Source: Thermosynechococcaceae cyanobacterium MS004
Lineage (GTDB): Bacteria > Cyanobacteriota > Cyanobacteriia > Thermosynechococcales > Thermosynechococcaceae
Assembly: GCA_022402525.1 (NCBI GenBank)
Contig: JAKRSB010000126.1
Location: 62,001 to 126,000, forward strand
Reading direction: 5' to 3'
DNA length: 64,000 nucleotides
The position numbers were made by a program, and so were the translations under genes. Of this stretch, positions 1-64,000 are shown piece after piece; within the stretch, counting starts at the first letter, position 1, and the number at the start of each line of letters is the position of its first letter. Under the pieces are notes generated by a model. It searched no databases. It was given only the letters and a program-made list of their open reading frames with translations, and had not been told where the DNA came from.

Positions 1-99
1 TATACCCGTAAATATATCTTGCCCCCCATTCCAGGACTATCTATTCATTCCATCCGTGATCAAGTTTGGCAGACAGCCCAAGGACAGACGGTAAACTGA
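1..99 (+). CDS. Partial CDS, C-terminal end only, function unknown
   Basis: An open frame enters from the left edge and stops at TGA 97-99, giving 32 codons that end in QTAQ-GQTVN-like residues. Only the tail is in the window and no family can be recognised. It lies upstream of a convergent Uma2 gene. The uninterrupted frame to the edge is the only support, so it may be chance. Confidence 0.35.
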   Translation, partial: YTRKYILPPIPGLSIHSIRDQVWQTAQGQTVN

Positions 100-146
100 T
101 GAGCATTGGGCTTGTGTGTGAATTCACAAAAAAGGCGATCGCTCAC

Positions 147-767
147 CTAACGGCCACAAATTGCCTCAAGAAACGCCTTAACCGCCTGAGATTGATTGTG
201 GGGTTGCACATACTGAGACAACAACTCAAAATCTAGCCCTGGGAAAAATTGGCTCTGGAATGCCTCTTGGTACGTTGCCTCTCGTAAAGCATAGAGGGTG
301 AGCTGATTGCTTTGCCAGATCAGCACCTCTGGAACTCCTAACCCCTGGTAGATCCCTAATTTATTGATGCCCCCACTCATCAGATTGACCTCAATCGCAA
401 AATCTGGTCGATCCTTTAAGGTATCCACACAGTAACATTCGTCTGGTTCTAATCCTTGAGCCTTAGCCTCGTTCCGAAAGGTCGTCGAGCCGTAGCCATG
501 AAGCGTAATATCCATCTCCTCCGCATAACGCTCCAATAGCCTTGCGATGACCTTTTTGAGCATTTCATGTTCAGGAGATGGCATAAAGATTTCTAGTGTC
601 CCTTCACCATAGAAAAGCCGTAGACCAGGATAATCTCCAAGCGTGTTCAATAGGCTTTCGTACTGTGGCCAAGTCACCCCAGACAAAAGAACCCGCTGTT
701 CTTCAAGGGAAGGGGACGAAGAATCAAGGGAGAGGGTCATGGTTAAGGTTGCCCAGTCTAAATTCAA
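147..767 (-). CDS. Uma2 family (DUF820) putative restriction-endonuclease-like protein
   Basis: This 206-residue protein matches the Uma2 family, a PD-(D/E)XK nuclease fold that is greatly expanded in cyanobacteria and whose biological role is poorly known. The family pattern is visible: a PSPEHE segment near residue 64, then RPDFAIEV (Asp and Glu ligands) and a Lys in NKLGIYQGLGVPEVLIW. The annotated start gives nine extra residues; an internal ATG at 740 (MTLSLD) could be the true start. It stands alone, facing away from the sugar transferase that begins at 874. A second Uma2 gene lies on the other side of that transferase. The family call is firm, the function is not. Confidence 0.85.
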   Translation of the reverse strand: MNLDWATLTMTLSLDSSSPSLEEQRVLLSGVTWPQYESLLNTLGDYPGLRLFYGEGTLEIFMPSPEHEMLKKVIARLLERYAEEMDITLHGYGSTTFRNEAKAQGLEPDECYCVDTLKDRPDFAIEVNLMSGGINKLGIYQGLGVPEVLIWQSNQLTLYALREATYQEAFQSQFFPGLDFELLSQYVQPHNQSQAVKAFLEAICGR

Positions 768-873
768 TCCCTATTCTAACCTTGCCCATATTTTCGTCTC
801 ACTAAAGCCAACCATCAGGACATCCCTGGGTAGGATAAACATAGTGCCTATGCATTCACCTAGCTAGCTGATT

Positions 874-2313
874 GTGAATCAACCCCCACCCAAAACTACC
901 CATCGCGAAGATCTTCGGGCTATTCGGTCTGTTCGGGGCGGTGGCAAGGGTGTTCACGCTTGGCTTAATGTAGGGATTCTGGCAACTGCTGATTTGATAG
1001 CCCTTGGCAGTGCCTGGAAAATTGCCGCGCAGCTTAATCAATTTTATGCCCCTATTCCCCCGCAGTTGGTGTGGTGGACTTGGCTGGGTTTACCCAGTCT
1101 CTTCTGGATTTTTGCCTGTGTCACTCTGCTGATTTTAGGCAGTGGTGGACTCTATAACCGCGCTACTGCCTGGAAAGACTATGTGCGCTCTGCACAGTTG
1201 GTGAGTCTTGCCTACTTACTGTCTTTGGTCGCCAGCTATTGCTACGACCCTAAGCTAGATGCCCCGCGATCGCTCTTTTTTAGTGCCTGGGGGCTGAGTG
1301 TTGTTTTTATCATTGGCTTTCGGCTGATTTCAACCCTACTTTTACAGCAGCTTGAGCAGCGTCAGCCCACCGTGGGCATTTTTTTAATCGCCACCGCAGA
1401 GCGTTTACCCCGTCTGTCTAAACTGCTGGAACAGCGATCGCACTACCGTATTGTGGGAGCAGCCCTGGCCTCCACCGCCAACGCCAATACCACCCTGACC
1501 TCTATCCTCAACTCCAAAGCCCAGGAAGTGATCGTCGAAGGTCTGCCCCCCACAGAGCTGGCCTCTACCCTCTATTGGCAGCTTCGACGCTGCGGCATTA
1601 CGCTCCGCCTGATTCCATCGAGTGTGGAAGTGCTACATCGTCGCGGTATTCCTGAAATTTTTGCTGGAATGCCGACCCTCCGTGCTGCACCACCCATGCT
1701 GTTGGGTCTAGATTATCGCATCAAACGCTACATCGATATTACGGCGGCAGCGCTGGGGCTATTGGTATTGGCCCCCTTTCTGATGGGCATTGCGATCGCC
1801 ATTAAACTCACCTCCCCTGGCCCAGTTTTCTACCGCCAAGAGCGCGTGGGGCTGCATGGCAAAATCTTTCAGATGTGGAAATTTCGCACCATGGTCGTTA
1901 ATGCCGAGGCTCTCCAAGCCGCCCTAGAAGCAAAAAATGAATCCCAAGACGGCATTCTGTTTAAGATCAAAGATGACCCGCGCCGCACTAAAATCGGTAG
2001 CTTTTTGCGACGCACCAGCATTGATGAACTGCCCCAGCTGATTAATGTTTTGGTCGGGCAAATGAGCCTGGTGGGGCCACGTCCCCTCCCCATCCGAGAC
2101 GTGGAGCGCTTTAACTCCTGGCACCATATCCGCCATCAGGTGCTGCCAGGGATTACGGGGCTATGGCAAATTTCAGGGCGATCGCATCTGGACGATTTCG
2201 ACCAAGCTGCCCGGCTTGATCTTTACTACATCGACAATTGGACGCTTAACCTCGATTTTGAGATTTTGGTCGAAACCCTACGGATTGTACTGTTTGCCAA
2301 CGGGGCTTACTAA
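874..2313 (+). CDS. Polyprenyl glycosylphosphotransferase (exopolysaccharide sugar transferase)
   Basis: This 479-residue membrane protein belongs to the WbaP/WcaJ-type initiating sugar transferases, which move a sugar-1-phosphate onto undecaprenyl phosphate to start exopolysaccharide or O-antigen synthesis. Hydrophobic segments fill about residues 28-160, a CoA-binding-like Rossmann region follows (about 160-270), and the catalytic bacterial sugar transferase domain takes up about residues 283-475. Visible motifs are KRYIDI with a membrane hairpin, GPVFYRQERVGLHGK, the MWKFRTM signature, RRTSIDELPQLINVL and SLVGPRPLP near the end. The start is GTG 874. The convergent O-antigen-ligase-like gene downstream could act in the same surface-polysaccharide pathway. 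Confidence 0.93.
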   Translation: MNQPPPKTTHREDLRAIRSVRGGGKGVHAWLNVGILATADLIALGSAWKIAAQLNQFYAPIPPQLVWWTWLGLPSLFWIFACVTLLILGSGGLYNRATAWKDYVRSAQLVSLAYLLSLVASYCYDPKLDAPRSLFFSAWGLSVVFIIGFRLISTLLLQQLEQRQPTVGIFLIATAERLPRLSKLLEQRSHYRIVGAALASTANANTTLTSILNSKAQEVIVEGLPPTELASTLYWQLRRCGITLRLIPSSVEVLHRRGIPEIFAGMPTLRAAPPMLLGLDYRIKRYIDITAAALGLLVLAPFLMGIAIAIKLTSPGPVFYRQERVGLHGKIFQMWKFRTMVVNAEALQAALEAKNESQDGILFKIKDDPRRTKIGSFLRRTSIDELPQLINVLVGQMSLVGPRPLPIRDVERFNSWHHIRHQVLPGITGLWQISGRSHLDDFDQAARLDLYYIDNWTLNLDFEILVETLRIVLFANGAY

Positions 2314-2336
2314 AATATCGCTATTGAAAAATACCG

Positions 2337-2903
2337 CTATTGAACCGTCAAGGTAAACCCAGGCAGGATATCTTCCCCCGATAAGGTGACTGGATAGGTC
2401 AAGCTTTCTACCGCTTGACCAGGCCGATAAATCTCGACCTGCTTGTCCTGGGGGTTAATGAGCCAGCCCAGTTGTAACCCGCTGTCGAGATATTCCTGCA
2501 TCTTGCTTTGTAAAGGCTTGAGTCGGTCGGTCTTGGACCGCAGCTCAATCACAAAATCGGGGCAGAGCGGCGGAAATTCTTCTTGTTGCTCTAGCGTCAG
2601 GCTTTGCCCGCGCTCTAGCTGAATCCACGCCACATCAGGAGAGCGATCGCCACCCCCCGGCAGACTAAAGACCGTAGAAGAACTAAAAACTTTGCTAAGG
2701 CCCGTTTGCCGATTCCAGATATTGAGGTCGGTAATATAGTCCGCCTCGCGTTCGCCACTGAGTCCACCGATGGGACTCATAATAATCAATTCTCCCGTGG
2801 GACTCCGCTCCATTGGCACATCTTTATTCGCCATACACAGGGCATAGAACTGTTCGTGGGAGAGATGGACGATGGGGTCTAAGTTGAGGGTGATGGCAGT
2901 CAT
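2337..2903 (-). CDS. Uma2 family (DUF820) putative endonuclease
   Basis: This 188-residue protein is a typical-length Uma2 member. The N-terminal THEQF-like segment (LSHEQFYAL), ERSPTGELIIMSP, SPDVAWI, PDFVIELRSKTDRL with its acidic ligands, and the MQEYLDSGLQLGWLINP tract all fit the PD-(D/E)XK-like core. It converges on the sugar transferase, with 23 bases between the two stop codons. With the gene at 147-767 it makes two divergent Uma2 subtypes around one glycosyl-transfer gene. Their physiological role is not known, and a link to the transferase is not implied. Confidence 0.9.
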   Translation of the reverse strand: MTAITLNLDPIVHLSHEQFYALCMANKDVPMERSPTGELIIMSPIGGLSGEREADYITDLNIWNRQTGLSKVFSSSTVFSLPGGGDRSPDVAWIQLERGQSLTLEQQEEFPPLCPDFVIELRSKTDRLKPLQSKMQEYLDSGLQLGWLINPQDKQVEIYRPGQAVESLTYPVTLSGEDILPGFTLTVQ

Positions 2904-2962
2904 AGAACGCCCCTTAAAATCCTGCGCTTACCCATAGCATAGGCCTATTGTCTAAGCCGGCG

Positions 2963-5776
2963 CTAAGGTTTGCGCTGGTTTGGCGCAATAGATTTCCATA
3001 ATCGCTCTCGGAAGGGTTGCAGCCCATTATCCAGTCCAGGGCTATAGCTCGGCGATGGGAGTAGTTCTGCAAAAAACTGGGTCATCGCAATATTCTCAAC
3101 GACAGGAAAGAAGTCTGTGGGCGCTGGCCCATCAATGTGGCGACTGAGGACTCCAAAGCCAGCTCGTTCTCGTGGATATTGCCGACTCGGAACCAGTTGC
3201 TGAATCCATTGATCTAAGGATTTGGCTTGATTCATACTGGTGGTCAATGCCTCTACTAACTTAGGATCGGGGAGGGCTTGACTGGCTTCTAGGACGGCCT
3301 TTTCAATCCACTGCGATCGCTGTTGGGGTTCTAGCCATGCTTTGAGGATTGGCGCACTTGGGGTGACAGGATTGTTGCGATTATTGCTGCGGGCGATCGC
3401 CAACACATCGCCACCTAGGGGCGTTCCATGCTTTCGCCACTGCCCATTCGCCTCAGCGTGTTTCCCTTGCCACCAGTACAAGCCCCCCAGACATTGACGT
3501 AAATAAGGGGTGAGCGGATTCTGCTCAGAACGGTTTTGGAGCAATTGCAGATAGATTTGCTCCACCGCGCCAAGAACCTGCGGATAAATCCCCTGATACT
3601 GCGTAGAGCGCCAAAGCGGACTGGTTAACCAAATTGGATCTCGGACAATTTCTAAGGCCAGCGCCTGTACCCCCCAATCCACCTTATTTTGCGCCAGCAA
3701 ACTGAGACCTAAACTATGAAACGCGCCCCGCTTTGCGGGCACCAACTGAGTCGATTTGAGAAAGGAAGTTGTGGCTTCAGCAAACTGACGATTGAAAAAC
3801 TGTAGCCACCCTAAACTACTGGTGCCTGCTTCTTGATAGGGGGAGGCCTGGGTATTGCGTTGAAAAAAGTCCTGGCTTTGACTTAAGCGAGCTTGACTGG
3901 TTTGGCCACCCTCACTTTGTGCGTTTTCACTTTGGGTATTGGCTAGGTTCCAGCCCAACTGATAGGAGTAGTAAGGCTCCCAGGGGGCAAGCTGATGAGC
4001 TTGTTCTAAGTATGTTGTAAATGGCTCAATTTGTTTTTGGCTAAGGGCGGCAAAGCCTAGGCTAGAGAGCTGCCAAGCCCGCAGAATGGGCGTCATCCAG
4101 ACCCCAACGACTAACAACAGCCCGCATAACCCCCAACAAATCCATGCCACCTTCAATCGTTTTGGAAATTGTCGAGCTTCATCTGCTGGAATATAGTCGC
4201 GCAAGAGAGAGAGTAGACATACGCCGTAGAGGATGAGCGTCCCGCTGATGCCGATAATATCCAACTGGTAGTCCGTGAGGCTGACAATGCCATACCCGAT
4301 TAGCCCTGCAGATAAGCTCACGCTCAGGAGATAGTCGCGCTCCAATGCCGGGGGCTGCAATTCTTTTGCAGAAGAATCTTTTGAAGAGAGATCTTTTGAA
4401 GAGAGAGCTTGCGATCGCTGCTCTCCCAGTCTGCGCCCCAACCTAACCCCCCAATAGCCTAGCCAGCCTAAGAGTCCCAACATAAGAGCAATCCCCACTC
4501 CCCCGAGTTCAGCCCAAATTTGAGCCGGGGTACTGTGGAGCTGGTACACCAGTTCTGCTTCCCGGCCCGCCCAGGCCGGACGGTACTCTTGATAAAGTAG
4601 CGGTACACCCCCCAGACCAACGCCAAAAACAGGATGCTCAAGCCCCATGGCCCACCCTGTGACATTGGTAATCAGTCGAAACGCAGTTTCTCCCCCCGCA
4701 CCATCTAGGGTGGAGGCAGTGAACAGCGATCGCAGTCGATTATTGGCCAGGATAATGCCCAGCAAGGCAGCAACGGAACCCAATCCCACCATCCACCGAA
4801 AGCGAGGGGTGGTAGCCGTTCTCATGGGCAGGTGTCCCAGGAGCAACAATCCGCCCGTGAGAACGACTGCGGCCACCCCTAACCACCCCCCACGGGAACT
4901 GGTGGTGTATAGATCGACCAGCCCTAGCAAAATTCCCCCACCCCAAAGCCATCTCCATCGAGGCTGAGCGCTCACGCTTAACGCAAGCAATAGGGGCAAA
5001 CTTAAGACTAAATAACCCGCCACATAGTTTTGATGCCCAATGGGTGCCCAGTTCCGGAGTTCTAAAACTGAAAAGTCATAGAACACACTGAGCCCCGCTG
5101 CCCTGAGGCTTGCCAGCCGACCCATCTCTGGGAAAAAAGTTTGACTACTCCAAAGCCCAAGGCTCACGACCATAAACGCAAGGCTCAAACTGCCCTGGAG
5201 TACCAGGAGCTGATGACGTCGAGCAGGGCTACGACACCAGGCATTTAGGGTATAGAAGGCGGCGATCGCGCCCAAGGCTGCCCAACTATACCAACGCGCC
5301 TGCTGCGGGAAGGGAGCCAGCACCATTGATCCCACCAGCCCCACGAGGGCTAAAGCAATACCGTAATCCAGACCGTAGCCCAACCCGTTCAGACGCTTCT
5401 GACGCCATCCTTCTCGCAGTAGCCAGAGCCATGGCAACAGAAGTGCAACTTGACCGATCAGCACCCAAGGCCAAGACACCACTAGACTGCTGCTATCCGG
5501 CAGTAGGGTGAAGAGAATGTAAAACCCCACCCCAAGGAGTCCAAAAATATCCTTGCGGCGATCTGTAGACGGTGGGCTGGCCAAAGAACTCACTCCATGA
5601 AGGGGGATGGCAGGTTTTGAAGATGAAATAGCGGAGGTGGAATAGCAGAGGCAGCGCGATCGCCATGAAGCCTGTTCGTATGCACACTGAATGCCTCCGC
5701 AGTGAGGATACCCGATTCTTTGGGATAACCGACTACTGGGAGGTGACACCCCTCTGCAAGCCCACGATAAACTCAC
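2963..5776 (-). CDS. O-antigen ligase-like membrane protein with C-terminal TPR-like region
   Basis: The longest frame encodes 937 residues. From about residue 75 a run of some ten membrane segments carries the Wzy_C/O-antigen-ligase signature, including the LGLVDLYTTSSRGGWLG stretch and a large extracytoplasmic loop (about 350-420). After the last membrane pair (about 540-570) comes a soluble region with helical, tetratricopeptide-like repeats such as the EPYYSYQLGWNLA and AFHSLGLSLLAQNK segments. Family members join or polymerise lipid-linked glycans in the periplasm. The first 60 or so residues are Ser/Cys-rich and look non-native; GTG at 5593 (VSSLASPP) is a plausible true start. It could serve the same polysaccharide pathway as the transferase at 874-2313. 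Confidence 0.85.
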   Translation of the reverse strand: MSLSWACRGVSPPSSRLSQRIGYPHCGGIQCAYEQASWRSRCLCYSTSAISSSKPAIPLHGVSSLASPPSTDRRKDIFGLLGVGFYILFTLLPDSSSLVVSWPWVLIGQVALLLPWLWLLREGWRQKRLNGLGYGLDYGIALALVGLVGSMVLAPFPQQARWYSWAALGAIAAFYTLNAWCRSPARRHQLLVLQGSLSLAFMVVSLGLWSSQTFFPEMGRLASLRAAGLSVFYDFSVLELRNWAPIGHQNYVAGYLVLSLPLLLALSVSAQPRWRWLWGGGILLGLVDLYTTSSRGGWLGVAAVVLTGGLLLLGHLPMRTATTPRFRWMVGLGSVAALLGIILANNRLRSLFTASTLDGAGGETAFRLITNVTGWAMGLEHPVFGVGLGGVPLLYQEYRPAWAGREAELVYQLHSTPAQIWAELGGVGIALMLGLLGWLGYWGVRLGRRLGEQRSQALSSKDLSSKDSSAKELQPPALERDYLLSVSLSAGLIGYGIVSLTDYQLDIIGISGTLILYGVCLLSLLRDYIPADEARQFPKRLKVAWICWGLCGLLLVVGVWMTPILRAWQLSSLGFAALSQKQIEPFTTYLEQAHQLAPWEPYYSYQLGWNLANTQSENAQSEGGQTSQARLSQSQDFFQRNTQASPYQEAGTSSLGWLQFFNRQFAEATTSFLKSTQLVPAKRGAFHSLGLSLLAQNKVDWGVQALALEIVRDPIWLTSPLWRSTQYQGIYPQVLGAVEQIYLQLLQNRSEQNPLTPYLRQCLGGLYWWQGKHAEANGQWRKHGTPLGGDVLAIARSNNRNNPVTPSAPILKAWLEPQQRSQWIEKAVLEASQALPDPKLVEALTTSMNQAKSLDQWIQQLVPSRQYPRERAGFGVLSRHIDGPAPTDFFPVVENIAMTQFFAELLPSPSYSPGLDNGLQPFRERLWKSIAPNQRKP

Positions 5777-5899
5777 CAGTCATCGGCCTCTTCGGGACGA
5801 TCTGCGAGGGAACAACAGCTCAATCAGGGAAGAATGCGCTTGCGTACCGCGACTGACAGTTTCATCAATCCAGTCTCATCAATCCCATCTCATTCATCC

Positions 5900-7522
5900 T
5901 CATTCGTCGTGCTTAAATCGAGCGCCCAGGACGATCGCCTGTGCTGCTGTCATCTGTCCGTAGGAGAACCCGTAGGGCACTTCTGGCGGCAGGAGGGGCA
6001 AAAAGGTTTCTAGGCTGTAGGGGCTGCCGTAAAGAATCAGCCCCTTTAGCTGCCCGCTCTCTAGCAGCATATCCACCCAGTCACGCGCCAGTTGACTTAG
6101 CCCAGCGCTGCCCCGAAAGGGATTGCCGCGAATAAAGAGCTGGAGAAGGGTTGGCTCTGGGGTGGCTTTTAGCGCATCTGGCTGGGCAGGGGAATGATTG
6201 TCGATGAGGTAGAGGGTTTGGTAGCCATGCTGCTGGGGAATGATGATCGCGGGTGCCCTGCGGTTTAGGATATCGCACCCCATCAGTTCATCCACAATAA
6301 TGACGTTGCGCGCAAACCCTTCGGCTTCTGCAATGGTGCCGCGCCCTTGGGAGGACTGCTTAAGAATTTGCGCTGCGGCTTCTTGGGCTGGAGGCTGAGC
6401 CAGCCAGTCTAGACGGATAGGGGCTGGGGGGCGTTGTTCCCAGGCGTGATGGTGCGTACCGGAGTCTTCAATGCTGAGGGTAAAAATCTTTTGCTTCGCA
6501 CGCCAGATTCGCTCTAAAGACGCCTGAATGCGGCTGGGCGCAATGCGTCCTGTTTCCACGGCCTCACAAATGGCCTGAATCGCTCCAGGCGGATCAGCGG
6601 GCATCATCAGGACATCCGCGCCAGCTTCTACCGCTAAAACCGCTGCTTCATTTGCGCCATACCGCTGGGCGATCGCCCCCATCACGAGGGCATCGGTCAC
6701 AATAATGCCGTCAAACCCTAGCGCCTCTCGCAGCTCTCCGGTCAGGATGCGGGGGGAGAGGGTTGCGGGATAGTCGGGGTCTAAGCTAGGGATGAGCAAA
6801 TGTGCGCTCATGATGCTGTCTACCCCAGCGGCGATCGCAGCCTGGAAAGGCAGATATTCTAGGGACTGAAGGCGATCAAGGCTGTGGGGAATGACGGGCA
6901 GGTCTAGGTGGGAATCGGTGGCGGTGTCGCCGTGGCCAGGGAAATGTTTGGCTGTGGTCAGGACAGGATGCTTCTGTGCGCCGTGGATAAAGGCCGTCGC
7001 TAACTGACCCGTCACGGCAGGCGTTTCGCCAAAGGCGCGCACATTAATGACCGGATTTTGGGGGTTGTTGTTCACATCCACCACGGGGGCCAGCACCCAG
7101 TTGAGGCCGATGGCTAACGCCTCTTGAGCTGTCCAGCGACCCATTTCGGTTGCCAGCTCAACCGCTGACGCTGGATTGGCCTTGGCAATTTCGGCAAGGG
7201 CGAGAGGGGGTGCAAACCAGGTTGCCCCTGAAAATCGCTGACCCACGCCCTCCTCAATATCGGCGCAGAGCAGCAGCGGCACCTTAGCCCAGTCCTGAAG
7301 CTGCTGGCACCTCAGCGCAATTTCAGCCGCGCTGCCGCCCAGCAAAATAACGCCCCCCACCGCCAAATCTTGCAGCCAGGGCCGCAGAGTTTCTGCCTTT
7401 GGCTCCCAGGTTGGGTATAGGATCTGGTGATCGAACAAATGGCCAGAGGCGCGCACCACCAGCATCTGGGCAACTTGTTCCGGCAGGGTTAACTCGTTAA
7501 AATCGGGCAGGAGATGGGTCAA
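5900..7522 (-). CDS. Glycoside hydrolase family 3, beta-N-acetylhexosaminidase (NagZ-like)
   Basis: This 540-residue protein has a GH3 N-terminal barrel (about 10-345). The NagZ signature KHFPGHGDTATDSH is at residues 192-205 and the nucleophile Asp277 lies in IIVTDALVMGAI, so both halves of the Asp/His catalytic scheme are present. The remaining 200 residues form a second domain ending in a segment typical of cyanobacterial members. The expected reaction is release of N-acetylglucosamine from muropeptides or other beta-linked glycans, in cell-wall recycling. No signal peptide is seen, so it is probably cytoplasmic. It sits 15 bases downstream of rbfA on the same strand and may be cotranscribed. 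Confidence 0.92.
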   Translation of the reverse strand: MTHLLPDFNELTLPEQVAQMLVVRASGHLFDHQILYPTWEPKAETLRPWLQDLAVGGVILLGGSAAEIALRCQQLQDWAKVPLLLCADIEEGVGQRFSGATWFAPPLALAEIAKANPASAVELATEMGRWTAQEALAIGLNWVLAPVVDVNNNPQNPVINVRAFGETPAVTGQLATAFIHGAQKHPVLTTAKHFPGHGDTATDSHLDLPVIPHSLDRLQSLEYLPFQAAIAAGVDSIMSAHLLIPSLDPDYPATLSPRILTGELREALGFDGIIVTDALVMGAIAQRYGANEAAVLAVEAGADVLMMPADPPGAIQAICEAVETGRIAPSRIQASLERIWRAKQKIFTLSIEDSGTHHHAWEQRPPAPIRLDWLAQPPAQEAAAQILKQSSQGRGTIAEAEGFARNVIIVDELMGCDILNRRAPAIIIPQQHGYQTLYLIDNHSPAQPDALKATPEPTLLQLFIRGNPFRGSAGLSQLARDWVDMLLESGQLKGLILYGSPYSLETFLPLLPPEVPYGFSYGQMTAAQAIVLGARFKHDE

Positions 7523-7537
7523 GTCCGCTGGCCTCGT

Positions 7538-8038
7538 CTAATCTTCTGGTTTCGCCGTTGATTCTACCGTAGGTTCGGCAATTGACTCGGCAGTTGGTTC
7601 GGCAAGTGATTCGGCCGTAGGTTCGGCATTTGATTGACCCATCGTCTTTTCCTGTCCTCCATCTGCATCATTGCTCTCAGATGAGCGCTCATCTGAGAGC
7701 TGATTGAGTAAAGACAGCACCCGCATGCCGCGCTCAATGGAGCGATCTTCGACAAAAATGACTTCTGGCGTGCGCCGTAGCCGCACCCGCTGACCCAGCA
7801 GACTGCGCACGTAGCCCGCTGCTGAGTGCAGCCCCTCCATCGCAGCGGCTTTTACTTCATCGGTGCCGTAGATGCTGACAAAAATTTTAGTATGCTGCAA
7901 GTCTCCAGAGACGTACACATCCGTCACCGTGACCATGCCGCTGCCCACCCGCTCATCTTTGATGCCGTGAAGCAGCATAAGGCTCACCTCGCGCCGGATG
8001 GACTCCGCCACGCGCGAAACTCTGATTCCTGTTGCCAT
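7538..8038 (-). CDS. rbfA: Ribosome-binding factor A
   Basis: The first 120 residues match RbfA, the KH-like factor that binds the 30S subunit and helps mature the 5' end of 16S rRNA. The [17 protein letters not shown] start, the [23 protein letters not shown] core and [17 protein letters not shown] are clear. The remaining 45 residues are an acidic, low-complexity tail of repeated AEPTAES units, encoded by a 24-base tandem repeat around 7567-7630 that is not part of the family core. It lies between a DUF751 gene upstream and the hexosaminidase downstream, all on the minus strand. DUF751-rbfA is a common cyanobacterial arrangement. Confidence 0.96.
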
Positions 8039-8128
8039 TGCCCTTGTTCCCTTACCCGTGATGCCAGGAGATTGAGGATCATCTATCCCCAGACCAGTCT
8101 AGCCTGAACCACTGGATTCACCACGCGA

Positions 8129-8329
8129 TTAGGCTGGTAAACCCAACATGGCTTTGAGCGTAAGGGACAGAAAAATGAGGCTGCTGATCAGGATGCCAAT
8201 CAGGGCGATCGCTGTAGTGGGGCGGCGCAGCATTGGCCCCATCGGCTCCAAAAAGTTCCAAAACACTCCTGCAATGAGGGCGATCATGTAGCGAGGGTAG
8301 CGTGAGACGTTTTGAAAGAAATCTTGCAT
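8129..8329 (-). CDS. DUF751 (Ycf33-type) small membrane protein
   Basis: This 66-residue protein fits DUF751/Ycf33, a small thylakoid-associated family conserved in cyanobacteria and some plastids. It has the QDFFQNVSRYPRYMIA start and two hydrophobic stretches (about 17-35 and 41-62) separated by PMLRRPTTAI. It is encoded just upstream of rbfA, 90 bases apart, as in many cyanobacteria. A longer frame starting at 8354 overlaps it in another phase and is a shadow. The function of the family is not established. Confidence 0.88.
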   Translation of the reverse strand: MQDFFQNVSRYPRYMIALIAGVFWNFLEPMGPMLRRPTTAIALIGILISSLIFLSLTLKAMLGLPA

Positions 8330-8456
8330 GATCTTTTTTGTCTAAAAACACCATTAAAAACCCGTATCTTGAGATCTTAACCCAGCCTTATGGATTAAAA
8401 GCTCCGGCTGTGATTTGCCTTTGGGCTGCTGGCGTTCTGTAATGGCTTTGTGGGAG

Positions 8457-9089
8457 CTATTCTGTCGTTTCCGTGACTCCTTCTAGAAATGCGATCGCCA
8501 TCTTTCCCCATAAATTCTCTTCGGTGAGATGTTCGCCCAGTTTGAGGGTGGCTTTTTTGCCGCCGTTCCAGAGGCGTTTGAGATTTAGGAAGTTTTGCCA
8601 GCGTTGGGGTTGTGTCTTTTGGAGTTCTTGAAATTCGGCATCAATGATGGGTTGAAGGGCAGCTTCTGGGGTTTGAGCGGGGTATTGTTGCTGGAGGGTG
8701 TTGAAGAATTGTTGGTAGTCAGCTAGCAGTTTATCGAAGTCTTGTTCTGGGGCGTAGATGTGTTGGGTGGCGTCTTGACGACCGCCGGATTGGATGGTTT
8801 CGGCAAAGTTACCGATGTTGGCTCCGCGCAGGTCGTATTTTGGGGTTTCTGACATGGGTTTATCTGAGTCGGGTTTGGCTAGGGTAACAATGGCATCCAT
8901 TATGCAAATTTGAACGTCTGGGGTGCGTTCTTGCAGAAGGGCTTCGCAGAGGGTGGTGAGTGCTTCGGTGCTGGCCAATTCACCTAGACATTTGGCGGCT
9001 TTGGCACGGGCTTGAGGGTTGGGATTCTCTCGTAAGACTTGGCTCAGGGCTTCGATGGCTTGTTTGAGGGTGTTTGGGTTGCGGGCCAC
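8457..9089 (-). CDS. HEAT-repeat protein with YDLRGANIGN motif and C-terminal helical domain
   Basis: This 210-residue protein has two HEAT-like helical pairs (about 5-72), a short linker, the motif YDLRGANIGNFAET at residues 85-98, and a helical C-terminal domain (about 115-205) with the LLADYQQFFNTLQQQYP and WQNFLNLKRLWNGGKKATLKL segments. Nearly the same motif ends the LRR-Roc-COR GTPase two genes upstream. The gene starts 8 bases after the stop of the preceding HEAT gene in a different frame, so the two may be halves of an older single gene or a coupled pair. Similar short motifs in bacterial signalling proteins can mediate self-assembly, which here is only inference. It is the last gene of the operon. 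Confidence 0.75.
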   Translation of the reverse strand: MARNPNTLKQAIEALSQVLRENPNPQARAKAAKCLGELASTEALTTLCEALLQERTPDVQICIMDAIVTLAKPDSDKPMSETPKYDLRGANIGNFAETIQSGGRQDATQHIYAPEQDFDKLLADYQQFFNTLQQQYPAQTPEAALQPIIDAEFQELQKTQPQRWQNFLNLKRLWNGGKKATLKLGEHLTEENLWGKMAIAFLEGVTETTE

Positions 9090-9097
9090 GGCTGCGC

Positions 9098-9598
9098 TTA
9101 TGCCTCGCGAGCGTAGATTTTAGAGACGGATTCGATGGCATGAATCCGCACGGTATCGCTGGCGTCTTGGAATGCTTGCAGGAGCGAGGGGATGGTGGCT
9201 TCGGAGCCAATTTCGCCGAGGGCTTGTACTGCGGTGGCGCGGACGGTTGGGGTGTTGTCGTTGAGGGTTGTGAGCAGGTAGTCGATGGTGTGTTCGTTGC
9301 CGATTTTGCCGAGGGTGTCGGCGGCGGCGGCACGGATTTCGGGGATTTCGTCGAGGAGGAGGGGGATGAGTTGGGGGATGGCGGCGGCGGCACGAAGTTG
9401 GCCGAGGGCTTGGATGATGCTGAGCCGGACGAGGGGGCTGGGGTCGTTGAGTTGAGCGAGGAGGTTGGGCAGGGCGGCTTGGAGTTCAAGGCGTCCGAGG
9501 GATTCGGCGGCTTTGGCACGAACTTGGGGTTCTGGGTCGGCGAGAGTTTGGCAGAGGGTGTTGAGGACGAGTTGTTGTTGTGCAAGGGTTTGAGTCAT
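9098..9598 (-). CDS. HEAT-repeat protein
   Basis: This 166-residue protein is made almost wholly of HEAT/PBS-lyase-like repeats of about 31 residues: about five units with the pattern PxVRAxAAxxLGxLG, for example PQVRAKAAESLGRL, PLVRLSIIQALGQL, PEIRAAAADTLGKIG, PTVRATAVQALGEIG and DTVRIHAIESVSKI. Such solenoids are protein-binding scaffolds; related forms in cyanobacteria also act as phycobilin lyases, but none of the lyase context is here. The start lies 17 bases downstream of the Roc-COR gene and the stop 8 bases upstream of the second HEAT gene, so the three form one probable operon. A regulatory or adaptor role for the GTPase is inferred from this. Confidence 0.85.
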   Translation of the reverse strand: MTQTLAQQQLVLNTLCQTLADPEPQVRAKAAESLGRLELQAALPNLLAQLNDPSPLVRLSIIQALGQLRAAAAIPQLIPLLLDEIPEIRAAAADTLGKIGNEHTIDYLLTTLNDNTPTVRATAVQALGEIGSEATIPSLLQAFQDASDTVRIHAIESVSKIYAREA

Positions 9599-9615
9599 GG
9601 GGGATGCCTCGGTTA

Positions 9616-12168
9616 TTAGGTTGTTTCAGGAGCCTGGTATGCTTTGGGCTGGGTTGGTGCTGCGGGAATTTGAGTGGTTTGTTGCGTTCCGTTTTGATGT
9701 TCTGCCCAGTTACCGATACTAGCTCCGCGCAAATCATAGTGATGTATAGCGTGCGGGTTTATGGGGCTGGCCTCACGGTTTTTGCTACGTCCGACACCAT
9801 TCAGGAGCTGGGTAACGGACAAATCAAGGATATCTTTGTTGGGTAATACCACTTCAACGGTGTGCCGACCTTTTTCTTCTCTGACTAATAAATCCTGGTA
9901 GGGTATGCAGACTTCTGGATGGTCAGGGATGGGCACCATTGCTTGGGGCTTGAAGGAAAAACTGTTGTGAATGTGGTCAAAGTTGGCGCGGATAATGGCG
10001 AGTAAGGAGCGCTGACTAGGGGGCGCTCCGGTGACGGAAATATACACGCGCTTTTCTTGAATATCGGCTTTGACGAGGGCAAGGGCACCCTCAAATTCTA
10101 AAATTACCCCAGTGCGCCAGCGGAATTGATGGGTGCTATGGCTATGGGTGCGGACAATAAAGCGGGGGAGCAACCCTTCGGGCAGGATGGGGTAATGGTA
10201 CTGGAAGTTAAGGCTGTGAAGGGGGTTAAAGGTTTCGGCTTCTGGGGGCTGCTGTTTGTCGAGCAGTTGGGGGATGAGGTAGTGGTCATTACGATCGGGG
10301 AAGGGGAAGCATAGCTCAAATTTCTGCATAAGGTCGATGAGAAATGGATGCCGATCGCGGGGATAGTCGGCAGAGGGGAGGAGTTGGGCAATATCGCTGA
10401 GGCTGAGGTTGCCCTTTTGCTGGGCGAGGCGGGGGGATGTGAGGAGGGTATAGATGCCTTGAGTGATCCAGTGGGGGTTTAGGACATGGGTGTCGCGGAG
10501 GCGGGGGTCGTTTTTGTAATTGAGGACAATACCAAGCCTATGCAGGGCAGCGGCTAGGGATTCTTGGGCTTGGGGGTCTGCTTCGCCTTTGTCTGCACAA
10601 ATGGTGCAGTATTGCTCAAAGCTTAGGTAGTTTTGTGGCATGGTGGCCAACTGGTCTTTGATGCCGAACCAGCTTGCGGGGAATTCATCGCGCAGGTGCT
10701 TGAGGTTGTGGGTTGTGCGCTCAATGGCTTGCCGAAGCTGGACTAGATTGTGAGCATCTTCGCAGTCGGTTTCAATGAATTCGACGATATGGATGAATTT
10801 TTGCCGTAGCCCACTCCGGTTGAGGTCAAAGGGGCAGGCTTTGATTTTGTTGAGCACCACAATGACGGGGGAGTCTTCGCCAAAGCTTTCGATGAGGTTG
10901 AGCCAGTATTCGGCATCGGTGTCTTCGTGGCCTTGGCGACCGTTGAGCACCAGAATGTAGAGACTGCGCTGGGTTAAGAAAAAGTGATGGGTGGCGTGCA
11001 TAATTTCTTGGCCGCCAAAGTCCCAAACATTAAGGCGCACGTCTTCGGTGCCGTTGAGCTGAATAGGCCACTGGGTAATTTGAATGCCTTGGGTTTGGGG
11101 TGCGTCTTTATCAAAGGTGTTATGCACCAGACGGCTGACTAAGGAGGTTTTGCCCACACCGCCATAGCCGATCAAAATGAGTTTGGCCTCGTTGAGAGGG
11201 CGTTTTTGGCCTTGTTGGGTGCGGTAGTAGTAGTCAAGGATAGTCTGTGGGCTTGTGGGAGTTCCCCTTCTTGCAGCTACTTCAAGCGCAGTGAACCCTA
11301 AAATTTCGGGTGGCAGATTCAGACCATCGTTTTTATGGAGATAGAGCTCTTCCAATTTACTAAGCTTTCTTAATCCGTTCGGTAGGCTCGTCAGTTGATT
11401 GTCCCAGAGGTCAAGAGTTTGCAGATTAGTAAGCTGGGAGACCGCATCCGTTAGGCTCATCAGTTGATTGAAGCCGAGGTAAAGCGTTTGCAGATTAGTA
11501 AGCTGGGAGATCGCATCCGGCAGGCTCGTCAGTTGATTGCTGGTGAGGTCAAGCGTTTGCAGATTGGTGAGCTGGGCGATCTCATCTGGTAGCCTCGTCA
11601 GTTGACTGTTGCCTAGGAAAAGCGTTTGCAGATTGGTGAGATGGGTGATCGCATCCGGTAAGCTCGTCAGTTGATTGTCGCTGAGGCTAAGATTATGTAG
11701 ATTGGTTAGCTTGGTGATCGCATCTGGTAGCCTCGTCAGTTGATTGTCGCTGAGGGCAAGCGTTTGCAGATTCGTGAGCTGGGCGATCGCATCCGGTAGG
11801 CTCGTCAGTTGATTGCCGCTGAGGGCAAGCGTTTGCAGATTCGTGAGCTGGGCGATCGCATCCGGTAGGCTCGTCAGTTGATTGCCGCCGAGGTCAAGCA
11901 CTTGCAGATTCGTGAGCTGGGCGATCGCATCCGGTAGGCTCGTCAGTTGATTGAAGCCGAGGGAAAGCGTTTGCAGATGGGTGAGCTGGACGATCGCATC
12001 CGGTAGGCTCGTCAGTTGATTGCTGGTGAGGTCAAGCGTTTGCAGATGGGTGAGCTGAGTGATCGCATCCGGTACGGTTGTCAACGCTAGATCTGATAAA
12101 TCTAGCTGAACTTCGCCAGACTCCAGAGCCTGCTGAATCCGCTGTTCTGCCTCGTAGAGCTTTGCCAT
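9616..12168 (-). CDS. Leucine-rich-repeat Roc-COR GTPase (ROCO family)
   Basis: This 850-residue protein has about eleven LRRs of 23 residues (about 22-285, consensus LPDAIAQLTNLQTLxLxxNQLTS), a Roc GTPase domain with Walker A GYGGVGKTS at 334-342 and switch II WDFGGQE at 382-388, then a COR dimerisation domain (about 490-790). The fourth G-motif reads NKIK at 440-443, where the Asp that reads guanine is expected. The tail carries YDLRGASIGNWAEH at 811-824, nearly identical to a motif in the second HEAT gene. ROCO proteins are dimeric GTPases related to human LRRK2, and bacterial members have few known roles. It leads a three-gene operon. The LRR exons are near-identical 69-base units in DNA. 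Confidence 0.93.
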   Translation of the reverse strand: MAKLYEAEQRIQQALESGEVQLDLSDLALTTVPDAITQLTHLQTLDLTSNQLTSLPDAIVQLTHLQTLSLGFNQLTSLPDAIAQLTNLQVLDLGGNQLTSLPDAIAQLTNLQTLALSGNQLTSLPDAIAQLTNLQTLALSDNQLTRLPDAITKLTNLHNLSLSDNQLTSLPDAITHLTNLQTLFLGNSQLTRLPDEIAQLTNLQTLDLTSNQLTSLPDAISQLTNLQTLYLGFNQLMSLTDAVSQLTNLQTLDLWDNQLTSLPNGLRKLSKLEELYLHKNDGLNLPPEILGFTALEVAARRGTPTSPQTILDYYYRTQQGQKRPLNEAKLILIGYGGVGKTSLVSRLVHNTFDKDAPQTQGIQITQWPIQLNGTEDVRLNVWDFGGQEIMHATHHFFLTQRSLYILVLNGRQGHEDTDAEYWLNLIESFGEDSPVIVVLNKIKACPFDLNRSGLRQKFIHIVEFIETDCEDAHNLVQLRQAIERTTHNLKHLRDEFPASWFGIKDQLATMPQNYLSFEQYCTICADKGEADPQAQESLAAALHRLGIVLNYKNDPRLRDTHVLNPHWITQGIYTLLTSPRLAQQKGNLSLSDIAQLLPSADYPRDRHPFLIDLMQKFELCFPFPDRNDHYLIPQLLDKQQPPEAETFNPLHSLNFQYHYPILPEGLLPRFIVRTHSHSTHQFRWRTGVILEFEGALALVKADIQEKRVYISVTGAPPSQRSLLAIIRANFDHIHNSFSFKPQAMVPIPDHPEVCIPYQDLLVREEKGRHTVEVVLPNKDILDLSVTQLLNGVGRSKNREASPINPHAIHHYDLRGASIGNWAEHQNGTQQTTQIPAAPTQPKAYQAPETT

Positions 12169-12348
12169 ATTGCAGTCTTACCTCAACCACTCACTCCAGC
12201 CTGACTGACCTACCCTTTAGAGAAACAAGCTCGCATGGATACCCCATTTCTGCCCGTGGGCAATACGAACCGTTGCGCCACCAGGTAACATCCAGAGCGT
12301 TTTTTTATGGTAGGCGATCAGTCAGCCTCACCTTGGATTAACCATGCT

Positions 12349-12735
12349 TTAGAATTCTGCCAAGTGCTTTGCTAGAGCGACTCTGGAGGGGATTGAAACT
12401 TTTCGATGATGCCGCTGGAGATCTTCTGTGTCCACATCATCCTGGTCAGATTTAGCATAAACGGATAGCAAAACCACAGCACTAGGAGAAAGGATTTGAT
12501 AAATGACTCGGTAGCCACCACTTTTACCCTTGCGAATCGTGCTATTTCTCACCCGAAGCTTATAGACCCTGTAGCCTATTCCAGAAATTTGATCTCCCAG
12601 AAATTCACCCTTTTGGAACTGTTCGATGATGAGCTGGAGATCTGACCGAAGATTTCGGTAACGTTTTTCAAGAGTACGCGCTTGGCGCTTGAATTCATTT
12701 GCAACAAAAACTTGGATAGAAGGCACCTCAGTCAT
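12349..12735 (-). CDS. RelE/ParE-like toxin of a type II toxin-antitoxin pair
   Basis: This 128-residue basic protein shows the RelE/ParE fold pattern: a helical FKRQARTLEKRYRNLRSDLQLIIEQF segment, the GYRVYKLRVRNSTIRKGKSGGYRVIYQ beta-sheet core with clustered Arg and Lys, and LLSVYAKSDQDD near the end. RelE-type members cut mRNA on the ribosome and ParE-type members attack gyrase; which applies here cannot be told. The antitoxin gene overlaps its start by 8 bases, the usual order. The C-terminal 30 residues extend past the usual RelE length. Confidence 0.8.
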   Translation of the reverse strand: MTEVPSIQVFVANEFKRQARTLEKRYRNLRSDLQLIIEQFQKGEFLGDQISGIGYRVYKLRVRNSTIRKGKSGGYRVIYQILSPSAVVLLSVYAKSDQDDVDTEDLQRHHRKVSIPSRVALAKHLAEF

Positions 12736-12964
12736 CCAGAGCGTCCCAAAGCGTTTCGACAGAACTGATGCGCCCTGCTTTTACATCTTCGAGGGCGCGC
12801 TCGAATCCGGCTAGCACTTCAGCTTTGGAGGTGTCTTGAAGGCCAGAGGGCTGCACAATTTCCTGGAGCGCCCCAAGAACAAACGCTTCTAAAGATAGGT
12901 TGAGTTGAGTGGCTCTCTGGGTGAGCTGTTCTTCGAGATCTTGGGGAATTTGAATGGTTCGCAT
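12728..12964 (-). CDS. Antitoxin partner of the RelE/ParE-like toxin
   Basis: This 78-residue protein begins with a ribbon-helix-helix-like MRTIQIPQDLEEQLTQRATQLNLSLEAFVLGAL segment that would bind DNA. An acidic C-terminal part (about 45-78) follows, which in such antitoxins wraps the toxin. It overlaps the toxin gene by 8 bases and precedes it, so translation is probably coupled and the pair autoregulated. The antitoxin subfamily is not clear. Confidence 0.72.
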   Translation of the reverse strand: MRTIQIPQDLEEQLTQRATQLNLSLEAFVLGALQEIVQPSGLQDTSKAEVLAGFERALEDVKAGRISSVETLWDALDD

Positions 12965-12995
12965 AAAGCTGAATCTTTCTAAAGATCTTTTTAAA

Positions 12996-13049
12996 GTGCA
13001 CCAGACTATGGTTTTCTCTTCTATCGTAGGCGATCGCTCTTTAGTTGCC
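12996..13049. repeat. Direct repeat, left copy, flanking a UPF0175/DUF3368 cassette
   Basis: About 54 bases here recur at 14028-14082 with roughly 85-90 percent identity by eye. The shared core is a GGTTTTCTCTTCTATCGTAG stretch with matching GCACCAGAC before it and GATCGC after it. The copies bracket the second toxin-antitoxin-like pair. Confidence 0.8.
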
Positions 13050-13053
13050 GATA

Positions 13054-13542
13054 TCAGGATGGGCCAATATCAGGATGGGTCAGAAGCATCTGAATCAGCT
13101 TAGGTGAAGCTCGAAAATTTGTTTTATTCATGAGCTGGGCAAGCACAACAGGCAGCTCAATTTCGCCTAACCTTGCAGCCTCGCTTAGAATACCGAGCAA
13201 CCCAGTAATTTTTATGCCTAAAGCAGTTGCAGCCTGTCGAGCAGGTTTATCATCCACAATAAGTAAATCAGCCTGGATTTGTAGCGCAAGCTGAATCGCT
13301 GCACGTTCGCCAGGATCCAAACGCATCAGGGCTAAATTCGTGGGTAACTCCACAACATAAACATTTAGCCAGCTAGGAGGTTGTTGAATCCATTGTTGCA
13401 AAATTACGGGCGCGCCAGCCGCAAGCATCTCATCTCGCACAGCTTCAGGAATGTTAATACTTCCGTAAAGCTTTGGCAGCAATTCAACTTGATTGATGAG
13501 CAATAAATAGTGAATGGGTGATGTATCGGAAACAACGATCAT
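13054..13542 (-). CDS. DUF3368 PIN-like nuclease, putative toxin
   Basis: This 162-residue protein matches DUF3368, a PIN-domain relative. The opening IVVSDTSPIHYLLLINQ has the first PIN Asp, DPGERAAIQLALQIQADLLIVDDKPARQAA holds the acidic Glu and Asp-Asp cluster, and LGILSEAARLG follows. PIN toxins are metal-dependent ribonucleases. The UPF0175 gene upstream overlaps it by 4 bases, a recurring pairing in cyanobacteria that is taken as toxin-antitoxin. Both lie between the 55-base repeats. Confidence 0.85.
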   Translation of the reverse strand: MIVVSDTSPIHYLLLINQVELLPKLYGSINIPEAVRDEMLAAGAPVILQQWIQQPPSWLNVYVVELPTNLALMRLDPGERAAIQLALQIQADLLIVDDKPARQAATALGIKITGLLGILSEAARLGEIELPVVLAQLMNKTNFRASPKLIQMLLTHPDIGPS

Positions 13543-13811
13543 CCAGGTTGACTACGCAATTGGTTTAGGGTTTCAATATCTTGTTCAAGATCTGACTCGG
13601 CATAGTGCAGATAGGCTTCGTGCGTCTTCAGGAAACCGTCCACGGCAAATCGAGAGGGTAAGTTCAAAATACGTCCAACTTCAGCACTTGTAATCTTTTC
13701 AGACTTATAGGCTTCAACGACAAGATTTTCAAGGATGTGCCGAGAGAGAGCAGCACGATCTATCTGAAGCTGACGGGCCAGCTCATCGGGAATTTCAACC
13801 GTAACTTCCAT
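13539..13811 (-). CDS. UPF0175 family protein, putative antitoxin
   Basis: This 90-residue protein matches UPF0175: MEVTVEIPDELARQLQ, then helical segments with LSRHILENLVVEAYKSEKIT and the helix-turn-helix-like SAEVGRILNLPSRFAVDGFLKTHEAYL. The open frame extends to 14084, but the extra 91 residues are low-quality, HIP1-rich sequence. ATG 13811 has a GAGG ribosome site about nine bases upstream and matches the family start, so it is preferred. It overlaps the DUF3368 gene by 4 bases and probably represses their shared promoter. Confidence 0.82.
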   Translation of the reverse strand: MEVTVEIPDELARQLQIDRAALSRHILENLVVEAYKSEKITSAEVGRILNLPSRFAVDGFLKTHEAYLHYAESDLEQDIETLNQLRSQPG

Positions 13812-14027
13812 GAAAACAACCTCAAGATTACTGAGCTTGACTTGACTATTTTGGCCAGCGACCCTTAACCCTCTTTTGCCAATTCTAGGCGATCGCCCTT
13901 GCGCGATCGTTTGCAAGATTGTTCTGTCCGCGTTTCTGCATCCGTGAGCGTGTAAAGCTGCCACCATTGGGCATAGTGTTTGCTCAGCGATCGCAAATAG
14001 GGCTGAAAGTCGATCTCCGCTGCCATA

Positions 14028-14082
14028 GCGCACCAGACCTACGGTTTTCTCTTCTATCGTAGGTGATCGCCCTTGAGTCGCC
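14028..14082. repeat. Direct repeat, right copy, flanking a UPF0175/DUF3368 cassette
   Basis: This is the partner of 12996-13049. It lies about 220 bases upstream of the UPF0175 start. The two copies are in the same orientation, as expected after cassette capture or excision-type recombination. Confidence 0.8.
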
Positions 14083-14228
14083 ATAGGACAGGTAACGTCC
14101 CTGCCCTGTGTAGGGTCAACGCCTCCTCACCAATGCGTAGTCTTCAGTCACCCACTGCCAGAGCGATCGTAGTGTCCAGCAGAAGGGCGCTGCTCAGTTC
14201 AGAGTGCGCATAGTCCCCTGCGTCGCGT

Positions 14229-14417
14229 TCATCTGGAAGACATTGCCGCTGCTTTTTTTGCGACAAATGCCCAGATCTCATCCGCGCTCACGCCTTCGGT
14301 TTCAACGACATGAACTTTACTATGATGAACCTGTTGGGCTCGTTGACTGGCTGCTCTAAATAATGACCACACAGAAGACAGTCCATTGACGCTATTGCAG
14401 CGTAGAACTCTCTCCAA
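14229..14417 (-). pseudogene. Possible transposase remnant
   Basis: A 62-residue frame contains VETEGVSADEIWAFVAKK, which resembles the DEMWSFV-type segment of IS1-like DDE transposases in cyanobacteria. Nothing else of a transposase or its terminal repeats was found, and the frame overlaps the region upstream of the HNH gene. It may be a decayed insertion or chance. Confidence 0.3.
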
Positions 14418-14451
14418 TTTTACCTGCCCATCCTATCTCGACGCGCTACCA

Positions 14452-14817
14452 ATGAGTTATCAATCACGTCTTGAAGAACTGGATCGGCGATTGAATAGAA
14501 TCCACGCTGCACGATCCCAAAAACATAAGATTAAGGCCGAAATTAAGCAGAGATTTGGTGGAACCTGTGCTTATTGTGGGTGTACCCCTCGTTTTTTAAC
14601 CTTGGATCACGTTGTCCCTCAAACTCAAGGCGGACTCAACGTAAGATCCAACCTGGCCGCAGTTTGCCAGCGCTGCAATCGCAGCAAGGGGAGTCGCCCA
14701 CTGTGGTCATGGTGGCAAGCTTCTCCTTGCTGGAATGAGGAGAGGGCCATGCGTTTTGCCGAAACCGTTTTAGTCTGTAGGGTTTCAGCACATGACATGC
14801 CTCGGAGCTCGGAATAA
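14452..14817 (+). CDS. HNH endonuclease
   Basis: This 121-residue protein is a compact HNH nuclease. It has the zinc-type CAYCG pair, LDHVVPQTQGG with the catalytic His, NLAAVCQRCNRSKGSR with the Asn and second cysteine pair, and a basic N-terminal helix. HNH proteins of this size in cyanobacteria are often stand-alone and of unknown role; homing, restriction and phage functions all occur in the family. The frame opens at 14386, but the ATG at 14452 starts the recognisable protein and is preferred, although no strong ribosome site is seen. Confidence 0.85.
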   Translation: MSYQSRLEELDRRLNRIHAARSQKHKIKAEIKQRFGGTCAYCGCTPRFLTLDHVVPQTQGGLNVRSNLAAVCQRCNRSKGSRPLWSWWQASPCWNEERAMRFAETVLVCRVSAHDMPRSSE

Positions 14818-14999
14818 AAAGCGATAAACGACTGCCTACTGATTGTGCCAAATGCCAAAAGTTTTGGACTTGTTTGGGCTTGGTTTGTTCGGGCTAGACT
14901 CGCCTGTGCTGGACTATCGGGTTCACCATTACTCAGTCTTGGTGCGAAGCTTGCCCAGGACGTTCCGCTCTCCGCTGGCCTAGCCCCAGAGCCGCCCGG

Positions 15000-15464
15000 T
15001 TAAAGGGCAACTGCTCTTTCCGCTTGCTTTTCTTTCAAGTAGGTTACAAGAGCGTGAAACCCCAGATAGTAGCTATTTGCGCCAAAGCCACAAATCTGTC
15101 CAATGACAATAGGCGCAAGGTAGGAATGATGTCTAAATTCTTCGCGGCGATGAATATTGCTGAGATGGACTTCGACTGCGGGAAGCTTCGTAGCGGCGAT
15201 CGCATCTCGAATTGCAACGCTGGTGTGGGTGTATGCTGCAGCGTTAATCAGAATCCCGTGATGTCGCTCAACCGCGCTCTGAATTGCGTCAACCAGCGCC
15301 CCCTCATGGTTAGACTGAAGCGAGTCAACCTGTACGCCTTGCTTTTCCCCTAGACCAGCAAGACGAGCATCAATCTCTGAAAGCGTCACGGCACCATAGA
15401 TACTAGGTTCTCGACTCCCCAGTAAATTTAGGTTTGGGCCGTGGAGCACCAGGATACTGATCAA
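15000..15464 (-). CDS. aroQ: 3-dehydroquinate dehydratase, type II
   Basis: This 154-residue protein is the normal length of type II dehydroquinases, which convert 3-dehydroquinate to 3-dehydroshikimate in the shikimate pathway. The [20 protein letters not shown] start carries the catalytic Tyr23. [30 protein letters not shown] and [18 protein letters not shown] (His100 and the arginine loop) are all intact. It is a dodecameric cytosolic enzyme. It stands alone, with a small gene 91 bases upstream on the same strand. Confidence 0.96.
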
Positions 15465-15554
15465 AACACTGACCTCAAGACACCTTCTTCAAGAGAGCGG
15501 CCCTGCTAAAAGGCTGGCGCTTAAAAGATTCAGCTCTACTTAAGACCAGCCTTC

Positions 15555-15686
15555 TTAAAACCTACGCTCATTGACTGGAATAGGAATTGGCTCCAGTTCG
15601 GGCTCAGATTCTGAACCTAGAAGCGCTTCAATCACCTTTCGAGCAAAATTCTTGAGCACATCAAGGACTTTCTCTAAGTAATCCAT
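15555..15686 (-). CDS. Small acidic protein, 43 residues, unknown function
   Basis: A short frame encodes a helix MDYLEKVLDVLKNFARKVIEAL followed by an acidic and proline-rich tail (GSESEPELEPIPIPV). An AAGGAG ribosome site lies about 11 bases upstream of ATG 15686. The amphipathic helix plus Pro/Glu tail resembles small cyanobacterial proteins of unknown function. It is close upstream of aroQ on the same strand, so it may share its transcript. Confidence 0.55.
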   Translation of the reverse strand: MDYLEKVLDVLKNFARKVIEALLGSESEPELEPIPIPVNERRF

Positions 15687-16008
15687 TAGGGGGATGGCTC
15701 CTTGTCTTACAATACAAACTTTGAAATAACGCTGAGGCTTAACGCGATGGTTGGCACTTTTACCTATAGGGTCTAAGCTTAGAACCGTTTTTCAAGACAT
15801 GAAGGTTTCTTAATATTAAACTAACATATTTCCCTCGAAACGGGTCTAGTCTTGCGCCAAGGGCGAGCCGTTCCGTCCGTTAGGGGATCAGTCGGGGATC
15901 AATGGGTGAACCAATGGGTGGATCAATGGTGTAGAGCAGCCGTCAGGGGCCTTGATTTTGCGTCAAGAAAGTAAAGAAGTCATCGATGGAGAGCTTTATG
16001 GGCAAGCC
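15687..16008. other. Intergenic region, no gene recognised
   Basis: About 320 bases between the small acidic gene and cinA. The left part is AT-rich. Around 15883-15932 there is an imperfect repeat of GGATCAATGGGTG-like units. No RNA gene or riboswitch was recognised. Confidence 0.6.
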
Positions 16009-17304
16009 TTACAAAAGACTTCGGCGCAGGAGATCTAGGGCGGCGGACGCGCTTACCCCTCGAACCCAGTCGCGTCCCCGATCAGACATTTTATATTCGC
16101 GATGGCTTAGACCGTGGGGGCCGGCCAGCCCCACGTAGACTAGCCCTATGGGTTTCTCTTCGCTACCGCCCCCTGGGCCTGCAATGCCGGTAATACTGAG
16201 TCCCCAAGTGGTTCCCAATAGATTTTTAACGCCGATCGCCATTTGCTCGGCAACTGCAGCGCTCACGGCTCCTTGCGTGTTCAGCACCTCAGTTTCGACC
16301 TGGAGTACCTGGCGTTTGACCTGATTGTCGTAGGCAATGACGCCGCCCCAAAAGTAGCGAGAGCTGCCTACCACATCGGTGAGCTTTTGGCCAAGGCCGC
16401 CACCCGTGCAGGACTCCGCAACGGCGACCGTCTCGCCCCGCGCCTGCAGCAGTTTGCCCACGACTGAAGCCAGGGAGTCTTGGTCGGTGCCGTAATAATC
16501 AAGGCCGCACAGCGCTTGAATTTGGGCCTGAATTGGATCTAATTGCTCGCGGGCTTCGGCCTCTGAGGCAGCTTTGACTGAGAGGCGCAGCCTTGCCTCG
16601 CCTTGGCCTGCGTAGGGCGCTACGGTGGGAGAGTCTAGCTTAAGGAACGCATCTACTTTTTCGGCAAGGGTGGATTCTGAAATCCCCCAAAATCTTAGGC
16701 TGCGGCTATAGATTTGGGTCTTTCCCCATCCCTGCTCCTTCAGAAAGGGAATTGCTGTGTTTTCCCACATGGGGTACAGTTCACGAGGCACGCCGGGAAA
16801 GGTCAAGAAGGTGAGTCCTGGCCTGGGCTGCCAGATCATTCCAGGGGCGGTGCCTACGGGATTCGGTAAGACCGCTGCCCCTTGCGGAAGCTGAGCCTGC
16901 TTGCGGTTATTGGCGCTGAGGGTTAGGCCGCGAGCGGTAAAGCGCTGCTCGATGGCCGCCCAAATGTCTTCATGCTCAACGAGGGGTGTTTCAAAGAAGT
17001 CGGCGATGGTTTCGGTGGTGAGGTCATCGGGAGTAGGCCCTAGTCCACCGGTAAAAATGAGAAGGCTGGAGCGGTGACAGGCGATCGCAATGGCTTGTTT
17101 TAGCCGCAGGGGATTATCCCCCACAACGGTCTGAAAGAAGTGTGGGATGCCAAGCTTGGCCAGCTCCTGAGCTAAAAACTGAGCGTTGGAGTTAAGGATT
17201 TCACCCAGCAGCAGCTCGGTTCCGACACAAATAATTTCTGCGCTCTGCGTCTTGCCGCCTGGAGCATTTCCACTTGAATGAGGTGCTAAACGGGATGAAC
17301 TCAT
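16009..17304 (-). CDS. cinA: CinA family protein (competence/damage-inducible, NMN amidohydrolase type)
   Basis: This 431-residue protein has the two CinA modules: a MoaB/MogA-like N-terminal domain (about 20-190, with EIICVGTELLLGEILNSNAQ and TGGLGPTPDDLTTETIA) and a C-terminal CinA-C amidohydrolase domain (about 280-425, with VAVAESCTGGGLGQKLT and GISGIAGPGGGS-like GITGIAGPGGG). Family members cleave NMN or hydrolyse ADP-ribose in NAD salvage. In some bacteria the gene is linked to competence. The start region is repeated in DNA: three 16-base units beginning at the start codon (17302-17349). Confidence 0.94.
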   Translation of the reverse strand: MSSSRLAPHSSGNAPGGKTQSAEIICVGTELLLGEILNSNAQFLAQELAKLGIPHFFQTVVGDNPLRLKQAIAIACHRSSLLIFTGGLGPTPDDLTTETIADFFETPLVEHEDIWAAIEQRFTARGLTLSANNRKQAQLPQGAAVLPNPVGTAPGMIWQPRPGLTFLTFPGVPRELYPMWENTAIPFLKEQGWGKTQIYSRSLRFWGISESTLAEKVDAFLKLDSPTVAPYAGQGEARLRLSVKAASEAEAREQLDPIQAQIQALCGLDYYGTDQDSLASVVGKLLQARGETVAVAESCTGGGLGQKLTDVVGSSRYFWGGVIAYDNQVKRQVLQVETEVLNTQGAVSAAVAEQMAIGVKNLLGTTWGLSITGIAGPGGGSEEKPIGLVYVGLAGPHGLSHREYKMSDRGRDWVRGVSASAALDLLRRSLL

Positions 17305-17349
17305 AACGGTAAAACTTCATGACAGTAAAACTTCATGACGGTAAAACTT
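17302..17349. repeat. Three 16-base tandem units over the cinA start codon
   Basis: Units of CATGACGGTAAAACTT type run 17302-17317, 17318-17333 and 17334-17349. Each carries CAT, an ATG on the minus strand, and the first is the cinA start. A separate ATTCAAATTGCTGA repeat follows around 17398-17440. Confidence 0.85.
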
Positions 17350-17442
17350 AAAATTGCTTGTGGGGTAGCCAATCCCAAGATCTATTCAAATATGGTGGAT
17401 TCAAATTGCTGAATTCAAATTGCTGAATTCAAATGGCTGGAT

Positions 17443-18609
17443 TTAAATATGCTGTAGCGCCTCCTTAATAGCCTCTTTTACCCGCTCTTGCTCTTGTTCT
17501 GATAGTTCTGGAAACATCGGCAAGGATAAAACTTCTAGGGCAGCTCGGTCAGCTCCTGGGAGCTGGCCAAGGGCATAGTTGAGGTTGGCATAGACGGGCT
17601 GTCGGTGGAGGGGCAGGGGATAGTACACCATTGACTGAATACCCTGTTCCAAAAGCGCTGCCCGGAGGCGATCGCGTCTTGGGCTAGCGCTGTCCAATTC
17701 GTCGCGATGCTGCACGCGAATCGTGTACTGATTCCAGACGCTATTTGGCGCTAGTTGGGGCAGAATAATGCCTGGAATCTGATCTAAAAGCTGGCTATAG
17801 CGTTGGGCGACGGCGTGGCGCTGATGATTCCAGCGATCTAGGTAGGGCAGCTTGACCCCTAAAATTGCGGCCTGTAGGCTATCGAGCCGACTGTTCATCC
17901 CCACGGCTTCATGGAAATACCCGCTCCGACGACCATGATCCCGCAGGATTCGCATTTTTTCGGCCAGCGCTGGATTGTGCGTCGTGATCGCGCCACCGTC
18001 GCCACAGCCGCCTAAGTTTTTGCTGGGATAAAAGCTAAAGCAGCCAATCTCGCCAATGCTGCCCACTTTGTGGGTGCAGCCTGAAGGATCTTGCCAGGTT
18101 GCGCCCGTCGCTTGGGCACAGTCTTCAATGATTGGCAACTGATGGGCTTTGGCGATCGCCAGTAGCTGATCCATCTGAGCTGGTAGCCCAAACAAATGCA
18201 CCGGAATAATGGCGCGGGTGCGGGCTGTAATGGCGCGCTCAACCTGCTGAGGGTCTAGATTAAAGGTCTGCGGCACAATATCCACAAACACAGGGGTTGC
18301 CCCCACCATGCTAATCACCTCAGCCGTGGCGATAAAGCTGAAGGGGCTGGTGATTACCTCATCTCCAGGGCCAATATCAAAGGCTCTCAAAGCCAGATAG
18401 AGGGCATCGGTCCCGGAGTTGCAGCTAATGCAGAAGGGCGTATTGGTATAGTGAGCAAAGTCTTCCTCAAACTGCGCCACTACGGGGCCACCAATATACT
18501 GAGTGGAGGCTAAAACCGCTAGAACTGCGGCATTGATTTCAGCCTGAAGGTCCTGATACTGACGTCCGAGGTCTAGGGGGGGGATGATGGGGGAGGCAGG
18601 AATATTCAC
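17443..18609 (-). CDS. DegT/DnrJ/EryC1/StrS family aminotransferase
   Basis: This 388-residue PLP enzyme matches the sugar aminotransferase family that makes amino sugars for surface glycans. Motifs are CNSGTDALYLALRA, GDEVITSPFSFIATAEVI, PVHLFGLPAQM, IEDCAQATGA and FSFYPSKNLGGCGDGGAI, with the PLP-binding Lys197. The C-terminal part includes the YPLPLHRQPVY segment. The substrate is probably a nucleotide-activated keto sugar, but cannot be named. The gene stands alone, with a 14-base tandem repeat 34 bases upstream of its start. Confidence 0.94.
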   Translation of the reverse strand: MNIPASPIIPPLDLGRQYQDLQAEINAAVLAVLASTQYIGGPVVAQFEEDFAHYTNTPFCISCNSGTDALYLALRAFDIGPGDEVITSPFSFIATAEVISMVGATPVFVDIVPQTFNLDPQQVERAITARTRAIIPVHLFGLPAQMDQLLAIAKAHQLPIIEDCAQATGATWQDPSGCTHKVGSIGEIGCFSFYPSKNLGGCGDGGAITTHNPALAEKMRILRDHGRRSGYFHEAVGMNSRLDSLQAAILGVKLPYLDRWNHQRHAVAQRYSQLLDQIPGIILPQLAPNSVWNQYTIRVQHRDELDSASPRRDRLRAALLEQGIQSMVYYPLPLHRQPVYANLNYALGQLPGADRAALEVLSLPMFPELSEQEQERVKEAIKEALQHI

Positions 18610-18643
18610 TCGGCAGCGTCTCTTTCGGTAGCGTCTTTCTCAG

Positions 18644-18713
18644 GGATTGAGATTTAAGGATTGAGATTTAAGGATTGAGATTCAGGGATTGAGATTCAGG
18701 GATTGAGATTCGG
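18644..18713. repeat. Five 14-base tandem units upstream of the DegT gene
   Basis: Units GGATTGAGATTTAA, GGATTGAGATTTAA, GGATTGAGATTCAG, GGATTGAGATTCAG and GGATTGAGATTCGG follow without gaps. They lie in the leader of the minus-strand aminotransferase gene. Confidence 0.9.
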
Positions 18714-18799
18714 TCATAAGATTGGATTTTAGACCATGATTGCGGCGTAGCGCTCTATTTGTTCAGCCCAACTTATTGTTCAGCCCAATTTATTCCAAC

Positions 18800-18950
18800 G
18801 TGAGTTCGATGATGCCCTTGAAGCCCCTCACCCCAAACCCCTCTCCCAAAGGCGAGGGGCTTAAGAAGCTTGATTTTTCATTGCCCCTTCTTCGCCTTAG
18901 GGAGAAGGAGGGTGGGGGGATGAGGGGCGGTTGTTTCTTGCCGAACTCAC
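18800..18950. mobile_element. MITE-like dispersed element, copy 1 (full length)
   Basis: The element begins GTGAGTTCG (18800-18808) and ends CGAACTCAC (18942-18950), an exact inverted repeat of nine bases. Inside are AAGCCCCTCACCCCAAAC and GGCGAGGGGCTT hairpin parts. Related copies are at 26568-26705 and 52369-52459. No coding capacity is seen, so it would depend on a transposase elsewhere. Confidence 0.75.
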
Positions 18951-18960
18951 TTGATTCCAA

Positions 18961-19010
18961 CCCGTTCCAACCCGTTCCAACCCGTTCCAACCCGTTCCAA
19001 CCCGTTCCAA
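18961..19010. repeat. Five perfect CCCGTTCCAA decamers
   Basis: Five exact copies of CCCGTTCCAA lie between the MITE-like element and the fetB-like gene, with one degenerate unit on each side (18951-18960 and 19011-19020). Confidence 0.95.
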
Positions 19011-19065
19011 CTCGTTTTAACCCATCTATCAACCTATCTACCCACACAGCTAACCAACTCTCGTC

Positions 19066-19854
19066 ATGAATGAGCTACTAATTCCCCTAAAACCAGAAGA
19101 CTTTTTGAGCGCGGTGGGTCTTATGGCAATGGCGGTGGGGCTATCGGCTTGGCAGCGGCTGGAGCTAGAGTGGAGCCTCGCGATCGCCACGTTTAGAACC
19201 ACCGTTCAGCTCCTCATTGTCGGCTATCTGCTTTGGTTTGTGTTTGAGTGGAAAAATCCGGCAGCGGTCTTGGCCGTCATTGCCGGGATGTTTGCGATCG
19301 CCACCCTCGAAACCCGCAACCGCATTGGCAAGCGACTGCCCAACGAACTTTGGCTCATCGGCTCTTCAATTTTGATTGGACTGGCCGTCACCCTCACCTA
19401 CACCACGGTTTTAATTATTCGCCCTGCGGTGTGGTATGAGCCGCAGTATCTGATTCCCTTAGCCGGAATTGTGCTAGGCAACGTGATGAATGGTGCTGCG
19501 ATCGCCGGAGAGCGGCTGATGCAGATGGTACAAAGCCATCGCTACGAAATTGAAACCCACCTGTGTCTGGGCGCAACGCCCCAGCAGGCGATCGCATCCT
19601 ACCGGAAAACGGCCATTCGTGCAGGGCTGATTCCCACGCTCAACTCGATGATGGTGGTGGGGGTTGTGACCCTTCCAGGGATCATCACAGGGCAGCTCCT
19701 CAGCGGCGTTAACCCTCAGGATGCGGCCTCTTACCAAATGTTGATTATGTTTATGCTGGCCTTTTCGACGCTGCTTACGACGCTTCTAGTGGTGCGAGGC
19801 TTATCAAAACATTGTTTCAATGGTGCAGCGCAGTTTGTTTTGCCCCAGTCTTGA
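19066..19854 (+). CDS. fetB: FetB-like (UPF0014) ABC transporter permease
   Basis: This 262-residue protein matches UPF0014, the permease family of FetAB, which exports iron and gives oxidative-stress resistance in Escherichia coli. About seven membrane segments are visible. IATFRTTVQLLIVGYLLWFVF, LAGIVLGNVMNGAAIAGERL, HLCLGATPQQAI (the coupling helix facing the ATPase) and LNSMMVVGVVTLPGIITGQLLSG are family signatures. No FetA-type ATPase gene is nearby, so it would be encoded elsewhere. The stop codon is inside an 18-base tandem repeat. The substrate in this organism is not proven. Confidence 0.87.
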   Translation: MNELLIPLKPEDFLSAVGLMAMAVGLSAWQRLELEWSLAIATFRTTVQLLIVGYLLWFVFEWKNPAAVLAVIAGMFAIATLETRNRIGKRLPNELWLIGSSILIGLAVTLTYTTVLIIRPAVWYEPQYLIPLAGIVLGNVMNGAAIAGERLMQMVQSHRYEIETHLCLGATPQQAIASYRKTAIRAGLIPTLNSMMVVGVVTLPGIITGQLLSGVNPQDAASYQMLIMFMLAFSTLLTTLLVVRGLSKHCFNGAAQFVLPQS

Positions 19855-19899
19855 ACTAAATGCCAGTCTTGAGCTAAATGCCAGTCTTGAGCTAAGTGT
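19846..19899. repeat. Three 18-base tandem units over the fetB-like stop codon
   Basis: Units of CAGTCTTGAGCTAAATGC type run 19846-19863, 19864-19881 and 19882-19899. Each holds TGA in the position of the gene's own stop codon at 19852-19854. Confidence 0.88.
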
Positions 19900-19979
19900 T
19901 TGAAAGAATAAATGTTTGAAAGAATAGGGAAAACCCATAGGCCATTCCCCCCGCTTTTGAGCCCACGTTTGAACCCACG

Positions 19980-20732
19980 ATGGAAGAACGCCTCCAAAAA
20001 CTACTGGCCCAACAGGGCATTGCGTCACGACGCCATTCAGAACAGCTCATTGCCGCCGGAAAAGTGCGGGTTAATGGGCAGGTGGCCGTTCTGGGGCAAA
20101 AGGCGAACCCAGACAGGGACGTTATTGAAATAGAAGGAAAACCCCTCGCGCGATCGCAGCGTTCCGAATTCGTCTATATCTTGCTCCACAAACCCTTGGG
20201 CGTCGTCACCACCTGTGACGACCCTTGGGGAAGATCCACCGTCCTTGACCTGCTGCCCCCAGCCTATCGCGGCATTGGACTTCATCCGGTTGGGCGACTG
20301 GATGCCCAGACCACAGGCGCACTCCTGCTCACCAATGATGGGGCACTCACCTTTCACCTGACCCACCCGACCCATCACGTTTCCAAGACCTATCAGGTGC
20401 TGGTGCAGGGCAACCCTTCAACCGATAGCTTAGAGCAGTGGCGAAATGGAATTTTCCTAGACGGACGGCTCACCAGACCCGCGATCGTGCAGGTTTTAGT
20501 GCCCTTTAACAAACGCCACAACGGGACGCGGCTCCAAATTATCTTGAAAGAAGGCCGAAAGCGCCAAATCCGCCGAGTTGCCAAAGCCCTTGGCCATCCA
20601 GTGCTTCAGCTCCATCGCACCCACATTGCATCCCTCTCCCTGGACGATCCTGAAGGCGAGGTTTTGGCAGACGGGCAATATCGGTTGCTATCCCCTTCGG
20701 AAATTAGCCCTTTACAACCTATCATGCAGTAA
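19980..20732 (+). CDS. rRNA pseudouridine synthase, RsuA/RluB/RluE family
   Basis: This 250-residue enzyme has an N-terminal S4 RNA-binding domain (about 1-60, with RLQKLLAQQGIASRRHSEQLIAAGKVRVNG) and a pseudouridine synthase domain. The latter carries the catalytic Asp108 in HPVGRLDAQTTGALLLTNDG and the KTYQVLV and LKEGRKRQIRR motifs. It would isomerise a uridine in 23S or 16S rRNA. Length and domain order fit RluB best, but the target base cannot be deduced. Confidence 0.94.
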   Translation: MEERLQKLLAQQGIASRRHSEQLIAAGKVRVNGQVAVLGQKANPDRDVIEIEGKPLARSQRSEFVYILLHKPLGVVTTCDDPWGRSTVLDLLPPAYRGIGLHPVGRLDAQTTGALLLTNDGALTFHLTHPTHHVSKTYQVLVQGNPSTDSLEQWRNGIFLDGRLTRPAIVQVLVPFNKRHNGTRLQIILKEGRKRQIRRVAKALGHPVLQLHRTHIASLSLDDPEGEVLADGQYRLLSPSEISPLQPIMQ

Positions 20733-20828
20733 TTAATCATGCATTAAATTCAGACATGCAGTAGTCCATATTGGTTGAGATAATCTGGGTTCCAACGAGT
20801 TTGGTCGCAATGAGAAGGTAGTGTCCCT

Positions 20829-21590
20829 ATGAGTCCGCTGACGTTTGATCAAGAGCAAATCCAAAAACTCACTGAAATTGGTGCTCATCTCCGCAGTATT
20901 CGCACCCAAAAGCGGATTTCGATTGATGATGTGGTCACAAAAACCATGATTCAAAAGCGGTTTTTAGAAGCCATTGAAAAAGGCCAGCCAGAAGACTTAC
21001 CCGAAGCGCTCTATGTGCGCGGGTTTATCCGGCGCTATGCCGACATGCTAGGGCTAAACGGGACGCAGCTCTCCGAAGCCTTTCCCTTGGGTAGCGAATC
21101 TTTGGCTTCCACCAATACCAATGGTCTCTTGAACTCAGGCAGCGGTGTGGCGCTGCGTCCCTGGCATCTCTATATTTTTTACACGGTCTTAATTCTGCTG
21201 GCTGGGCTGGGGCTGTCCTATGTCCTGAGCCGTCAAACTGCGCCAAAGGCCGGCAATAGTGGCGGGGCATCCTTGGTTCAGCCGGTGAGTAGCGCTAGTC
21301 CCAAGCCTAAACCCGTCGCGGCCAAGAAGCCAGCTTCCCCTGCTGCGCCTGTGGCAGCTCAGTTGACCCTAAAGGCGGATGCCTACCTGGAAGTGTCGGC
21401 TGATGGTCAGTCTGCCTATACTGGTACCCTCCGGGCAGGCTCTACTCGGAACTTTACAGCAAAGCGCGAAATTCGCCTCTTTACCGGAAATGCAGGCGGG
21501 GTGACGCTGGGCGTGAATGGTCGGGCGGCAAAGGTGATGGGCAATGCTGGTGAAGTGAAGGAAGTCACCCTCACGCCGACTAGCCGATAA
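20829..21590 (+). CDS. RodZ-like helix-turn-helix membrane protein
   Basis: This 253-residue protein has the RodZ layout: a cytoplasmic HTH domain (about 8-85, with IGAHLRSIRTQKRISIDDVVTKTMIQKRFLEAIEKG and LYVRGFIRRYADMLGL), one membrane helix (about 115-137), a Pro/Lys/Ala-rich linker, and a periplasmic DUF4115 beta domain (about 175-253). RodZ tethers MreB and helps set rod shape and elongation. The HTH is expected to bind protein rather than DNA. The stop codon is the first of four 15-base tandem copies. Confidence 0.85.
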   Translation: MSPLTFDQEQIQKLTEIGAHLRSIRTQKRISIDDVVTKTMIQKRFLEAIEKGQPEDLPEALYVRGFIRRYADMLGLNGTQLSEAFPLGSESLASTNTNGLLNSGSGVALRPWHLYIFYTVLILLAGLGLSYVLSRQTAPKAGNSGGASLVQPVSSASPKPKPVAAKKPASPAAPVAAQLTLKADAYLEVSADGQSAYTGTLRAGSTRNFTAKREIRLFTGNAGGVTLGVNGRAAKVMGNAGEVKEVTLTPTSR

Positions 21591-21644
21591 GCATTAAGTC
21601 GATAAGCATTAAGTCGATAATCATGAAGTCGATAAGCATTAAAG
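21585..21644. repeat. Four 15-base tandem units over the rodZ-like stop codon
   Basis: CGATAAGCATTAAGT occurs at 21585-21599 and 21600-21614, with variants at 21615-21629 and 21630-21644. The stop TAA (21588-21590) is in the first unit. Confidence 0.9.
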
Positions 21645-21649
21645 ATTGA

Positions 21650-22912
21650 CTACGAGGCTCGCCATGTTTTAAGGACTCGGCCAAGGGCGCTGGTTTCTAG
21701 GTAGGGTGTATTCATGGACAAAGACTTGAGGGCAGAGGGGGTAATCTGCCAGGTCTGGTGGGGGTCAAACAGGGTCATTTCAGCTTGATAATTTTCCGCA
21801 AGGGGAATGGCCGGCTGGTTCAGCACTTTGAGGGGATTGGTGCTGAGCTTTTTCCAGAGATCTAGGGCGCTCCAGCGCTGGGTTGCCACAAAGGCTTGCC
21901 AAAGTAGGGGGAGGGCAAGCTCTAGGCCGATCGCGCCGGGGGGGGCTTCGGCGAAGGGAACCGTTTTTTCTTCGTAGGTGTAGGGCTGATGGTCGATCGC
22001 GATCGCGTCCAGTATGCCTGTCTCTAGGCCTTCGATGAGAGCGGCTTGGTCTGTGGGGTTGCCCACGGGTGGCTCTAGGCGCAGATTGACGTTATAGGAG
22101 CGCAGGTCTTCGCTATTCCAAAGGAGGTGCATCCAAGGGGTGCTGGCGGTAATCGGTAGGCCTCGCTCCTTGGCTGACTTGAGGAGCGCGACGCTGCGAG
22201 CCGTAGAAACGCGCATGATATGGACGGGCGTTTCGATCGTTTCGACAAGCTCTAGCAGTACGGCTAGGGCGGTAGTCTCAGCCAGTACCGTGTTTTCGGG
22301 CAGGCCGCTCTGAAGCGCCTGGATGCCTTCTCGGATGACGCCCCCTGACGCTAAAGCGCGATCGCAGGGCCACAGCATGACGCTGGACTTAAGGGGCTTG
22401 AGGTAGCTCAAGGCGTGACGCAGAATGGTTCCTGACTTGAGAGGCTGGCCGTCGCTAAATCCGCAGATGCCTGTATTTGCCAGCTCTGCCAGCTCAACCA
22501 GCTTTTGTCCCTCAGCCTGCTGAGTGAGGGCAGCCCAGGGCTGAAGCAGGACGGGGAGATCGGGGGGACGGTTCGCCAGTACCCACTCCACTTGCTCCAC
22601 GCTGTCAATGGCGGGGTGTGTGTTGGGCAACAGCGACACCCGTGTAAAGCCGCCCGCCACAGCGGCAGATGCAATAGAGCGAAGGGTTTCACGAGCTTCA
22701 AACCCCGGCTGGCCGACGGTGCTGTATAAGTCCACCAAGCCTGGCCCCAGGATGTATCCAGTACAGTCTGTGATCTGAGTCTGTTCCGGACTATCCCGAA
22801 TTTGTGGGGCGATCGCCTGAATGATATCTCCATCAATCAGCACATCCACCACCTGATCCCGATCGGTCAGGGGGTCAAGGAGCCGAACTTGACGAAGGAG
22901 TTCTGAGGGCAT
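21650..22912 (-). CDS. Dihydroorotase-like amidohydrolase, metal ligands missing
   Basis: The 420 residues align by eye with dihydroorotases, which close carbamoyl aspartate to dihydroorotate in pyrimidine synthesis: GPGLVDLYSTVGQPGFEARETLRSIASAAVAGGF, LPNTHPAIDSVE, DAIAIDHQPYTYEEK and APPGAIGLELALPLL. However, the metal-binding D-x-H-x-H motif is D-L-Y-S-T (residues 61-65), and the usual HVST and PHH histidine sites read RVST and PWM. Active enzymes need these ligands. Related cyanobacterial sequences also carry a DLYS form, so this may be a stable non-catalytic lineage that works as a partner of aspartate transcarbamylase. Whether a second, complete dihydroorotase exists in the genome cannot be seen here. 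Confidence 0.85.
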   Translation of the reverse strand: MPSELLRQVRLLDPLTDRDQVVDVLIDGDIIQAIAPQIRDSPEQTQITDCTGYILGPGLVDLYSTVGQPGFEARETLRSIASAAVAGGFTRVSLLPNTHPAIDSVEQVEWVLANRPPDLPVLLQPWAALTQQAEGQKLVELAELANTGICGFSDGQPLKSGTILRHALSYLKPLKSSVMLWPCDRALASGGVIREGIQALQSGLPENTVLAETTALAVLLELVETIETPVHIMRVSTARSVALLKSAKERGLPITASTPWMHLLWNSEDLRSYNVNLRLEPPVGNPTDQAALIEGLETGILDAIAIDHQPYTYEEKTVPFAEAPPGAIGLELALPLLWQAFVATQRWSALDLWKKLSTNPLKVLNQPAIPLAENYQAEMTLFDPHQTWQITPSALKSLSMNTPYLETSALGRVLKTWRAS

Positions 22913-23012
22913 GTCTGGGCGATGGCCTGGAGGATGATTTGGGTAGTGGTCTGACGGGATGGTCTGGGTGATGGTCTGGGCAAAAATCTAAACAATGGAT
23001 TTAGAAAAGGGA

Positions 23013-24434
23013 CTAGAGCGCGCCTGCTGCGGTGCGATCCAATACTCCCCCCAGGTGGGTGGTAATGTTCATGGCCTGAAGGATGGGTGGGCCTTCAGCG
23101 GGATAGTCAATGACGCTCACCGCGCCGTTGCCCTGCTTAAAGCTCCAGAACTTCTCAGCGCCTGCACCCACCACGTGGCTCAGAATGACTTTATTGGTGG
23201 CGTCATGGGCCACAACCAGCCCTACACTGGTGCGACCGGAGTCCTTGGCTTGGACGCGGGCAGACTGTACCATCTCATCCCAAGCGGCGATCGCCCTGTC
23301 CCATACCTGCTGTAAATTTTCGCCCTCCGGCATCTGCACCAGCTCCGGCGTCACGCGCCAGCGCTCCAGATCCCCCGGAAACTCCTGCTCAATTTCAGCT
23401 TCGAGTTTGCCTTCCCAAGTCCCGTGGCTAATTTCGCGGAAGTCAGGTTCTTCAGCCAGCTCCACTTGGGGATGATGCTGTAAGATTGCCTGTGCCGTCT
23501 CCTTGGGGCGCTTCATGGCGCTGGTAATAGCAAAGTCAAGAGGTACAGACTGCAAAAAATCGGCAGCCTGTTTGGCCTGCTGGTGTCCATTTTCATTGAG
23601 GGGAATATCAATCTGCCCTTGAAAACGTCCCTGACGATTCCAGTCTGTTTCTCCGTGGCGTACAAGCAGCAGCCGCACGGCGTCATGACTCTTGCGCACC
23701 TGGGGTAAGGGTAGTCCCAAGTGGCTCGTAATATTTAGCGACTCTAGCTGAGCGCTGCCCAGGGTATTGTCAGGAAAATTAAGAATACTGATGTTGCAGT
23801 TGGCCTGCTGGATGGTTTGGTAGCGATCAGGAGGCAGATTCAGCGCCGTACAAATTAAGGAGCGATTGATGCCGCTATGGCCGACCAATAAAACTGTTTG
23901 ATTGGGATGGGCAGGTAAAACTTCATCCCAGAGTCGCCGCGCCTGGGCAAATAGAGCCTGAACTGGGAAGAAGGGCTGTCCTGTCTTTGGATCGTCCATC
24001 TTCAGCAGATGAGGAGCTTGATGCCAATCACGGTAGGCATCGGGATACTGCACTTTTACTTCATCAAATAAAAGTCCTTCCCAGAGGGGCAGGCTGATTT
24101 CAATAAGGTTGGGGCTGACCGTGGGCTGCGCGATCGCAGGATCTTTTTGAGCCAGCTCCTGCCCTAAAACATCCGCAATATTTTCAGCAGTCTGCCGTGC
24201 GCGCTGGAGTGGGCTATGGTAGAACGCTTGAATAGGAATACCCTGCAACGCCTGCCCCACCAGACGCGCTTCCGCCGCCCCTTTTTCCGTGAGCGTGGAG
24301 ATATCGATATGTCCCTGCACCCGACCTTCAGCGTTAAAGCTGGTTTCACCGTGACGCACTAAGATAACGCGAGTAGCCAGGGCTTTATCCTCCATGGATG
24401 AGTTTGGCGCATTAGATTTAGATATCTGGCGCAT
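23013..24434 (-). CDS. Tandem histidine-phosphatase protein (phosphoglycerate-mutase type)
   Basis: This 473-residue protein contains two complete PGAM-type phosphatase domains. The first RHG triad is at 27-29 (LVRHGETSFNAEGRVQGH) and the second at 259-261 (LVRHGETDWNRQGRFQGQ). Each domain has its own Glu-bearing IS-LPLWEG or ISHGTWEGK region and a second histidine (VGHSGINR and VAHDATNK). The enzymes act through phosphohistidine on small phosphates or sugars, and the substrate is unknown. The predicted start could move to ATG 24395 (MEDKALATR). GGCGCATTAGATTTA-like short repeats lie upstream (about 24411-24490). Confidence 0.92.
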   Translation of the reverse strand: MRQISKSNAPNSSMEDKALATRVILVRHGETSFNAEGRVQGHIDISTLTEKGAAEARLVGQALQGIPIQAFYHSPLQRARQTAENIADVLGQELAQKDPAIAQPTVSPNLIEISLPLWEGLLFDEVKVQYPDAYRDWHQAPHLLKMDDPKTGQPFFPVQALFAQARRLWDEVLPAHPNQTVLLVGHSGINRSLICTALNLPPDRYQTIQQANCNISILNFPDNTLGSAQLESLNITSHLGLPLPQVRKSHDAVRLLLVRHGETDWNRQGRFQGQIDIPLNENGHQQAKQAADFLQSVPLDFAITSAMKRPKETAQAILQHHPQVELAEEPDFREISHGTWEGKLEAEIEQEFPGDLERWRVTPELVQMPEGENLQQVWDRAIAAWDEMVQSARVQAKDSGRTSVGLVVAHDATNKVILSHVVGAGAEKFWSFKQGNGAVSVIDYPAEGPPILQAMNITTHLGGVLDRTAAGAL

Positions 24435-24806
24435 TTTATTGATGTTCGGCGCACTAGATAGATTTAGCGCACTAGATTAGGGCGCATTGGAAAGGTTGCT
24501 TTTAAGCCAGAAGCATTCTACCCCGTCCTGCCCGTTTTACTCTATACCGTCGCGCACATCTCATCGGCCTCATGCGACAATAAAAAGCCGCTGCAAGTTG
24601 GGTGCTAAGTGGCGGGTGAAAGCCTCTGGAAATCCCCAAGAATAGATTGTGATGCGGATGGTTCTGAACAGGCTCCAGGCAACGACAGCGAGAGCTATAG
24701 GAATTCAGCCTCGATTCATGAAGGATTCATGAAGGATTCATGAAGGATTCATGAAGGATTGACGAACGATTGATGAGGAGCAGCGGTTTATGAGGAGCAG
24801 GGATTC
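24435..24806. other. Intergenic region with start-codon-bearing tandem repeats
   Basis: About 370 bases between divergent genes. No tRNA, riboswitch or known small RNA was recognised in 24570-24700. From about 24713 to 24760 there are four copies of an 11-base unit GATTCATGAAG. The same unit forms the start of the CPBP gene at 24802-24812. Confidence 0.7.
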
Positions 24807-26576
24807 ATGAAGGTCTATCGACCCATTTTAGTGGCGCTAACCCTCCTGGTTACAATTTTGATTAGCACCGCGCTGATTGGAAGCTGGACTGAACCCCAAG
24901 CGCAAAGCCAGCTCAACCTTTACCAGTCAGACCTGCTGCTGCACGCCAGTGAGTGGGAGCAACTGACGGAAGAACTCAAGGATGCTCCGTCTCTGCGTAA
25001 CTCTTTCTTAGGCGAAAGCCCCGTGAAAGATGCCCTGAAAAACTATGAAGCCGTTCGCAAGTCTGCCCAAGCTGAATTCAACAGGCTGAAGCTGCTCCCG
25101 AAGGCAGAGCAACCTGCCCCAGCGAGCCCCAGCGTAGAGCAGAGAGAGACTGACCCTGATACTCAGTCTGTACTGCGATCGCCGCGCCAGAGTAAAGGAC
25201 AGTTCCTTGAGGAACTAGATATCCGCATCGGTCTGCTCCAGGCAAAAACTGGACAGCGTGATCAGGCCCTCAAGACCTGGACACAAATGCTTCAACCCCC
25301 CCAGACGGCTAATGCTCAACAGCAGCCGACCCAGCAGCAGTCGATACCTCAACAGACTGCGCAAATTCTGCGAGGGCTATGGAGCGACCCGCCTGAGATT
25401 TTCCCAGAGGCTGAAAGCATCCTTAACCAAAACCTGACGGGTTGGTTTCGGTTTGAGTCGCTGTCTAAGCTTTATCAGCTCCAGCAGCGTCAGGATGCGC
25501 TGGTAGATCTTCGGTCAATCGAGCAAGAGACGGCTCAAAACGCTTTTCTGCGGCTGTTGGCGGTGGGCGTGATGCCTGTGTTGGGGAGTGCGGCCGGAAT
25601 TGGAATACTGCTGCTCTGGGGCTTGCGGACTTTTCTCTTCCAGCGAGATCGATCACGGGAGCTAAAAGACTCGGATGCCAAGGCTACAAGAACTGACTTA
25701 ACCCCTAAGCTCAGCAAAGCTGACGGAAATTTATCGAAGGATAGTTCTGAGGACTTACGTTTAGGCGCGATCGCCAATCTTGCCCCAGATAATCTTGCCC
25801 CAGATAATCTTTCGCAAACTGCAAGCCCTGCACCACAGTCTTCAGATCCGGCAGTGCTTCAGAGTTCGGTACTGTGGCCGACTGAAACGATCTGGCAGGT
25901 GATGGTGCTTTGGTTTACGGCTTTTTTTGGGGTGAGCTTTTTCTTGGTGCCCCTAAGCGTTGCACTGCTGCGATTAAAGCCTGAGGTGCTTGATGGTCGA
26001 TTCCAAGCCTACCTTTCACTCTTTAGCTACGGCTGCTTGATGGCGGCGGGCTTTGGAATTTTGCAGCTTTCCTTGAGGCGCTACGTTCCCAATGTGTTTC
26101 GCTGGCTCAGCGTGCGGCTCACGGGTAACTGGTTCGCTTGGGGGCTGGGCGGATATTTTGTAGCGCTGCCGCTGGTCTTAATCATTTCGCTGCTGAATCA
26201 GCAGATTCTGAAGGATCAGGGGGGCGGCAACCCTATTTTGGAGATTATTCTCAAGAGTGAGGATGGCTTTACCATTGGGCTGCTTTGGTTTCTGGTGGCG
26301 GTTTGTGCCCCTGTGTTTGAGGAAACGCTGTTTCGCGGATTTTTCTTGACTTCTCTGACTCGCTATCTCCCGACTTGGCAGGCGATTGGCCTGAGTGGTG
26401 TGGTCTTTGCGATCGCCCATCTCAACTTGGGTGATCTACTGCCCCTGAGCCTCCTGGGGATGGTGTTGGGGTTTGTCTACTTGCGATCGCGGAATTTACT
26501 TGCGTCCATCCTGCTCCATAGTCTTTGGAATAGCGGCTCTTTTGTGAGTCTTTTAATTCTCGGTGGTGGCTCTTGA
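24807..26576 (+). CDS. CPBP family intramembrane metalloprotease with large N-terminal region
   Basis: This 589-residue protein has an N-terminal membrane anchor (about 8-26), a soluble helical region (about 30-240), a second membrane helix (about 247-270), a charged Ala/Pro/Asp linker, and a C-terminal CPBP (Abi/CAAX protease-like) domain from about 355. The catalytic EETLFRG motif (EExxxR) and AIAHLNLGDLLPLSLLGMVLG (His) are intact. The family includes prenyl-endopeptidases and immunity proteins. Each of four upstream copies of GATTCATGAAG, and the start itself, carries a ribosome-site-like AAGG and ATG. The stop TGA is supplied by a MITE-like element. Confidence 0.9.
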   Translation: MKVYRPILVALTLLVTILISTALIGSWTEPQAQSQLNLYQSDLLLHASEWEQLTEELKDAPSLRNSFLGESPVKDALKNYEAVRKSAQAEFNRLKLLPKAEQPAPASPSVEQRETDPDTQSVLRSPRQSKGQFLEELDIRIGLLQAKTGQRDQALKTWTQMLQPPQTANAQQQPTQQQSIPQQTAQILRGLWSDPPEIFPEAESILNQNLTGWFRFESLSKLYQLQQRQDALVDLRSIEQETAQNAFLRLLAVGVMPVLGSAAGIGILLLWGLRTFLFQRDRSRELKDSDAKATRTDLTPKLSKADGNLSKDSSEDLRLGAIANLAPDNLAPDNLSQTASPAPQSSDPAVLQSSVLWPTETIWQVMVLWFTAFFGVSFFLVPLSVALLRLKPEVLDGRFQAYLSLFSYGCLMAAGFGILQLSLRRYVPNVFRWLSVRLTGNWFAWGLGGYFVALPLVLIISLLNQQILKDQGGGNPILEIILKSEDGFTIGLLWFLVAVCAPVFEETLFRGFFLTSLTRYLPTWQAIGLSGVVFAIAHLNLGDLLPLSLLGMVLGFVYLRSRNLLASILLHSLWNSGSFVSLLILGGGS

Positions 26577-26705
26577 AGCCCCTCACCCCAAACCCCTCAC
26601 CCAAAGGCGAGGGGCTTAAGAAGCTTGATTTTTAATTGCCCCTCCGTCTCCCTAGGGAGAAGCAGGATGGGAGGATGAGGGGCGGTTGTTTCTTGTCGAA
26701 CTCAC
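26568..26705. mobile_element. MITE-like dispersed element, copy 2 (left end missing)
   Basis: Homology to 18800-18950 runs from about 26568 to CGAACTCAC at 26697-26705. The left inverted repeat is absent. The element fills the gap between two convergent genes: TGA at 26574-26576 ends the CPBP gene and the right terminal repeat supplies TGA (26704-26702) for the MscS gene. Confidence 0.8.
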
Positions 26706-28513
26706 GGTGTTTTAGGAGAATGGCCTATCTGAAGTTGGTGGGATTCAAAAGCTTGACGAACCCGCAGCCGAAACTCTCGCCCAACCCGCCATTGCTCCAT
26801 AGGCGCAGTTTTAATCCAAACCCGCATTAGCATTCCGTTGCCAGAGATCTCATCTATGCCCAGGACCTCCGGCGGATTCAGGATGCGATCACTCCATCCT
26901 GGTTCTTTATAAAGCTGCCTTGCAACCTGGCGTAATACATCTAGTACCTGTAGCGGGTCATTTTCGTAGGCCACCAAAATCGAAAAATCGACCCGTGACC
27001 AAAGACGCGTCAGGTTACTTACATCACTGATATTGCTGTTAGGAATCGTAATCAGTTGACCTTCATGGTTGCGAAGCTGGGTCACCCGCAGGTTAAGGTG
27101 CTCGACTAAACCACTTTTGCTGCCAACTTGAATCACATCGCCCACCGCAAACTGATCTTCCGCAAGAATGAGGCATCCATTCACCAAATCCTTAATCAGA
27201 CTTTGAGACCCCAAGGAAATAGCAATCCCCACCACAGCACCCCCAGCTAAAATAGAGCCTGTGGGCACGTTAAATAGGCTCAAAGACCAGACAATCCCCA
27301 ACGTCATTAATAGAAACGTGATGAATCCTTTCAGCGCTCCTGACACCGTAGCTGCTCGTAGCGCAATTCGCTGGGATTCACTCAGCGGCAGGTAGGGATG
27401 GGTTGTCCAAACCTGGGTTAGACGGTCGATGAGGCTTTTGGTAATCCGCAGCGCAAGGCTAATCAAAAACCACAGCACTAACAGCAATAGTGGTGCAGCG
27501 GTCGCCTCTGTTGCCCACCGCATCAGAAAGGGAACCTGAGAGGTGATGGCTGCAATACCGCCATACCACAGCAAAATAAAGGCCCAAAACAGCATCCACT
27601 TCAGAAAGGCATAGACTTCCATCTGGCGTTTTAGGCTGAACTGCTGCTGAAGCAGGACTAAAAACCGCGATCGCAGATTCATCATTGTCTCAGCGTCGGC
27701 TTCGTCCCCCTGGAGAACTGGGGGCTGCGCCCCTAGAGCACCCTCTGGCTCGGTCGGGGAAACAGCGGTTTGTACAGTAGATAAGTCTGAAGAGATCTCT
27801 GGCGCAGCAAAATCGGCTTGATAGCGTGCCTTGAGCAGCTTCTGGCGACGGATGACGCGCTGCCGTAAGACCCATAGCAGCAGGCTACCCAGCACCAAGC
27901 CCACTAGGATTTGGAATGCTTGTCCAAGGCGCTGCCACAGCACCGGAGGCGAAAAGAGCCGATCAATGCGATCAACTTCTGCCTGGAGTATTGTTTGCCA
28001 TTCCTTCGCTAATTCTTCGAGGGGCTTACCGGAGTAGTCTGCATCGGGTTCTGTGACCGTCACTAGCCTGAGCGGACGGGATGTTTGGCGGCTGATTTTC
28101 CCATTGGCTTGACCACTGTTGAGCTGAAGAATGGATTCGTTATTCAGGGTATCAATGGTGACTAAGGGGGGATTTTGAGTGTTAAGGACTCGATCAAGGG
28201 CACGGTTTAAGCGCTGGATAATTTCCTCAGCACGTACCTCCACTGGCAGGCTATTTTCGAGGGGGCTTTCGCGGTTAAAGACCGTAGGGGAAACCACTTC
28301 AAATAGCTTTTTCCGATCCAGCGGGGATCTAACCGCTGCAATTTCATAGACGCCAAGCCGAGTGACGTTATTGGGCGGCTTATGCGGATCGTTGGAGGCT
28401 GCGGTGGGCAGGGAGGGGAACTGGGCATGGGCGATCGCACTCCAGCCCATGACTAAGGCGATCATCAATAGAGCAACTGGCACAAACCGCAGTTTTAGTC
28501 GAGTCGTCATCAT
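26702..28513 (-). CDS. MscS family mechanosensitive ion channel
   Basis: This 603-residue protein has a signal peptide (about 8-31, ending HAQFP), a periplasmic region (about 35-185), then several membrane segments and the MscS core. GGAVVGIAISLGSQSLIKDLVNGCLILAEDQFAVGD is the pore helix and the start of the beta domain, followed by VEHLNLRVTQLRNHEGQLITIPNSNI and the C-terminal alpha-beta domain. It would open under membrane tension during osmotic downshift and sits in the cytoplasmic membrane. The stop codon lies inside a MITE-like element. The next gene is divergent. Confidence 0.93.
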   Translation of the reverse strand: MMTTRLKLRFVPVALLMIALVMGWSAIAHAQFPSLPTAASNDPHKPPNNVTRLGVYEIAAVRSPLDRKKLFEVVSPTVFNRESPLENSLPVEVRAEEIIQRLNRALDRVLNTQNPPLVTIDTLNNESILQLNSGQANGKISRQTSRPLRLVTVTEPDADYSGKPLEELAKEWQTILQAEVDRIDRLFSPPVLWQRLGQAFQILVGLVLGSLLLWVLRQRVIRRQKLLKARYQADFAAPEISSDLSTVQTAVSPTEPEGALGAQPPVLQGDEADAETMMNLRSRFLVLLQQQFSLKRQMEVYAFLKWMLFWAFILLWYGGIAAITSQVPFLMRWATEATAAPLLLLVLWFLISLALRITKSLIDRLTQVWTTHPYLPLSESQRIALRAATVSGALKGFITFLLMTLGIVWSLSLFNVPTGSILAGGAVVGIAISLGSQSLIKDLVNGCLILAEDQFAVGDVIQVGSKSGLVEHLNLRVTQLRNHEGQLITIPNSNISDVSNLTRLWSRVDFSILVAYENDPLQVLDVLRQVARQLYKEPGWSDRILNPPEVLGIDEISGNGMLMRVWIKTAPMEQWRVGREFRLRVRQAFESHQLQIGHSPKTP

Positions 28514-28691
28514 TCACTACGGCCTAAAGTGAGGAGAATAGAAGATACAAAGCGCGTTGTTGTGACAACTCTAAAGATAGCCTGATACCTAGCTAGGAAC
28601 GTAGTGCATCACAAGGTTAACAAGAGTCAGAACAACGGTATATGATTGGCTAGCTTTGAAGATATCGTCAGTTTTTCTATCGCCCTGATTA

Positions 28692-30326
28692 ATGACTCCC
28701 CACAACGCTATTCATCAAAGAACTCGAAGACTGCTTAATGCGTTTGACATCAATCACAGCTCAGTCTTCTGGGTTGTTTTTGTCAGCACTTTGCCCACCG
28801 TTATTTTGTTGTTCATTTCTTACTTTCAGGCGATCGCCTTGGCAAAAGCAGACTTAGATAACATTATTAAAATAGCCACGAGTGAGACAAATCAACTGTT
28901 AGAAGATGCTGAGGTTACTCTCCGTCGCAGCAATCTAGATCTTCAAACAGCAGATAATCAAACTGCTGTTAATCTTTTAAGACGAAAAATTTATAATGAT
29001 TTTCGATTTCGAGAAGCAGGCATCATTAATAAGCAAGGGTTTATTACGGTATCAAGCTTAGGACTATTAGATAAACCGATTCCTGAATCTCAAACAATGG
29101 CTCAGTTTGACCCTAAGAATCCTGAGCTTCAGATTTTAGGGCCAGGAAAAACCCGGCTTATGCAGGAAAAATCAATTGTTTTTATACTGCAAGGTTCAGG
29201 TCGAATTGGCGGCACTTACCTACTCGTTGATCCAGCAATCCTCACCTATTTTCTAAAGGTGATCCCCAGCCAAGACTTAGGAGAGCATGGTTTTATTTCG
29301 CTTGTCACGACCGATCAGCGTCTGCTCAGCTCTATGGGTACAGCGCCTGATGATCTGTCTTTTGACCTACAAAACTCATCCTTGGATACAATCCGCTCTT
29401 CTAAAAATACTATTAATCGTAATATTAAAATTGTCGGGGGAATTAGTCGCAGTTGGGCACTACGCTATTGGTTACAAAATCTGCTTGTTTCTGCTCCACT
29501 AACCATTTTTATTAGTGGAATTTTAAGCTATCTTTTTGTCCGCCAATTGCGTCGAGTGAATGGCTTAGATTATGAGCTAAAGCGCGGACTTGCTGAAAAT
29601 GAGTTTGAGGTTCACTACCAGCCAATTGTAGATCTAAAAACAAGGCAGTGTATTGGTTCAGAGGCTTTGCTGCGATGGCGACATCCTCAGCGCGGCCTTA
29701 TTTATCCAGGCCTATTTATTCCAATTGCTGAGCAAACGGGCTTAATCATACCTATGACAGAATGGTTGCTTGAACAAGTGATCCAAGACCAAATTCTCCT
29801 CAGCAAAAGAATTTCAAATTTTTATACATCTGTGAATCTTTCTCCTACTCAACTCAATACGGGCGATGTAGAACGCTTGATTCAGATAATGAGAGCAAAA
29901 AGCCAAGATTCTAGGGCCATGATTACGTTTGAAATTACTGAAAACAAGCTCATTGAAGAACAGGTTCAGGTGGTGCAAGATGCGATCGCCCGTCTCAAGC
30001 AGTTAGGAAGTCGTTTTGCAATTGATGATTTTGGAACCGGATACTCTAATATTGCTTATTTGCAAAAACTTGACCTTGACCAGCTTAAGCTAGATCAACT
30101 CTTTGTCAAGGGAATTGAGCATGGTAGCACCGTGATTCAGATTGTGGACAGCCTGATTGATTTTGGAAATCGACTGGGTCTAACGCTTATTGCGGAAGGC
30201 ATAGAAACCGAGGCACAATACCAATATCTCAAGGATAGAGGGGTTCGTTATGGTCAGGGATGGCTGTTTTCTAGACCCCTGCCATTGGGAGACTTTGAGC
30301 AATTTCTTCAGTCATCCGAAACCTAA
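28692..30326 (+). CDS. EAL-domain cyclic-di-GMP phosphodiesterase with periplasmic sensor
   Basis: This 544-residue protein has two membrane helices (about 24-48 and 257-283) that bracket a periplasmic sensor region, then an EAL domain (about 298-540). Motifs needed for c-di-GMP hydrolysis are present: EAL at 324-326, EITENKLIEE, FAIDDFGTGYSN and IAEGIETEAQ with their catalytic acids. The architecture fits a membrane sensor that lowers c-di-GMP, a signal for motility and biofilm. The gene is visibly AT-richer than its neighbours and has few HIP1 sites, which may point to horizontal origin. It is divergent from the MscS gene. Confidence 0.94.
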   Translation: MTPHNAIHQRTRRLLNAFDINHSSVFWVVFVSTLPTVILLFISYFQAIALAKADLDNIIKIATSETNQLLEDAEVTLRRSNLDLQTADNQTAVNLLRRKIYNDFRFREAGIINKQGFITVSSLGLLDKPIPESQTMAQFDPKNPELQILGPGKTRLMQEKSIVFILQGSGRIGGTYLLVDPAILTYFLKVIPSQDLGEHGFISLVTTDQRLLSSMGTAPDDLSFDLQNSSLDTIRSSKNTINRNIKIVGGISRSWALRYWLQNLLVSAPLTIFISGILSYLFVRQLRRVNGLDYELKRGLAENEFEVHYQPIVDLKTRQCIGSEALLRWRHPQRGLIYPGLFIPIAEQTGLIIPMTEWLLEQVIQDQILLSKRISNFYTSVNLSPTQLNTGDVERLIQIMRAKSQDSRAMITFEITENKLIEEQVQVVQDAIARLKQLGSRFAIDDFGTGYSNIAYLQKLDLDQLKLDQLFVKGIEHGSTVIQIVDSLIDFGNRLGLTLIAEGIETEAQYQYLKDRGVRYGQGWLFSRPLPLGDFEQFLQSSET

Positions 30327-30358
30327 AAGATAGGCTTGATGCCTCCTTTAATGCCTAA

Positions 30359-32350
30359 TTATTTCCGAGGCGATACCACAAACTTCGGTTTCAGCGTGGC
30401 TGTACAGCTTGAATTGGGAGCGACCTCAGGGCGGTTAATAAACGCGATGCCCACATCTCTGCCACAGGGTTTTAAGGTCACGCCATGCCCCAAACTGGGA
30501 AATTCTATATAGGTGCCGTTGCTTAACCATTCCAGAGCGCGTTTCCCGCGATCAGTAGTGGTTTGGGCATCGTAGCGCCCCTGCATGACCAGGGTGGGAA
30601 CATTGATTTTTACGATTTGCCGTTCCCTGGGGTCTGCGGGCTTAACCGGCCAGTGTTTACAGATGGCTAATTGTTCCAGCTCCTCCCCATAGCTGGCTTG
30701 GGCTAACAGGGGCAGTGGCAAACTGCGATTCACGGCTTCGGTTTCTGCCTGGGAACTCCAGGACACATGCTCACGACAGTCGAAACTCATATGCATTCCT
30801 GCTGTGCCCCCTTGGTCAACGTCACTAACCTGATTGATGTTGTCTGTTAGCAGTTCATAAATGTGCCGAATCTCTGGCTCGGCCATGGTCTGCAATTCTG
30901 CCCGCAGGGGTTGTGCGGTTTGAGCTGGGAATATTTCAGTGAGCAAGGTTAGCAAGGCCTTACGATCGCGTCCTCGGTTGGCATCGTAGCCTGCACCATA
31001 GAAGTTAGCGATCGCGAGGCTTTGCTGAGGTTCTGGCAACGTCTTCAGTCGCGCTTTTACCTGATCAACCCACTGCGTTGAATGCCGCTTTGCCTGGGCG
31101 ATGGTCGCCCTTTCCGTGAGTAGGTCTTGAGCTTTCAATTGAAAATTAGTTGCCAGCTTCCGATACTGCTCAATTACTGGCAACCCCTTAGGTTTGGGGT
31201 CTGACTGAAAGAGTTGACCAGAGAGGGCTTGCCCATAGGTCGTTGTGTTGCCGCGTTCCAGTTCAGCAATCATCAACGGCAAATAGTTCGCAAACGTGGG
31301 CTGTAGGTTCAGCCAGCCTGGTACGTTCTCAGCAAAGCTCTTGAGCGTAATGCTGGTTTCGGTTGGGGCTGCTGCTCCCGATGGGGTTGCCGCAGACTTC
31401 GCTTTGGGCAAGGGGATCGGCTGTTTAGCCAGCTTTTCGAGCAAGGCGTTGAGACGGGCTTGCAGATTGGGGTATGCCTGGTTGCAGGCGGGATCGGCGG
31501 CACAATCCTCCAGCAGGTTCACCACAGGTGTCACGCCCCGTTTTCCTGCCTCGGTGTATTTGTTGATATGGGGGGTGGCGGTGGAATCTAGGACAACGCT
31601 CCGGACTACGGTGGGGTGGTTTCGGGCGATCGCCATTGCCAAGTAGGTACCGTAGGAAATTCCATAGAGGTTGATTTGTTTGTACCCCAAAGCGGCGGCT
31701 AAGTTCACCGTATCGCGAGCATTGTTGGGGGTGTTGAACTGACTCAGATCAAAGCCATTTTTTTGCAGCACCTGGGCACAGACGGCATACTGAGCAATCG
31801 TGCGGTCATCCGTCAATGGATTATTATCGGCGAGCTTTTTCACATACTGGTCAAACTGCTTCCCCAACTTGTCCAGGGCAAAGGCGGTGGGAGCACAGCC
31901 TAAGGAACTGGAAAACTGAGTTCCCCGCTGGTCAAAAAACACCACGTCGCGGGTCTGGCGGAGAGGGGCAAAAATAACTCGACTGTATACATCCAGAAGA
32001 CTCACGGCGCTGCCCCCTGGCCCCCCCTCTAAGTAAAAGACCGGATCGGGCAAGGGTGACAGGCTGGTGCTGTAAAAGCGGGCATAGGTGATTTCAACCT
32101 GACGACCCTTGGGCTGGTCATAGTTTTCGGGGACGGTAAGCACGCCGCAGGTCACAGTTTTTCCTTCTGTTTCCAAGGGCAGTGGAACCGGGCAGGGAAT
32201 GGTTTGGGTGCGGTAAAGCGGGGGAGGTGAAGCAGCCTGAGCGATCGCGGCTTCTGGCTTGCCCCCAGCCTGGGTCAGCCCAATCCACGGGAAGGACGCA
32301 GCCATCGCCGTCAGTCCCAAAGAGAGATAGGTTTTTTTCATGTTCCTCAC
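30359..32350 (-). CDS. Exported alpha/beta hydrolase, TAP-like C-terminus (large type)
   Basis: This 663-residue protein has a signal peptide (about 1-35) and an alpha/beta hydrolase fold. The oxyanion-side segment GGPGGSAVSLLD, the nucleophile in GISYGTYLAM, and the TAP-like region (IKINVPTLVMQGRYDAQTT and FPSLGHG, with the Asp and His) are present. Related enzymes are tripeptidyl or prolyl aminopeptidases, so an exopeptidase role is likely, but the substrate is unknown. It shares layout with the gene at 37515-39593 and is the last gene of a same-strand hydrolase array. A helical insertion (about 330-480) separates the catalytic parts. Confidence 0.9.
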   Translation of the reverse strand: MRNMKKTYLSLGLTAMAASFPWIGLTQAGGKPEAAIAQAASPPPLYRTQTIPCPVPLPLETEGKTVTCGVLTVPENYDQPKGRQVEITYARFYSTSLSPLPDPVFYLEGGPGGSAVSLLDVYSRVIFAPLRQTRDVVFFDQRGTQFSSSLGCAPTAFALDKLGKQFDQYVKKLADNNPLTDDRTIAQYAVCAQVLQKNGFDLSQFNTPNNARDTVNLAAALGYKQINLYGISYGTYLAMAIARNHPTVVRSVVLDSTATPHINKYTEAGKRGVTPVVNLLEDCAADPACNQAYPNLQARLNALLEKLAKQPIPLPKAKSAATPSGAAAPTETSITLKSFAENVPGWLNLQPTFANYLPLMIAELERGNTTTYGQALSGQLFQSDPKPKGLPVIEQYRKLATNFQLKAQDLLTERATIAQAKRHSTQWVDQVKARLKTLPEPQQSLAIANFYGAGYDANRGRDRKALLTLLTEIFPAQTAQPLRAELQTMAEPEIRHIYELLTDNINQVSDVDQGGTAGMHMSFDCREHVSWSSQAETEAVNRSLPLPLLAQASYGEELEQLAICKHWPVKPADPRERQIVKINVPTLVMQGRYDAQTTTDRGKRALEWLSNGTYIEFPSLGHGVTLKPCGRDVGIAFINRPEVAPNSSCTATLKPKFVVSPRK

Positions 32351-32410
32351 TTCTGATTGCGTCTGATTACGGATTCATGCGATCGCTCAGTGTTCATGCA
32401 AAAAGCAGGT

Positions 32411-33967
32411 TTACTCCACCACAAAAAGCGGCTTGACCTGAGTCAGACAACTGCTGTTGGGCGCTTGCTTGGGGTTGGCGAGAAAATCGGTGGCAATCTG
32501 AATCACACAGGCTGTCGCCGGCATACCTGGTGGCGGAAAAAACGACCCATGCCCAAGGCCAGGGAAGGTGTAAACATAGGCAGTTTTTAGGTTCCTTGCC
32601 ACGGCTTCCCCGTAGGGTTGGGGCGTCACTGGGTCGTACGCGCCATTCAACACCAGGGTGGGAATCTCGGGATTTTCGTAGACAAAGGGTGGTTTCAGGT
32701 CGGCCTGGAGGATGGAGCAGACTTTCGCCACCGTTTCGGCTTCGCGGATGCCCAAGGGGATCAGTTGCGGATAGGGCGGCGGCAGCACCTGGGAGGGGGG
32801 AACTTGCACCGATTTCGCCCGGGCACAGAGGACGGTGTGATACATTCCTTTGGCGCTCTCATTCCGACTTTCCAGACCCTCTGAAAGGTTTTCTGCAATC
32901 CAACCAAAGTTGCCCTGGCTCGCTGCGTAGATGAGCTTGGGTATAGAAGTACCACGGGCTGTGTTACCGGAATAGGGTCGGCCTAAATTAGTTACGATGC
33001 CAGTGATAAAGGCATTGCCATCGAGTTGGGTAACGAATGTTTTTTTGCTGGAGGGAATGGTCAGGGTCAGGGGAATCGGTTTCTGGCTGAGCTGATCGAC
33101 GATCGCTAGAAATTTTTGCTCCAGATTGGGATAGGCTGAGCTGCATTGTTGATCTTGCGCGCAGGCGTGAAACACATTCCGCAGGGCATAGCTGAACGAG
33201 TGACCCGATGCCAGATTAAAATCAATATCCGGTCTGACCACGCCATCAATGATCACGCTGCGCAGTTTCGCCTTGTGCTTGTCTGCTTGAGCAATGACAT
33301 ATTGCCCCAGCAAGGTGCCGTAGGAGACGCCATAGTAGTTGAATGTCCGGTAGCCCAACGTCTCTGCGACGAAGTAGACATCGGCTGCGTTTTCGCGGGT
33401 ATTGAAGGCGTTGAGGTTGATGCCCTGTGATTTGAAACGATCTTGGCAGGTCTTGAACCAGCTTGGGTCGGTGTATCCCATCTCCCCTTTGGCGATAGCG
33501 ATATTCTTGGCATCGTACTCCGGGCAGGAAAGGAAAGGCTTGGAATACCGTGTCCCCCGTTCCTCGACGAAGACCAAGTCACGGCTCTTCAGGACAGCCT
33601 GCAATTCGGGCAGAGTCGGCACTGCCCAATCGACGATCACGCCGATGGTGGAATCACCCGGACCACCCTGCTCGACAAACAGGGGATCGGCAGCAGGGGC
33701 TTTGCTGGTGCTACGGGTACGCACGACCGCCAGTTGGATGGTACGTCCCTGGAGTTTTGCGTGCTGTTCGGGGACGGTGACGTAACCACAATCCGACTGG
33801 GCAGCAACGGCGGCAGGCATGTCAAAGGTTTTGCAGTCAACGGTTTTCCATGCCGTACCAAATTTGGCACGAGCGGGAGTCGCGCCATTGACGGCACTGC
33901 TGCTAGTGGCAACAACCGCGATCGTGAGCAGGGTGAATGAGCAAAAATGAGTCAGTCGTCGGTTCAT
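32411..33967 (-). CDS. Exported alpha/beta hydrolase (small type, copy A)
   Basis: This 518-residue protein starts with a signal peptide (about 1-28, ending near VNGATP). The nucleophile serine is in YYGVSYGTLLGQY, the oxyanion segment in EQGGPGDSTIG, and the C-terminal VLNGAYDPVTPQPYGEAV plus FPGLGHGSF complete the acid and base. It is very similar to the gene at 34272-35822 over its full length, and the similarity extends about 60 bases into the downstream intergenic region. The two arose by tandem duplication. It is probably a periplasmic or secreted peptidase. Confidence 0.9.
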   Translation of the reverse strand: MNRRLTHFCSFTLLTIAVVATSSSAVNGATPARAKFGTAWKTVDCKTFDMPAAVAAQSDCGYVTVPEQHAKLQGRTIQLAVVRTRSTSKAPAADPLFVEQGGPGDSTIGVIVDWAVPTLPELQAVLKSRDLVFVEERGTRYSKPFLSCPEYDAKNIAIAKGEMGYTDPSWFKTCQDRFKSQGINLNAFNTRENAADVYFVAETLGYRTFNYYGVSYGTLLGQYVIAQADKHKAKLRSVIIDGVVRPDIDFNLASGHSFSYALRNVFHACAQDQQCSSAYPNLEQKFLAIVDQLSQKPIPLTLTIPSSKKTFVTQLDGNAFITGIVTNLGRPYSGNTARGTSIPKLIYAASQGNFGWIAENLSEGLESRNESAKGMYHTVLCARAKSVQVPPSQVLPPPYPQLIPLGIREAETVAKVCSILQADLKPPFVYENPEIPTLVLNGAYDPVTPQPYGEAVARNLKTAYVYTFPGLGHGSFFPPPGMPATACVIQIATDFLANPKQAPNSSCLTQVKPLFVVE

Positions 33968-34271
33968 GAAGGGTTGTCCTTAATCGTTAATTCAAAAATC
34001 GTTAATTCAAAAACATTTGTCACGTTACACATGTCGAAGGCAAGTCAGAACGCCTCTCTAGTCTCGGTTTTCTAGCATTGTCTCTGCTAGCACTGTCTCT
34101 GTCTTAAGCATTCTGACTTAAGCATTCTGACCAAAGCTGTATTGGGCGCTCCTGTGATCGTGAAGGGTGCAGCCATTACCGCCAGTGACAAAAATGGGTA
34201 GATTTGTTTCCTGGTTATCATTCCTGATTGCGGATTCATGCGATCGCTCAACATTCATGCAAAAAGCAGAT
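33968..34271. other. Intergenic region holding a relic of a large hydrolase start
   Basis: About 300 bases between the two small hydrolase copies. Bases about 34160-34215 resemble the signal-peptide end and leader of the large hydrolase at 32291-32350, but without a start codon. The rest contains short direct repeats such as CGTTAATTCAAAAA. It looks like the scar of a deleted gene. Confidence 0.55.
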
Positions 34272-35822
34272 TTACTCCACCACAAAAGCTGGCTTGATCT
34301 GAGTCAGACAACTGCTGTTGGGCGTTTGCTTGGGGTTGGCGAGAAAATCGGCGGCAATTTGAGTCGCACAGTCTCCAGCAGGCATATTCTTCGGCACCAT
34401 TAACGCCCCATGCCCAACGCCTGGGAAAGTGTAAACATAGGCAGTTTTCAAGTTCTTTGCGACGGCTTCCCCGTAGGGCTGGGGAGTGACCGGGTCGTAA
34501 GCGCCATTCAACACCAGCGTGGGAATCTCCGGATTTTCGTAGATAAAAGGCGGTTTCAGCTCGACTTGGAGGGTATCACAGGCTTTCGTCACAGCTTCAC
34601 CTTCGCGGATGCCAAATGGAAGCAGTTGCGGATAGGGCGACGGCAACACCTGAGAGGGCGTGACTTGCAATGATTTAGCCCGAGCACAGAGGACGGTGTG
34701 ATACATCTCTTTCGCCTCGTCACTTTCCAGCGCCTCTGAAAGGTTTTTTGTAATCCAACCAAAGTTGCCCTGGCTCGCTGCCTGGATTTGCTTGGGTAGA
34801 TCACTACCGCGAGCTGTTTCACCTGAATAGGGTCTGTATAAATAGGGCGCGATGCCATTGAGAAAGGTATTGCCATCGAGTTTGGTTGCGATTGTTTTTT
34901 TGCTGGAGGGAATAGTCAGCGTAATAGGACGAGGCTTCTGGTTGAGTTGATCGATGATCGCCAGAAATTTCCGCTCCAGGTTGGGATAGGAAGAACTGCA
35001 CTGTTGATCTTGCGCGCAGGCGTGAAACAGATTCCGTAGGGCATAGCTGATCGTGTGGCTCGTCGCCAGGTTAAAGTCAATATCCGGTCTGATCACGCCA
35101 TCAATGATCACGCTGCGGAGTTTTGCCTTGTGCTTATCTGCCTGAGCGATAACATACTGCCCCAATAACGCCCCGTAGGAAACGCCATAGTAGTTGAATT
35201 GGGGGTAGCCTAACGTCTCTGCCACAAAATAAACATCGGCGGCATTTTCGCGGGTATTGAAGGCGTTGGGGTTAATCCCCTTTTGTTTGAAGCGATCATT
35301 ACACGCCCTGATCCAGCTTGAATCGGTGTACTCTTTCTCCCCTTTGGCCACGGCAATATTGTGAGCATTGATCTCTGGACAAGACAGGAAGGGCTTTGCG
35401 TACTTCGTCCCCCGCTCCTCCATGAAAATTAAGTCGCGGCTCTTTAACAAAGCTGATAGTTCGGGAAATGCTGGCAAGACTTGATCGGTAAACGTGCCAA
35501 TGGTTGTGCTGCCGGGGCCACCATTCTCTACAAACAGAGGATCAGCCGCAGGCGTTTTGCTAGTGCTCCGAGTGCGTACGACAGCGAGTTGGATGGTGCG
35601 TCCCTGGGGTTGTGCGTGCTGTTCAGGGACGGTGACGTAGCCACAATCTGACTGGACGGCAACGGCGGTAGGCACATCAAAGGTTTTACACTCAACGGTT
35701 TTCCATGCCGCACCAAATTTGTCGCGATTAGGAGTTGCTCCATTGACTACATTGCTGCTGGCAGCGACAACCGAAACCGTGAGCAGAGTGAATGAGCAAA
35801 AATGAGTGAGCCGTCGGTTCAT
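34272..35822 (-). CDS. Exported alpha/beta hydrolase (small type, copy B)
   Basis: This 516-residue protein is the close paralogue of 32411-33967. The MNRRLTHFCSFTLLTVSVVAAS signal peptide, GGPGSTTIG, the nucleophile in YYGVSYGALLGQY, the LNGAYDPVTPQPYGEAV acid region and FPGVGHGAL all match. Differences are spread along the sequence rather than clustered, so both copies appear to be under selection. The order within the array is large hydrolase, CPBP, CPBP, small hydrolase, small hydrolase, large hydrolase. An exported peptidase is likely. Confidence 0.9.
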   Translation of the reverse strand: MNRRLTHFCSFTLLTVSVVAASSNVVNGATPNRDKFGAAWKTVECKTFDVPTAVAVQSDCGYVTVPEQHAQPQGRTIQLAVVRTRSTSKTPAADPLFVENGGPGSTTIGTFTDQVLPAFPELSALLKSRDLIFMEERGTKYAKPFLSCPEINAHNIAVAKGEKEYTDSSWIRACNDRFKQKGINPNAFNTRENAADVYFVAETLGYPQFNYYGVSYGALLGQYVIAQADKHKAKLRSVIIDGVIRPDIDFNLATSHTISYALRNLFHACAQDQQCSSSYPNLERKFLAIIDQLNQKPRPITLTIPSSKKTIATKLDGNTFLNGIAPYLYRPYSGETARGSDLPKQIQAASQGNFGWITKNLSEALESDEAKEMYHTVLCARAKSLQVTPSQVLPSPYPQLLPFGIREGEAVTKACDTLQVELKPPFIYENPEIPTLVLNGAYDPVTPQPYGEAVAKNLKTAYVYTFPGVGHGALMVPKNMPAGDCATQIAADFLANPKQTPNSSCLTQIKPAFVVE

Positions 35823-35861
35823 GAGGGATTGTCCTTACATTTAATCGAAACACATGCTTGC

Positions 35862-36665
35862 TCAAAAATTGACGGGCTTGGGCGAATTGGCGATCGCCCG
35901 CTCCGGTACTTGCTTGATCTGCAACCACAGCACAATGCCCACAATGAGTTCAATGGGAACGTTGAACAGTGCGATCGTACTTACAGCCGCGTTCGTTTGT
36001 TCCCCCGCCAGGGGAGCGGCAAATAGTACAAAATCCCACATCCCGTGAAAAATAACCAACGGCAGGATGTTGTTGAGTTTGAGCATCAACGGCGCAAAGA
36101 AAAAGCCAAAGAGAAACGTGAGTACGAGTTGAAAGGGAACATTGAACAGGGGCACTCCTCCGAACACATTGACGGCATGGAGTAGGCAGAAGGCGATCGC
36201 GCTCACCAGCATTGCCAAACGGACTCGGTTGGTGGTTAAAAAGGCGTGTAACACAATGCCCCGATACATGATTTCTTCCCCAAACCCAACTAATAGGGTG
36301 GTGAAGCCAGCAACGGCTAACAATTGCCACTGGGTGGCACTGAGAGAGACCTTCGCTAGGCCAGACAGAAAGACAGCCCACATCGCAATCAGCACGACGA
36401 TCGAGGGCAGCAACCATAAGAGTTGTTTCCGGTTGAGGGAACGAAAGCCGATCGCCGTCCAGCTAAAATAACGAGTGACCCAGAAGACATTGATGGCATT
36501 GAGGATGATGAGAATGAACCAGAACAGGTTCATCATGGCTGGATCGCCGTAGGTAATGCTCAGGAAGGTTTTCATGTAAAACATCCCGATGCCCATGATT
36601 GCCGTGTAGATAAATGCTGCTAAGACAGCAATTTTCGGTTTTGAGAGTGATGCGCGATCATTCAT
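35862..36665 (-). CDS. CPBP family intramembrane protease
   Basis: This 267-residue membrane protein has eight or so hydrophobic segments and the CPBP signature GEEIMYRGIVLHAF (EExxxR) at about residue 155, ASAIAFCLLHAVNVFGG (His) and LVIFHGMWDF (third motif). It is intact, unlike its neighbour. It lies 39 bases upstream of small hydrolase copy B and 6 bases downstream of the frameshifted paralogue, on the same strand. CPBP proteins cleave prenylated or signal-bearing peptides inside membranes. The peptide-processing context fits the exported peptidases around it, but this is inference. Confidence 0.9.
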   Translation of the reverse strand: MNDRASLSKPKIAVLAAFIYTAIMGIGMFYMKTFLSITYGDPAMMNLFWFILIILNAINVFWVTRYFSWTAIGFRSLNRKQLLWLLPSIVVLIAMWAVFLSGLAKVSLSATQWQLLAVAGFTTLLVGFGEEIMYRGIVLHAFLTTNRVRLAMLVSAIAFCLLHAVNVFGGVPLFNVPFQLVLTFLFGFFFAPLMLKLNNILPLVIFHGMWDFVLFAAPLAGEQTNAAVSTIALFNVPIELIVGIVLWLQIKQVPERAIANSPKPVNF

Positions 36666-36671
36666 AGCGTT

Positions 36672-37486
36672 TTAGTTTCCTTCTTGTTCAATCGTTCTGT
36701 CTCCTGCCGCGATCACCCGCTCCGGCACTTGCTTGATCTGCAACCACAGCACAATGCACCCAATGAGTTCAATGGGATCACTGAGTTGCGAAATCGATTG
36801 AATCGCCGTGGTCGTTTGTTCATCCACCAGCGACGGTTCTGCGAGAAGCTGCACAAAATCCCACAGCCAGTGGAAGATAATTAACGGCAGGATGTTGTTA
36901 AGTTTGAGCATCAGCGGCGCAAAAAAAAGCCAAGCTGAAAGGTATTGAGCAGTTGGATGGGGACAGCCTGTAAAGGATAGCCCCCCAAAAAGTTGACAGC
37001 ATGGAGTAGGGAGAAGGCGATCGCGCTCACCAACATCGCCCAACGTACTCGCCCGGTGGTTAAAAAGGCGTGTAACACAATGCCCCGATACATGATTTCT
37101 TCCCCCAGTCCGACTAACAGGGTGGTGAAGCCAACCAGGGCAAACGATTGCCATTGGGCGGCACTGAGGGATGCACGTGCCAGACCCGACAGAAAGACCA
37201 CCCACATGGCAATTAGCACCACGATCAACGGCAGAAACCATAGCAGTTGCTTGCGATTGAGGGAACGAAAACCGATTGCCGTCCAGCTAAAATAGCGCGT
37301 CACCCAGAAGATATTGAGGCCATTGAGGATAATCAGGATGAACCAGAACAGGTTCATCATGGCTGGATCGCCGTAGGTAATGCCCAGGAAAGCTTTCATG
37401 TAAAACATCCCGATGCCCATGATTGCCGTGTAGAGGACGGCGGCAACGATCGCGATCTTCGGCTTTGAGAATGACGTTAAATTCAT
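36672..37486 (-). pseudogene. CPBP intramembrane protease, frameshifted in an A8 run
   Basis: From 37486 the frame matches the gene at 35862-36665 through GEEIMYRGIVLHAF and LLHAVNFLGG, then ends early at 36911. The missing C-terminus (FFAPLMLKLNNILPL through the QIKQVPERVIAAGD tail) continues in another frame down to 36672. The switch falls at eight A bases (36921-36928). The paralogue has AAAGAAAAAG at this place, one base more. The result is a one-base deletion, a sequencing error or slippage at the homopolymer. The third CPBP motif would be lost from the truncated product. Confidence 0.85.
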
Positions 37487-37514
37487 AGTGGTTGCTTCGC
37501 GTTAAATTTTGCTG

Positions 37515-39593
37515 CTACTTCGTTGTGGTTGGCAGCACAAACTTGGGCTTCAGCGCCTCCCGACAGTCCGCCTTGGGGGGACGAGAGGGATTGTTCACAA
37601 ACGCCGCCCCCACATCCCGCGCACACTGAGAAAAAATCAATGCCCCATGCCCAGAATTAGGAAATTCAAGGAGCGTTCCGTTGGTCAACCCGGCTAATGC
37701 TTGGGAACCGACAGTGGTATTGGTTTGGGCATCGTAGCGACTTTGGAGCACCAACGTGGGAATGTTGCTTCTCACCACTTCGCGATCGCGCAAGGGGGCA
37801 GGCTTCACGGGCCAAAATTGACAGACGGTATACGCTTGTTTTGCTGCTAAGAAGCGGCCTCGGCCCAGACCAGGCATCTGCATAGACTGAAATACTTCGG
37901 TAGAACGGCTGAGGGTGCTGGGGGGGGCTAAATCTTGACAGTCAAAACTGCGAAACACGCCCGCAACAGTCACGCTATCCACCGTTATTGCAGAACGGAA
38001 TAGGGTGCCAAGCGCTTCGTAAACATGGCGAATTTCTGTCTCTGGCATTGTTTTTAGCGGCGGAGTCAGAGCGTTCTTTAGGTTGGCAGGGAAAATATCC
38101 GCCACTGAATCGATGAGCGTTTTGCGATCGCGCGGTGCGTTCCGCTGAAACCCTACCCCATAAAGATTAGCCCGCACCAATGGCCGATCCTTTTCAGGTA
38201 AGGTTTCGATTGCCGTGATTGCCTGCTGGACCCATTGCTGGGAAGGGCGTCGAGATTCTGCAATCTTCGCCTTTTCCGTTAAGAGCTTACGAGCCTGTGC
38301 TTTCAATTCACTGGCCTTTTCCAACAGTCCTTCAGGACGGCCAATGAAAATTGACGCCTTTGCAGGGGTGGGGAATATCTTCCCCGATACAACCCCGGTA
38401 TAGGTCGTTGTGACCCCCTTTTCTAGTTCTGCAATAATCAGTGGCAGATAGGCTGCTTTGCGCCCATTCAGGTCCCCATTGATCGACTCTACCAAGTTTG
38501 CAAAGTCCCCAGCCGTCAACGGTTTTTCAGATCCAGAGAGGGGGATTGGTTTGGTATCGAGGGCCTTCACCAGCGCGATCGCACGGGCTTTGAGATTGGG
38601 GTAGGCTGCATTACAGGCAGCATCCTTCTGACAATCTTCAATCAGATTAAGCAGCACCACTTCTAAATCGAGCGGAACAGCGTCATACTTTTTGACGTGG
38701 GGAGGAATGGTAGAGTCCAGCACCACGCTCCGCACCCGTTGCGGGTAGTCGCGCATCACTCGCATCGCCAAATAGGTACCGTAGGAAATCCCGTATAGAT
38801 TTACCTTGTCGTAACCCAATGCCGTGGCCAAGTTGGTCACATCTCTTGCATTATTTGAGGTATTGTACTGGCCAAGGTCAAATCCGTGAGCTGTCAGGAT
38901 ATCCGCACAGATCTTAAACGCCGCAAACGCATCAGCAGACTCAGCAACGTCTCCTTTGAGGGTGCTGGCAAAGTTTTTAGTATAGGCATTCAGCTTTGCG
39001 GCCCATTCACCTTTGGGATCGCTGGTTAGGCTACTCAGCGCGATCAAAGCAGGCGAGCAAGCCCCATCGCCCGAATAGCGAGAGCCACGCTGATCAAACA
39101 AAATGACATCCCGCAGTTGACGCTGCTGTGCATAGTAAGGGGTATAGCCTGCAATATTGGCAATGTCACTCCCGCCAGGGCCACCGTGCAGCACCAAGAG
39201 CGGATCGGGTTGGGGAGAAAGGCTGAGGCTCTTAAAAATGCTGTAGGTAATTTCAATCTGCCGTCCGTTGGGTTTGCTGTAGTCTTCAGGAACTGTAAGC
39301 ACACCGCACAGGGTGGTTTTACCTTCAACTTCTTCTGGCGCAACGGGGGTAGGGCAAGGAATTGAGGTGGTGCGCAAGGGCGCTGATTTCTGGGGCTGCT
39401 GGGCAAGGGCGGTATTGGGCTGAATAAGCGGGGCGATCGCTGTCAAGGCACAGGTCAACAACATTGCGGAGAGCGGAGTTGGGCTTGCGGTCTTTTCAGA
39501 AAGGGGTTGAAGCCTGAAGCATTTGTTCGTGGTTAGGCTGTCCTCTGCCTGCGTCTTAGAGACCTTCACCATCGATAAGCTATCCCAGATCAT
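37515..39593 (-). CDS. Exported alpha/beta hydrolase, TAP-like C-terminus (large type)
   Basis: This 692-residue protein has a late hydrophobic export segment (about 40-60, after 35 extra residues, so a start further in is possible). The GGPGGSDIANIAG oxyanion segment, the LYGISYGTYLAM nucleophile, and VLQSRYDAQTNTTVG plus FPNSGHGAL complete the catalytic set. It parallels the gene at 30359-32350, with the same insertion between the catalytic parts. It is the first gene of the same-strand array, 28 bases upstream of the frameshifted CPBP gene. Together these suggest one transcript of about 9 kb. Confidence 0.88.
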   Translation of the reverse strand: MIWDSLSMVKVSKTQAEDSLTTNKCFRLQPLSEKTASPTPLSAMLLTCALTAIAPLIQPNTALAQQPQKSAPLRTTSIPCPTPVAPEEVEGKTTLCGVLTVPEDYSKPNGRQIEITYSIFKSLSLSPQPDPLLVLHGGPGGSDIANIAGYTPYYAQQRQLRDVILFDQRGSRYSGDGACSPALIALSSLTSDPKGEWAAKLNAYTKNFASTLKGDVAESADAFAAFKICADILTAHGFDLGQYNTSNNARDVTNLATALGYDKVNLYGISYGTYLAMRVMRDYPQRVRSVVLDSTIPPHVKKYDAVPLDLEVVLLNLIEDCQKDAACNAAYPNLKARAIALVKALDTKPIPLSGSEKPLTAGDFANLVESINGDLNGRKAAYLPLIIAELEKGVTTTYTGVVSGKIFPTPAKASIFIGRPEGLLEKASELKAQARKLLTEKAKIAESRRPSQQWVQQAITAIETLPEKDRPLVRANLYGVGFQRNAPRDRKTLIDSVADIFPANLKNALTPPLKTMPETEIRHVYEALGTLFRSAITVDSVTVAGVFRSFDCQDLAPPSTLSRSTEVFQSMQMPGLGRGRFLAAKQAYTVCQFWPVKPAPLRDREVVRSNIPTLVLQSRYDAQTNTTVGSQALAGLTNGTLLEFPNSGHGALIFSQCARDVGAAFVNNPSRPPKADCREALKPKFVLPTTTK

Positions 39594-39797
39594 GAGTGTT
39601 CAATCGCCTCAATAAAATCTATGTACCCCTGAAAGCATCCAATGGATTGAATGCAACAAATGCAGCATGCAACAATAGTCAGCTTTGCGGTTTTTCAATG
39701 AAAACCTATGCCTGTGGCAACTTAATTGGCTACAGGCATAAACTTGAGCGGCCTAGACGACTTGTCCTAAATTGAGCGACGATCATTGCCCAGGAAA

Positions 39798-40523
39798 CTA
39801 AAATCGGTTTCTATTTCCGCCCCAGTCGCCTGAATCGCAGGTTCCCCGGAACCGTTCAATTCCATTTATGGCAATCTGGCCGGTGCGCCGATCAATATCC
39901 ACACGCGGTCTATTAAGCGCGTTCATGCGGTATCTTCCCGTAATTCGACTAGGTGTAACGTTCAGATCATCAAGGTTCCACCACCCATCAACTCCGCCCG
40001 AATTAATCGGTGCGATGAGTTTTCCAGTGAGATGAATTTTGCCTCGCTGATTCCGAATCTCAACCTGAACTTGAGAATCAAAGTTATTGGAAGAGGATGC
40101 GATGCGATTCCGCAATTCATATCGCTGACGACGTTCGTTCCATTCATAGTCACTACGGGTTTCAAGCCCTGGCTTGCGACCTTCGCCATAGCAGATTAAT
40201 GTCAGACGCTGACGCGATGTGTTGAAGTTATCGCGGTCAGGGTAGCGCGCAGGATAACGGTTAGGTGTTCCTTGTTCGCGCAGGTAGCCATCGATCGCAG
40301 CTTGGGCTTTACTGATATCTCTTGAACTACAGGAACTCCCGTTTTGGAGAAGTTCTCCTTGAGGACTAAAAAGGACGGTACAGCCGCTCCCTGGAGAAAG
40401 GCGAGTGACGCTCAAGTTTCCATTGTCCACACGATCAATCACGGCTTGAGCATGAACTGAACTCGATACGGAAAGGACTGAAACCCCCAACAAAATAGAT
40501 GCAATAGCTCGTAATTTTTTCAT
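39798..40523 (-). CDS. Exported protein with IDR-NGNLSV N-terminal domain, unknown function
   Basis: This 241-residue protein has a signal peptide (about 1-25, ending HAQA). A short domain follows (about 27-85) with the pattern VIDRVDNGNLSVTRLSPGSG, a Cys, PQGELLQNGSSC and SSRD. The same domain starts the unrelated protein at 42741-43541. The remainder (about 100-240) is Arg-rich beta structure with paired Cys and resembles carbohydrate- or surface-binding modules only in general shape. No enzyme motif is seen. Periplasm or cell surface is the likely location. Confidence 0.7.
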   Translation of the reverse strand: MKKLRAIASILLGVSVLSVSSSVHAQAVIDRVDNGNLSVTRLSPGSGCTVLFSPQGELLQNGSSCSSRDISKAQAAIDGYLREQGTPNRYPARYPDRDNFNTSRQRLTLICYGEGRKPGLETRSDYEWNERRQRYELRNRIASSSNNFDSQVQVEIRNQRGKIHLTGKLIAPINSGGVDGWWNLDDLNVTPSRITGRYRMNALNRPRVDIDRRTGQIAINGIERFRGTCDSGDWGGNRNRF

Positions 40524-40826
40524 GAATTAAAGCTTAGATATAAGCTGAATAGAAAACAATATTTTGACACTTTATCATAAAAATTTAATGCTAAGTAGAT
40601 TGCTAAATAAAAAGTGAATTGACCTTAAAATAATATTTTTATTGCTAAATAATAAATTTTAATAAAATGTTAAAAATAGACTTCTATTAATTAATGTTTT
40701 AGGCGGTTTTGATCAAGAAAAAATTTCCTGAGCCAGAACCGTGACTGCCGTGATTGGGGTGTAGGACAGGAATCGCTTGGTCTTTGAATGTGTGACGTGA
40801 CCCAGACATGCAGGACATTACCTTCT
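40524..40826. other. AT-rich intergenic region
   Basis: About 300 bases. The part 40530-40700 is strongly AT-rich, with TTTTAATAAAATG-like and AATAATATTTTTA-like tracts, and probably holds the promoter of the exported protein gene at 39798-40523. No RNA gene was recognised. Confidence 0.5.
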
Positions 40827-41978
40827 TTATTCAGACTTCGTTTCTGTCTCTCTCTCAATCGCAATACGATAGGTTTCAGCGGTATGGTTGGGCAAAATAT
40901 CCCCCTGGTAAGAGAGGAAAGTCCATAGTTCGCCGCCGTGGACAAACTCCGCCTTAAACTGTTTGCTCATGGGCAGCAGGGGAATCATGTCGGCGAGGTT
41001 GATGATGCGATAGTGGTTCGGAATTAGTTGGCTATGGGCCTCAATAAAGGTTTTGTCACCCACTCTGGGGCCAGCGTAAGCGTAAAGCTGAAGGTTGGTT
41101 CGTAGCTTGGGGTACAAAAGCGCCAGATCCATAGCGGCCAAGGTTGCAAGACCTGCCCCTAAGCTATGACCCGCAACGATCAGGGGCTTGTTGGGTTCTA
41201 GCAATTTGACGGCTTCAGCGACGGGTTTTGCGAGAAATGTCTTATAAAAGTCGTAGATGCCCAGGTGTACATTGCCGATCGCCGTCTGATCAACGGGATT
41301 GTGATAGGGAGTCAGCACTGCCAGTACATCTTCGAGCCACTCTGACTGGCGCTGGGTGCCCCGAAACATCAAGAGATTTGCCTTGGCAGTGGTTAACAAA
41401 AAGCCAAAATAGACCGGCGTTTTTTGGCGTAGATGCACCACCCGCTTGACCTGGCTTTTGATGGCTTCTTTGGTTTGGTTGACGCGATCGCCCAAATCTT
41501 TTCCGCTGCCACGCCCTGAGGCTAAGGCAGCAAGAGGCAGCTCAATGGGGACTTCAATGGGAACTGTCTCGTCCACCCGTTCAGCAGCCTTGAATGAAGC
41601 AATCTGTTTAAAGGTTGTAAATCCTTGGGTGTAAAGGGGCAGCGCTGTAATGCTGCCGTCATAGTCTGCATCCACCTTTCCTCTAAGGTACTGCTGGGTG
41701 CAGAGCTTGCTGCCTACAATCAGCAGCTTTGACCAGTCACGGCTGTAGGGAATATCGGGCGATCGCAGTTTTGCACTTTGCTGAATGGCGGCCAGCTCCT
41801 CACGCGTCCTGATATCGTAGCCAAAGGCTTCTTGAGCTACTTGGGTGGGGTCATAGAGCTGCTTGAGCTTTGCCTGCTCTGCCTGCTCCGCCCTTCGCTC
41901 TAGGTGATCGCGCCCAAAGGCTGCTGCCAGGGTGGCACCTAATCCAGACCACAGTAGGTTGCGGCGGTTAAGCTTCAT
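40827..41978 (-). CDS. Class 3 lipase with twin-arginine signal
   Basis: This 383-residue protein begins with a TAT-type signal (NRRNLLWSGLGATLAAAF) and holds the lipase-3 nucleophile elbow GHSLGAGLATLAAMDL (Ser272). YAYAGPRVGD and the later Asp and His in NLADMIPLLP and the tail are in place for a Ser-Asp-His triad. Fungal-type class 3 lipases act on acylglycerols and similar esters. It would be folded before export. Its start overlaps the stop of a membrane protein gene by 11 bases, so the two are coupled. Confidence 0.9.
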   Translation of the reverse strand: MKLNRRNLLWSGLGATLAAAFGRDHLERRAEQAEQAKLKQLYDPTQVAQEAFGYDIRTREELAAIQQSAKLRSPDIPYSRDWSKLLIVGSKLCTQQYLRGKVDADYDGSITALPLYTQGFTTFKQIASFKAAERVDETVPIEVPIELPLAALASGRGSGKDLGDRVNQTKEAIKSQVKRVVHLRQKTPVYFGFLLTTAKANLLMFRGTQRQSEWLEDVLAVLTPYHNPVDQTAIGNVHLGIYDFYKTFLAKPVAEAVKLLEPNKPLIVAGHSLGAGLATLAAMDLALLYPKLRTNLQLYAYAGPRVGDKTFIEAHSQLIPNHYRIINLADMIPLLPMSKQFKAEFVHGGELWTFLSYQGDILPNHTAETYRIAIERETETKSE

Positions 41979-42414
41979 AATCAGAGTCCCCCGCAGACAG
42001 GGTATGCGCCGAGGACTTGAGGACTTTACTGAGGTAAAAATAATGCACCGTCTGCCCCACGCCCCAGAAGTAGAAAAATGCGGTCACTCCAGCAGCCAAC
42101 ACCATCAAGCTGGGAAAGTTAGTCATGACCGATAGAGCCACAACGCAGAGCCAAGCAAAGGCCGCCATCAAAATTGACCCAGCCAAACCAAACAGAACGC
42201 CAACCCGTCCCAGGAAATCACCCCCCCGATGGAAGCGCCAAAGCCTCGCAATTCCAATGACCAGTAGAATGTTGAGGATCAAAAGGGCGATCGCCTTTAG
42301 TAACCCAACCTCAGGAATGGGCAACAACGCAACGATCGCCGCAGCCAGCGCATAGTCCAGAATCAGACTTCTAACGTTGAGATTGACTTTGGCAGGATGA
42401 TCCATAGCAATCAA
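41968..42414 (-). CDS. Four-helix membrane protein, unknown function
   Basis: This 148-residue protein has about four hydrophobic segments (about 18-36, 38-60, 72-95 and 97-125) with few charged residues between. No family was recognised. It precedes the TAT lipase and overlaps it by 11 bases, so the two are translated together. A role linked to export or membrane lipids is only a guess. Confidence 0.75.
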   Translation of the reverse strand: MIAMDHPAKVNLNVRSLILDYALAAAIVALLPIPEVGLLKAIALLILNILLVIGIARLWRFHRGGDFLGRVGVLFGLAGSILMAAFAWLCVVALSVMTNFPSLMVLAAGVTAFFYFWGVGQTVHYFYLSKVLKSSAHTLSAGDSDYEA

Positions 42415-42740
42415 TGGGGAGAAATGAGTGAGCGCTTAGCAGCATCGGTTATGGGGGTGTGCATTAACCTAGGCAGAACATAGACGGCGATCGTCAATGC
42501 CACTGCAAAAACTTGTCACTGCAAAAAACTTGTCACCGTAAAAACTGAACCGTTTCGCTTCATTGAGGCTTCTACTTGCTACCTGATTCAGATCTCTCGT
42601 GGACGAAATGAGAGGGGGTTATCCACAAAACCAGCCTGATAATCGTGGAGCCACAGAGCCTTCAGCCCCTTTGGCCTCTCTTGATAGAAGAGCTAGCCCT
42701 ATGACTCCAGTTGATATCGCAACGCTTTCGCTAACAAGCT
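42415..42740. other. Intergenic region, nothing recognised
   Basis: About 325 bases between two minus-strand genes. It contains a short direct repeat, CACTGCAAAAACTTGT, at about 42500-42530 and no clear gene or RNA. Confidence 0.5.
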
Positions 42741-43541
42741 TTAGCGGCTGATACTGACAGAGAGAATAGATTTATTTTGAGTATTGATGTAGCATCTTGC
42801 CCGTTGAGATGTTGCACTGTTGCGGAATAGCAGTGAACCTCTCCCCTGAACGATAGGATCTGAATTGACGTAGTAAATATCTCGTACCGGAGCACCCAAT
42901 TCTTCAGCCACGCGCACCTTACAGGACTTGACAAAAGAAAGGGAAGCGATCGCAGAAAGGGCCTTGGACAGAGCAGATGGCTCCGATGAGCCAAAACTGG
43001 AAGGATTACTGTGGTGCGAGGAAGTATGTTGAGACTGAAGGGTAACAGACAAAATATCACCCGTGATGGTATTCACCCGACAGTCTGCATTTTGTCCGGT
43101 TGCCGTATTGCGGAAGTAGAGTGTTTCCGACCCACTTTCAGCGTTAACGGTCCCTTCGCTTAGGAAAAACACATTAGAGGTTCTTGTGCCCAGTTCTTCC
43201 GCAACCCTTACTCTGCAAGCATTTTGTAGAGAATAAGCGTTTAGGGGCTGACCAAAACTGTCTCGATTACCTTGAGCCAAGAAACCTTGTTCCCGTCGGT
43301 AAGTATTGACAATCTGCTGGGCTTTCTGCCGCTCACCAGCGCTACAAGCGCTTCCACTCTGTAACTGTCCTGCCTGTGGGTTCAACAGGGCGGTACAGCC
43401 ACTGCCGGGAATAATCCTAGACACGCTAAGATTGCCATTTTCTATGCGGTCAATGCTTGCTTGAGCGCTCGCAGCGCTGACCATACCAAGGGTCAAAAAG
43501 CCTAGAATAGCTGGAGCTAAAAGAATTTGCGTCGTTTTCAT
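42741..43541 (-). CDS. Exported protein with IDR-NGNLSV domain and two duplicated Cys-paired units
   Basis: This 266-residue protein has a signal peptide (about 1-27) and the N-terminal domain shared with 39798-40523 (SIDRIENGNLSVSRIIPGSG, then a Cys and SGSAC). It continues with two repeats of about 60 residues: unit A at 109-168 (CRVRVAEELGTR, LYFRNTATGQNADCRVNT, SVTLQ) and unit B at 207-265 (CKVRVAEELGAP, LLFRNSATSQRARCYINT, SVSIS). A Ser/His linker joins them. Each unit has a Cys at its start and one in its middle, fitting a disulfide. Function is unknown. Confidence 0.75.
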   Translation of the reverse strand: MKTTQILLAPAILGFLTLGMVSAASAQASIDRIENGNLSVSRIIPGSGCTALLNPQAGQLQSGSACSAGERQKAQQIVNTYRREQGFLAQGNRDSFGQPLNAYSLQNACRVRVAEELGTRTSNVFFLSEGTVNAESGSETLYFRNTATGQNADCRVNTITGDILSVTLQSQHTSSHHSNPSSFGSSEPSALSKALSAIASLSFVKSCKVRVAEELGAPVRDIYYVNSDPIVQGRGSLLFRNSATSQRARCYINTQNKSILSVSISR

Positions 43542-43757
43542 AAATGATTACACCAAGGTTCTCTTCAGTGAAGTTTGCTGAACTAAGTTTGCTGAGCTAA
43601 TTAAGCTGGCTTGCTGCACAAAAGCATTCGGTGCCGCGCTACGATATGCTGCCCAAACTGATGCCGCGCAAGCATAAAACAAAAAATTGACCATAACCTG
43701 CCCTACGGACAGGAATCCTGTCTCCTGCGATCGCTAGGGAACTTCCAACAAGAGCCT

Positions 43758-44447
43758 CTACTTCCGGCAGTCCTTTGCTGCATTTGTATAAACAAATGAC
43801 TGGTAACGCCCGTCCTTTGTAAGCGCAGCCACGCAGTTGTTGGTTTTGCCCTCTATCCAATAGCTATAAACAGCATTACTCGCAGGTGCATTCTTAACAA
43901 AGCGATATCCGCGTTGTATGACTGTATTTTCGGCCTGTCCTGCCCTAGCCCCAACCAAGTCACTCAGGCGAGAGACGGGCTTTCCCATTAGGGGCTGTGC
44001 TGCTGCCACAGAACTATTGCCCTTCATACTGCTACTCTTAGCGCTGGTACCTTTCGCGCTGGTACCTTTCACACTAGTACTCATGGTGCTGCTGCCCTGC
44101 TGGTCGTAGGGTGCTGCATCCCAGTAAACAAAAATAGATTCGCTGGTAAGACGATAAATCTGCCCTCTATCCCCTAGTCCAGACTCACGAAGGGCAGAGC
44201 GACCCTTCTGGTCACGATAAGTATTGGGTTTATTGCCTACGGGCGTTAGATCGTAGCGCGTTCCGTCTTTGAGCTGAATTCCCACATTGCCTTGTCGCTG
44301 CGAAAACGTGCACAGTCCAGAGGACTTAGCGCGGTCATCTCCCTTTGGAAAAACATCACAACGCGCCTGTACGGTATCGGCTTTAGCCGTGGTCGTAAGA
44401 CTCACCGTTGCGATCGCTACAGTAAGCGCCAAATACAAACTTTTCAC
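43758..44447 (-). CDS. Exported protein with Ser/Thr-rich linker, unknown function
   Basis: This 229-residue protein has a signal peptide (about 1-23, ending AKAD) and a Cys-paired N-terminal domain (about 27-110, with ARCDVFPKGDDRAKSSGLCTFSQRQG and LKDGTRYDLTPVG). A low-complexity Ser/Thr/Lys linker of repeated GTSAK units follows (about 117-145), then a C-terminal domain (about 155-229) with VSRLSDLVGARAGQAE and a YWIEGKTNNC pair. The second domain resembles a family of small cyanobacterial exported proteins, none of known function. It probably works in the periplasm or outside the cell. Confidence 0.75.
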   Translation of the reverse strand: MKSLYLALTVAIATVSLTTTAKADTVQARCDVFPKGDDRAKSSGLCTFSQRQGNVGIQLKDGTRYDLTPVGNKPNTYRDQKGRSALRESGLGDRGQIYRLTSESIFVYWDAAPYDQQGSSTMSTSVKGTSAKGTSAKSSSMKGNSSVAAAQPLMGKPVSRLSDLVGARAGQAENTVIQRGYRFVKNAPASNAVYSYWIEGKTNNCVAALTKDGRYQSFVYTNAAKDCRK

Positions 44448-44882
44448 CTTTATTCCCCACCGCGTGCTCTCTAAGAACTGAGCTTTGACATGCAGAAATA
44501 CTACTGCATTTATATTTCTTTAGGGGGATGTAAAATAATTGTTTAAGGTTTAGCAAAAGCTTTTTTAAGCTGGCTCTGCGCTTAACTTAATCGCAAATCT
44601 TTCGTTACCACTGCCCCAATAGCAGATATAGGGCGACTCATTCAGCGTAAACAAAGCTGGCCAGCTCCACTGAATGATGGTGTGGTTGTTCCCAACTTGC
44701 GATCGTAAGCGTCTTGCGGTTGGAGCAAAAATTTCAGTCTTCTTCAGTCTTGAAACTTAGGTCGTCTGGCTCAAGACGGCTGGACGGAAGCTACCCTGGT
44801 GATTGCTACTCTTTTGTAAGACAAGCCTGTTCCCCCTGCCCCCCAAGCCTCAGATACGGCACCCCAGCAGTTGGGACTTTAA
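44448..44882. other. Intergenic region, nothing recognised
   Basis: About 435 bases upstream of a decayed CPBP fragment. A frame runs through 44714-44880, but it has no recognisable protein in its first half and is probably not a gene. Confidence 0.5.
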
Positions 44883-45049
44883 GCATCGCCCATCTCAACT
44901 TGAGTGATCTACTGCCCCTGAGCCGCCTGGGGATGATGTTGGGGGTTGTCTACTTGCGATCGCAGAATTTACGCGTGTCCGTGCTGCTCCGCAGTCTGTG
45001 GAACAGCGGCGCTTTTGTGAGTTTCCTCATCCTGGGTGGTAGCGCTTAG
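44883..45049 (+). pseudogene. Fragment of a CPBP protease C-terminus
   Basis: This 167-base piece closely matches 26409-26576, the last 55 codons of the CPBP gene: IAHLNLSDLLPLSRLGMMLG and LRSLWNSGAFVSFLILGG correspond to its IAHLNLGDLLPLSLLGMVLG and LHSLWNSGSFVSLLILGG. The rest of the gene is absent, including the catalytic EExxxR motif. It is a partial duplicate left in place, mostly without stop codons. The frame that extends upstream to 44714 is not homologous. Confidence 0.85.
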
Positions 45050-45076
45050 AAAGGCACTAAAGATCAATCAACGTGA

Positions 45077-45535
45077 TTAATAAACGTAGATGGCTCCTTT
45101 GGCATCCACTTCCAAAGAACGCGTGATGCCAAAGGCTCCAGGCCTTGAGGTGACGGTCACAATTAGTTCGTTATTGACGACCGTAACGCGCGCGCGCAGA
45201 TTTGTATCGTTGACGTTGGTGTAAACGGTCAAGTCAATGGGGGGCGGCAAAAAACTAGACTTCAGCGAGCCAAAGGTGACAGACTGCTGGGGCAATACCT
45301 TTCGCTCCCGTGAAGTCGGCTCTGCCAGCACAGCTAAGATTTCCACGCTCGACTGGTTCACAATCCGAATTTGGATGGGCTTGCTGGGGTCAATTTTGGC
45401 GGCAATAGGCGATCGCCGATCATTCTGCTGCGGTGTACCAGGGGCAACTTCACTCGGCTGAGCTAAAATAGGCGTTGTGCCAGCAATCATGCCTAAAGTC
45501 ATCAAACTGGCCAAGGCTACAATGCTTGATTTCAT
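45077..45535 (-). CDS. Exported small protein, unknown function
   Basis: This 152-residue protein has a signal peptide (MKSSIVALASLMTLGMIAG to about residue 26, ending LAQP). A beta-rich domain (about 50-152) follows, with IQIRIVNQSSVEILAVL and LTVYTNVNDTNLRARVTV. The frame can start at GTG 45550, but ATG 45535 has an AGAGGAAA ribosome site directly upstream and is preferred. No family was recognised. It belongs to the run of exported proteins between 39.8 and 45.6 kb. Confidence 0.72.
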   Translation of the reverse strand: MKSSIVALASLMTLGMIAGTTPILAQPSEVAPGTPQQNDRRSPIAAKIDPSKPIQIRIVNQSSVEILAVLAEPTSRERKVLPQQSVTFGSLKSSFLPPPIDLTVYTNVNDTNLRARVTVVNNELIVTVTSRPGAFGITRSLEVDAKGAIYVY

Positions 45536-45807
45536 AAATTTCCTCTTCACCCAAAAATATAGCTAAGGCTCAAACTACGGCCAATTTCATCATACCTGGA
45601 GCGTAAACTTGGGGTAGAAAATTTAGCCAATCTCTAAACTCTGAATCGGGCAGCAGCCCGAAGCGCTTTTTGAGCTTATGTTTGGGCTTCTTTTTGTCTA
45701 GGGTTTTGCACAGCGATGATTTGGATAGCGCAGCGACAGCTTTTTCTCTGAGCACAATTTTTTAGACAAACCATCTAGAGCTTTAATAAAGTGGGCTTAG
45801 CAATAAA

Positions 45808-46272
45808 GTGGGCTTAGAATTCCTTCTGCTTGCATCAGCGGTTTTTATTCTCGCATTCCTGTTTAGTCGATGGCGTCAGCAATCCCCAGCTTCAGTAAGG
45901 GGACAACGGGTTCATCGGCAAAAGAGCCAAACGATTGAGAAAAGTCTGGCCGAACCTTCTCCCACCCACCCTTTTTCGAGTCAGTTTGAAGCGGAAATTC
46001 GCGCCTTGATTGAGCAAGGCAATAAAATTGAGGCCATTAAGCGAGTTCGCAGCTTAACGGACTTAGATTTGCAGCGCTCTAGAGATTTTGTAGAGGCGCT
46101 GGCGACCGGAAAAACAGCCCCATCGCTGAGAAGCGATATTCCGCCAGAACTAAAAGCCAATCTTAAAAATCTTGTGCGGCAAAACCAGAAAATTCAGGCG
46201 ATTCAGCAACTCCGAAACCATACAGGATGGGGCCTCAAGGAGTCAAAAGACTATGTTGATCGACTGTCTTGA
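45808..46272 (+). CDS. Membrane-anchored protein with two L7/L12-like C-terminal-type units
   Basis: This 154-residue protein starts at GTG 45808. An N-terminal membrane helix (about 3-20) and a charged linker are followed by two helical units, at about 61-98 and 114-154. Each has the ribosomal protein L7/L12 C-terminal pattern: GNKIEAIKRVRSLTDLDLQRSRDFVEAL, and NQKIQAIQQLRNHTGWGLKESKDYV. The L7/L12 C-terminal domain binds translation factors, but several cyanobacterial proteins use this fold outside the ribosome. The role of a membrane-tethered tandem form is unknown. The stop codon is the first unit of a five-copy 14-base repeat. Confidence 0.72.
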   Translation: MGLEFLLLASAVFILAFLFSRWRQQSPASVRGQRVHRQKSQTIEKSLAEPSPTHPFSSQFEAEIRALIEQGNKIEAIKRVRSLTDLDLQRSRDFVEALATGKTAPSLRSDIPPELKANLKNLVRQNQKIQAIQQLRNHTGWGLKESKDYVDRLS

Positions 46273-46337
46273 TAAAAAACTCTTGATCAGAAACTCTTGA
46301 TAAAAAACGCTGGATAAAAAGCTCTTGCTAAAAAGCT
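46268..46337. repeat. Five 14-base tandem units over the stop codon of the L12-like gene
   Basis: CTTGATAAAAAACT-type units run 46268-46281, 46282-46295, 46296-46309, 46310-46323 and 46324-46337. TGA at 46270-46272 is the stop. Confidence 0.85.
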
Positions 46338-46404
46338 GGCCTTCCTGCTCCCGATTAAGTGAGGGATAAAGCACTGCCGTCCTTTGCCCATCGCTGCTGT
46401 CAGA

Positions 46405-46932
46405 CTAGACGACCACGCTCAACGGGCTTGTCAGCAAAGACTCTGGAAGCTGTGCACCTGTCAGGATGGCATTGTCCAAGATTGCGCCCGTGAGATTAGC
46501 CTGCGCAAGATTGGCATGAGTGAGGTCAGCGCCCCGCAAGTCTGCATACTGCAAATTTGCACCCGTGAAGTCTGTGCCCTGTAAATTTGCGCCCTGGAGG
46601 TTAATAAGCCTCATCTCTGCCTTGACAAAATTGGCCTGGTTCAAGCTGGCATGACTGAGGTTGGCCCGAATCAGGAAGGCCCCCGCAAAAGAGCTTCCCC
46701 CTAGGCTAGCCCTGATCAAATTTGCTCTCCATAACGTCGCACTTTGCAAGTTCGCTTCGCTGAAGTCTGCTTCCAGCAAAATGGAGTGGTTGAGATTTGC
46801 GCCTTCTAAGTTAGCGTGAGCCAAAATAATGCCAGATAAGTTCGCTTCACTCAAGTCAGCATCCTGCAAATCTGCGCCTGCAAACGTTCGCTCTCCTGAC
46901 GCATAACGACCTAAAAGCTTGACAGTCTCCAT
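46405..46932 (-). CDS. Pentapeptide-repeat protein
   Basis: This 175-residue protein is built of about 25 pentapeptides of A(D/N)LxX type, such as ADLQD, ADLSE, ANLSG, ANLEG and ADFSE. They fold into a right-handed square beta helix. The repeats run from about residue 18 to 165. Cyanobacteria have many such proteins, mostly of unknown function; some protect DNA gyrase. There is no signal peptide. The gene stands alone. Confidence 0.92.
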   Translation of the reverse strand: METVKLLGRYASGERTFAGADLQDADLSEANLSGIILAHANLEGANLNHSILLEADFSEANLQSATLWRANLIRASLGGSSFAGAFLIRANLSHASLNQANFVKAEMRLINLQGANLQGTDFTGANLQYADLRGADLTHANLAQANLTGAILDNAILTGAQLPESLLTSPLSVVV

Positions 46933-47081
46933 AAATATCCGCAGCCCTATACAGGCTCTCTTGAAGGATGTGGATTGAGAAATGTGATGAACACTACGAA
47001 CTGCACAAGTACGAAACGAGCGGCTTACGCAGGCGATCGCGAGACATTAACTTAAGACATTGAACCTTAAGGAATTGAACC

Positions 47082-47252
47082 TCAAGACAAAGAAGTCAGC
47101 AGCCAGAGCAATGCACTGAAGCCTAGGGCCGCAATCAGTAGATTCTGTTGCCGTAATTCCTGGCCAGCTTGTGTTTCCGTAGGATGAACCGCTGCACACA
47201 CAATGGGCTCGACAGCATAGTGATGGGGACGGTGATTCGGCGTTCTCTGCAT
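47082..47252 (-). CDS. Small membrane protein, 56 residues, unknown function
   Basis: A short frame begins at ATG 47252 and encodes a hydrophilic start (MQRTPNHRPHHYAVEPIV), a Gln-rich middle (ETQAGQELRQQN) and one C-terminal membrane helix (LLIAALGFSALLWLL). The coding pattern is protein-like. It fits small cyanobacterial single-pass proteins of unknown role. It is divergent from the tmRNA gene with about 165 bases between them. Confidence 0.65.
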   Translation of the reverse strand: MQRTPNHRPHHYAVEPIVCAAVHPTETQAGQELRQQNLLIAALGFSALLWLLTSLS

Positions 47253-47395
47253 GTTAAACCTGAGCTTTATGAGATTTATATTGTCTTATGTAAACAAATA
47301 TAACAAATTATTTACATTTTGCGTCAATTGCCTTGAGCTACCGAGGACTTTGCCGCTTGGCTTGCGACAGCAAGCTGCTTTAGGGGCGCTTGTAC

Positions 47396-47401
47396 TATAA
47401 T
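47396..47401 (+). promoter_or_regulatory. Promoter -10 box of the tmRNA gene
   Basis: TATAAT lies 16 bases upstream of the mature tmRNA 5' end. A good -35 hexamer is not seen at normal spacing, so only the -10 box is proposed. Confidence 0.5.
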
Positions 47402-47417
47402 GAGTTCAGAAACACAG

Positions 47418-47806
47418 GGGGCTGTAACGGCTTCGACGTTTTAGTGAACGTAGCCTCGTGATTCAGGCCGAGAGTGAGTTACCTCTCGTAAATCAATGAC
47501 TCAAACAAAACGTAAATGCGAACAACATCGTTCCTTTTGCTCGTAAGACAGTACTAGCTACTGCCTAAAAACCTCTCCGGTTTTTGAGCGTTTATAGTTT
47601 GACTCCGTTAAGGACTATAGACCTAACCCCCAACGGACTGCTCTAACGATTTATCTCTGGTTAGATCGTTAGCTAAGACAATACTAGAGAATCCTATCGT
47701 CGGGGATAATTGACGATCCTCGCTTCTAGGGTATAGAAGCTAAGCCTGTGAACGAATGGGGAGCTAATAACTAGGGCGGACACGGGTTCGACTCCCGTCA
47801 GCTCCA
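47418..47806 (+). ncRNA. ssrA: tmRNA
   Basis: The 389-base RNA starts GGGGCTGTAACGGCTTCGAC and ends GTTCGACTCCCGTCAGCTCC plus A. The 5' GGGGCTG pairs with the 3' CAGCTCC as a tRNA-like acceptor, and the T-arm GGTTCGA is present. CCA is not encoded. The reading frame resumes at GCG 47518 and runs to TAA 47666-equivalent position 47566-47568, giving a tag of ANNIVPFARKTVLATA (16 residues, after the alanine from the charged end). It is of cyanobacterial type. The RNA releases stalled ribosomes and tags the products for degradation. Confidence 0.97.
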
Positions 47807-47809
47807 CTT
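47796..47809. other. Putative attachment site attL (tmRNA 3' end)
   Basis: CGTCAGCTCCACTT overlaps the 3' end of ssrA. The same 14 bases recur at 50446-50459. The tmRNA 3' end is a well-known integration target of tyrosine-recombinase islands. Confidence 0.6.
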
Positions 47810-47844
47810 ATAGACAAATCAATAGCATCCAAGGATGTTTACTT

Positions 47845-47868
47845 AACCCGCTCTAGCAGCGGGTTTTT
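47845..47868 (+). terminator. Rho-independent terminator after ssrA
   Basis: Stem AACCCGC (47845-47851) and GCGGGTT (47859-47865) with a seven-base loop, followed by T residues. Confidence 0.8.
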
Positions 47869-48023
47869 GCTGTGCGGTGTTCATGTCGCTCTAAATTTTG
47901 GGAACGGATAAAATAATATGGGAACCATCCCAGTAGGGGAAAATTTATTAGAATTATCCTAGTTTAGTGACTGAAATGTTAACCTGTTGTATAAAAACTG
48001 AGGTTTGAGCCTGATAATCATAA

Positions 48024-48608
48024 GTGCTCTATTTTGAATTTAATACTGTGAACTTCAATGAATTAATTCGTTCTGAAATTTCAAGAGTGTCTCTAGCTCA
48101 TAGGGTAGATCCTTCTGTGCTAGAAGATTTAGCTCAGTTTGTAATCGATAACTATCGTAAGAAGCCACCTAAGCCTAAGGCGATTAAGCCACCTAAAGTT
48201 AAACGACTAACATTAGCGCAAATAAAGGCTGCGGTATTGGATCACTTTAAGGTGCTTGATGCCAAGGCATTGAAGCAGTCTGCCGAGTTTGTAATGGCAA
48301 CTAATGGAATGGACATTAAATTGACTGGCAAGGAGGGCTGGGAAACACTCTATCGCAAATTTATTGGTATCTTGCCAGGGGAAGACGGGGAGGCTGGAGA
48401 GGGATGTATTAATGGCATCAACATCTTTAAGTACACGATGCCTTGGCGAATCTTTGGATTGGATCCAAAGGTTTCGACAACGGAAGATGTAAAAACAGCT
48501 TATCGAAATCTGAGTAAGGTCTACCATCCAGATGTTCCAGGAACAGGCGATGCTCGGATTTTTGAACGACTGACAGTGTTCTATGAAAGCTTGACGGAGA
48601 AGGTTTAG
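48024..48608 (+). CDS. J-domain protein in the ssrA island
   Basis: This 194-residue protein starts at GTG 48024. The N-terminal part (about 1-90) is helical and Lys/Pro-rich. The last 55 residues form a J-domain: WRIFGLDPKVSTTEDVKTAYRNLSKVYHPDVPG, with the HPD motif at 168-170 that stimulates Hsp70 ATPase. It has no Gly/Phe or zinc region, so it is not a classical DnaJ. The stop TAG is directly followed by the GTG start of the HNH-like gene, so translation is coupled. It may recruit DnaK to act on its partner; that is inference. Confidence 0.85.
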   Translation: MLYFEFNTVNFNELIRSEISRVSLAHRVDPSVLEDLAQFVIDNYRKKPPKPKAIKPPKVKRLTLAQIKAAVLDHFKVLDAKALKQSAEFVMATNGMDIKLTGKEGWETLYRKFIGILPGEDGEAGEGCINGINIFKYTMPWRIFGLDPKVSTTEDVKTAYRNLSKVYHPDVPGTGDARIFERLTVFYESLTEKV

Positions 48609-49661
48609 GTGGCTGAAATCTACATTACATCTAAAAAGCTCATTGAGACATTGAAGATTACCGATCATGAACTGATTGAAATTGAAACGTTTTTTGACAG
48701 TATTCCTGATGACCAGTGGGACTTAAAGGCGGGGACTGATTACAAGGTAGTTTCTGGTAATGGTCTCAGAGAGTACACATGCTCTGGAGCATTTTCCATT
48801 GCCGATTATCTCCAGTTCAAGCGGCAGACTGAAAGAGGCTGGTTTAGGAACCTCATTGATACTTTAATCCGAGCAATTAAGGGAGATATACGAAAAGCAT
48901 TTGTCAAGCAGCAGATGCTGAATAACAGCTCATCCTTGGTACAGAACAATAACCGCTATTTTCTGTCTAGTGCGGATGTTATTTCTATCTTTAAGACTCG
49001 TTCAGACTATCTCAAAAAGATGTTTGAGGAAGCGAAAAAAGATGATAAGACTGCGCTGATTAAAAATGAGGACTATGTAGAGCTTCCAGATAAAGGGTTT
49101 TACTATTCGTTGTCTGGGATGGTTAAGTTGGGACAGGTGTTTTCTGCCAACATCATCCGCCGCAATCGTAAGGATTGGTGTAGTGATGTCAGTGAAGTAG
49201 TAAACCCTTGCATGGCCGACATCTTAAAGCAGATTGATGCTCGGAACAAAGCTATAGATAAAGCGGTTAAGCAGGCCAAGACTAGAGCCGATAAAAGATG
49301 CCAGGTTACGGGAGCTAAAGGCAATCAAGTTACCAAAATTCCAATGGCTGGACATCACCTGTATTCCAAAGCTGAATATCCGCATCTGGTGGACAGCGTT
49401 GATAACATCATCTGCGTTACCGTCGAGGTTCATGATCATTTTCATCAGAGTATGGGTGGCTATCACAAACCCTGTACTTTGGATGACTTTGAAAAGTTCG
49501 TGAAGCAGTATTATCCAGAAAGCAACGTGTTTATCTGGCTACAACAGCAACGCTTAAGACTGGGAAATCAGCAGCCCATTAAAGCGAGAGAACGCCATGT
49601 GCTGCATTTACCTTGGCCTATTCCTCAATTGTTGCTGCCACCTGCATCAACCAATTCATAA
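48609..49661 (+). CDS. HNH-like protein with long N-terminal region, in the ssrA island
   Basis: This 350-residue protein starts at GTG 48609. The N-terminal 220 residues are helical and match nothing recognised. The C-terminal part (about 225-300) has an HNH-like arrangement: CQVTG (C231), GHHLYS (His249-250), NII (Asn266) and HDHFH (His275, 277, 279). The basic flank ARADKR resembles other nucleases. It is coupled to the J-domain gene. A DNA-cutting activity is likely, and an anti-phage role is possible but unproven. The end of the frame (after about 320) is Pro-rich. Confidence 0.68.
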   Translation: MAEIYITSKKLIETLKITDHELIEIETFFDSIPDDQWDLKAGTDYKVVSGNGLREYTCSGAFSIADYLQFKRQTERGWFRNLIDTLIRAIKGDIRKAFVKQQMLNNSSSLVQNNNRYFLSSADVISIFKTRSDYLKKMFEEAKKDDKTALIKNEDYVELPDKGFYYSLSGMVKLGQVFSANIIRRNRKDWCSDVSEVVNPCMADILKQIDARNKAIDKAVKQAKTRADKRCQVTGAKGNQVTKIPMAGHHLYSKAEYPHLVDSVDNIICVTVEVHDHFHQSMGGYHKPCTLDDFEKFVKQYYPESNVFIWLQQQRLRLGNQQPIKARERHVLHLPWPIPQLLLPPASTNS

Positions 49662-49717
49662 GCCAGTTGGAAAAAGGATACAATTGCTGCATATATTTAA
49701 TTCCAGCTCACTGAAGT

Positions 49718-49915
49718 CTGAAAAAATTTAAACGCTATTGGGATAAATCTCAGGAAAATGAGATCAGTCGTGACCTGTCGAAGAAGGCGATCGCCGCTCA
49801 ACTCCTCGTCGATGCGTATAAGGCTGCTAGGCCATATCCCAACATGGCAGCATGGCTGCGCTGCGTCATCACCGAAGCGGCACAGCGTGATCTGATGAAA
49901 GGAGATGAGACTTAA
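49718..49915 (+). CDS. Short frame without a standard start, upstream of hicA
   Basis: A frame ending at TAA 49913-49915 reads KKFKRYWDKSQENEISRDLSKKAIAAQLL and then AWLRCVITEAAQRDLMKGDE, which looks like a real helical protein. The only possible start is CTG 49718; no ATG, GTG or TTG precedes the sequence. It may be a remnant or use a rare start. It ends three bases before hicA. Confidence 0.4.
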   Translation: MKKFKRYWDKSQENEISRDLSKKAIAAQLLVDAYKAARPYPNMAAWLRCVITEAAQRDLMKGDET

Positions 49916-49918
49916 CGC

Positions 49919-50131
49919 ATGGTGAAGTCGGTCAGAGAGCTAAAAGCCATGTTGCTAAAAGCTGGATTTAGTGAATTTTCAGCTAAAGGCAGTCATACAA
50001 AATGGCTACATCCTTTGTTTTTAGGGCGAGTAATTTTATCTGGGAAAGATAGCAACGATGCCAAGCCATACCAGGTGAGAGAAGTAATGGACGCGATCAA
50101 ACAAATTAAAGATAAGGAGCTTGAAGAATGA
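49919..50131 (+). CDS. hicA: HicA-type mRNA interferase toxin
   Basis: This 70-residue basic protein fits HicA, an RNase with a double-stranded RNA-binding-like fold. The expected GSHTKWLHP holds the catalytic His, after SVRELKAMLLKAGFSEFSAK. An AGGAGAT ribosome site lies upstream of ATG 49919. It overlaps hicB by four bases. It is the likely stabiliser of the island. Confidence 0.92.
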   Translation: MVKSVRELKAMLLKAGFSEFSAKGSHTKWLHPLFLGRVILSGKDSNDAKPYQVREVMDAIKQIKDKELEE

Positions 50132-50337
50132 CCCCACTTCACTATGAAATGGTCATCACTTGGTCAGAGGAAGATAGCTGTTATCTAGTTCACCTGCCAG
50201 CCTTCCCAGAGCAACACTATCGAACTCATGGGGACACTTACGAAGAAGCGGCACGGAACGGGAAAGAAGTTTTAGAACTGCTGCTAGAAAATGATGGTCT
50301 ACCCTATCTACAACCGAAAGCGGTTAAAGTCGCCTAA
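50128..50337 (+). CDS. hicB: HicB-type antitoxin, short form
   Basis: This 69-residue protein is the N-terminal HicB domain alone (YEMVITWSEEDSCYLVHLPAFPEQHYRTHGDTYEEAARNG), a ferredoxin-like fold that binds HicA. It lacks the C-terminal DNA-binding domain seen in longer HicB proteins, as is common in cyanobacteria. How the pair is then regulated is not clear. Confidence 0.92.
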   Translation: MTPLHYEMVITWSEEDSCYLVHLPAFPEQHYRTHGDTYEEAARNGKEVLELLLENDGLPYLQPKAVKVA

Positions 50338-50445
50338 CCGCTAGGATCCCAGCAACACACATGAGGGGTATAGTTGGGGGCATCTTAAAGATGTCCTAAA
50401 TTGAAGTGCTTGCTGTGTAGCTATCTCAAAGCTTTTGTCTATGGT

Positions 50446-50459
50446 CGTCAGCTCCACTT
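50446..50459. other. Putative attachment site attR
   Basis: CGTCAGCTCCACTT repeats the 3' end of ssrA (47796-47809) 2.65 kb away. The identity ends at the next base on each side. Confidence 0.6.
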
Positions 50460-50490
50460 TGGATCCTTAAGTGATATCCATAAGTATCTG

Positions 50491-50517
50491 TCAAACCCTC
50501 TATTACGGAGGGTTTGA
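50491..50517. terminator. Perfect inverted repeat, possible terminator
   Basis: TCAAACCCTC (50491-50500) and GAGGGTTTGA (50508-50517) form a 10-base stem with a seven-base loop. It lies just past attR and could have been the ancestral end of ssrA transcription. There is no long T run. Confidence 0.5.
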
Positions 50518-50699
50518 CCTATGGAGGAGAGTGCATTTCATAAGGCTGAGACTCTTGGTTCCATAATGTGGGATGAGCAGCCTAGCCCCCTGGATATATC
50601 CCCTGGATACATTAAGGCTTGCATTTCGGAGCGAAATCGATCTTGAGGACTCCTTCTGCATCAGCTTAGTATGCGTCAGCTTAAAAGATTCCCCGTCCT

Positions 50700-52184
50700 C
50701 TAGGATGAGACCTGCTTGAGCAACTTGTAAAAAGGCTCCCAATCATCTGTCTGTGCAATGGGTTCCCAAGCGGCTTCAATGGCAGGCCGTAAAAGCACCG
50801 TAAGCGGATTGTAGCGCTGGAGGCACGCTGCAATCTGGGGGAGTTCGGAGGGAGGGAGCTGAACCAAAACTCGATGATATTGCTGCCGCCACTGCTCTAG
50901 CAGGAGTGTCTGCTCTGCCTGATTCGCTTTTGCCTGACTAAATATGACAGGCTCCTGCAAAATGTGCACCGAATCGACGCGCCACAGTTCTGAAAAGTCT
51001 TGACGTAGTGCCGCAAAAAAGTCGTGGTAGCCTACCTGGGTGGTTTGCAACAGGGCGATCGTTGCCCCTAGTAAATCATCAGCGGCTGAAGTCTCGGAGA
51101 GACTTGAATTCTGAAACCCAAGCTTTTGCATCATCCGCTGGCGATAGGCCCTGTCATAGGCCGATTGAAACAGCGTTAGCCCTGCATTAAGCTGTTCCTG
51201 AGACAAGATGGACAAAAGAGGACGCTGGAGCATTTCAAGGTTCCAGTGGCAGATGGTGGGCTGGTTGCCGTAGGCGTAGCGGCCATAGTAGTCAAAATAG
51301 GCGGCGGTAAACCGCAGGTCATAGGTGGAGATGAAGGCATAGGGGCCGTAGTCGAAGCTTTCTCCCGTGATGGACATATTGTCGGTGTTGAGTACGGCAT
51401 GGCAAAAGCCCACGGACATCCACTGCGCCACGAGTTCGGCGGTGCGCTGGACTAGCTCGGCATAGAATTTGGCGTCTTGGTCTGGGTCGCCGACCAGATG
51501 AGGATAGTAGGTTTCAATGACGTGATCCAGCAGGGTGCGAATTAAATCCGGTCGCCCTAGAGCGTGGAGCCGTTCAAAGGTGCCAAATCGGATATGCGAT
51601 CGGCTGAAGCGAACCATCACCGACGATCGCGTAGGCGAAGGTTCATCGCCGCGCCAGAGTTCTTCTCCGGTTTCAATGAGGCTGAGGCATCGAGAGGTGC
51701 GGACGCCCAGGTGATGCAGCGCTTCGGATGCCAATACTTCCCGCACGCCGCCCTTAAGGGTGAGGCGGCCATCTCCCCCACGGGAGTAGGGGGTGGTGCC
51801 GGATCCTTTGGTGCCAAGGTCGTATAGTTCGCCATTGACGCCGCGAAGCTGACCGTAGAGAAATCCGCGTCCGTCACCGAGCCTGGGGTTATATTCCCCA
51901 AACTGATAGCCGTGATAGCGGAGGGCGAGTAGAGGACTCCGATCTTGAAAGTGACCAAAGGCTTCAATGAAGTGCTGATCGGTTACGTGGGAGGGGTTCA
52001 GGCCTAACTGTGCGAGAACGCCATTGTTCCGAAAGCGTAGGAGGTGTTGAGGGAAAGTGCCAGCGGCTACGATGTCAAAATAATCTTCACCGAGGTCTTG
52101 TAGATTAGTCTGGTACTGAAGCCCTAGGATGGGGTTGGAGGTTGAATTGGCTGGGGTTTGAGGCGTAGAGGAATGAGCGGTCAT
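50700..52184 (-). CDS. selO: Protein adenylyltransferase SelO (YdiU family)
   Basis: This 494-residue pseudokinase-fold enzyme transfers AMP to Ser, Thr or Tyr on target proteins, and in bacteria acts in redox stress. [38 protein letters not shown] carries the nucleotide-binding residues and [23 protein letters not shown] the metal-binding Asn and Asp. [15 protein letters not shown] and the C-terminal helical part match the family over its full length. It stands alone and faces the ssrA island. Confidence 0.96.
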
Positions 52185-52490
52185 GAAGCTTAGTGGCCAA
52201 GGTAGAGGGCAATGAGCTTGCGGGATTCAGTTGTGCGATTCGTTAATTTTAGAAATGCAGTGGAAGTTTGGATTTGATCATAACAAGCTCCAAGAAGGTC
52301 GCTCAGGTTTTGCTTGGTTGCCCCGAACCATTGCCCCGAACCATTCTCCCAAAACATTCTCTAGAAACGTGAGCTTGATGATGCCCTTGAAGCCCCTCAC
52401 CCCAAACCCCTCTCCCAAAGGCGAGGGGCTTAAGAAGGTTGTTTTTTTATCGAACTCACGTCTAGCAGCATTTTTAATGACTCCTGACTA
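52185..52490. other. Intergenic region with MITE-like copy and short repeats
   Basis: About 300 bases between selO and the divergent kinase gene. It contains a repeat of CCCCGAACCATTG (about 52320-52346) and a MITE-like element at 52369-52459. The kinase promoter would have to lie beside or inside the element. Confidence 0.7.
52369..52459. mobile_element. MITE-like dispersed element, copy 3 (internal deletion)
   Basis: The left end GTGAGCTTGATG (52369-52380) and right end CGAACTCAC (52451-52459) match copy 1. The middle lacks about 60 bases found in copy 1. It lies 31 bases upstream of the kinase start. Confidence 0.75.
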
Positions 52491-53819
52491 ATGGCTCCTG
52501 ATGTTTTGCTAACTCCTGATGTTTGCCAGTGCTGGCTGGGGATTGATTTTGGCACGACTGGAGCCAGGGCGATCGCCATTGATGGGGCAGGCGCTATCCT
52601 GCATGAGCAGTCGCTGGCCTTTGGGGATTCTGAAGCAGCGCGATCGCCCCAGGTTTGGCGGCAGGTTTTGATGCAGCTTTTGGAAGAACTGCCCCTAGGG
52701 ATTCGAGCTGGGCTAGTGGCGATCGCCATTGACGGCACTTCTTCCACGGTGCTGCTGTGCGATCGCCAGGGTGAGCCGCTTTTGCCTCCCATGATGTACA
52801 GCGATCGTGGCAATTCTGCCTGGGTTGAAACATTGACTGCGATCGCGCCACCGGGCCACTGTGTCCAGAACGCTAGCTCCAGCCTGGTGAAGCTCCTGAC
52901 GCTTTGTAGCCAGCCTGAATTTGAGACGGCGCGATACCGGACGCGATACCTGCTGCATCAAGCCGACTGGCTGGCGTTTTTGCTGCACGGACAGCTCGGC
53001 CTCAGTGACTACCACAATAGCCTTAAACTGGGCTACGACCCCGCTACAGAAACCTACCCCCCTTGGTTTCAGCACTCAGCGCTAGCGTCGCTGCGCGCCT
53101 ACCTGCCCCGTGTGGTGCCGCCTGGGACTGCGGTGAGCCCCATCTGGCCAGACCTTGCCCATCGGTTGAGTCTACCCCTAGACTGTACGATTCATGCTGG
53201 CACCACAGACAGCATTGCGGCATTCTTGGCGAGTGGCGTGAGCAACCCTGGAGAGGCCGTCACTTCCCTCGGCTCAACCCTGGTGCTCAAGCTTTTGAGT
53301 ACCCAGCGAGTGGACCGGGCTGAGTACGGCATCTATAGCCATCGGCTTGGCGATTTATGGCTTGTTGGAGGGGCATCGAATGCGGGAGGTGCGGTACTGG
53401 CCCATTTTTTCTCTGCTTCAGCGCTCATCCAGTTGAGCCAGCAGATTGACCCCCAAGTGGTTAGCCCCCTTGACTACTACCCGTTACTCAAGCCAGGAGA
53501 ACGCTTTCCGCTGAACGATCCAGACCTCCAGCCCCGCCTCACCCCTCGCCCTACAGAGGATCGGGAATTTCTCCACGGTCTGCTAGAAAGTCTGGCGCGG
53601 ATTGAAGCTCAGGGATATCACTTGCTGAGGAACTATGGTGCAACGCCTCTGAGCCTGGTGCTAACGGCAGGGGGTGGGGCTAAAAATGAAGTCTGGCAGC
53701 AAATTCGGCAGCGTTATTTGCGGGTGCCGGTGCTGCGATCGCCCCAGGAGCAAGCGGCCTACGGGACGGCTCGGTTGGCCCAGAGGAGCGCTATGGCCAA
53801 ATTCAACCGAAGCCTGTGA
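52491..53819 (+). CDS. FGGY-family carbohydrate kinase
   Basis: This 442-residue protein belongs to the FGGY sugar kinases. WLGIDFGTTGARAIAID is the phosphate-1 loop and GLVAIAIDGTSSTVLLCD follows. TTDSIAAFLASGVSNPGEAVTSLGSTLVLKLL and the C-terminal TAGGGAKNEVWQQIRQRYL match the second ATP-binding part. A D-ribulose or xylulose kinase is the most likely type in cyanobacteria, since they lack other pentose uptake routes; the substrate is inferred. Direct repeats of CTCCTGATGTTTTG lie over its start. Confidence 0.92.
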   Translation: MAPDVLLTPDVCQCWLGIDFGTTGARAIAIDGAGAILHEQSLAFGDSEAARSPQVWRQVLMQLLEELPLGIRAGLVAIAIDGTSSTVLLCDRQGEPLLPPMMYSDRGNSAWVETLTAIAPPGHCVQNASSSLVKLLTLCSQPEFETARYRTRYLLHQADWLAFLLHGQLGLSDYHNSLKLGYDPATETYPPWFQHSALASLRAYLPRVVPPGTAVSPIWPDLAHRLSLPLDCTIHAGTTDSIAAFLASGVSNPGEAVTSLGSTLVLKLLSTQRVDRAEYGIYSHRLGDLWLVGGASNAGGAVLAHFFSASALIQLSQQIDPQVVSPLDYYPLLKPGERFPLNDPDLQPRLTPRPTEDREFLHGLLESLARIEAQGYHLLRNYGATPLSLVLTAGGGAKNEVWQQIRQRYLRVPVLRSPQEQAAYGTARLAQRSAMAKFNRSL

Positions 53820-53880
53820 GGAGGGCCACGTCAGAGGGTAGGATGAGGGTTGCAATTCTTGTTATTTGACTCGTTCTCCT

Positions 53881-55314
53881 ATGCCCGTTGCTCATATTAT
53901 TGGCCTTGGCCGCTCTGGTGTTGCCGCTGCTCGACTGCTCAAGCGTGAGGGATGGGAGGTCTCGGTGAGCGATGCAGGGGAGTCTTCAAGCCTTGCAGAA
54001 CAACAGCGATCGCTTGCCTTAGAAAATATTCCAGTTATCCTAGGGTGCCGCTTCAGCCTCGAAACCCTCGTTGCAGAAAAGCTGAAGAGGCCCGACCGTA
54101 TTGTGGTCAGCCCAGGCGTTTCCTGGCAATTGCCTGCCCTAGTGGCTGCCCGTGAGCAAGGCATTGAAGTTTTGGGTGAACTAGAACTGGCCTGGCGATT
54201 TCTGCAGCACTGTCCCTGGGTTGGCATCACAGGCACCAACGGCAAAACCACCACCACGGCGCTAGTAGAGGCCATTTTTCGGGCGGCAGGGCTAAAGGCT
54301 CCCGCCTGCGGCAATATTGGGTATAGCGCCTGTGAAGTGGCGCTTTCTGGTCAGCCCGTGGACTGGATTATTGCCGAAGTCAGCAGCTACCAAATCGAGT
54401 CTTCTCCTACCCTTGCGCCCCAAATTGGGGTCTGGACAACCTTCACCCCCGATCACTTAGAGCGTCACGGCACCCTTGAAAACTATCGAGATATTAAAGC
54501 AGCGCTTCTGAATCGGTCAGGCTATAAAATCTTGAACGGTGACGACCCCTACCTGCTCCAGCACTTCCCCGACCGATGGCCAGAGGCCCAATGGACGAGC
54601 ACCCAAGGTTCAGCCCTGTCTTCCCCAAGTACCCCTTCCTCAAACCCATCTGCCCTGACTGTTCGTGCCTATATTGAAGGGGGTTGGGTGATGGTTTCTG
54701 AGAGGACTTCTCACGCCCAAACGCAAGCCCAGAAAATTGTGCCAGTAGACGCCCTGCGGATGCCAGGGGCACACAATCAGCAGAACCTCTTGCTGGCGAT
54801 CGCCGTGGCGCACCAGGCGGGAATTGAGGCAGAGGCGATCGCCCAGGCTGTTGCTTCCTTCCCTGGCGTTGCCCATCGGCTGGAATATATCCAGACCCAT
54901 CAGGGCGTCACCTTCATTAACGACAGCAAAGCCACCAACTACGACGCAGCGCAGACGGGTCTAGCTGCTGTGGATGCCCCAGCCATTCTGATTGCAGGCG
55001 GTAGCCCTAAGGTGGGCGATGATACCCTCTGGATTGAAACCATTCAGGCCAAGGCCGCTGCCGTGTTGCTCATTGGCGATGCTGCCCCAGCCTTTGCCCA
55101 GCGGCTCCAAGAGCGTGGTTATACCGCCTATGAAATTGTCGAAACCTTAGAAAACGCCGTCCCCCGCGCCGCAGAACTTGCCCAGCTCAATCAGGCGAAA
55201 GTCGTCCTGCTGTCTCCTGCCTGCGCTAGCTTCGATCAGTATCAAAACTTTGAGCAGCGCGGCGATCATTTCCGTCAGCTCTGTCAGACGCTGCTTAGCA
55301 GTCCTGAAGGCTAA
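53881..55314 (+). CDS. murD: UDP-N-acetylmuramoyl-L-alanine:D-glutamate ligase
   Basis: This 477-residue Mur ligase adds D-glutamate to UDP-MurNAc-L-Ala in cytoplasmic peptidoglycan synthesis. The N-terminal Rossmann domain ([16 protein letters not shown]), the ATP-binding [12 protein letters not shown] (117-122), [11 protein letters not shown] and the C-terminal [17 protein letters not shown] with [20 protein letters not shown] are all there. The frame can start at TTG 53866, but ATG 53881 matches the family start and is preferred. It stands alone between a kinase and a MITE. Confidence 0.96.
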
Positions 55315-55396
55315 GCTTCCCAGGCTAAGACCCACGGCTAAAACCTAGACGCTCTTGTAGAGAACTTCGCCTACTCCTTTTCTCTGCATCCTGCCT

Positions 55397-55500
55397 CAAT
55401 ACTGTTCGGATAAGAGGAATCGACTTTGCACTTGCCCCCCAAAGTCCCCCAAAGTTGGGGGGCAAGTGCAAGGATGCTGAGTTTTAACCGAACAGTATTG
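55397..55500. mobile_element. 104-base MITE with 13-base inverted repeats and target duplication
   Basis: CAATACTGTTCGG (55397-55409) is exactly inverted as CCGAACAGTATTG (55488-55500). An inner pair, CACTTGCCCCCCAA and TTGGGGGGCAAGTG, makes a long hairpin. Flanks read CATCCTGCCT before and CATCCTGCTC after, an eight- to ten-base target duplication. It is distinct from the element at 18800. Confidence 0.85.
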
Positions 55501-55530
55501 CATCCTGCTCAATTCATCCCCCACAGATCC

Positions 55531-55544
55531 GTATCCAGGCTTAC
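55531..55544 (+). promoter_or_regulatory. NtcA-binding site
   Basis: GTATCCAGGCTTAC has the NtcA pattern GTA-N8-TAC. A -10 box, TAGGGT, follows 22 bases later (55567-55572), the spacing of NtcA-activated promoters. It lies upstream of the LysR-type gene at 55679, so nitrogen control of the run is expected. Confidence 0.7.
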
Positions 55545-55566
55545 AGCACTCACTTCTAGAACCCCT

Positions 55567-55572
55567 TAGGGT
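55567..55572 (+). promoter_or_regulatory. -10 box of the NtcA-type promoter
   Basis: TAGGGT fits the TAN3T form of NtcA-dependent -10 boxes, 22 bases downstream of GTA-N8-TAC. No -35 box is needed at such promoters. Confidence 0.55.
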
Positions 55573-55587
55573 TAAATCTACTTCTTT

Positions 55588-55601
55588 GTAGTCTTCACTA
55601 C
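55588..55601. promoter_or_regulatory. Inverted repeat, possible LysR-type operator
   Basis: GTAGTCTTCACTAC is a GTAGT-N4-ACTAC palindrome about 15 bases past the -10 box, in the leader of the LysR-type gene. It could be an autoregulatory operator. Confidence 0.4.
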
Positions 55602-55678
55602 ATTAAGGCTGATAGTGCACTGAAGTTGCTGCATTGGAGTTTGATGAATGAGCGATTTAACGTTGTGGACTTAAAGGT

Positions 55679-56716
55679 ATGCGAATCGAGCAGCTCCAAG
55701 CTTTTCTCGCAGTTGTCCAAACGGGAAGTTTCCAGCGGGCGGCTGCTCAATGTGGCGTCACACAATCGACCATTAGCCGCCAAATCCAAGGGCTAGAAGA
55801 AGGGGTCGGAATGCCCTTGTTCCATCGGGGCGGACAAAATAAGCTGACTGTGGCTGGCGATCGCCTCTTGCCTAAGGCGCGGCGCATCTTTACAGAATGG
55901 CAGGACGCCCTCACCTCTATCACTGCCCTCAAAGACGGCCAGCAAACGGAGCTATGCGTTGCGGCGATTCAGTCTGTCTGTGCCCACTACCTACCCCCCG
56001 TTCTGCAAAAATTTTGTCAGCTTTATCCCCAGATTCAGCTTCGGGTCACTTCCCTCGGCAGCGATCGCTCCCTAAAAGTGCTGCGAGATGGGTTGGTCGA
56101 TCTAGCCATCATCATGGACAATCCCACGTTAATTCATCCCCCCGAAACCGTCGTCGATCCGCTCTATGATGAGCCGATTCAGGTTTTGATGGCGGCAAAC
56201 CATCCTTTGGCGCAAGAAGCGGTTGTGCCGTGGTACGCCCTCGCTCAGTTCCCGCACGTTGTCTTCAAAGATGGGTACGGTATGCAGCGCTTGGTTCAAG
56301 AGCAATTCAAACAGCTTGGGTTAGAGCTAAATATTGCAATGGAGCTGAACACCCTGGATGCTTTTCGCGGCGTCATTCGTCAGGGTAATATGGTAGCGCT
56401 CTTGCCTCAGGGGGCGCTGGTTGAATCCCGTCGTGACCCTTCCTTGGCTGTGCGGGATCTGGCCGTTGCCTCCCAAGACGTGCAGATTGGCCAGCCCCAG
56501 AGAGAACAGTCCCAGAGAGAGCCGTCCCAGAGAGAGCAGCCCCAGCCCTGTGCGGCTGTCCTCATGCGAAAAGTGGTCATGATTACCACAACGGATCGCC
56601 TTCTGATTCCGCCCATTGCTAACTTTCGGCAGCTCGTTCAACAAAGTATGGGGTCAATTCAGGTGCCGTCCACGCTGCCGCAGTCCATTCTTCCACAGCC
56701 TGTGGAGTACGTTTAA
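55679..56716 (+). CDS. ntcB: LysR-type regulator, probable NtcB (nitrate assimilation)
   Basis: This 345-residue protein has the LysR HTH (MRIEQLQAFLAVVQTGSFQRAAAQCGVTQSTISRQIQGLE) and a periplasmic-binding-like effector domain (LCVAAIQSVCAHYLPPVLQKFCQLYPQIQLRVTSLGSDRSLKVL). The wording of both parts resembles cyanobacterial NtcB, the nitrite-responsive activator of nitrate assimilation. The NtcA box upstream and narM and mobA downstream agree. A linker of repeated QREQ units (about 275-290) is unusual. If it is not NtcB, it is a close paralogue such as a CbbR-type regulator. Confidence 0.72.
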   Translation: MRIEQLQAFLAVVQTGSFQRAAAQCGVTQSTISRQIQGLEEGVGMPLFHRGGQNKLTVAGDRLLPKARRIFTEWQDALTSITALKDGQQTELCVAAIQSVCAHYLPPVLQKFCQLYPQIQLRVTSLGSDRSLKVLRDGLVDLAIIMDNPTLIHPPETVVDPLYDEPIQVLMAANHPLAQEAVVPWYALAQFPHVVFKDGYGMQRLVQEQFKQLGLELNIAMELNTLDAFRGVIRQGNMVALLPQGALVESRRDPSLAVRDLAVASQDVQIGQPQREQSQREPSQREQPQPCAAVLMRKVVMITTTDRLLIPPIANFRQLVQQSMGSIQVPSTLPQSILPQPVEYV

Positions 56717-56721
56717 GGTCT

Positions 56722-57774
56722 ATGAGTCAAGCCTTTCGTGACCTGCTAAAGAAGGTAGGGAGTGGCACCCATACCAGCGCGTCGTTAACCCGTGCAGAGG
56801 CGGAGTCTGCGACGCTGATGATTTTGCAGCAGGAGGCAACTCCCGTCCAGGTCGGCGCATTTTTAATTGCCCATCGCATTAAGCGCCCGACCGGTACAGA
56901 ACTGGCCGGAATGCTAGATGCCTACGATGCCTTAGGCCCAAAGGTCGCGGCCATCGATTCTTCCCAGCCTGTTGCGGTCTTTAGTGTCCCCTACGATGGG
57001 CGATCGCGCACGGCTCCGCTTTTACCCCTCACGGCGCTGGTCTTGGCCGCAGCCGGATGTCCTGTACTGATGCATGGCGGCGATCGCGTGGCGACCAAGT
57101 ACGGTGTACCGCTGCTGGAGCTATGGCAGAGCTTGGGCGTGGACTGGTCTGGCTTAAGCTTGCCGCAAGTTCAGGAGAGCTTGGCACAAAACCAGCTCAG
57201 CTTTTTGTACGTCATGCCCCATTTCCCAGCGCTTGCGCCGCTCATGGAAGCGCGCGATCAGCTTGGTAAGCGCCCCCCCTTTGCGACCCTAGAGCTGCTC
57301 TGGTGTCCCTATGCGGGCAGCGCCCACCTCATCTCTGGCTACGTTCATCCCCCCACAGAAGCCATGCTGCAGGAGGCGTTTGCGCTGCGCGGTCGGACGG
57401 GCTATACCACCGTTAAAGGCTTGGAAGGCAGTTGCGATCTCCCGCGCGATCGCACGGCTATTATGGGTGCCCACTGCTCAGACCATCCAGACCTGGTGCG
57501 CTTCCTGCTCAACGCCCGTGACTGGGGTTTAAGTGGCACGGAAGCCCCCTATCAAGACCTCAGCACTTGGGCCTCATCGGCAAAGGAGGTTTTGCAGGGC
57601 AATCAAACCATCGCGCTCTATTCAGGGGTACTGTGGAATAGCGGCTTTTATCTGTGGCACTTGGGGTTCGCCCCCACCCTGAAGGATGGCCTTTCCCTAG
57701 CCGAAAGGCTGCTCCAAGACCAGAAAGCAGCGGCACAGCTCAAGACGGTTCAAGACTCCCTCGCCAAACGTTAG
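56722..57774 (+). CDS. TrpD2-type protein (anthranilate phosphoribosyltransferase family)
   Basis: This 350-residue protein is of the YbiB/TrpD2 type: the glycosyltransferase family 3 fold without tryptophan-pathway context. LTRAEAESATLMILQQEATPVQVGAFLIAHRIKRPTGTELAGMLDA is the N-terminal helical domain. VLMHGGDRVATKYGVPLLELW and LPQVQESLAQNQLSFLYVMPHFPAL follow. YbiB binds nucleic acids and has no transferase activity, so the annotation as a tryptophan enzyme would be misleading. It lies 5 bases after ntcB and 17 bases before mobA. Confidence 0.85.
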   Translation: MSQAFRDLLKKVGSGTHTSASLTRAEAESATLMILQQEATPVQVGAFLIAHRIKRPTGTELAGMLDAYDALGPKVAAIDSSQPVAVFSVPYDGRSRTAPLLPLTALVLAAAGCPVLMHGGDRVATKYGVPLLELWQSLGVDWSGLSLPQVQESLAQNQLSFLYVMPHFPALAPLMEARDQLGKRPPFATLELLWCPYAGSAHLISGYVHPPTEAMLQEAFALRGRTGYTTVKGLEGSCDLPRDRTAIMGAHCSDHPDLVRFLLNARDWGLSGTEAPYQDLSTWASSAKEVLQGNQTIALYSGVLWNSGFYLWHLGFAPTLKDGLSLAERLLQDQKAAAQLKTVQDSLAKR

Positions 57775-57791
57775 AACACCCCCTTTTCTCC

Positions 57792-58436
57792 GTGCTGAAG
57801 CCCTCAGATCAAGTGACAGCCCTTCAAGTGACAGCTCTCATTCTTGCTGGCGGACAAAGCTCGCGGATGGGGACGGATAAAGCGCTAACGCTTTGGCAAG
57901 GTGTTCCCCTGCTTCAGCGCGTCGTTGAAGTGGCGCACCAGTGTTGTGGTGCCGTCTCTATCCTCACCCCTTGGCCGGAACGCTATCAAGATTTGGTGTT
58001 TGACCCAACCCACGGTGGATCAATTCAATGGCTGATGGAATCTGCTCAGAATATGGGGCCAATGGGCGCATTTGCCCAAGGATTAGAGGCTATTACAACC
58101 CCTTGGGTTTTATTGTTGGCCTGTGATCTGCCCCAGCTAGACCCGTCCATTCTGCTGGCCTGGATGAATCAACTGCCCGTTCAACGCTCAGCATCCACGG
58201 CGATCGCCTATGTGCCTTACCATCAGTCTTGGTGGGAGCCGTTGTGCGGACTGTATCACCGAGACTGCCGAGCAGGTCTAGAAGCGTTTTTGTCTGAGGG
58301 AGGGCGCTCTTTTCAGAAGTGGCTAAGCCAGCAATCGGTTATTTCGCTTGCCGTTGATGGGGCGATCGCCCCCATGCTGCAAAACTGTAATAGCCCTCAG
58401 GATCTGACCTCACCGATGAATGGATCGCAAGGATAA
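57792..58436 (+). CDS. mobA: Molybdenum cofactor guanylyltransferase
   Basis: This 214-residue protein joins GMP to molybdopterin to make the MGD cofactor used by nitrate reductase. The Rossmann start VTALILAGGQSSRMGTDKALTLWQG and the LLACDLPQLDPSI region match MobA. GTG 57792 follows the upstream gene by 17 bases; GTG 57813 and 57828 are in-frame alternatives inside a 15-base tandem repeat. The long frame that opens at 57654 overlaps the upstream gene and is not used. The narM neighbour supports a nitrate-reductase role. Confidence 0.88.
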   Translation: MLKPSDQVTALQVTALILAGGQSSRMGTDKALTLWQGVPLLQRVVEVAHQCCGAVSILTPWPERYQDLVFDPTHGGSIQWLMESAQNMGPMGAFAQGLEAITTPWVLLLACDLPQLDPSILLAWMNQLPVQRSASTAIAYVPYHQSWWEPLCGLYHRDCRAGLEAFLSEGGRSFQKWLSQQSVISLAVDGAIAPMLQNCNSPQDLTSPMNGSQG

Positions 58437-58444
58437 TTGCGAGA

Positions 58445-58500
58445 TTAAAACTGCGAGGTTAAAACTGCAAGGTCAAAACTGCACGGTTAAAACTGCACCG
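58445..58500. repeat. Four 14-base tandem units directly before narM
   Basis: TTAAAACTGCGAGG-type units run 58445-58458, 58459-58472, 58473-58486 and 58487-58500. The narM start ATG begins at the next base, 58501. Confidence 0.92.
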
Positions 58501-58953
58501 ATGGAACCTGTCTTTTTTAAGTTTGAATCCGACTTTATCGCGTCCTTGCGCTGTATTCCCATGATTGTGCGCTATAAGCTCGACATCTGCGGCATCAAGC
58601 TCAAGCTAGAGCAGTGGAGCCAGTTTAGCCAGAGCGATCGCCATCAACTTGCGGTGCTGCCCTGCGATCACCCAGAAGAAATTGCCCACTATCGTCAGGC
58701 TCTTTGCGACCTCATTGAGCAAAGAACCCAGACCCAACCCTCAGAACTGCCCATTGAAGTGCATCCCGCCTGGACTTTGTCAGACCATATTCCAGTGCCC
58801 GTCCTCGAAAAAGCGGCAGCCGTGGGGGTGCCCTTTAGCCTCGACCAATGGCGATCGCTCACCCCGCTTCAGCGATTTGCGCTCATCAAGCTCAGCCGCT
58901 CCAGTCACGAAAATCGCAACTTTAAGCCAGCCCTCCAGGAATTTCAGCAGTAG
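58501..58953 (+). CDS. narM: Nitrate-reductase-associated protein
   Basis: This 150-residue protein matches NarM, the cyanobacterial protein needed for full nitrate reductase activity, probably in maturation. FFKFESDFIASLRCIPMIVRYKLDICGIKLKLEQW, ELPIEVHPAW and LTPLQRFALIKLSRSSHENRNFKPALQEF are characteristic. A frame opens at 58420 and runs through the tandem repeat, but ATG 58501 (MEPVFFKFE) fits the family. Its end overlaps the convergent aminotransferase gene by 32 bases. Confidence 0.92.
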   Translation: MEPVFFKFESDFIASLRCIPMIVRYKLDICGIKLKLEQWSQFSQSDRHQLAVLPCDHPEEIAHYRQALCDLIEQRTQTQPSELPIEVHPAWTLSDHIPVPVLEKAAAVGVPFSLDQWRSLTPLQRFALIKLSRSSHENRNFKPALQEFQQ

Positions 58954-59818
58954 CTTCTGCTTTAGCGCTGTGGGTATCCATTAACTCTAGGAGCGCCTGC
59001 CAGGCCAAACGGGTGATCGTCCCAGGGCATTCAGGCAGTGGCGTTTTGTGGATTTGACGTACAGGCATCAGCAGCCGTACAGAAGAACTCAAGAATGCTT
59101 CTTGAATATTGTCCAAATCAGTAGGCACCAAAACCTGTTCTGCGTAGGGAATATTCTGCTCCTGCAAAATTTGCAGCACAAATCTACGGGTAATGCCCTG
59201 CAAGATTCCAACCTCCACAGGGGGTGTCAACACAACACCCTCTCGCACAATCCAAAGGTTGCTGGTGGTTGCCTCCGTGATTTCGCCCTGGGCATTGAGC
59301 AGCAGCGCATCGTCAGCGCCCATCTGCTGCGCTTCAAATAGCGCCAAGATATTGTTTAAGTAGTTGCCCGTTTTTGCCGCAGGGTCTAGCGCTTTCTTAT
59401 CATTCCGAATTCGCTGAGGAATGACCAAATGTAGCCCCGTCTCAGACAGGACAGGCTCCGGTGCGATCGCTGAAATTATAATCAGCAGATTGGGCTGAAT
59501 TTCTGCACTGGGCTGAAGACCAATGGCAATATCCGTCCCACGCGTGACCACCACCCGAATATAAGACTCCTGCCAATCCGCCTGAGCCAGCGTCTTTTCA
59601 ACCTCAGTCTGAATCTCAGCATCCGTCCAAGGGACAGCCATGTAGAGATAATCTGCGGATTGCCGTAATCTGGCTAAATGCTCCTGAAGTCCAAAATGCC
59701 GCCCCCGAAAGGTTCGAATGACTTCGTAGACGCTATCCCCGTAAAGGAATCCTCGATCTAAAATCGAAACCTGAGCCGTTGCAGCGATGTGGCCGTTGAG
59801 GTTGGTCAGTAAAGGCAT
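58922..59818 (-). CDS. Class IV aminotransferase (branched-chain or D-amino-acid type)
   Basis: This 298-residue PLP enzyme has the fold-type IV start NLNGHIAATAQVSILDRGFLYGDSVYEVIRTFRG. KTGNYLNNILALFEAQQMGADDALLLNAQGEITEATTSNLWIV holds the PLP-binding Lys and the phosphate-binding part. It fits branched-chain, D-alanine or aminodeoxychorismate lyase members; the exact reaction cannot be read from these motifs. It overlaps narM by 32 bases, tail to tail. Confidence 0.92.
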   Translation of the reverse strand: MPLLTNLNGHIAATAQVSILDRGFLYGDSVYEVIRTFRGRHFGLQEHLARLRQSADYLYMAVPWTDAEIQTEVEKTLAQADWQESYIRVVVTRGTDIAIGLQPSAEIQPNLLIIISAIAPEPVLSETGLHLVIPQRIRNDKKALDPAAKTGNYLNNILALFEAQQMGADDALLLNAQGEITEATTSNLWIVREGVVLTPPVEVGILQGITRRFVLQILQEQNIPYAEQVLVPTDLDNIQEAFLSSSVRLLMPVRQIHKTPLPECPGTITRLAWQALLELMDTHSAKAEATAEIPGGLA

Positions 59819-59917
59819 GGGGCAGAAGGATTCAGCAATACTGCATCAATCTACCTGAATTGAGAGGCTGCCGTAAATCAATTTTTGAGCTTAACGGCCA
59901 TTCGCTTGGCTATTTCC

Positions 59918-60241
59918 TTAAGGCTGCTTCTCAACCTCTTGCTTCATTCGCTCCAGGGTCTTATTCATCTGCTCAAACATCTGAATTGGTGTCATACCAA
60001 ACTGGCCGAGCTGGGTATTCATTTGCTCTACCGTCATCTTGGCCATGAAGTCGTCTGATAATTCAAAACGCTTCATAAAGACCCGATAGCGATCCATCAT
60101 CGCTTCCATGCGCTCAATGAACAAAACCTTTCCCTCACGGTCAAACTTGCCGTAAGCGCTGCCAAGCTGCGTCAGTGATTGATAGTCCTCAAACAGCAAT
60201 TTGGCTTCTTGTTGAACAATCTCAGATTCAAAAAATCCCAT
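59918..60241 (-). CDS. DUF1825 family protein
   Basis: This 107-residue protein matches DUF1825, a conserved cyanobacterial family without known function. It has GFFESEIVQQEAKLLFEDYQSLTQLGSAYGKFDREGK, FIERMEAMMDRYRVFMKRFELSDDFMA and a C-terminal helix (MNKTLERMKQEVEK). It is fully helical and probably cytosolic. The gene stands alone upstream of the class IV aminotransferase on the same strand. Confidence 0.9.
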   Translation of the reverse strand: MGFFESEIVQQEAKLLFEDYQSLTQLGSAYGKFDREGKVLFIERMEAMMDRYRVFMKRFELSDDFMAKMTVEQMNTQLGQFGMTPIQMFEQMNKTLERMKQEVEKQP

Positions 60242-60497
60242 GGCTTGTGTGAAATCCTTTCTCAGCAGACTTGGAAGAATGGTCTCAAGATATTTTGCAA
60301 GACACTTTTATAGTACCGCTTGGGCTTGATGGGCCTCGGTTCGTTGTATTAGGGAAAACCGTAATGGTGGGAGTCCGAATAAAATAAAAGTATGTCCTCG
60401 TGGTCTGTTCGCGTCCAGTTCTCGGTTTTGTTCCGTCCTCAGATGCGCTGCTGATACCGCCATAATCTTTTCTGCAAACGCTCAATGCAAATCTTCT

Positions 60498-61661
60498 ATG
60501 CAAATCTACCTGGACTATAGCGCCACCACGCCCTGCCGCCCGGAAGCGATCGCCGCAATGCAGGAGGTGCTCACCCAGGGCTGGGGAAATCCGTCCAGTC
60601 TGCATGAATGGGGTTCCCGTTCGGCCTACCGCGTAGAGCAGGCTCGCTGGGAAGTAGCTCAACTTATCAATGCGCCTACGGAGTCGATTGTGTTTACCTC
60701 CGGCGGCACTGAGTCAAATAATTTGGCGCTCCAGGGCGTTGCCCGAACCTTTACGGCACCCCAGCACCTCATCATTTCCGCTGTTGAACATTCCGCCATT
60801 ACTAAAACAGCCGCTATGCTAGAGCGCCAGGGCTGGCAAGTAACGCAGTTGCCTGTGGATGGGGCAGGACGCATTGACCCCAAAACTCTAGAAGCTGCCC
60901 TCCAGTCCAATACCGCCCTTGTCTCAATTATTTATGGACAAAGCGAAGTGGGTACCCTGCAGCCCATTGAGGCCCTAGGACATCTTGCGCAGCAGGCAGG
61001 GGCGCTGTTTCATACCGATGCGGTTCAGGCCGTTGGTCGAGTGCCGATTGATGTCGGTAGACTTCCGATTGACCTACTCTCAATGTCGGCCCATAAGCTT
61101 TATGGCCCCCAAGGGGTTGGTGCACTCTACGTTAAACCTGGGCTTGCCTTACGCCCTCTGATGGGTGGGGGTGGACAAGAGCAAGGCTTACGTTCCGGCA
61201 CGCAGCCCGTTGCGATGATCGCAGGCTTTGGGGCAGCGGCAGTCTGTGCCCTCGCCGAAATCGATCACGAGCCACCCCGCCTAGTCAAACTCCGCGATCG
61301 CCTCTTAGACCAGCTTCAATCCTGCCCAACCCTAAAACTCACAGGAGATCCGCACCATCGCCTCCCGCACCACGCCAGCTTTTGCCTTCAGTTGTCCAAC
61401 ATTTCCTCTAATGCTCCACCCATCAGCGGCCGTACCTTAGTCAAGCAAATGAACCTTGCAGGCATTGGCATTAGCGCTGGTTCAGCCTGCAATAGCGGCA
61501 AAATTCAGCCTAGCCCAACGCTTACAGCAATGGGCTATACTCCCCATCTTGCCCAAGCGGGAATTCGGATTACAGTCGGGCAGCAAACGACCGAAGCCGA
61601 TATAGACTGGACAGTCACAGCACTTCAGCAGGCGATCGCGTTGTTGACGGATGCCCAGTAA
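60498..61661 (+). CDS. Cysteine desulfurase, NifS/IscS family
   Basis: This 387-residue PLP enzyme removes sulfur from cysteine for iron-sulfur cluster assembly. IYLDYSATTPCRPEAI, FTSGGTESNNLAL, the AVEHSA motif, the PLP Lys200 in MSAHKLYGPQGVGALY and the persulfide Cys331 in GSACNSGKIQPSP all match group I NifS/IscS. No scaffold or nif gene is close, so it may be a general IscS. Its stop codon opens a three-copy 12-base repeat. Confidence 0.96.
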   Translation: MQIYLDYSATTPCRPEAIAAMQEVLTQGWGNPSSLHEWGSRSAYRVEQARWEVAQLINAPTESIVFTSGGTESNNLALQGVARTFTAPQHLIISAVEHSAITKTAAMLERQGWQVTQLPVDGAGRIDPKTLEAALQSNTALVSIIYGQSEVGTLQPIEALGHLAQQAGALFHTDAVQAVGRVPIDVGRLPIDLLSMSAHKLYGPQGVGALYVKPGLALRPLMGGGGQEQGLRSGTQPVAMIAGFGAAAVCALAEIDHEPPRLVKLRDRLLDQLQSCPTLKLTGDPHHRLPHHASFCLQLSNISSNAPPISGRTLVKQMNLAGIGISAGSACNSGKIQPSPTLTAMGYTPHLAQAGIRITVGQQTTEADIDWTVTALQQAIALLTDAQ

Positions 61662-61688
61662 ATGGGCCAGTAGATGGGCCAGTAGATG
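61653..61688. repeat. Three 12-base tandem units over the desulfurase stop codon
   Basis: GCCCAGTAAATG, GGCCAGTAGATG and GGCCAGTAGATG run 61653-61664, 61665-61676 and 61677-61688. The stop TAA is 61659-61661. Confidence 0.92.
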
Positions 61689-61693
61689 AGCTG

Positions 61694-62467
61694 CTAAAAC
61701 TCGCGTCTTGCAAAAACGAGGCTGGCGATCGCCAGCAGCAGCGCAATATACAGTACGCCGTAGCCCGCATTCAGCGCCAATGCCCCTGAATCTGGCAGTA
61801 GTCCGTAGACCGCCTGATTCTTGAAATCTAGCCGCGATAGATCTGGAAAAATTAGATAAATCCCCTTCACAATATTTTTGACAGAATCCGTCTTGATCGA
61901 CTGGCTTAAGGCCACCAGATTCTGGCTAAAGTGCCCCATGAGGTAAAACGCAAAGGTCAAAACCGTCGCCACCAAAGAGCTGGTAAAAACGCCAAACAAT
62001 AGCGCCACCGACGTAATTAAAGACAGTTCCAGCACCAAATACAGTGCTGAAATCGTCAGCGTCCCTAAATTAAACGGAATACCGCGCCAAGCCATCACCC
62101 CAAACAGCATCGCGTTCATCAGCGCCACCAGCACCGCCAGAATACTGGTCAACCCTAAATGTTTCCCCACAATAAATTCAGCGCGGCTCATCGGCTTGGC
62201 CATCAGCACCAGCGCCGTCTTTTTTTCAATTTCTTTATTCATGAGTCCCGCGCCCACAAAGGCCGCGACGGTTAGACCCAATAGACTGATGCCAGCCAGC
62301 CCCACATCCAGACTAATTTTGCCTTCAGTGCCCCCAGATACCTCGTTAAGCAACAGCACCGCAATGACAAGAGCAACGCCAAAGAGTGCTGCGATATAAA
62401 GGACACGCTCCCGAAACACTTCTCGAAATACGTTGGAGCCAATGGCCCAAATCCTAGCGATGTTCAT
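61694..62467 (-). CDS. ABC-2 type transporter permease
   Basis: This 257-residue protein has about six membrane helices in the ABC-2 pattern. A cytoplasmic start (MNIARIWAIGSNVFREVFRERVLY), a helix with FVGAGLMNKEIEKKTALVLMAKPMSRAEFIVGKHLGL, and a final helical pair ending RREF are seen. It would need an ATPase encoded elsewhere. The substrate is not known. It is convergent with the cysteine desulfurase gene. Confidence 0.9.
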   Translation of the reverse strand: MNIARIWAIGSNVFREVFRERVLYIAALFGVALVIAVLLLNEVSGGTEGKISLDVGLAGISLLGLTVAAFVGAGLMNKEIEKKTALVLMAKPMSRAEFIVGKHLGLTSILAVLVALMNAMLFGVMAWRGIPFNLGTLTISALYLVLELSLITSVALLFGVFTSSLVATVLTFAFYLMGHFSQNLVALSQSIKTDSVKNIVKGIYLIFPDLSRLDFKNQAVYGLLPDSGALALNAGYGVLYIALLLAIASLVFARREF

Positions 62468-62802
62468 AGCGACAATTAGAAAAAATCTAGGGAAAAAATC
62501 TAGGAAAAATCTGCACTTCTTAAACCGTCAACCCTATAGTACCCAACCACTCCGGCAATGATTAAGGCGAATCACATCGCAACATCAGTCCCCATGCATC
62601 AATACAATCAATATCTTTGAAAGCACATCTGAGAGCACCTTTGAGAGCAGATGACCGCAGATGACTGGCCTGCACTGACAACCATCCTGCCGATGAGCCC
62701 ATTGAGAACCCCATTGAGAACCCCATTGAAAATCCCATCCCAGCTATCGAACCAATCCAGTCCAGTAGAGTATTAAAGGAGAGCAACGCAAGGCAAATCC
62801 CC
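62468..62802. other. Intergenic region with short repeats
   Basis: About 335 bases. CATTGAGAACCC-type units repeat three times at 62700-62735, and GAGAGCA-type repeats lie before them. A frame on the other strand here is made of the repeat and is not a gene. Confidence 0.7.
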
Positions 62803-63933
62803 ATGACAAGAACGGGTATCGGAATCAAAACGGCGCAAGATCGCTCAGAACGGATCGTCGGCCAAATCCACATTTATAACGGTGCTGGCAAAGGAAAATC
62901 CCAGGCGGCACTCGGCGTGGTTTTGCGCTCCATTGGGCTGGGTATTGGTTCAGTGTTTCAGACCCGTGTGCTGCTCCTGCGCTTTCTCAAAGGCCCTGGC
63001 CGCACCTACGATGAAGATGCGGCTATCGAAGCGCTCCAGCGTGCATTTCCCCACCTCATCGACCAGGTGCGCACCGGACGAGCCGAATTCTTTGGTGCCG
63101 ATGAATCGACTCGATTCGATCGCCTCGAAGCCCAGCGCGGCTGGGATATTGCTAAAGGAGCGATCGCCTCAGGACTCTACTCCGTCATTGTCCTCGATGA
63201 ACTCAACCCCGTTTTAGATCTGGGGCTATTGCCCACCGAAGAAGTTGCCCAAGTCATCAAAAACAAACCCGAACACCTAGAAGTGATTGCCACGGGTCGC
63301 GGATCTCCCCAGCCCCTCATCGAGATTGCCGACCTCCATTCCGAAATGAAGTCCCACCCCTCCGGCGATAACCCCTACGGCATCGAAGGCATCGAAATCT
63401 ATACCGGAGCCGGTAAAGGCAAATCCACCAGCGCCCTCGGTCGCGCCCTCCAGGCGATCGGTCGAGGCATCAGCCAAGATAAATCCCATCGCGTATTAGT
63501 TATGCAGTGGCTTAAGGGTGGCTCTGGCTACACCGAAGATGCCGCTATCTCCGCCATGCAGCAAAGCTATCCAAACCTTGTCGACCACCAGCGCTGTGGA
63601 CGAGACGCCATTGTTTGGCGTGGTCAACAGCAAGAGCTGGACTACGTCGAAGCCGAACGGGGCTGGGAGATTGCACGGGCTGCGATCGCCTCTGGACTCT
63701 ACAAAACCATCATCCTTGACGAACTCAACCCCACCGTCGACCTCGAACTCCTTCCCGAAGAACCTATCATCCAAGCCTTCCTCCGCAAACCCCGCGACAC
63801 CGAAATCATCATCACAGGCCGCTGCAAAAACAATCCTGGCTATTTCGCCCTCGCCAGCACCCACTCCGAAATGATCTGCCACAAACACTACGCAGAAAAG
63901 GGAATCGAGCTAAAGCGCGGCGTAGATTACTAG
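62803..63933 (+). CDS. Tandem CobO/BtuR-type P-loop protein (cobalamin adenosyltransferase family)
   Basis: This 376-residue protein contains two CobO/BtuR-like domains in tandem. Each begins with IHIYNGAGKGKS (P-loop 25-33) or IEIYTGAGKGKS (200-208) and continues with a GRTYDEDAAIEALQRAFP or SGYTEDAAISAMQQSYP helix, then VLDELNPVLDLGLLP or ILDELNPTVDLELLP. The family moves the adenosyl group of ATP onto cob(I)yrinic acid a,c-diamide. Both P-loops are intact. Whether the fused form is a true adenosyltransferase or a regulatory P-loop protein is open. Its stop opens a 12-base tandem repeat. Confidence 0.87.
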   Translation: MTRTGIGIKTAQDRSERIVGQIHIYNGAGKGKSQAALGVVLRSIGLGIGSVFQTRVLLLRFLKGPGRTYDEDAAIEALQRAFPHLIDQVRTGRAEFFGADESTRFDRLEAQRGWDIAKGAIASGLYSVIVLDELNPVLDLGLLPTEEVAQVIKNKPEHLEVIATGRGSPQPLIEIADLHSEMKSHPSGDNPYGIEGIEIYTGAGKGKSTSALGRALQAIGRGISQDKSHRVLVMQWLKGGSGYTEDAAISAMQQSYPNLVDHQRCGRDAIVWRGQQQELDYVEAERGWEIARAAIASGLYKTIILDELNPTVDLELLPEEPIIQAFLRKPRDTEIIITGRCKNNPGYFALASTHSEMICHKHYAEKGIELKRGVDY

Positions 63934-63966
63934 CACTGTCACTGGCACTGTCACTAGCGCTGTGTT
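63931..63966. repeat. Three 12-base tandem units over the CobO-type stop codon
   Basis: TAGCACTGTCAC, TGGCACTGTCAC and TAGCGCTGTGTT run 63931-63942, 63943-63954 and 63955-63966. The stop TAG is the first three bases. Confidence 0.85.
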
Positions 63967-64000
63967 TACCCTCCAAAATAAAATCTAGCCCAGGTGTTGA

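Follow-up and report, generated by a model that had tools for sequence, protein, structure and literature searches.

A motif shared between an LRR-Roc-COR GTPase and a separate putative effector, and its counterparts across cyanobacteria

The operon and its shared motif

The window, a 64,000-nucleotide stretch of the Thermosynechococcaceae cyanobacterium MS004 genome, contains an operon of three genes (12168–9616, 9598–9098 and 9089–8457), all of whose features lie on the minus strand, with spacers of 17 and 8 bases; gene coordinates and Pfam matches bear out the arrangement originally proposed. The first gene, delimited by its open reading frame and Pfam matches, encodes an LRR-Roc-COR (Roco/AP-GTPase) protein of 850 aa, the proposed sensor. 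Besides LRRs, Pfam identifies in it a Roc GTPase domain (residues 329–442, positions 10843–11184; PF08477, E = 1.5e-30), a COR-A domain (residues 497–636, positions 10261–10680; PF16095, E = 4e-41) and a COR-B domain (residues 652–791, positions 9796–10215; PF25497, E = 5.9e-32), that is, the LRR + Roc + COR architecture of AP-GTPase conflict systems. This protein is a relative of LRRK2, the Parkinson's-disease protein. The second gene encodes a 166-aa HEAT-repeat protein, the proposed scaffold; its homologues sit between the sensor and effector genes at loci L059, L161 and L141. The third gene, with a GTG start, encodes the proposed effector (210 aa), in which a HEAT match confined to the first ~75 residues is followed by a motif and a C-terminal helical domain, here called AEIQ (residues 115–208, positions 8466–8747; 47.8 bits with our own HMM). 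From an internal Met79 the sequence reads MSETPKYDLRGAN..., just as stand-alone relatives begin (the one in Microcystis, for example), so the HEAT part of this protein is probably a fusion.

The GTPase ends in a tail whose motif, YDLRGASIGNWAEHQNGTQQTTQIPAAPTQ (residues 811–840, positions 9649–9738), was delimited by alignment and homologue comparison, and the cognate motif of the effector, YDLRGANIGNFAETIQSGGRQDATQHIYAPEQ (residues 85–116, positions 8742–8837), is predicted to be disordered. The original prediction described 14 shared residues; the similarity is real and longer, spanning about 30 residues, and the two motifs (from residues 811 and 85, respectively) align with a local score of 74, whereas 20,000 shuffles of the tail reached at most 48. 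No other local alignment of the full-length proteins scores higher, and in the source genome the motif is present at these two sites only. Searching 386 genomes of the phylum with the motif as an exact DNA pattern proved too strict, though it still recovered the Microcystis counterpart. Given that YDLRGANIGN looks like a pentapeptide consensus, the match might be put down to chance or to ordinary pentapeptide repeats; yet no pentapeptide model (PF00805, PF13599, PF13576) matches either window protein, the score stands well above the shuffle maximum, and at other loci unrelated motifs do the pairing. The probability of this reading is negligible: it is refuted by the alignment and by the unselected-effector, Mantel and 149-locus results given below.

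Rather than orthologous Roc-COR proteins that keep the tail beside no motif-bearing neighbour, which the original prediction had considered, we found that the three closest Roc-COR homologues are tail-less and carry a TIR domain in place of the tail, one of them being a 61% paralogue within the same genome. C-terminal to COR, the window GTPase has no effector or adaptor domain, only a 40-residue motif tail. The best reading is that the tail stands in for a fused effector and would recruit a separate one by homotypic contact, much as HET-s and BASS amyloid signalosomes do.

Motif pairing, co-exchange and fusions across loci

Among 149 loci, which may contain a few near-duplicates (e.g. L100 and L151), a cognate motif lies at a neighbour's C-terminus in 33 and at a neighbour's N-terminus in 19, against 4.1 and 2.6, respectively, expected from swapped neighbourhoods. 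An earlier rank test was partly circular, its pairs having been picked by score, and we therefore rely on an unbiased test of 48 unselected, independent stand-alone effectors. In 21 of these the upstream neighbour's tail scored at least 45, where 1.6 were expected (p ≤ 5e-5); the sensor-body control was not fully null (3 versus 0.8 expected, p = 0.014), an excess probably due to HEAT–HEAT (L183) and pentapeptide similarity. The N-terminal segment, which had been chosen as a control, proved to contain real motif matches to NLRs and so became evidence.

The partner proteins are mainly NTPase sensors (NACHT-HEAT, LRR-Roc-COR and other STAND proteins) but include DUF6232 and pentapeptide proteins, while those with N-terminal motifs are NACHT, NB-ARC and other STAND NTPases. 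Two more Roc-COR/AEIQ pairs, L172 and L228, use other motif types. The motif did not prove common in proteins with no genomic link, although orphans do exist: for some AEIQ genes with a motif, including one at a same-genus locus (L060), no partner could be detected in the vicinity, which counts against the pairing model.

Sensor and effector motifs are also exchanged together. NACHT sensors whose bodies are 76–81% identical end in tails that are unrelated to one another but agree with their respective effectors, and in Mantel tests tail similarity follows effector similarity (rho = 0.71, p ≤ 5e-5) whereas body similarity does not (rho = 0.04, p = 0.41). That the tag changes jointly in sensor and partner points to amyloid-like switch signalling. 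Moreover, sensor, motif and effector domain occur in single chains, as NACHT-HEAT-motif-AEIQ fusions (L044, L061, L062, L063, L135, L072) and as an LRR-Roc-COR-motif-AEIQ fusion (L070), the latter kind being found in about 8 of 30 Roc-COR loci.

In these fusions the single motif sits at exactly the junction where a split would have duplicated it, and the gene order of the pairs is collinear with the fusion, as expected if the pairs were relics of fusions broken within a duplicated motif, with copies that do not interact. We regard this as very unlikely, in that functionless tails should decay, whereas the observed tails stay in register with the effector motif across diverse genera while the sensor bodies do not track it; nor would such splitting account for the DUF6232 and pentapeptide partners or for N-terminal motifs on downstream NTPases.

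The composition of the motifs bears on how they might act. Paired motifs contain 33% G+N+Q, compared with 15% in sensor bodies, but this richness is not universal, the types at L163 and L157 (FPKAKKVQVFEQVDTYIE) being exceptions. These exceptions would suit a static docking tag, in which a short homotypic contact, beta-structured or specific in some other way, keeps sensor and effector in a constitutive complex with no amyloid templating; such a contact would suffice for cognate specificity and for the fusions. On the other hand, sensor and effector carry the same kind of motif, 20–40 residues long, which the models leave disordered and which is enriched in G/N/Q/V/I, and NLR partners of this effector domain occur in a BASS-like arrangement (see below). 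We consider the static tag rather unlikely. Generic amyloid predictors are reported, in the account given by PMC8086366, to perform poorly on such motifs.

The AEIQ domain and a proposed split switch

The AEIQ domain consists of about 85 residues in four helices at the C-terminal end of the third protein and has no model in Pfam or NCBIfam. It is present in 132 of 390 sampled Cyanobacteriia genomes, and thus represents a common effector domain, in about a third of these genomes, that lacks a family model. It is preceded by one of several unrelated motif types rich in G/N/Q/V/I. AlphaFold models the window motif as disordered (low pLDDT), adjoining the helical domain. Structure searches with AEIQ in Foldseek and VIA-align returned nothing meaningful (best Foldseek E = 2.3; best Z = 6.0, with 4.8 Å over 83 residues). 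With the full effector model, HEAT folds were the only matches, and comparison with PDB folds revealed neither a recognisable fold nor catalytic residues. The window copy belongs to the less hydrophobic kind, which gives no indication that it lyses membranes. No relatives occurred in phage records, and IMG/VR contains one. AEIQ loci are found on plasmids and beside toxin–antitoxin genes.

We think it probable that the window operon encodes a split sensor–effector switch joined by the shared tail motif, with the LRR-Roc-COR GTPase as receptor. Once the GTPase sensed some trigger, a nucleotide-dependent rearrangement of Roc-COR would expose or cluster the tails, which would recruit and template the matching motif of the effector, encoded two genes downstream and bearing this motif on the N-terminal side of AEIQ, through a homotypic beta-type (amyloid-like or beta-solenoid) contact, with the HEAT proteins probably scaffolding the pair. 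The clustered AEIQ domain would then act, probably by damaging the cell or by signalling, as the effector of an abortive response resembling immunity. One bacterial Roco protein turns monomeric with GTP (PMC5714945, PMC11052575), so seeding by oligomerisation is not obviously favoured.

The same motif-pair logic could instead serve non-immune regulation (stress, phycobilisome or developmental signalling), with AEIQ an adaptor and not a toxin. PADLOC-DB 2.0.0 recognised no known defence system, giving only generic HEAT, P-loop or weak matches, and some AEIQ proteins are large pentapeptide or membrane proteins in which no toxin domain is evident. Yet sensors of the NACHT, NB-ARC and LRR-Roc-COR classes, and a TIR domain occupying the slot of the tail, typify conflict systems (PMC8195603). 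The plasmid locations and adjacent toxin–antitoxin genes also speak against this alternative, which we hold to be doubtful.

Returning to the split switch, the original prediction had likened the operon to NLR amyloid signalosomes. The paired-motif link to an NTPase sensor is supported by co-swapping, by the sensor-motif-effector fusions and by the N-terminal-motif NLR partners of AEIQ; homotypic binding, an amyloid-like structure, effector toxicity and the signalling and immune roles are inferred. The operon is a member of a family of cyanobacterial two-part systems that is widespread and apparently undescribed. More tentatively, and perhaps somewhat against the balance of probability, a Roco-family GTPase (the LRRK2/DAPK1 switch) may serve as an amyloid-type receptor, with its C-terminal tail seeding a prion-like fold in a separately encoded effector whose domain family is undescribed, and cyanobacteria may use many such tags as a modular code, swapping them jointly between sensors and effectors. 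Near-identical sensors with different tags provide a natural cognate set for testing specificity and cross-talk.

Comparison with known systems

Several AEIQ partners are NACHT-HEAT proteins, as in the bNACHT and Avs anti-phage NLRs, although PADLOC matched them only to generic HEAT or P-loop models and to no known system. The fungal HET-S/NWD2 system, as outlined in PMC12881547, likewise has side-by-side sensor and effector genes with a common short motif that adjoins a helical effector domain; its polarity is opposite. The AP-GTPase conflict systems (Kaur et al., 2021; PMC8195603) share LRR + AP-GTPase + COR and a variable C-terminal effector slot, which in prokaryotes holds TIR, GT4, EAD and others, whereas the window slot holds a motif tail pointing to a separate effector gene, whose AEIQ domain has no Pfam counterpart.

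In gene arrangement there is a parallel with the bacterial amyloid signalling sequences (BASS) of Bell-domain effectors and NLRs, most reports of which concern actinobacteria and cyanobacteria (Dyrka et al., 2020, as relayed in PMC7889193 and PMC8086366). Both there and here (the window operon and the 33 + 19 of 149 loci), adjacent genes encode an NTPase sensor and a small helical effector with a common motif of 20–40 residues, the motif families are numerous and unrelated, and at some AEIQ loci the partner NLR has the N-terminal motif of the arrangement that PMC7889193 describes. The effector domain here is AEIQ, a working label that does not imply separateness from Bell. In BASS the motif occupies the N-terminus of the NLR and the C-terminus of the effector; the window motif, by contrast, lies C-terminally in the sensor and N-terminally to the effector domain, as in most stand-alone pairs, so that, if the split switch is real, the usual polarity is reversed. 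The sensors differ as well: those of AEIQ loci include Roc-COR GTPases, NACHT-HEAT, DUF6232 and pentapeptide proteins, and where relatives use NACHT or NB-ARC, the window has a Roc-COR GTPase in place of a STAND/NLR NTPase, which, if the proposal is correct, would extend amyloid-type signalling beyond NLRs to Roc-COR GTPases.

The window operon and the AEIQ domain

The minus-strand operon comprises genes for an LRR-Roc-COR GTPase of 850 aa (9616-12168), a HEAT protein of 166 aa (9098-9598) and a third protein of 210 aa (8457-9089), whose HEAT similarity stops near residue 75. Gene calls agree with the original prediction on the positions of all three, with intergenic gaps of 17 and 8 bases. 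The shared motif that it described is also present, from GTPase residue 811 and third-protein residue 85; it is about 30 residues long, has a local alignment score of 74 (shuffle maximum 48) and is the top local match when both whole proteins are aligned. GC skew is strong (0.27) across the operon, at window positions 8001-12000; most of the window has a skew of about 0. The region immediately upstream of the GTPase (12349-14084) holds genes of toxin-antitoxin type: a RelE-like gene paired with a ribbon-helix-helix one, and DUF3368 with UPF0175.

Directly C-terminal of the motif, the third protein carries a helical domain of about 85 residues, the proposed effector, which we call AEIQ after its conserved EAAAEIQQLL and for which Pfam and NCBIfam hold no covering model. 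The window copy scores 47.8 bits against an HMM made from relatives. AlphaFold models the domain as a bundle of four helices (pLDDT about 80) with the motif disordered ahead of it, and the window protein has a similar predicted structure plus a HEAT cap; comparison of the predicted fold with solved structures gave no convincing match. Of 390 Cyanobacteriia genomes, 132 encode relatives, and cyanobacterial plasmids carry them too; many have been labelled pentapeptide proteins in annotation, owing to their other domains. A scan of 84,980 species (one genome per species) yielded 254 relatives, and all 79 loci retained from it have cyanobacterial titles. Orphans occur, as in survey locus L060, from the genus of the window host, where no tailed sensor lies alongside. 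At L246 (IMGVR_UViG_3300022536_000055, 3082-5402), a membrane AEIQ protein and a vWA-like protein are flanked by terminase- and portal-looking phage genes, and this copy is possibly prophage-borne.

Motif types and their partners

The AEIQ domain is constant, and the 25-40 residues ahead of it fall into several unrelated motif types (for example, YDLRGANIGNFAETVQGD, VGNINTGDVTIQGDQVGIQH, FAGGFAETVQGDQIGGNI, GDKIGGDKIGGDK, ATIGVNYAAENSNIKFQQN, FPKAKKVQVFEQVDTYIE and GDRNINTGGGNYNERIEGDYIQGN), the type at a locus being that found in adjacent genes. Among 48 independent stand-alone effectors, unselected for score, 21 had an upstream neighbour whose tail scored at least 45, against 1.6 expected from shuffled loci (p<=5e-5); the body control gave 3 against 0.8. 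In the survey of 149 loci, which used greedy ORFs and is skewed to effectors resembling the query, a matching motif lay at a neighbour's C-terminus in 33 (4.1 expected) and at a neighbour's N-terminus in 19 (2.6 expected). Motifs are 33% G+N+Q, versus 15% in sensor bodies.

C-terminal tails are carried by NACHT-HEAT proteins (L041, L059, L097, L163, L173, L157, and L142 with trypsin added), LRR-Roc-COR proteins (window, L172, L228), DUF6232 (PF19744) proteins (L155, L162, L166) and pentapeptide proteins (L068, L120, L145), and N-terminal motifs by downstream NACHT, NB-ARC, nSTAND or AAA_35 NTPases. Elsewhere the motif forms the junction of a single chain, either NACHT-HEAT-motif-AEIQ (L044, L061, L062, L063, L135, L072) or LRR-Roc-COR-motif-AEIQ (L070 and about eight of 30 Roc-COR loci). 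The DUF6232 partners are a short, recurrent class immediately upstream of AEIQ effectors, and similar-looking proteins occur in L151, L153 and L176. Effectors of L071 and L100/L151 bear two different tandem motifs, one of which matches the neighbour's tail; these are possible two-input hubs. In Nostoc clusters of at least three genes (L091, L112, L115, L120), a single motif type recurs throughout: in a membrane/pentapeptide protein with AEIQ, at the C-terminus of a pentapeptide protein and at the N-terminus of an NTPase. Toxin-antitoxin-like genes (e.g. BrnT-like, PIN-like, ParE-like), mostly named by eye, lie between sensor and effector in several related loci (L097, L157, L170, L172, L173, L228).

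Exchange of tails, sensors and fused effectors

Among 11 NACHT-HEAT sensors, the pairs L142/L157, L140/L165 and L059/L173 are 81, 79 and 76% identical in body, yet their tails are unrelated and every tail matches the effector of its own locus. Across these 11, similarity in the tail went with similarity in the effector motif (Mantel rho 0.71, p<=5e-5), a correlation that the sensor bodies did not show (rho 0.04, p 0.41). L142 has a window-type effector with the same YDLRGA motif and a NACHT sensor instead, and L059 has the window's three-gene layout with both sensor and motif different. The window HEAT gene has homologues in L059 (E 1e-53) and L161 (E 1e-47). By these comparisons, sensor and motif act as separable cassettes, the motif changing jointly on both sides.

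The three nearest homologues of the window GTPase (57-61% identity over the COR region; one a same-genome paralogue) all lack the tail. Pfam places TIR_2 there in two, and the third, at a contig edge, has TIR-like terminal sequence. Homology to the window GTPase ends at about residue 801, immediately N-terminal of the motif. On sequence comparison, the window GTPase thus looks like a receptor that has exchanged a fused effector for a tag to a separate one, in agreement with the variable C-terminal slot of AP-GTPases (PMC8195603). The own-genome LRR-Roc-COR-TIR paralogue (L240, contig G000:C122, 3852-6620) adjoins a ParA-like gene, and this 14.5-kb contig may be a plasmid.

A candidate mechanism and known systems

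On evidence that is comparative throughout, we favour homotypic templating, since the motif is shared by both sides, short, disordered, 33% G+N+Q and used at NLR N-termini in related loci. Activation of the sensor would cluster the tails, the motif would become ordered, and the effector would then be recruited so that its AEIQ domain acts; the amyloid step, trigger and outcome we infer. The same switch logic has been described for the fungal HET-S/NWD2 signalosome and for bacterial amyloid signalling sequences (BASS) (PMC7889193, PMC12881547). The main rival is that the motif serves as a static docking tag, and one bacterial Roco protein reportedly turns monomeric with GTP (PMC5714945, PMC11052575), which counts against a simple reading of templating.

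PADLOC returned no system matching the operon, and the literature searched, which did not include the original BASS paper, held no description of the AEIQ domain or its arrangement. Some motif types may overlap BASS families, which are defined by motifs at the N-termini of NLRs and the C-termini of Bell proteins (PMC8086366). Here the effector domain is AEIQ, a Roc-COR GTPase can serve as sensor, and motif polarity is reversed relative to BASS in most stand-alone AEIQ pairs.

Follow-up and report, generated by a model that had tools for sequence, protein, structure and literature searches.

The tmRNA gene ssrA is followed in this genome by 2.65 kb of AT-rich DNA that ends in a copy of the last bases of ssrA. 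The question is whether this segment is a genomic island without an integrase, and from what kind of element it would derive. The window was the whole stretch of DNA analysed, 64,000 nucleotides from Thermosynechococcaceae cyanobacterium MS004, and an initial annotation had proposed a satellite or decayed island at 47796-50459. The target gene and the repeats are listed below by window position.

47418-47809, plus strand: ssrA (tmRNA), the intact target gene (ARAGORN; Rfam RF00023, 136 bits)
47796-47809, plus strand: core repeat copy 1, attL side (exact 14-mer)
50446-50459, plus strand: core repeat copy 2, attR of the island and probably also attL of an older relic (exact 14-mer)

The tmRNA starts at 47418 and its 3' end was called at 47807 or 47809. 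Its last 14 bases, CGTCAGCTCCACTT, are found again without a mismatch at 50446-50459, in the same strand. The repeat reported in the initial annotation is therefore present, and these are the only two exact copies in the whole 4.93-Mb genome. In shuffled windows 0.40 matches to the 14-mer are expected at two or fewer mismatches, and the chance of a same-strand match within 5 kb is about 2e-5. The core is only 14 bp long, which counts against an island. The layout is that of a tDNA island: the intact tmRNA gene marks one end, and a displaced 3' fragment with matching orientation marks the other. Other tDNAs of the genome were surveyed to 16 kb downstream, with some contigs ending earlier, and among those covered a clear 3'-end repeat was found only at ssrA and at a tRNA-Val gene.

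The bases that precede the second core were compared with ssrA loci in two other genera of the same family, Aphanocapsa sp. GSE-SYN-MK-11-07L (G008) and Petrachloros mirabilis ULC683 (G010).

50426-50445, plus strand: element right end (ending in TCTATGGT), by similarity to the right ends in G008 and G010

A second copy of the ssrA end lies at +824 from ssrA in G008 and at +1536 in G010, and the small genes inside both islands are quite different from those in the window. The same 3' end with different cargo, which the initial annotation had suggested looking for in relatives, was thus found. Window positions 50426-50458 are 91% identical to the G008 right end (E 3e-6), and TCTATGG also occurs in G010. 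All three genomes have TCTATGG[T/C] before the second core, with TCTATGG[T/C]CGTCAGCTCCA as a common element-side right end, and the bases that follow CCA match each genome's own ssrA (CT or TCAT). Site-specific integration gives this pattern, in which a right end brought by the element adjoins the core. The right ends of G008 and G035 agree at 17 of 20 positions (0 of 2,000 shuffles) and those of the window and G035 at 13 of 20 (32 of 2,000). The match between the window and G010 is modest when taken alone (66 of 2,000). A search of 390 genomes with the right-end pattern at two mismatches was dropped due to too many chance matches. The exact 19-mer recovered the Aphanocapsa and Petrachloros genomes from the species collection together with three unrelated matches without a nearby tmRNA, about the number expected by chance. 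No match was found in viral contigs.

The sequence on the other side, directly 3' of ssrA, was also similar to that of relatives.

47810-47872, plus strand: element left end with putative arm-site repeats and a terminator-like hairpin (47845-47865), by sequence similarity

This flank resembles the ssrA flanks of G001, G002, G008, G010 and G017 (z 9-21) and the sequence after a tRNA-Lys gene in G001 (z 9.0), a member of the same genus. At the tRNA-Lys gene the left end leads into the N-terminus of an integrase with an Arm-DNA-bind_3 domain. About 230 bp, reaching the first integrase codons, are nearly identical at ssrA and tRNA-Lys in G001. Similarity to the integrase gene stops after about 25 codons in the ssrA copy. 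In G035 the left end after tRNA-Ala closely resembles the one in the ssrA island of G010. The presence of the left end at ssrA, tRNA-Lys and tRNA-Ala indicates that it travels with the element together with the terminator-like hairpin. Judged from these similarities, the sequence directly 3' of ssrA is the left end of the element. The window lacks the second part of this left end, and the G001 and G002 genomes are incomplete drafts.

No integrase-like ORF was found between the repeats, in agreement with the initial annotation, and no stub was kept. No integration or transfer genes were present among the ORFs or family matches of the island. The initial annotation had also suggested a genome search for a tyrosine recombinase suited to ssrA. 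No Arm-DNA-bind_3 integrase was found in the genomes of the three ssrA carriers (the window's own, G008 and G010), but other tyrosine recombinases were present in the window's genome. One of these genes is located some 700 bp past a tRNA-Val gene (G000:C131:116300-133500), where a search of 16 kb gave no 3'-end repeat.

Full-length relatives were identified in other genomes. They encode a P4-type integrase, which consists of Arm-DNA-bind_3, Phage_int_M and Phage_integrase domains. An island of 9.0 kb occupies tRNA-Ala in G035, and one of 11.6 kb occupies tRNA-Ser in G004. Both are enclosed by 17-18-bp repeats of the tRNA 3' end, and in both the P4-type integrase gene adjoins the tRNA gene while an RHH-like gene is found close to the opposite end. 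The G004 island also encodes a DUF5906 protein, HicA and RusA. Intact P4-type integrases lie directly 3' of the tmRNA gene in G015, G108 and G088; the attR of the G088 island was not found within about 38 kb. A 22-codon integrase stub remains in the G010 ssrA island, and a tRNA-Val mini-island of G010 holds a 98-amino-acid stub of a different arm type (Arm-DNA-bind_2). Given these stubs and the full-length relatives, the integrase side of the window island would have been lost by internal deletion, leaving the right-end genes and both att sites. The G015 contig with the ssrA integrase (G015:C49) also encodes a sigma-factor-like protein, along with a pair of small membrane proteins resembling TrbC and TrbD by eye, and that element is possibly a conjugative relative.

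The genes between the repeats are as follows.

48024-48608, plus strand: J-domain protein, 194 amino acids, cargo (Pfam DnaJ 1.5e-6; HPD invariant in 13 orthologues)
48609-49661, plus strand: HNH-like protein, 350 amino acids, cargo and partner of the J-domain gene (PHROG HNH E=0.008; invariant Cys/His/Asn set; pairing)
49718-49915, plus strand: damaged small RHH-like gene without a normal start codon (41% identical to the RHH-like gene in the ssrA island of G010, E 5e-4)
49919-50131, plus strand: HicA toxin (Pfam HicA_toxin 1.5e-9)
50128-50337, plus strand: HicB-like antitoxin (PHROG HicB-like 1.7e-8; below the Pfam cut-off)

The island has a GC content of 42.7% compared to 51.9% for the window, placing it in the lowest 0.33% of 2.6-kb stretches. 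One HIP1 site was seen where 3.7 were expected. The AT-richness described in the initial annotation was therefore confirmed; the shortage of HIP1 sites has the direction it described but is not significant alone (Poisson ~0.11). Its J-domain and HicAB calls were upheld by the matches listed above. For its HNH-like gene the family models are weak, but C231, H249, H250, N266, H275 and H279 are invariant in 13 orthologues. The protein had no match above the Pfam or NCBIfam cut-off, none in phage records and no relative among solved structures. The J-domain and HNH genes were adjacent in all 12 relatives examined and form a conserved two-gene unit in many cyanobacteria. In most of the 12 the pair has ordinary gene surroundings without a nearby tRNA gene. 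No PADLOC defence family was matched by the island cargo, and PADLOC, Pfam, NCBIfam and solved structures gave no indication of what the pair does. As a guess, the HNH protein may be a nuclease under the control of its J-domain partner. The pair is also found downstream of tRNA-Gln in G008 (G008:C12, 3636-5842), with a 12-bp repeat of the tRNA-Gln end and flank (AGTTATCTCATC) just past the HNH stop codon; this locus may be another tDNA mini-island.

The small RHH-like gene seen in the ssrA islands of G008 and G010 has multiple copies in the family, and 10 of its 30 fetched loci have an upstream tRNA or tmRNA gene that points the same way. Mini-islands with tRNA 3' repeats and without a P4-type integrase were found at tRNA-Val in the window's own genome and in G010, and at two tRNA-Val genes and one tRNA-Ala gene in G001. 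The own-genome example, at tRNA-Val(cac) (G000:C40:50000-66000, 860-3150), has a 40-bp repeat of the tRNA 3' end at +2.17 kb, lacks an integrase and carries RHH-like and coiled-coil genes. Its left end is common to mini-islands in G001 and G010. A tRNA-Phe gene of the same genome (G000:C59:31500-48700) has a 19-bp partial copy 4.2 kb downstream with small unrelated ORFs between, a possible third decayed island.

The sequence past the second core was compared with element left ends as well.

50460-50519, plus strand: left-end-like sequence with an 11-bp hairpin (50490-50518), a probable relic of an older element, by similarity to element left ends

The hairpin that the initial annotation had placed just outside attR is present, with a perfect 11-bp stem, but the region around it looks like the left end of an element. 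The 60 bases that follow 50459 are similar to the ssrA flank of G008 (z 9.7) and to the left end of the tRNA-Lys element of G001 (z 9.4). The second repeat is therefore more likely to be the point where a newer island meets an older relic. Tandem accretion probably describes the site better than a plain attR followed by chromosome, and the simplest reading of the sequence is that the left end of an older element was displaced when the present island entered. The tRNA-Ala locus of G001 (G001:C394) has a tandem layout like that at the window ssrA, of another element family, with a mini-island and then another element left end past the right repeat. Near relatives showed either a left-end-like flank or differing synteny at ssrA, and no empty ssrA site was found among them. 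Synteny beyond the island is not conserved among the relatives compared. The SelO gene was tried as a marker of the empty site and rejected, being conserved but without shared adjoining sequence in G001.

Taken together, the ends and the relatives make it quite probable that 47796-50459 is a deletion derivative of a tDNA-targeting element with a P4-type integrase, with an older left end beyond the second core. The element core would have recombined with the last bases of ssrA. The gene would have stayed intact and, according to the left-end comparisons, gained an element-borne 3' flank with a terminator-like hairpin. The integrase and replication genes would later have been lost through internal deletion. 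Both att sites, the right-end genes (the damaged RHH-like gene and HicAB) and the J-domain/HNH pair would be what remains, and the older left end past the second core would make ssrA a probable tandem accretion site. The other tyrosine recombinases in the genome count against this explanation, as a different enzyme might have acted.

Three other explanations were weighed against it. The outer flank is similar to the ssrA flanks of relatives, as it would be if the sequence beyond the second repeat were the native ssrA flank and terminator, with a single insertion and an element left end once derived from such a flank. This is rather unlikely, since the flanks of the relatives are themselves element left ends that also occur at tRNA-Lys and tRNA-Ala, the ssrA flanks without a left end (G003, G006, G009 and G011) show no similarity, and the tandem layout recurs at tRNA-Ala in G001. 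It is far less credible that the repeat arose by chance or by a non-mobile duplication beside an ordinary chromosomal gene cluster. The repeat is short and the J-domain/HNH pair is chromosomal elsewhere, but the same right end lies at the same place in two other genera, the repeat is rare, and nearly all other tDNAs of the genome lack a 3' repeat.

The island could also be a true non-autonomous satellite, one of a set of mini-islands that persist without an integrase and depend on those of other elements for movement in trans. At ssrA, tRNA-Val and tRNA-Ala there are at least eight mini-islands, 0.8-2.7 kb long, that have both repeats but lack an integrase. Most carry the same small right-end genes, their right ends are preserved, and the marker gene is common to two element families with different left ends. 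The integrase stubs in G010 and G001 point instead to decay, the three ssrA carriers lack a matching integrase, and the marker gene is damaged in the window; a satellite is accordingly judged unlikely. It is doubtful, too, that this cyanobacterial family maintains miniature integrase-less tDNA islands (0.8-2.7 kb) as a family of their own, recognisable by a small RHH-like gene and a coiled-coil gene close to the right end and mobilised in trans by two or more tyrosine integrase classes, with the ssrA island as a member that gained the J-domain/HNH pair and HicAB. Between the two origins that the initial annotation left side by side, decay is better supported than a satellite because integrase stubs persist in sister islands.

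The first proposal is partly supported. An integrase-less island at ssrA is borne out by relatives that have the same ends with different cargo, but the second repeat is probably not a plain boundary between attR and chromosome. Neither of the observations named beforehand as contrary to an island was found, namely relatives with these genes and no 14-base repeat, or the repeat without cargo boundaries. This is a real att-flanked island of an already known kind, for which the ends and the likely integrase family are now identified.

The closest named concept is the cis-mobilizable element (CIME), which has lost its integration and transfer genes and kept attL and attR (PMC5704250). The ssrA island would work like one, as it keeps both att sites, has lost integration genes and probably stands in tandem with a relic of another element. 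It differs in that the full relatives examined have more the look of small islands, equipped for replication and recombination, than of conjugative elements. The island is probably stationary now, since no P4-type integrase was found in the genome, and it might move, as a CIME does, if such an integrase entered the cell. Tandem ssrA islands are known in Dehalococcoides, where the recombinase is a serine enzyme and the repeat is 20 bp long (PMC3146451); here the integrase family is P4-type tyrosine and the repeat is 14 bp long. Islander finds tDNA islands in general and needs an integrase gene inside (PMC4383910). The window island similarly has a regenerated target gene and a displaced 3' fragment marking the other end, but it lacks an integrase, so Islander would miss it. 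Tycheposons and phage satellites, which are mentioned in PMC11389934, are a further comparison. The full relatives resemble them in lying at tRNA genes and in encoding an integrase, RusA, a small HTH protein and a large protein that is DUF5906 or similar. The window island has none of those genes, and no packaging or capsid gene was identified in it. Family matches gave no packaging or replication hallmark genes in its cargo; RusA and DUF5906 are present in a full relative.

Remnants of this kind escape island finders for which an integrase is obligatory. In this case a second left-end copy, at another tRNA gene, made it possible to link the ends to a specific integrase family. The locus is also an example of an ssrA gene whose 3' flank and terminator-like hairpin would now be element-derived. 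The related genomes have the same ends with and without an integrase at ssrA and at several tRNA genes. They form a testable set that bears on whether integrase-less islands are dead relics or passengers moved by helpers.
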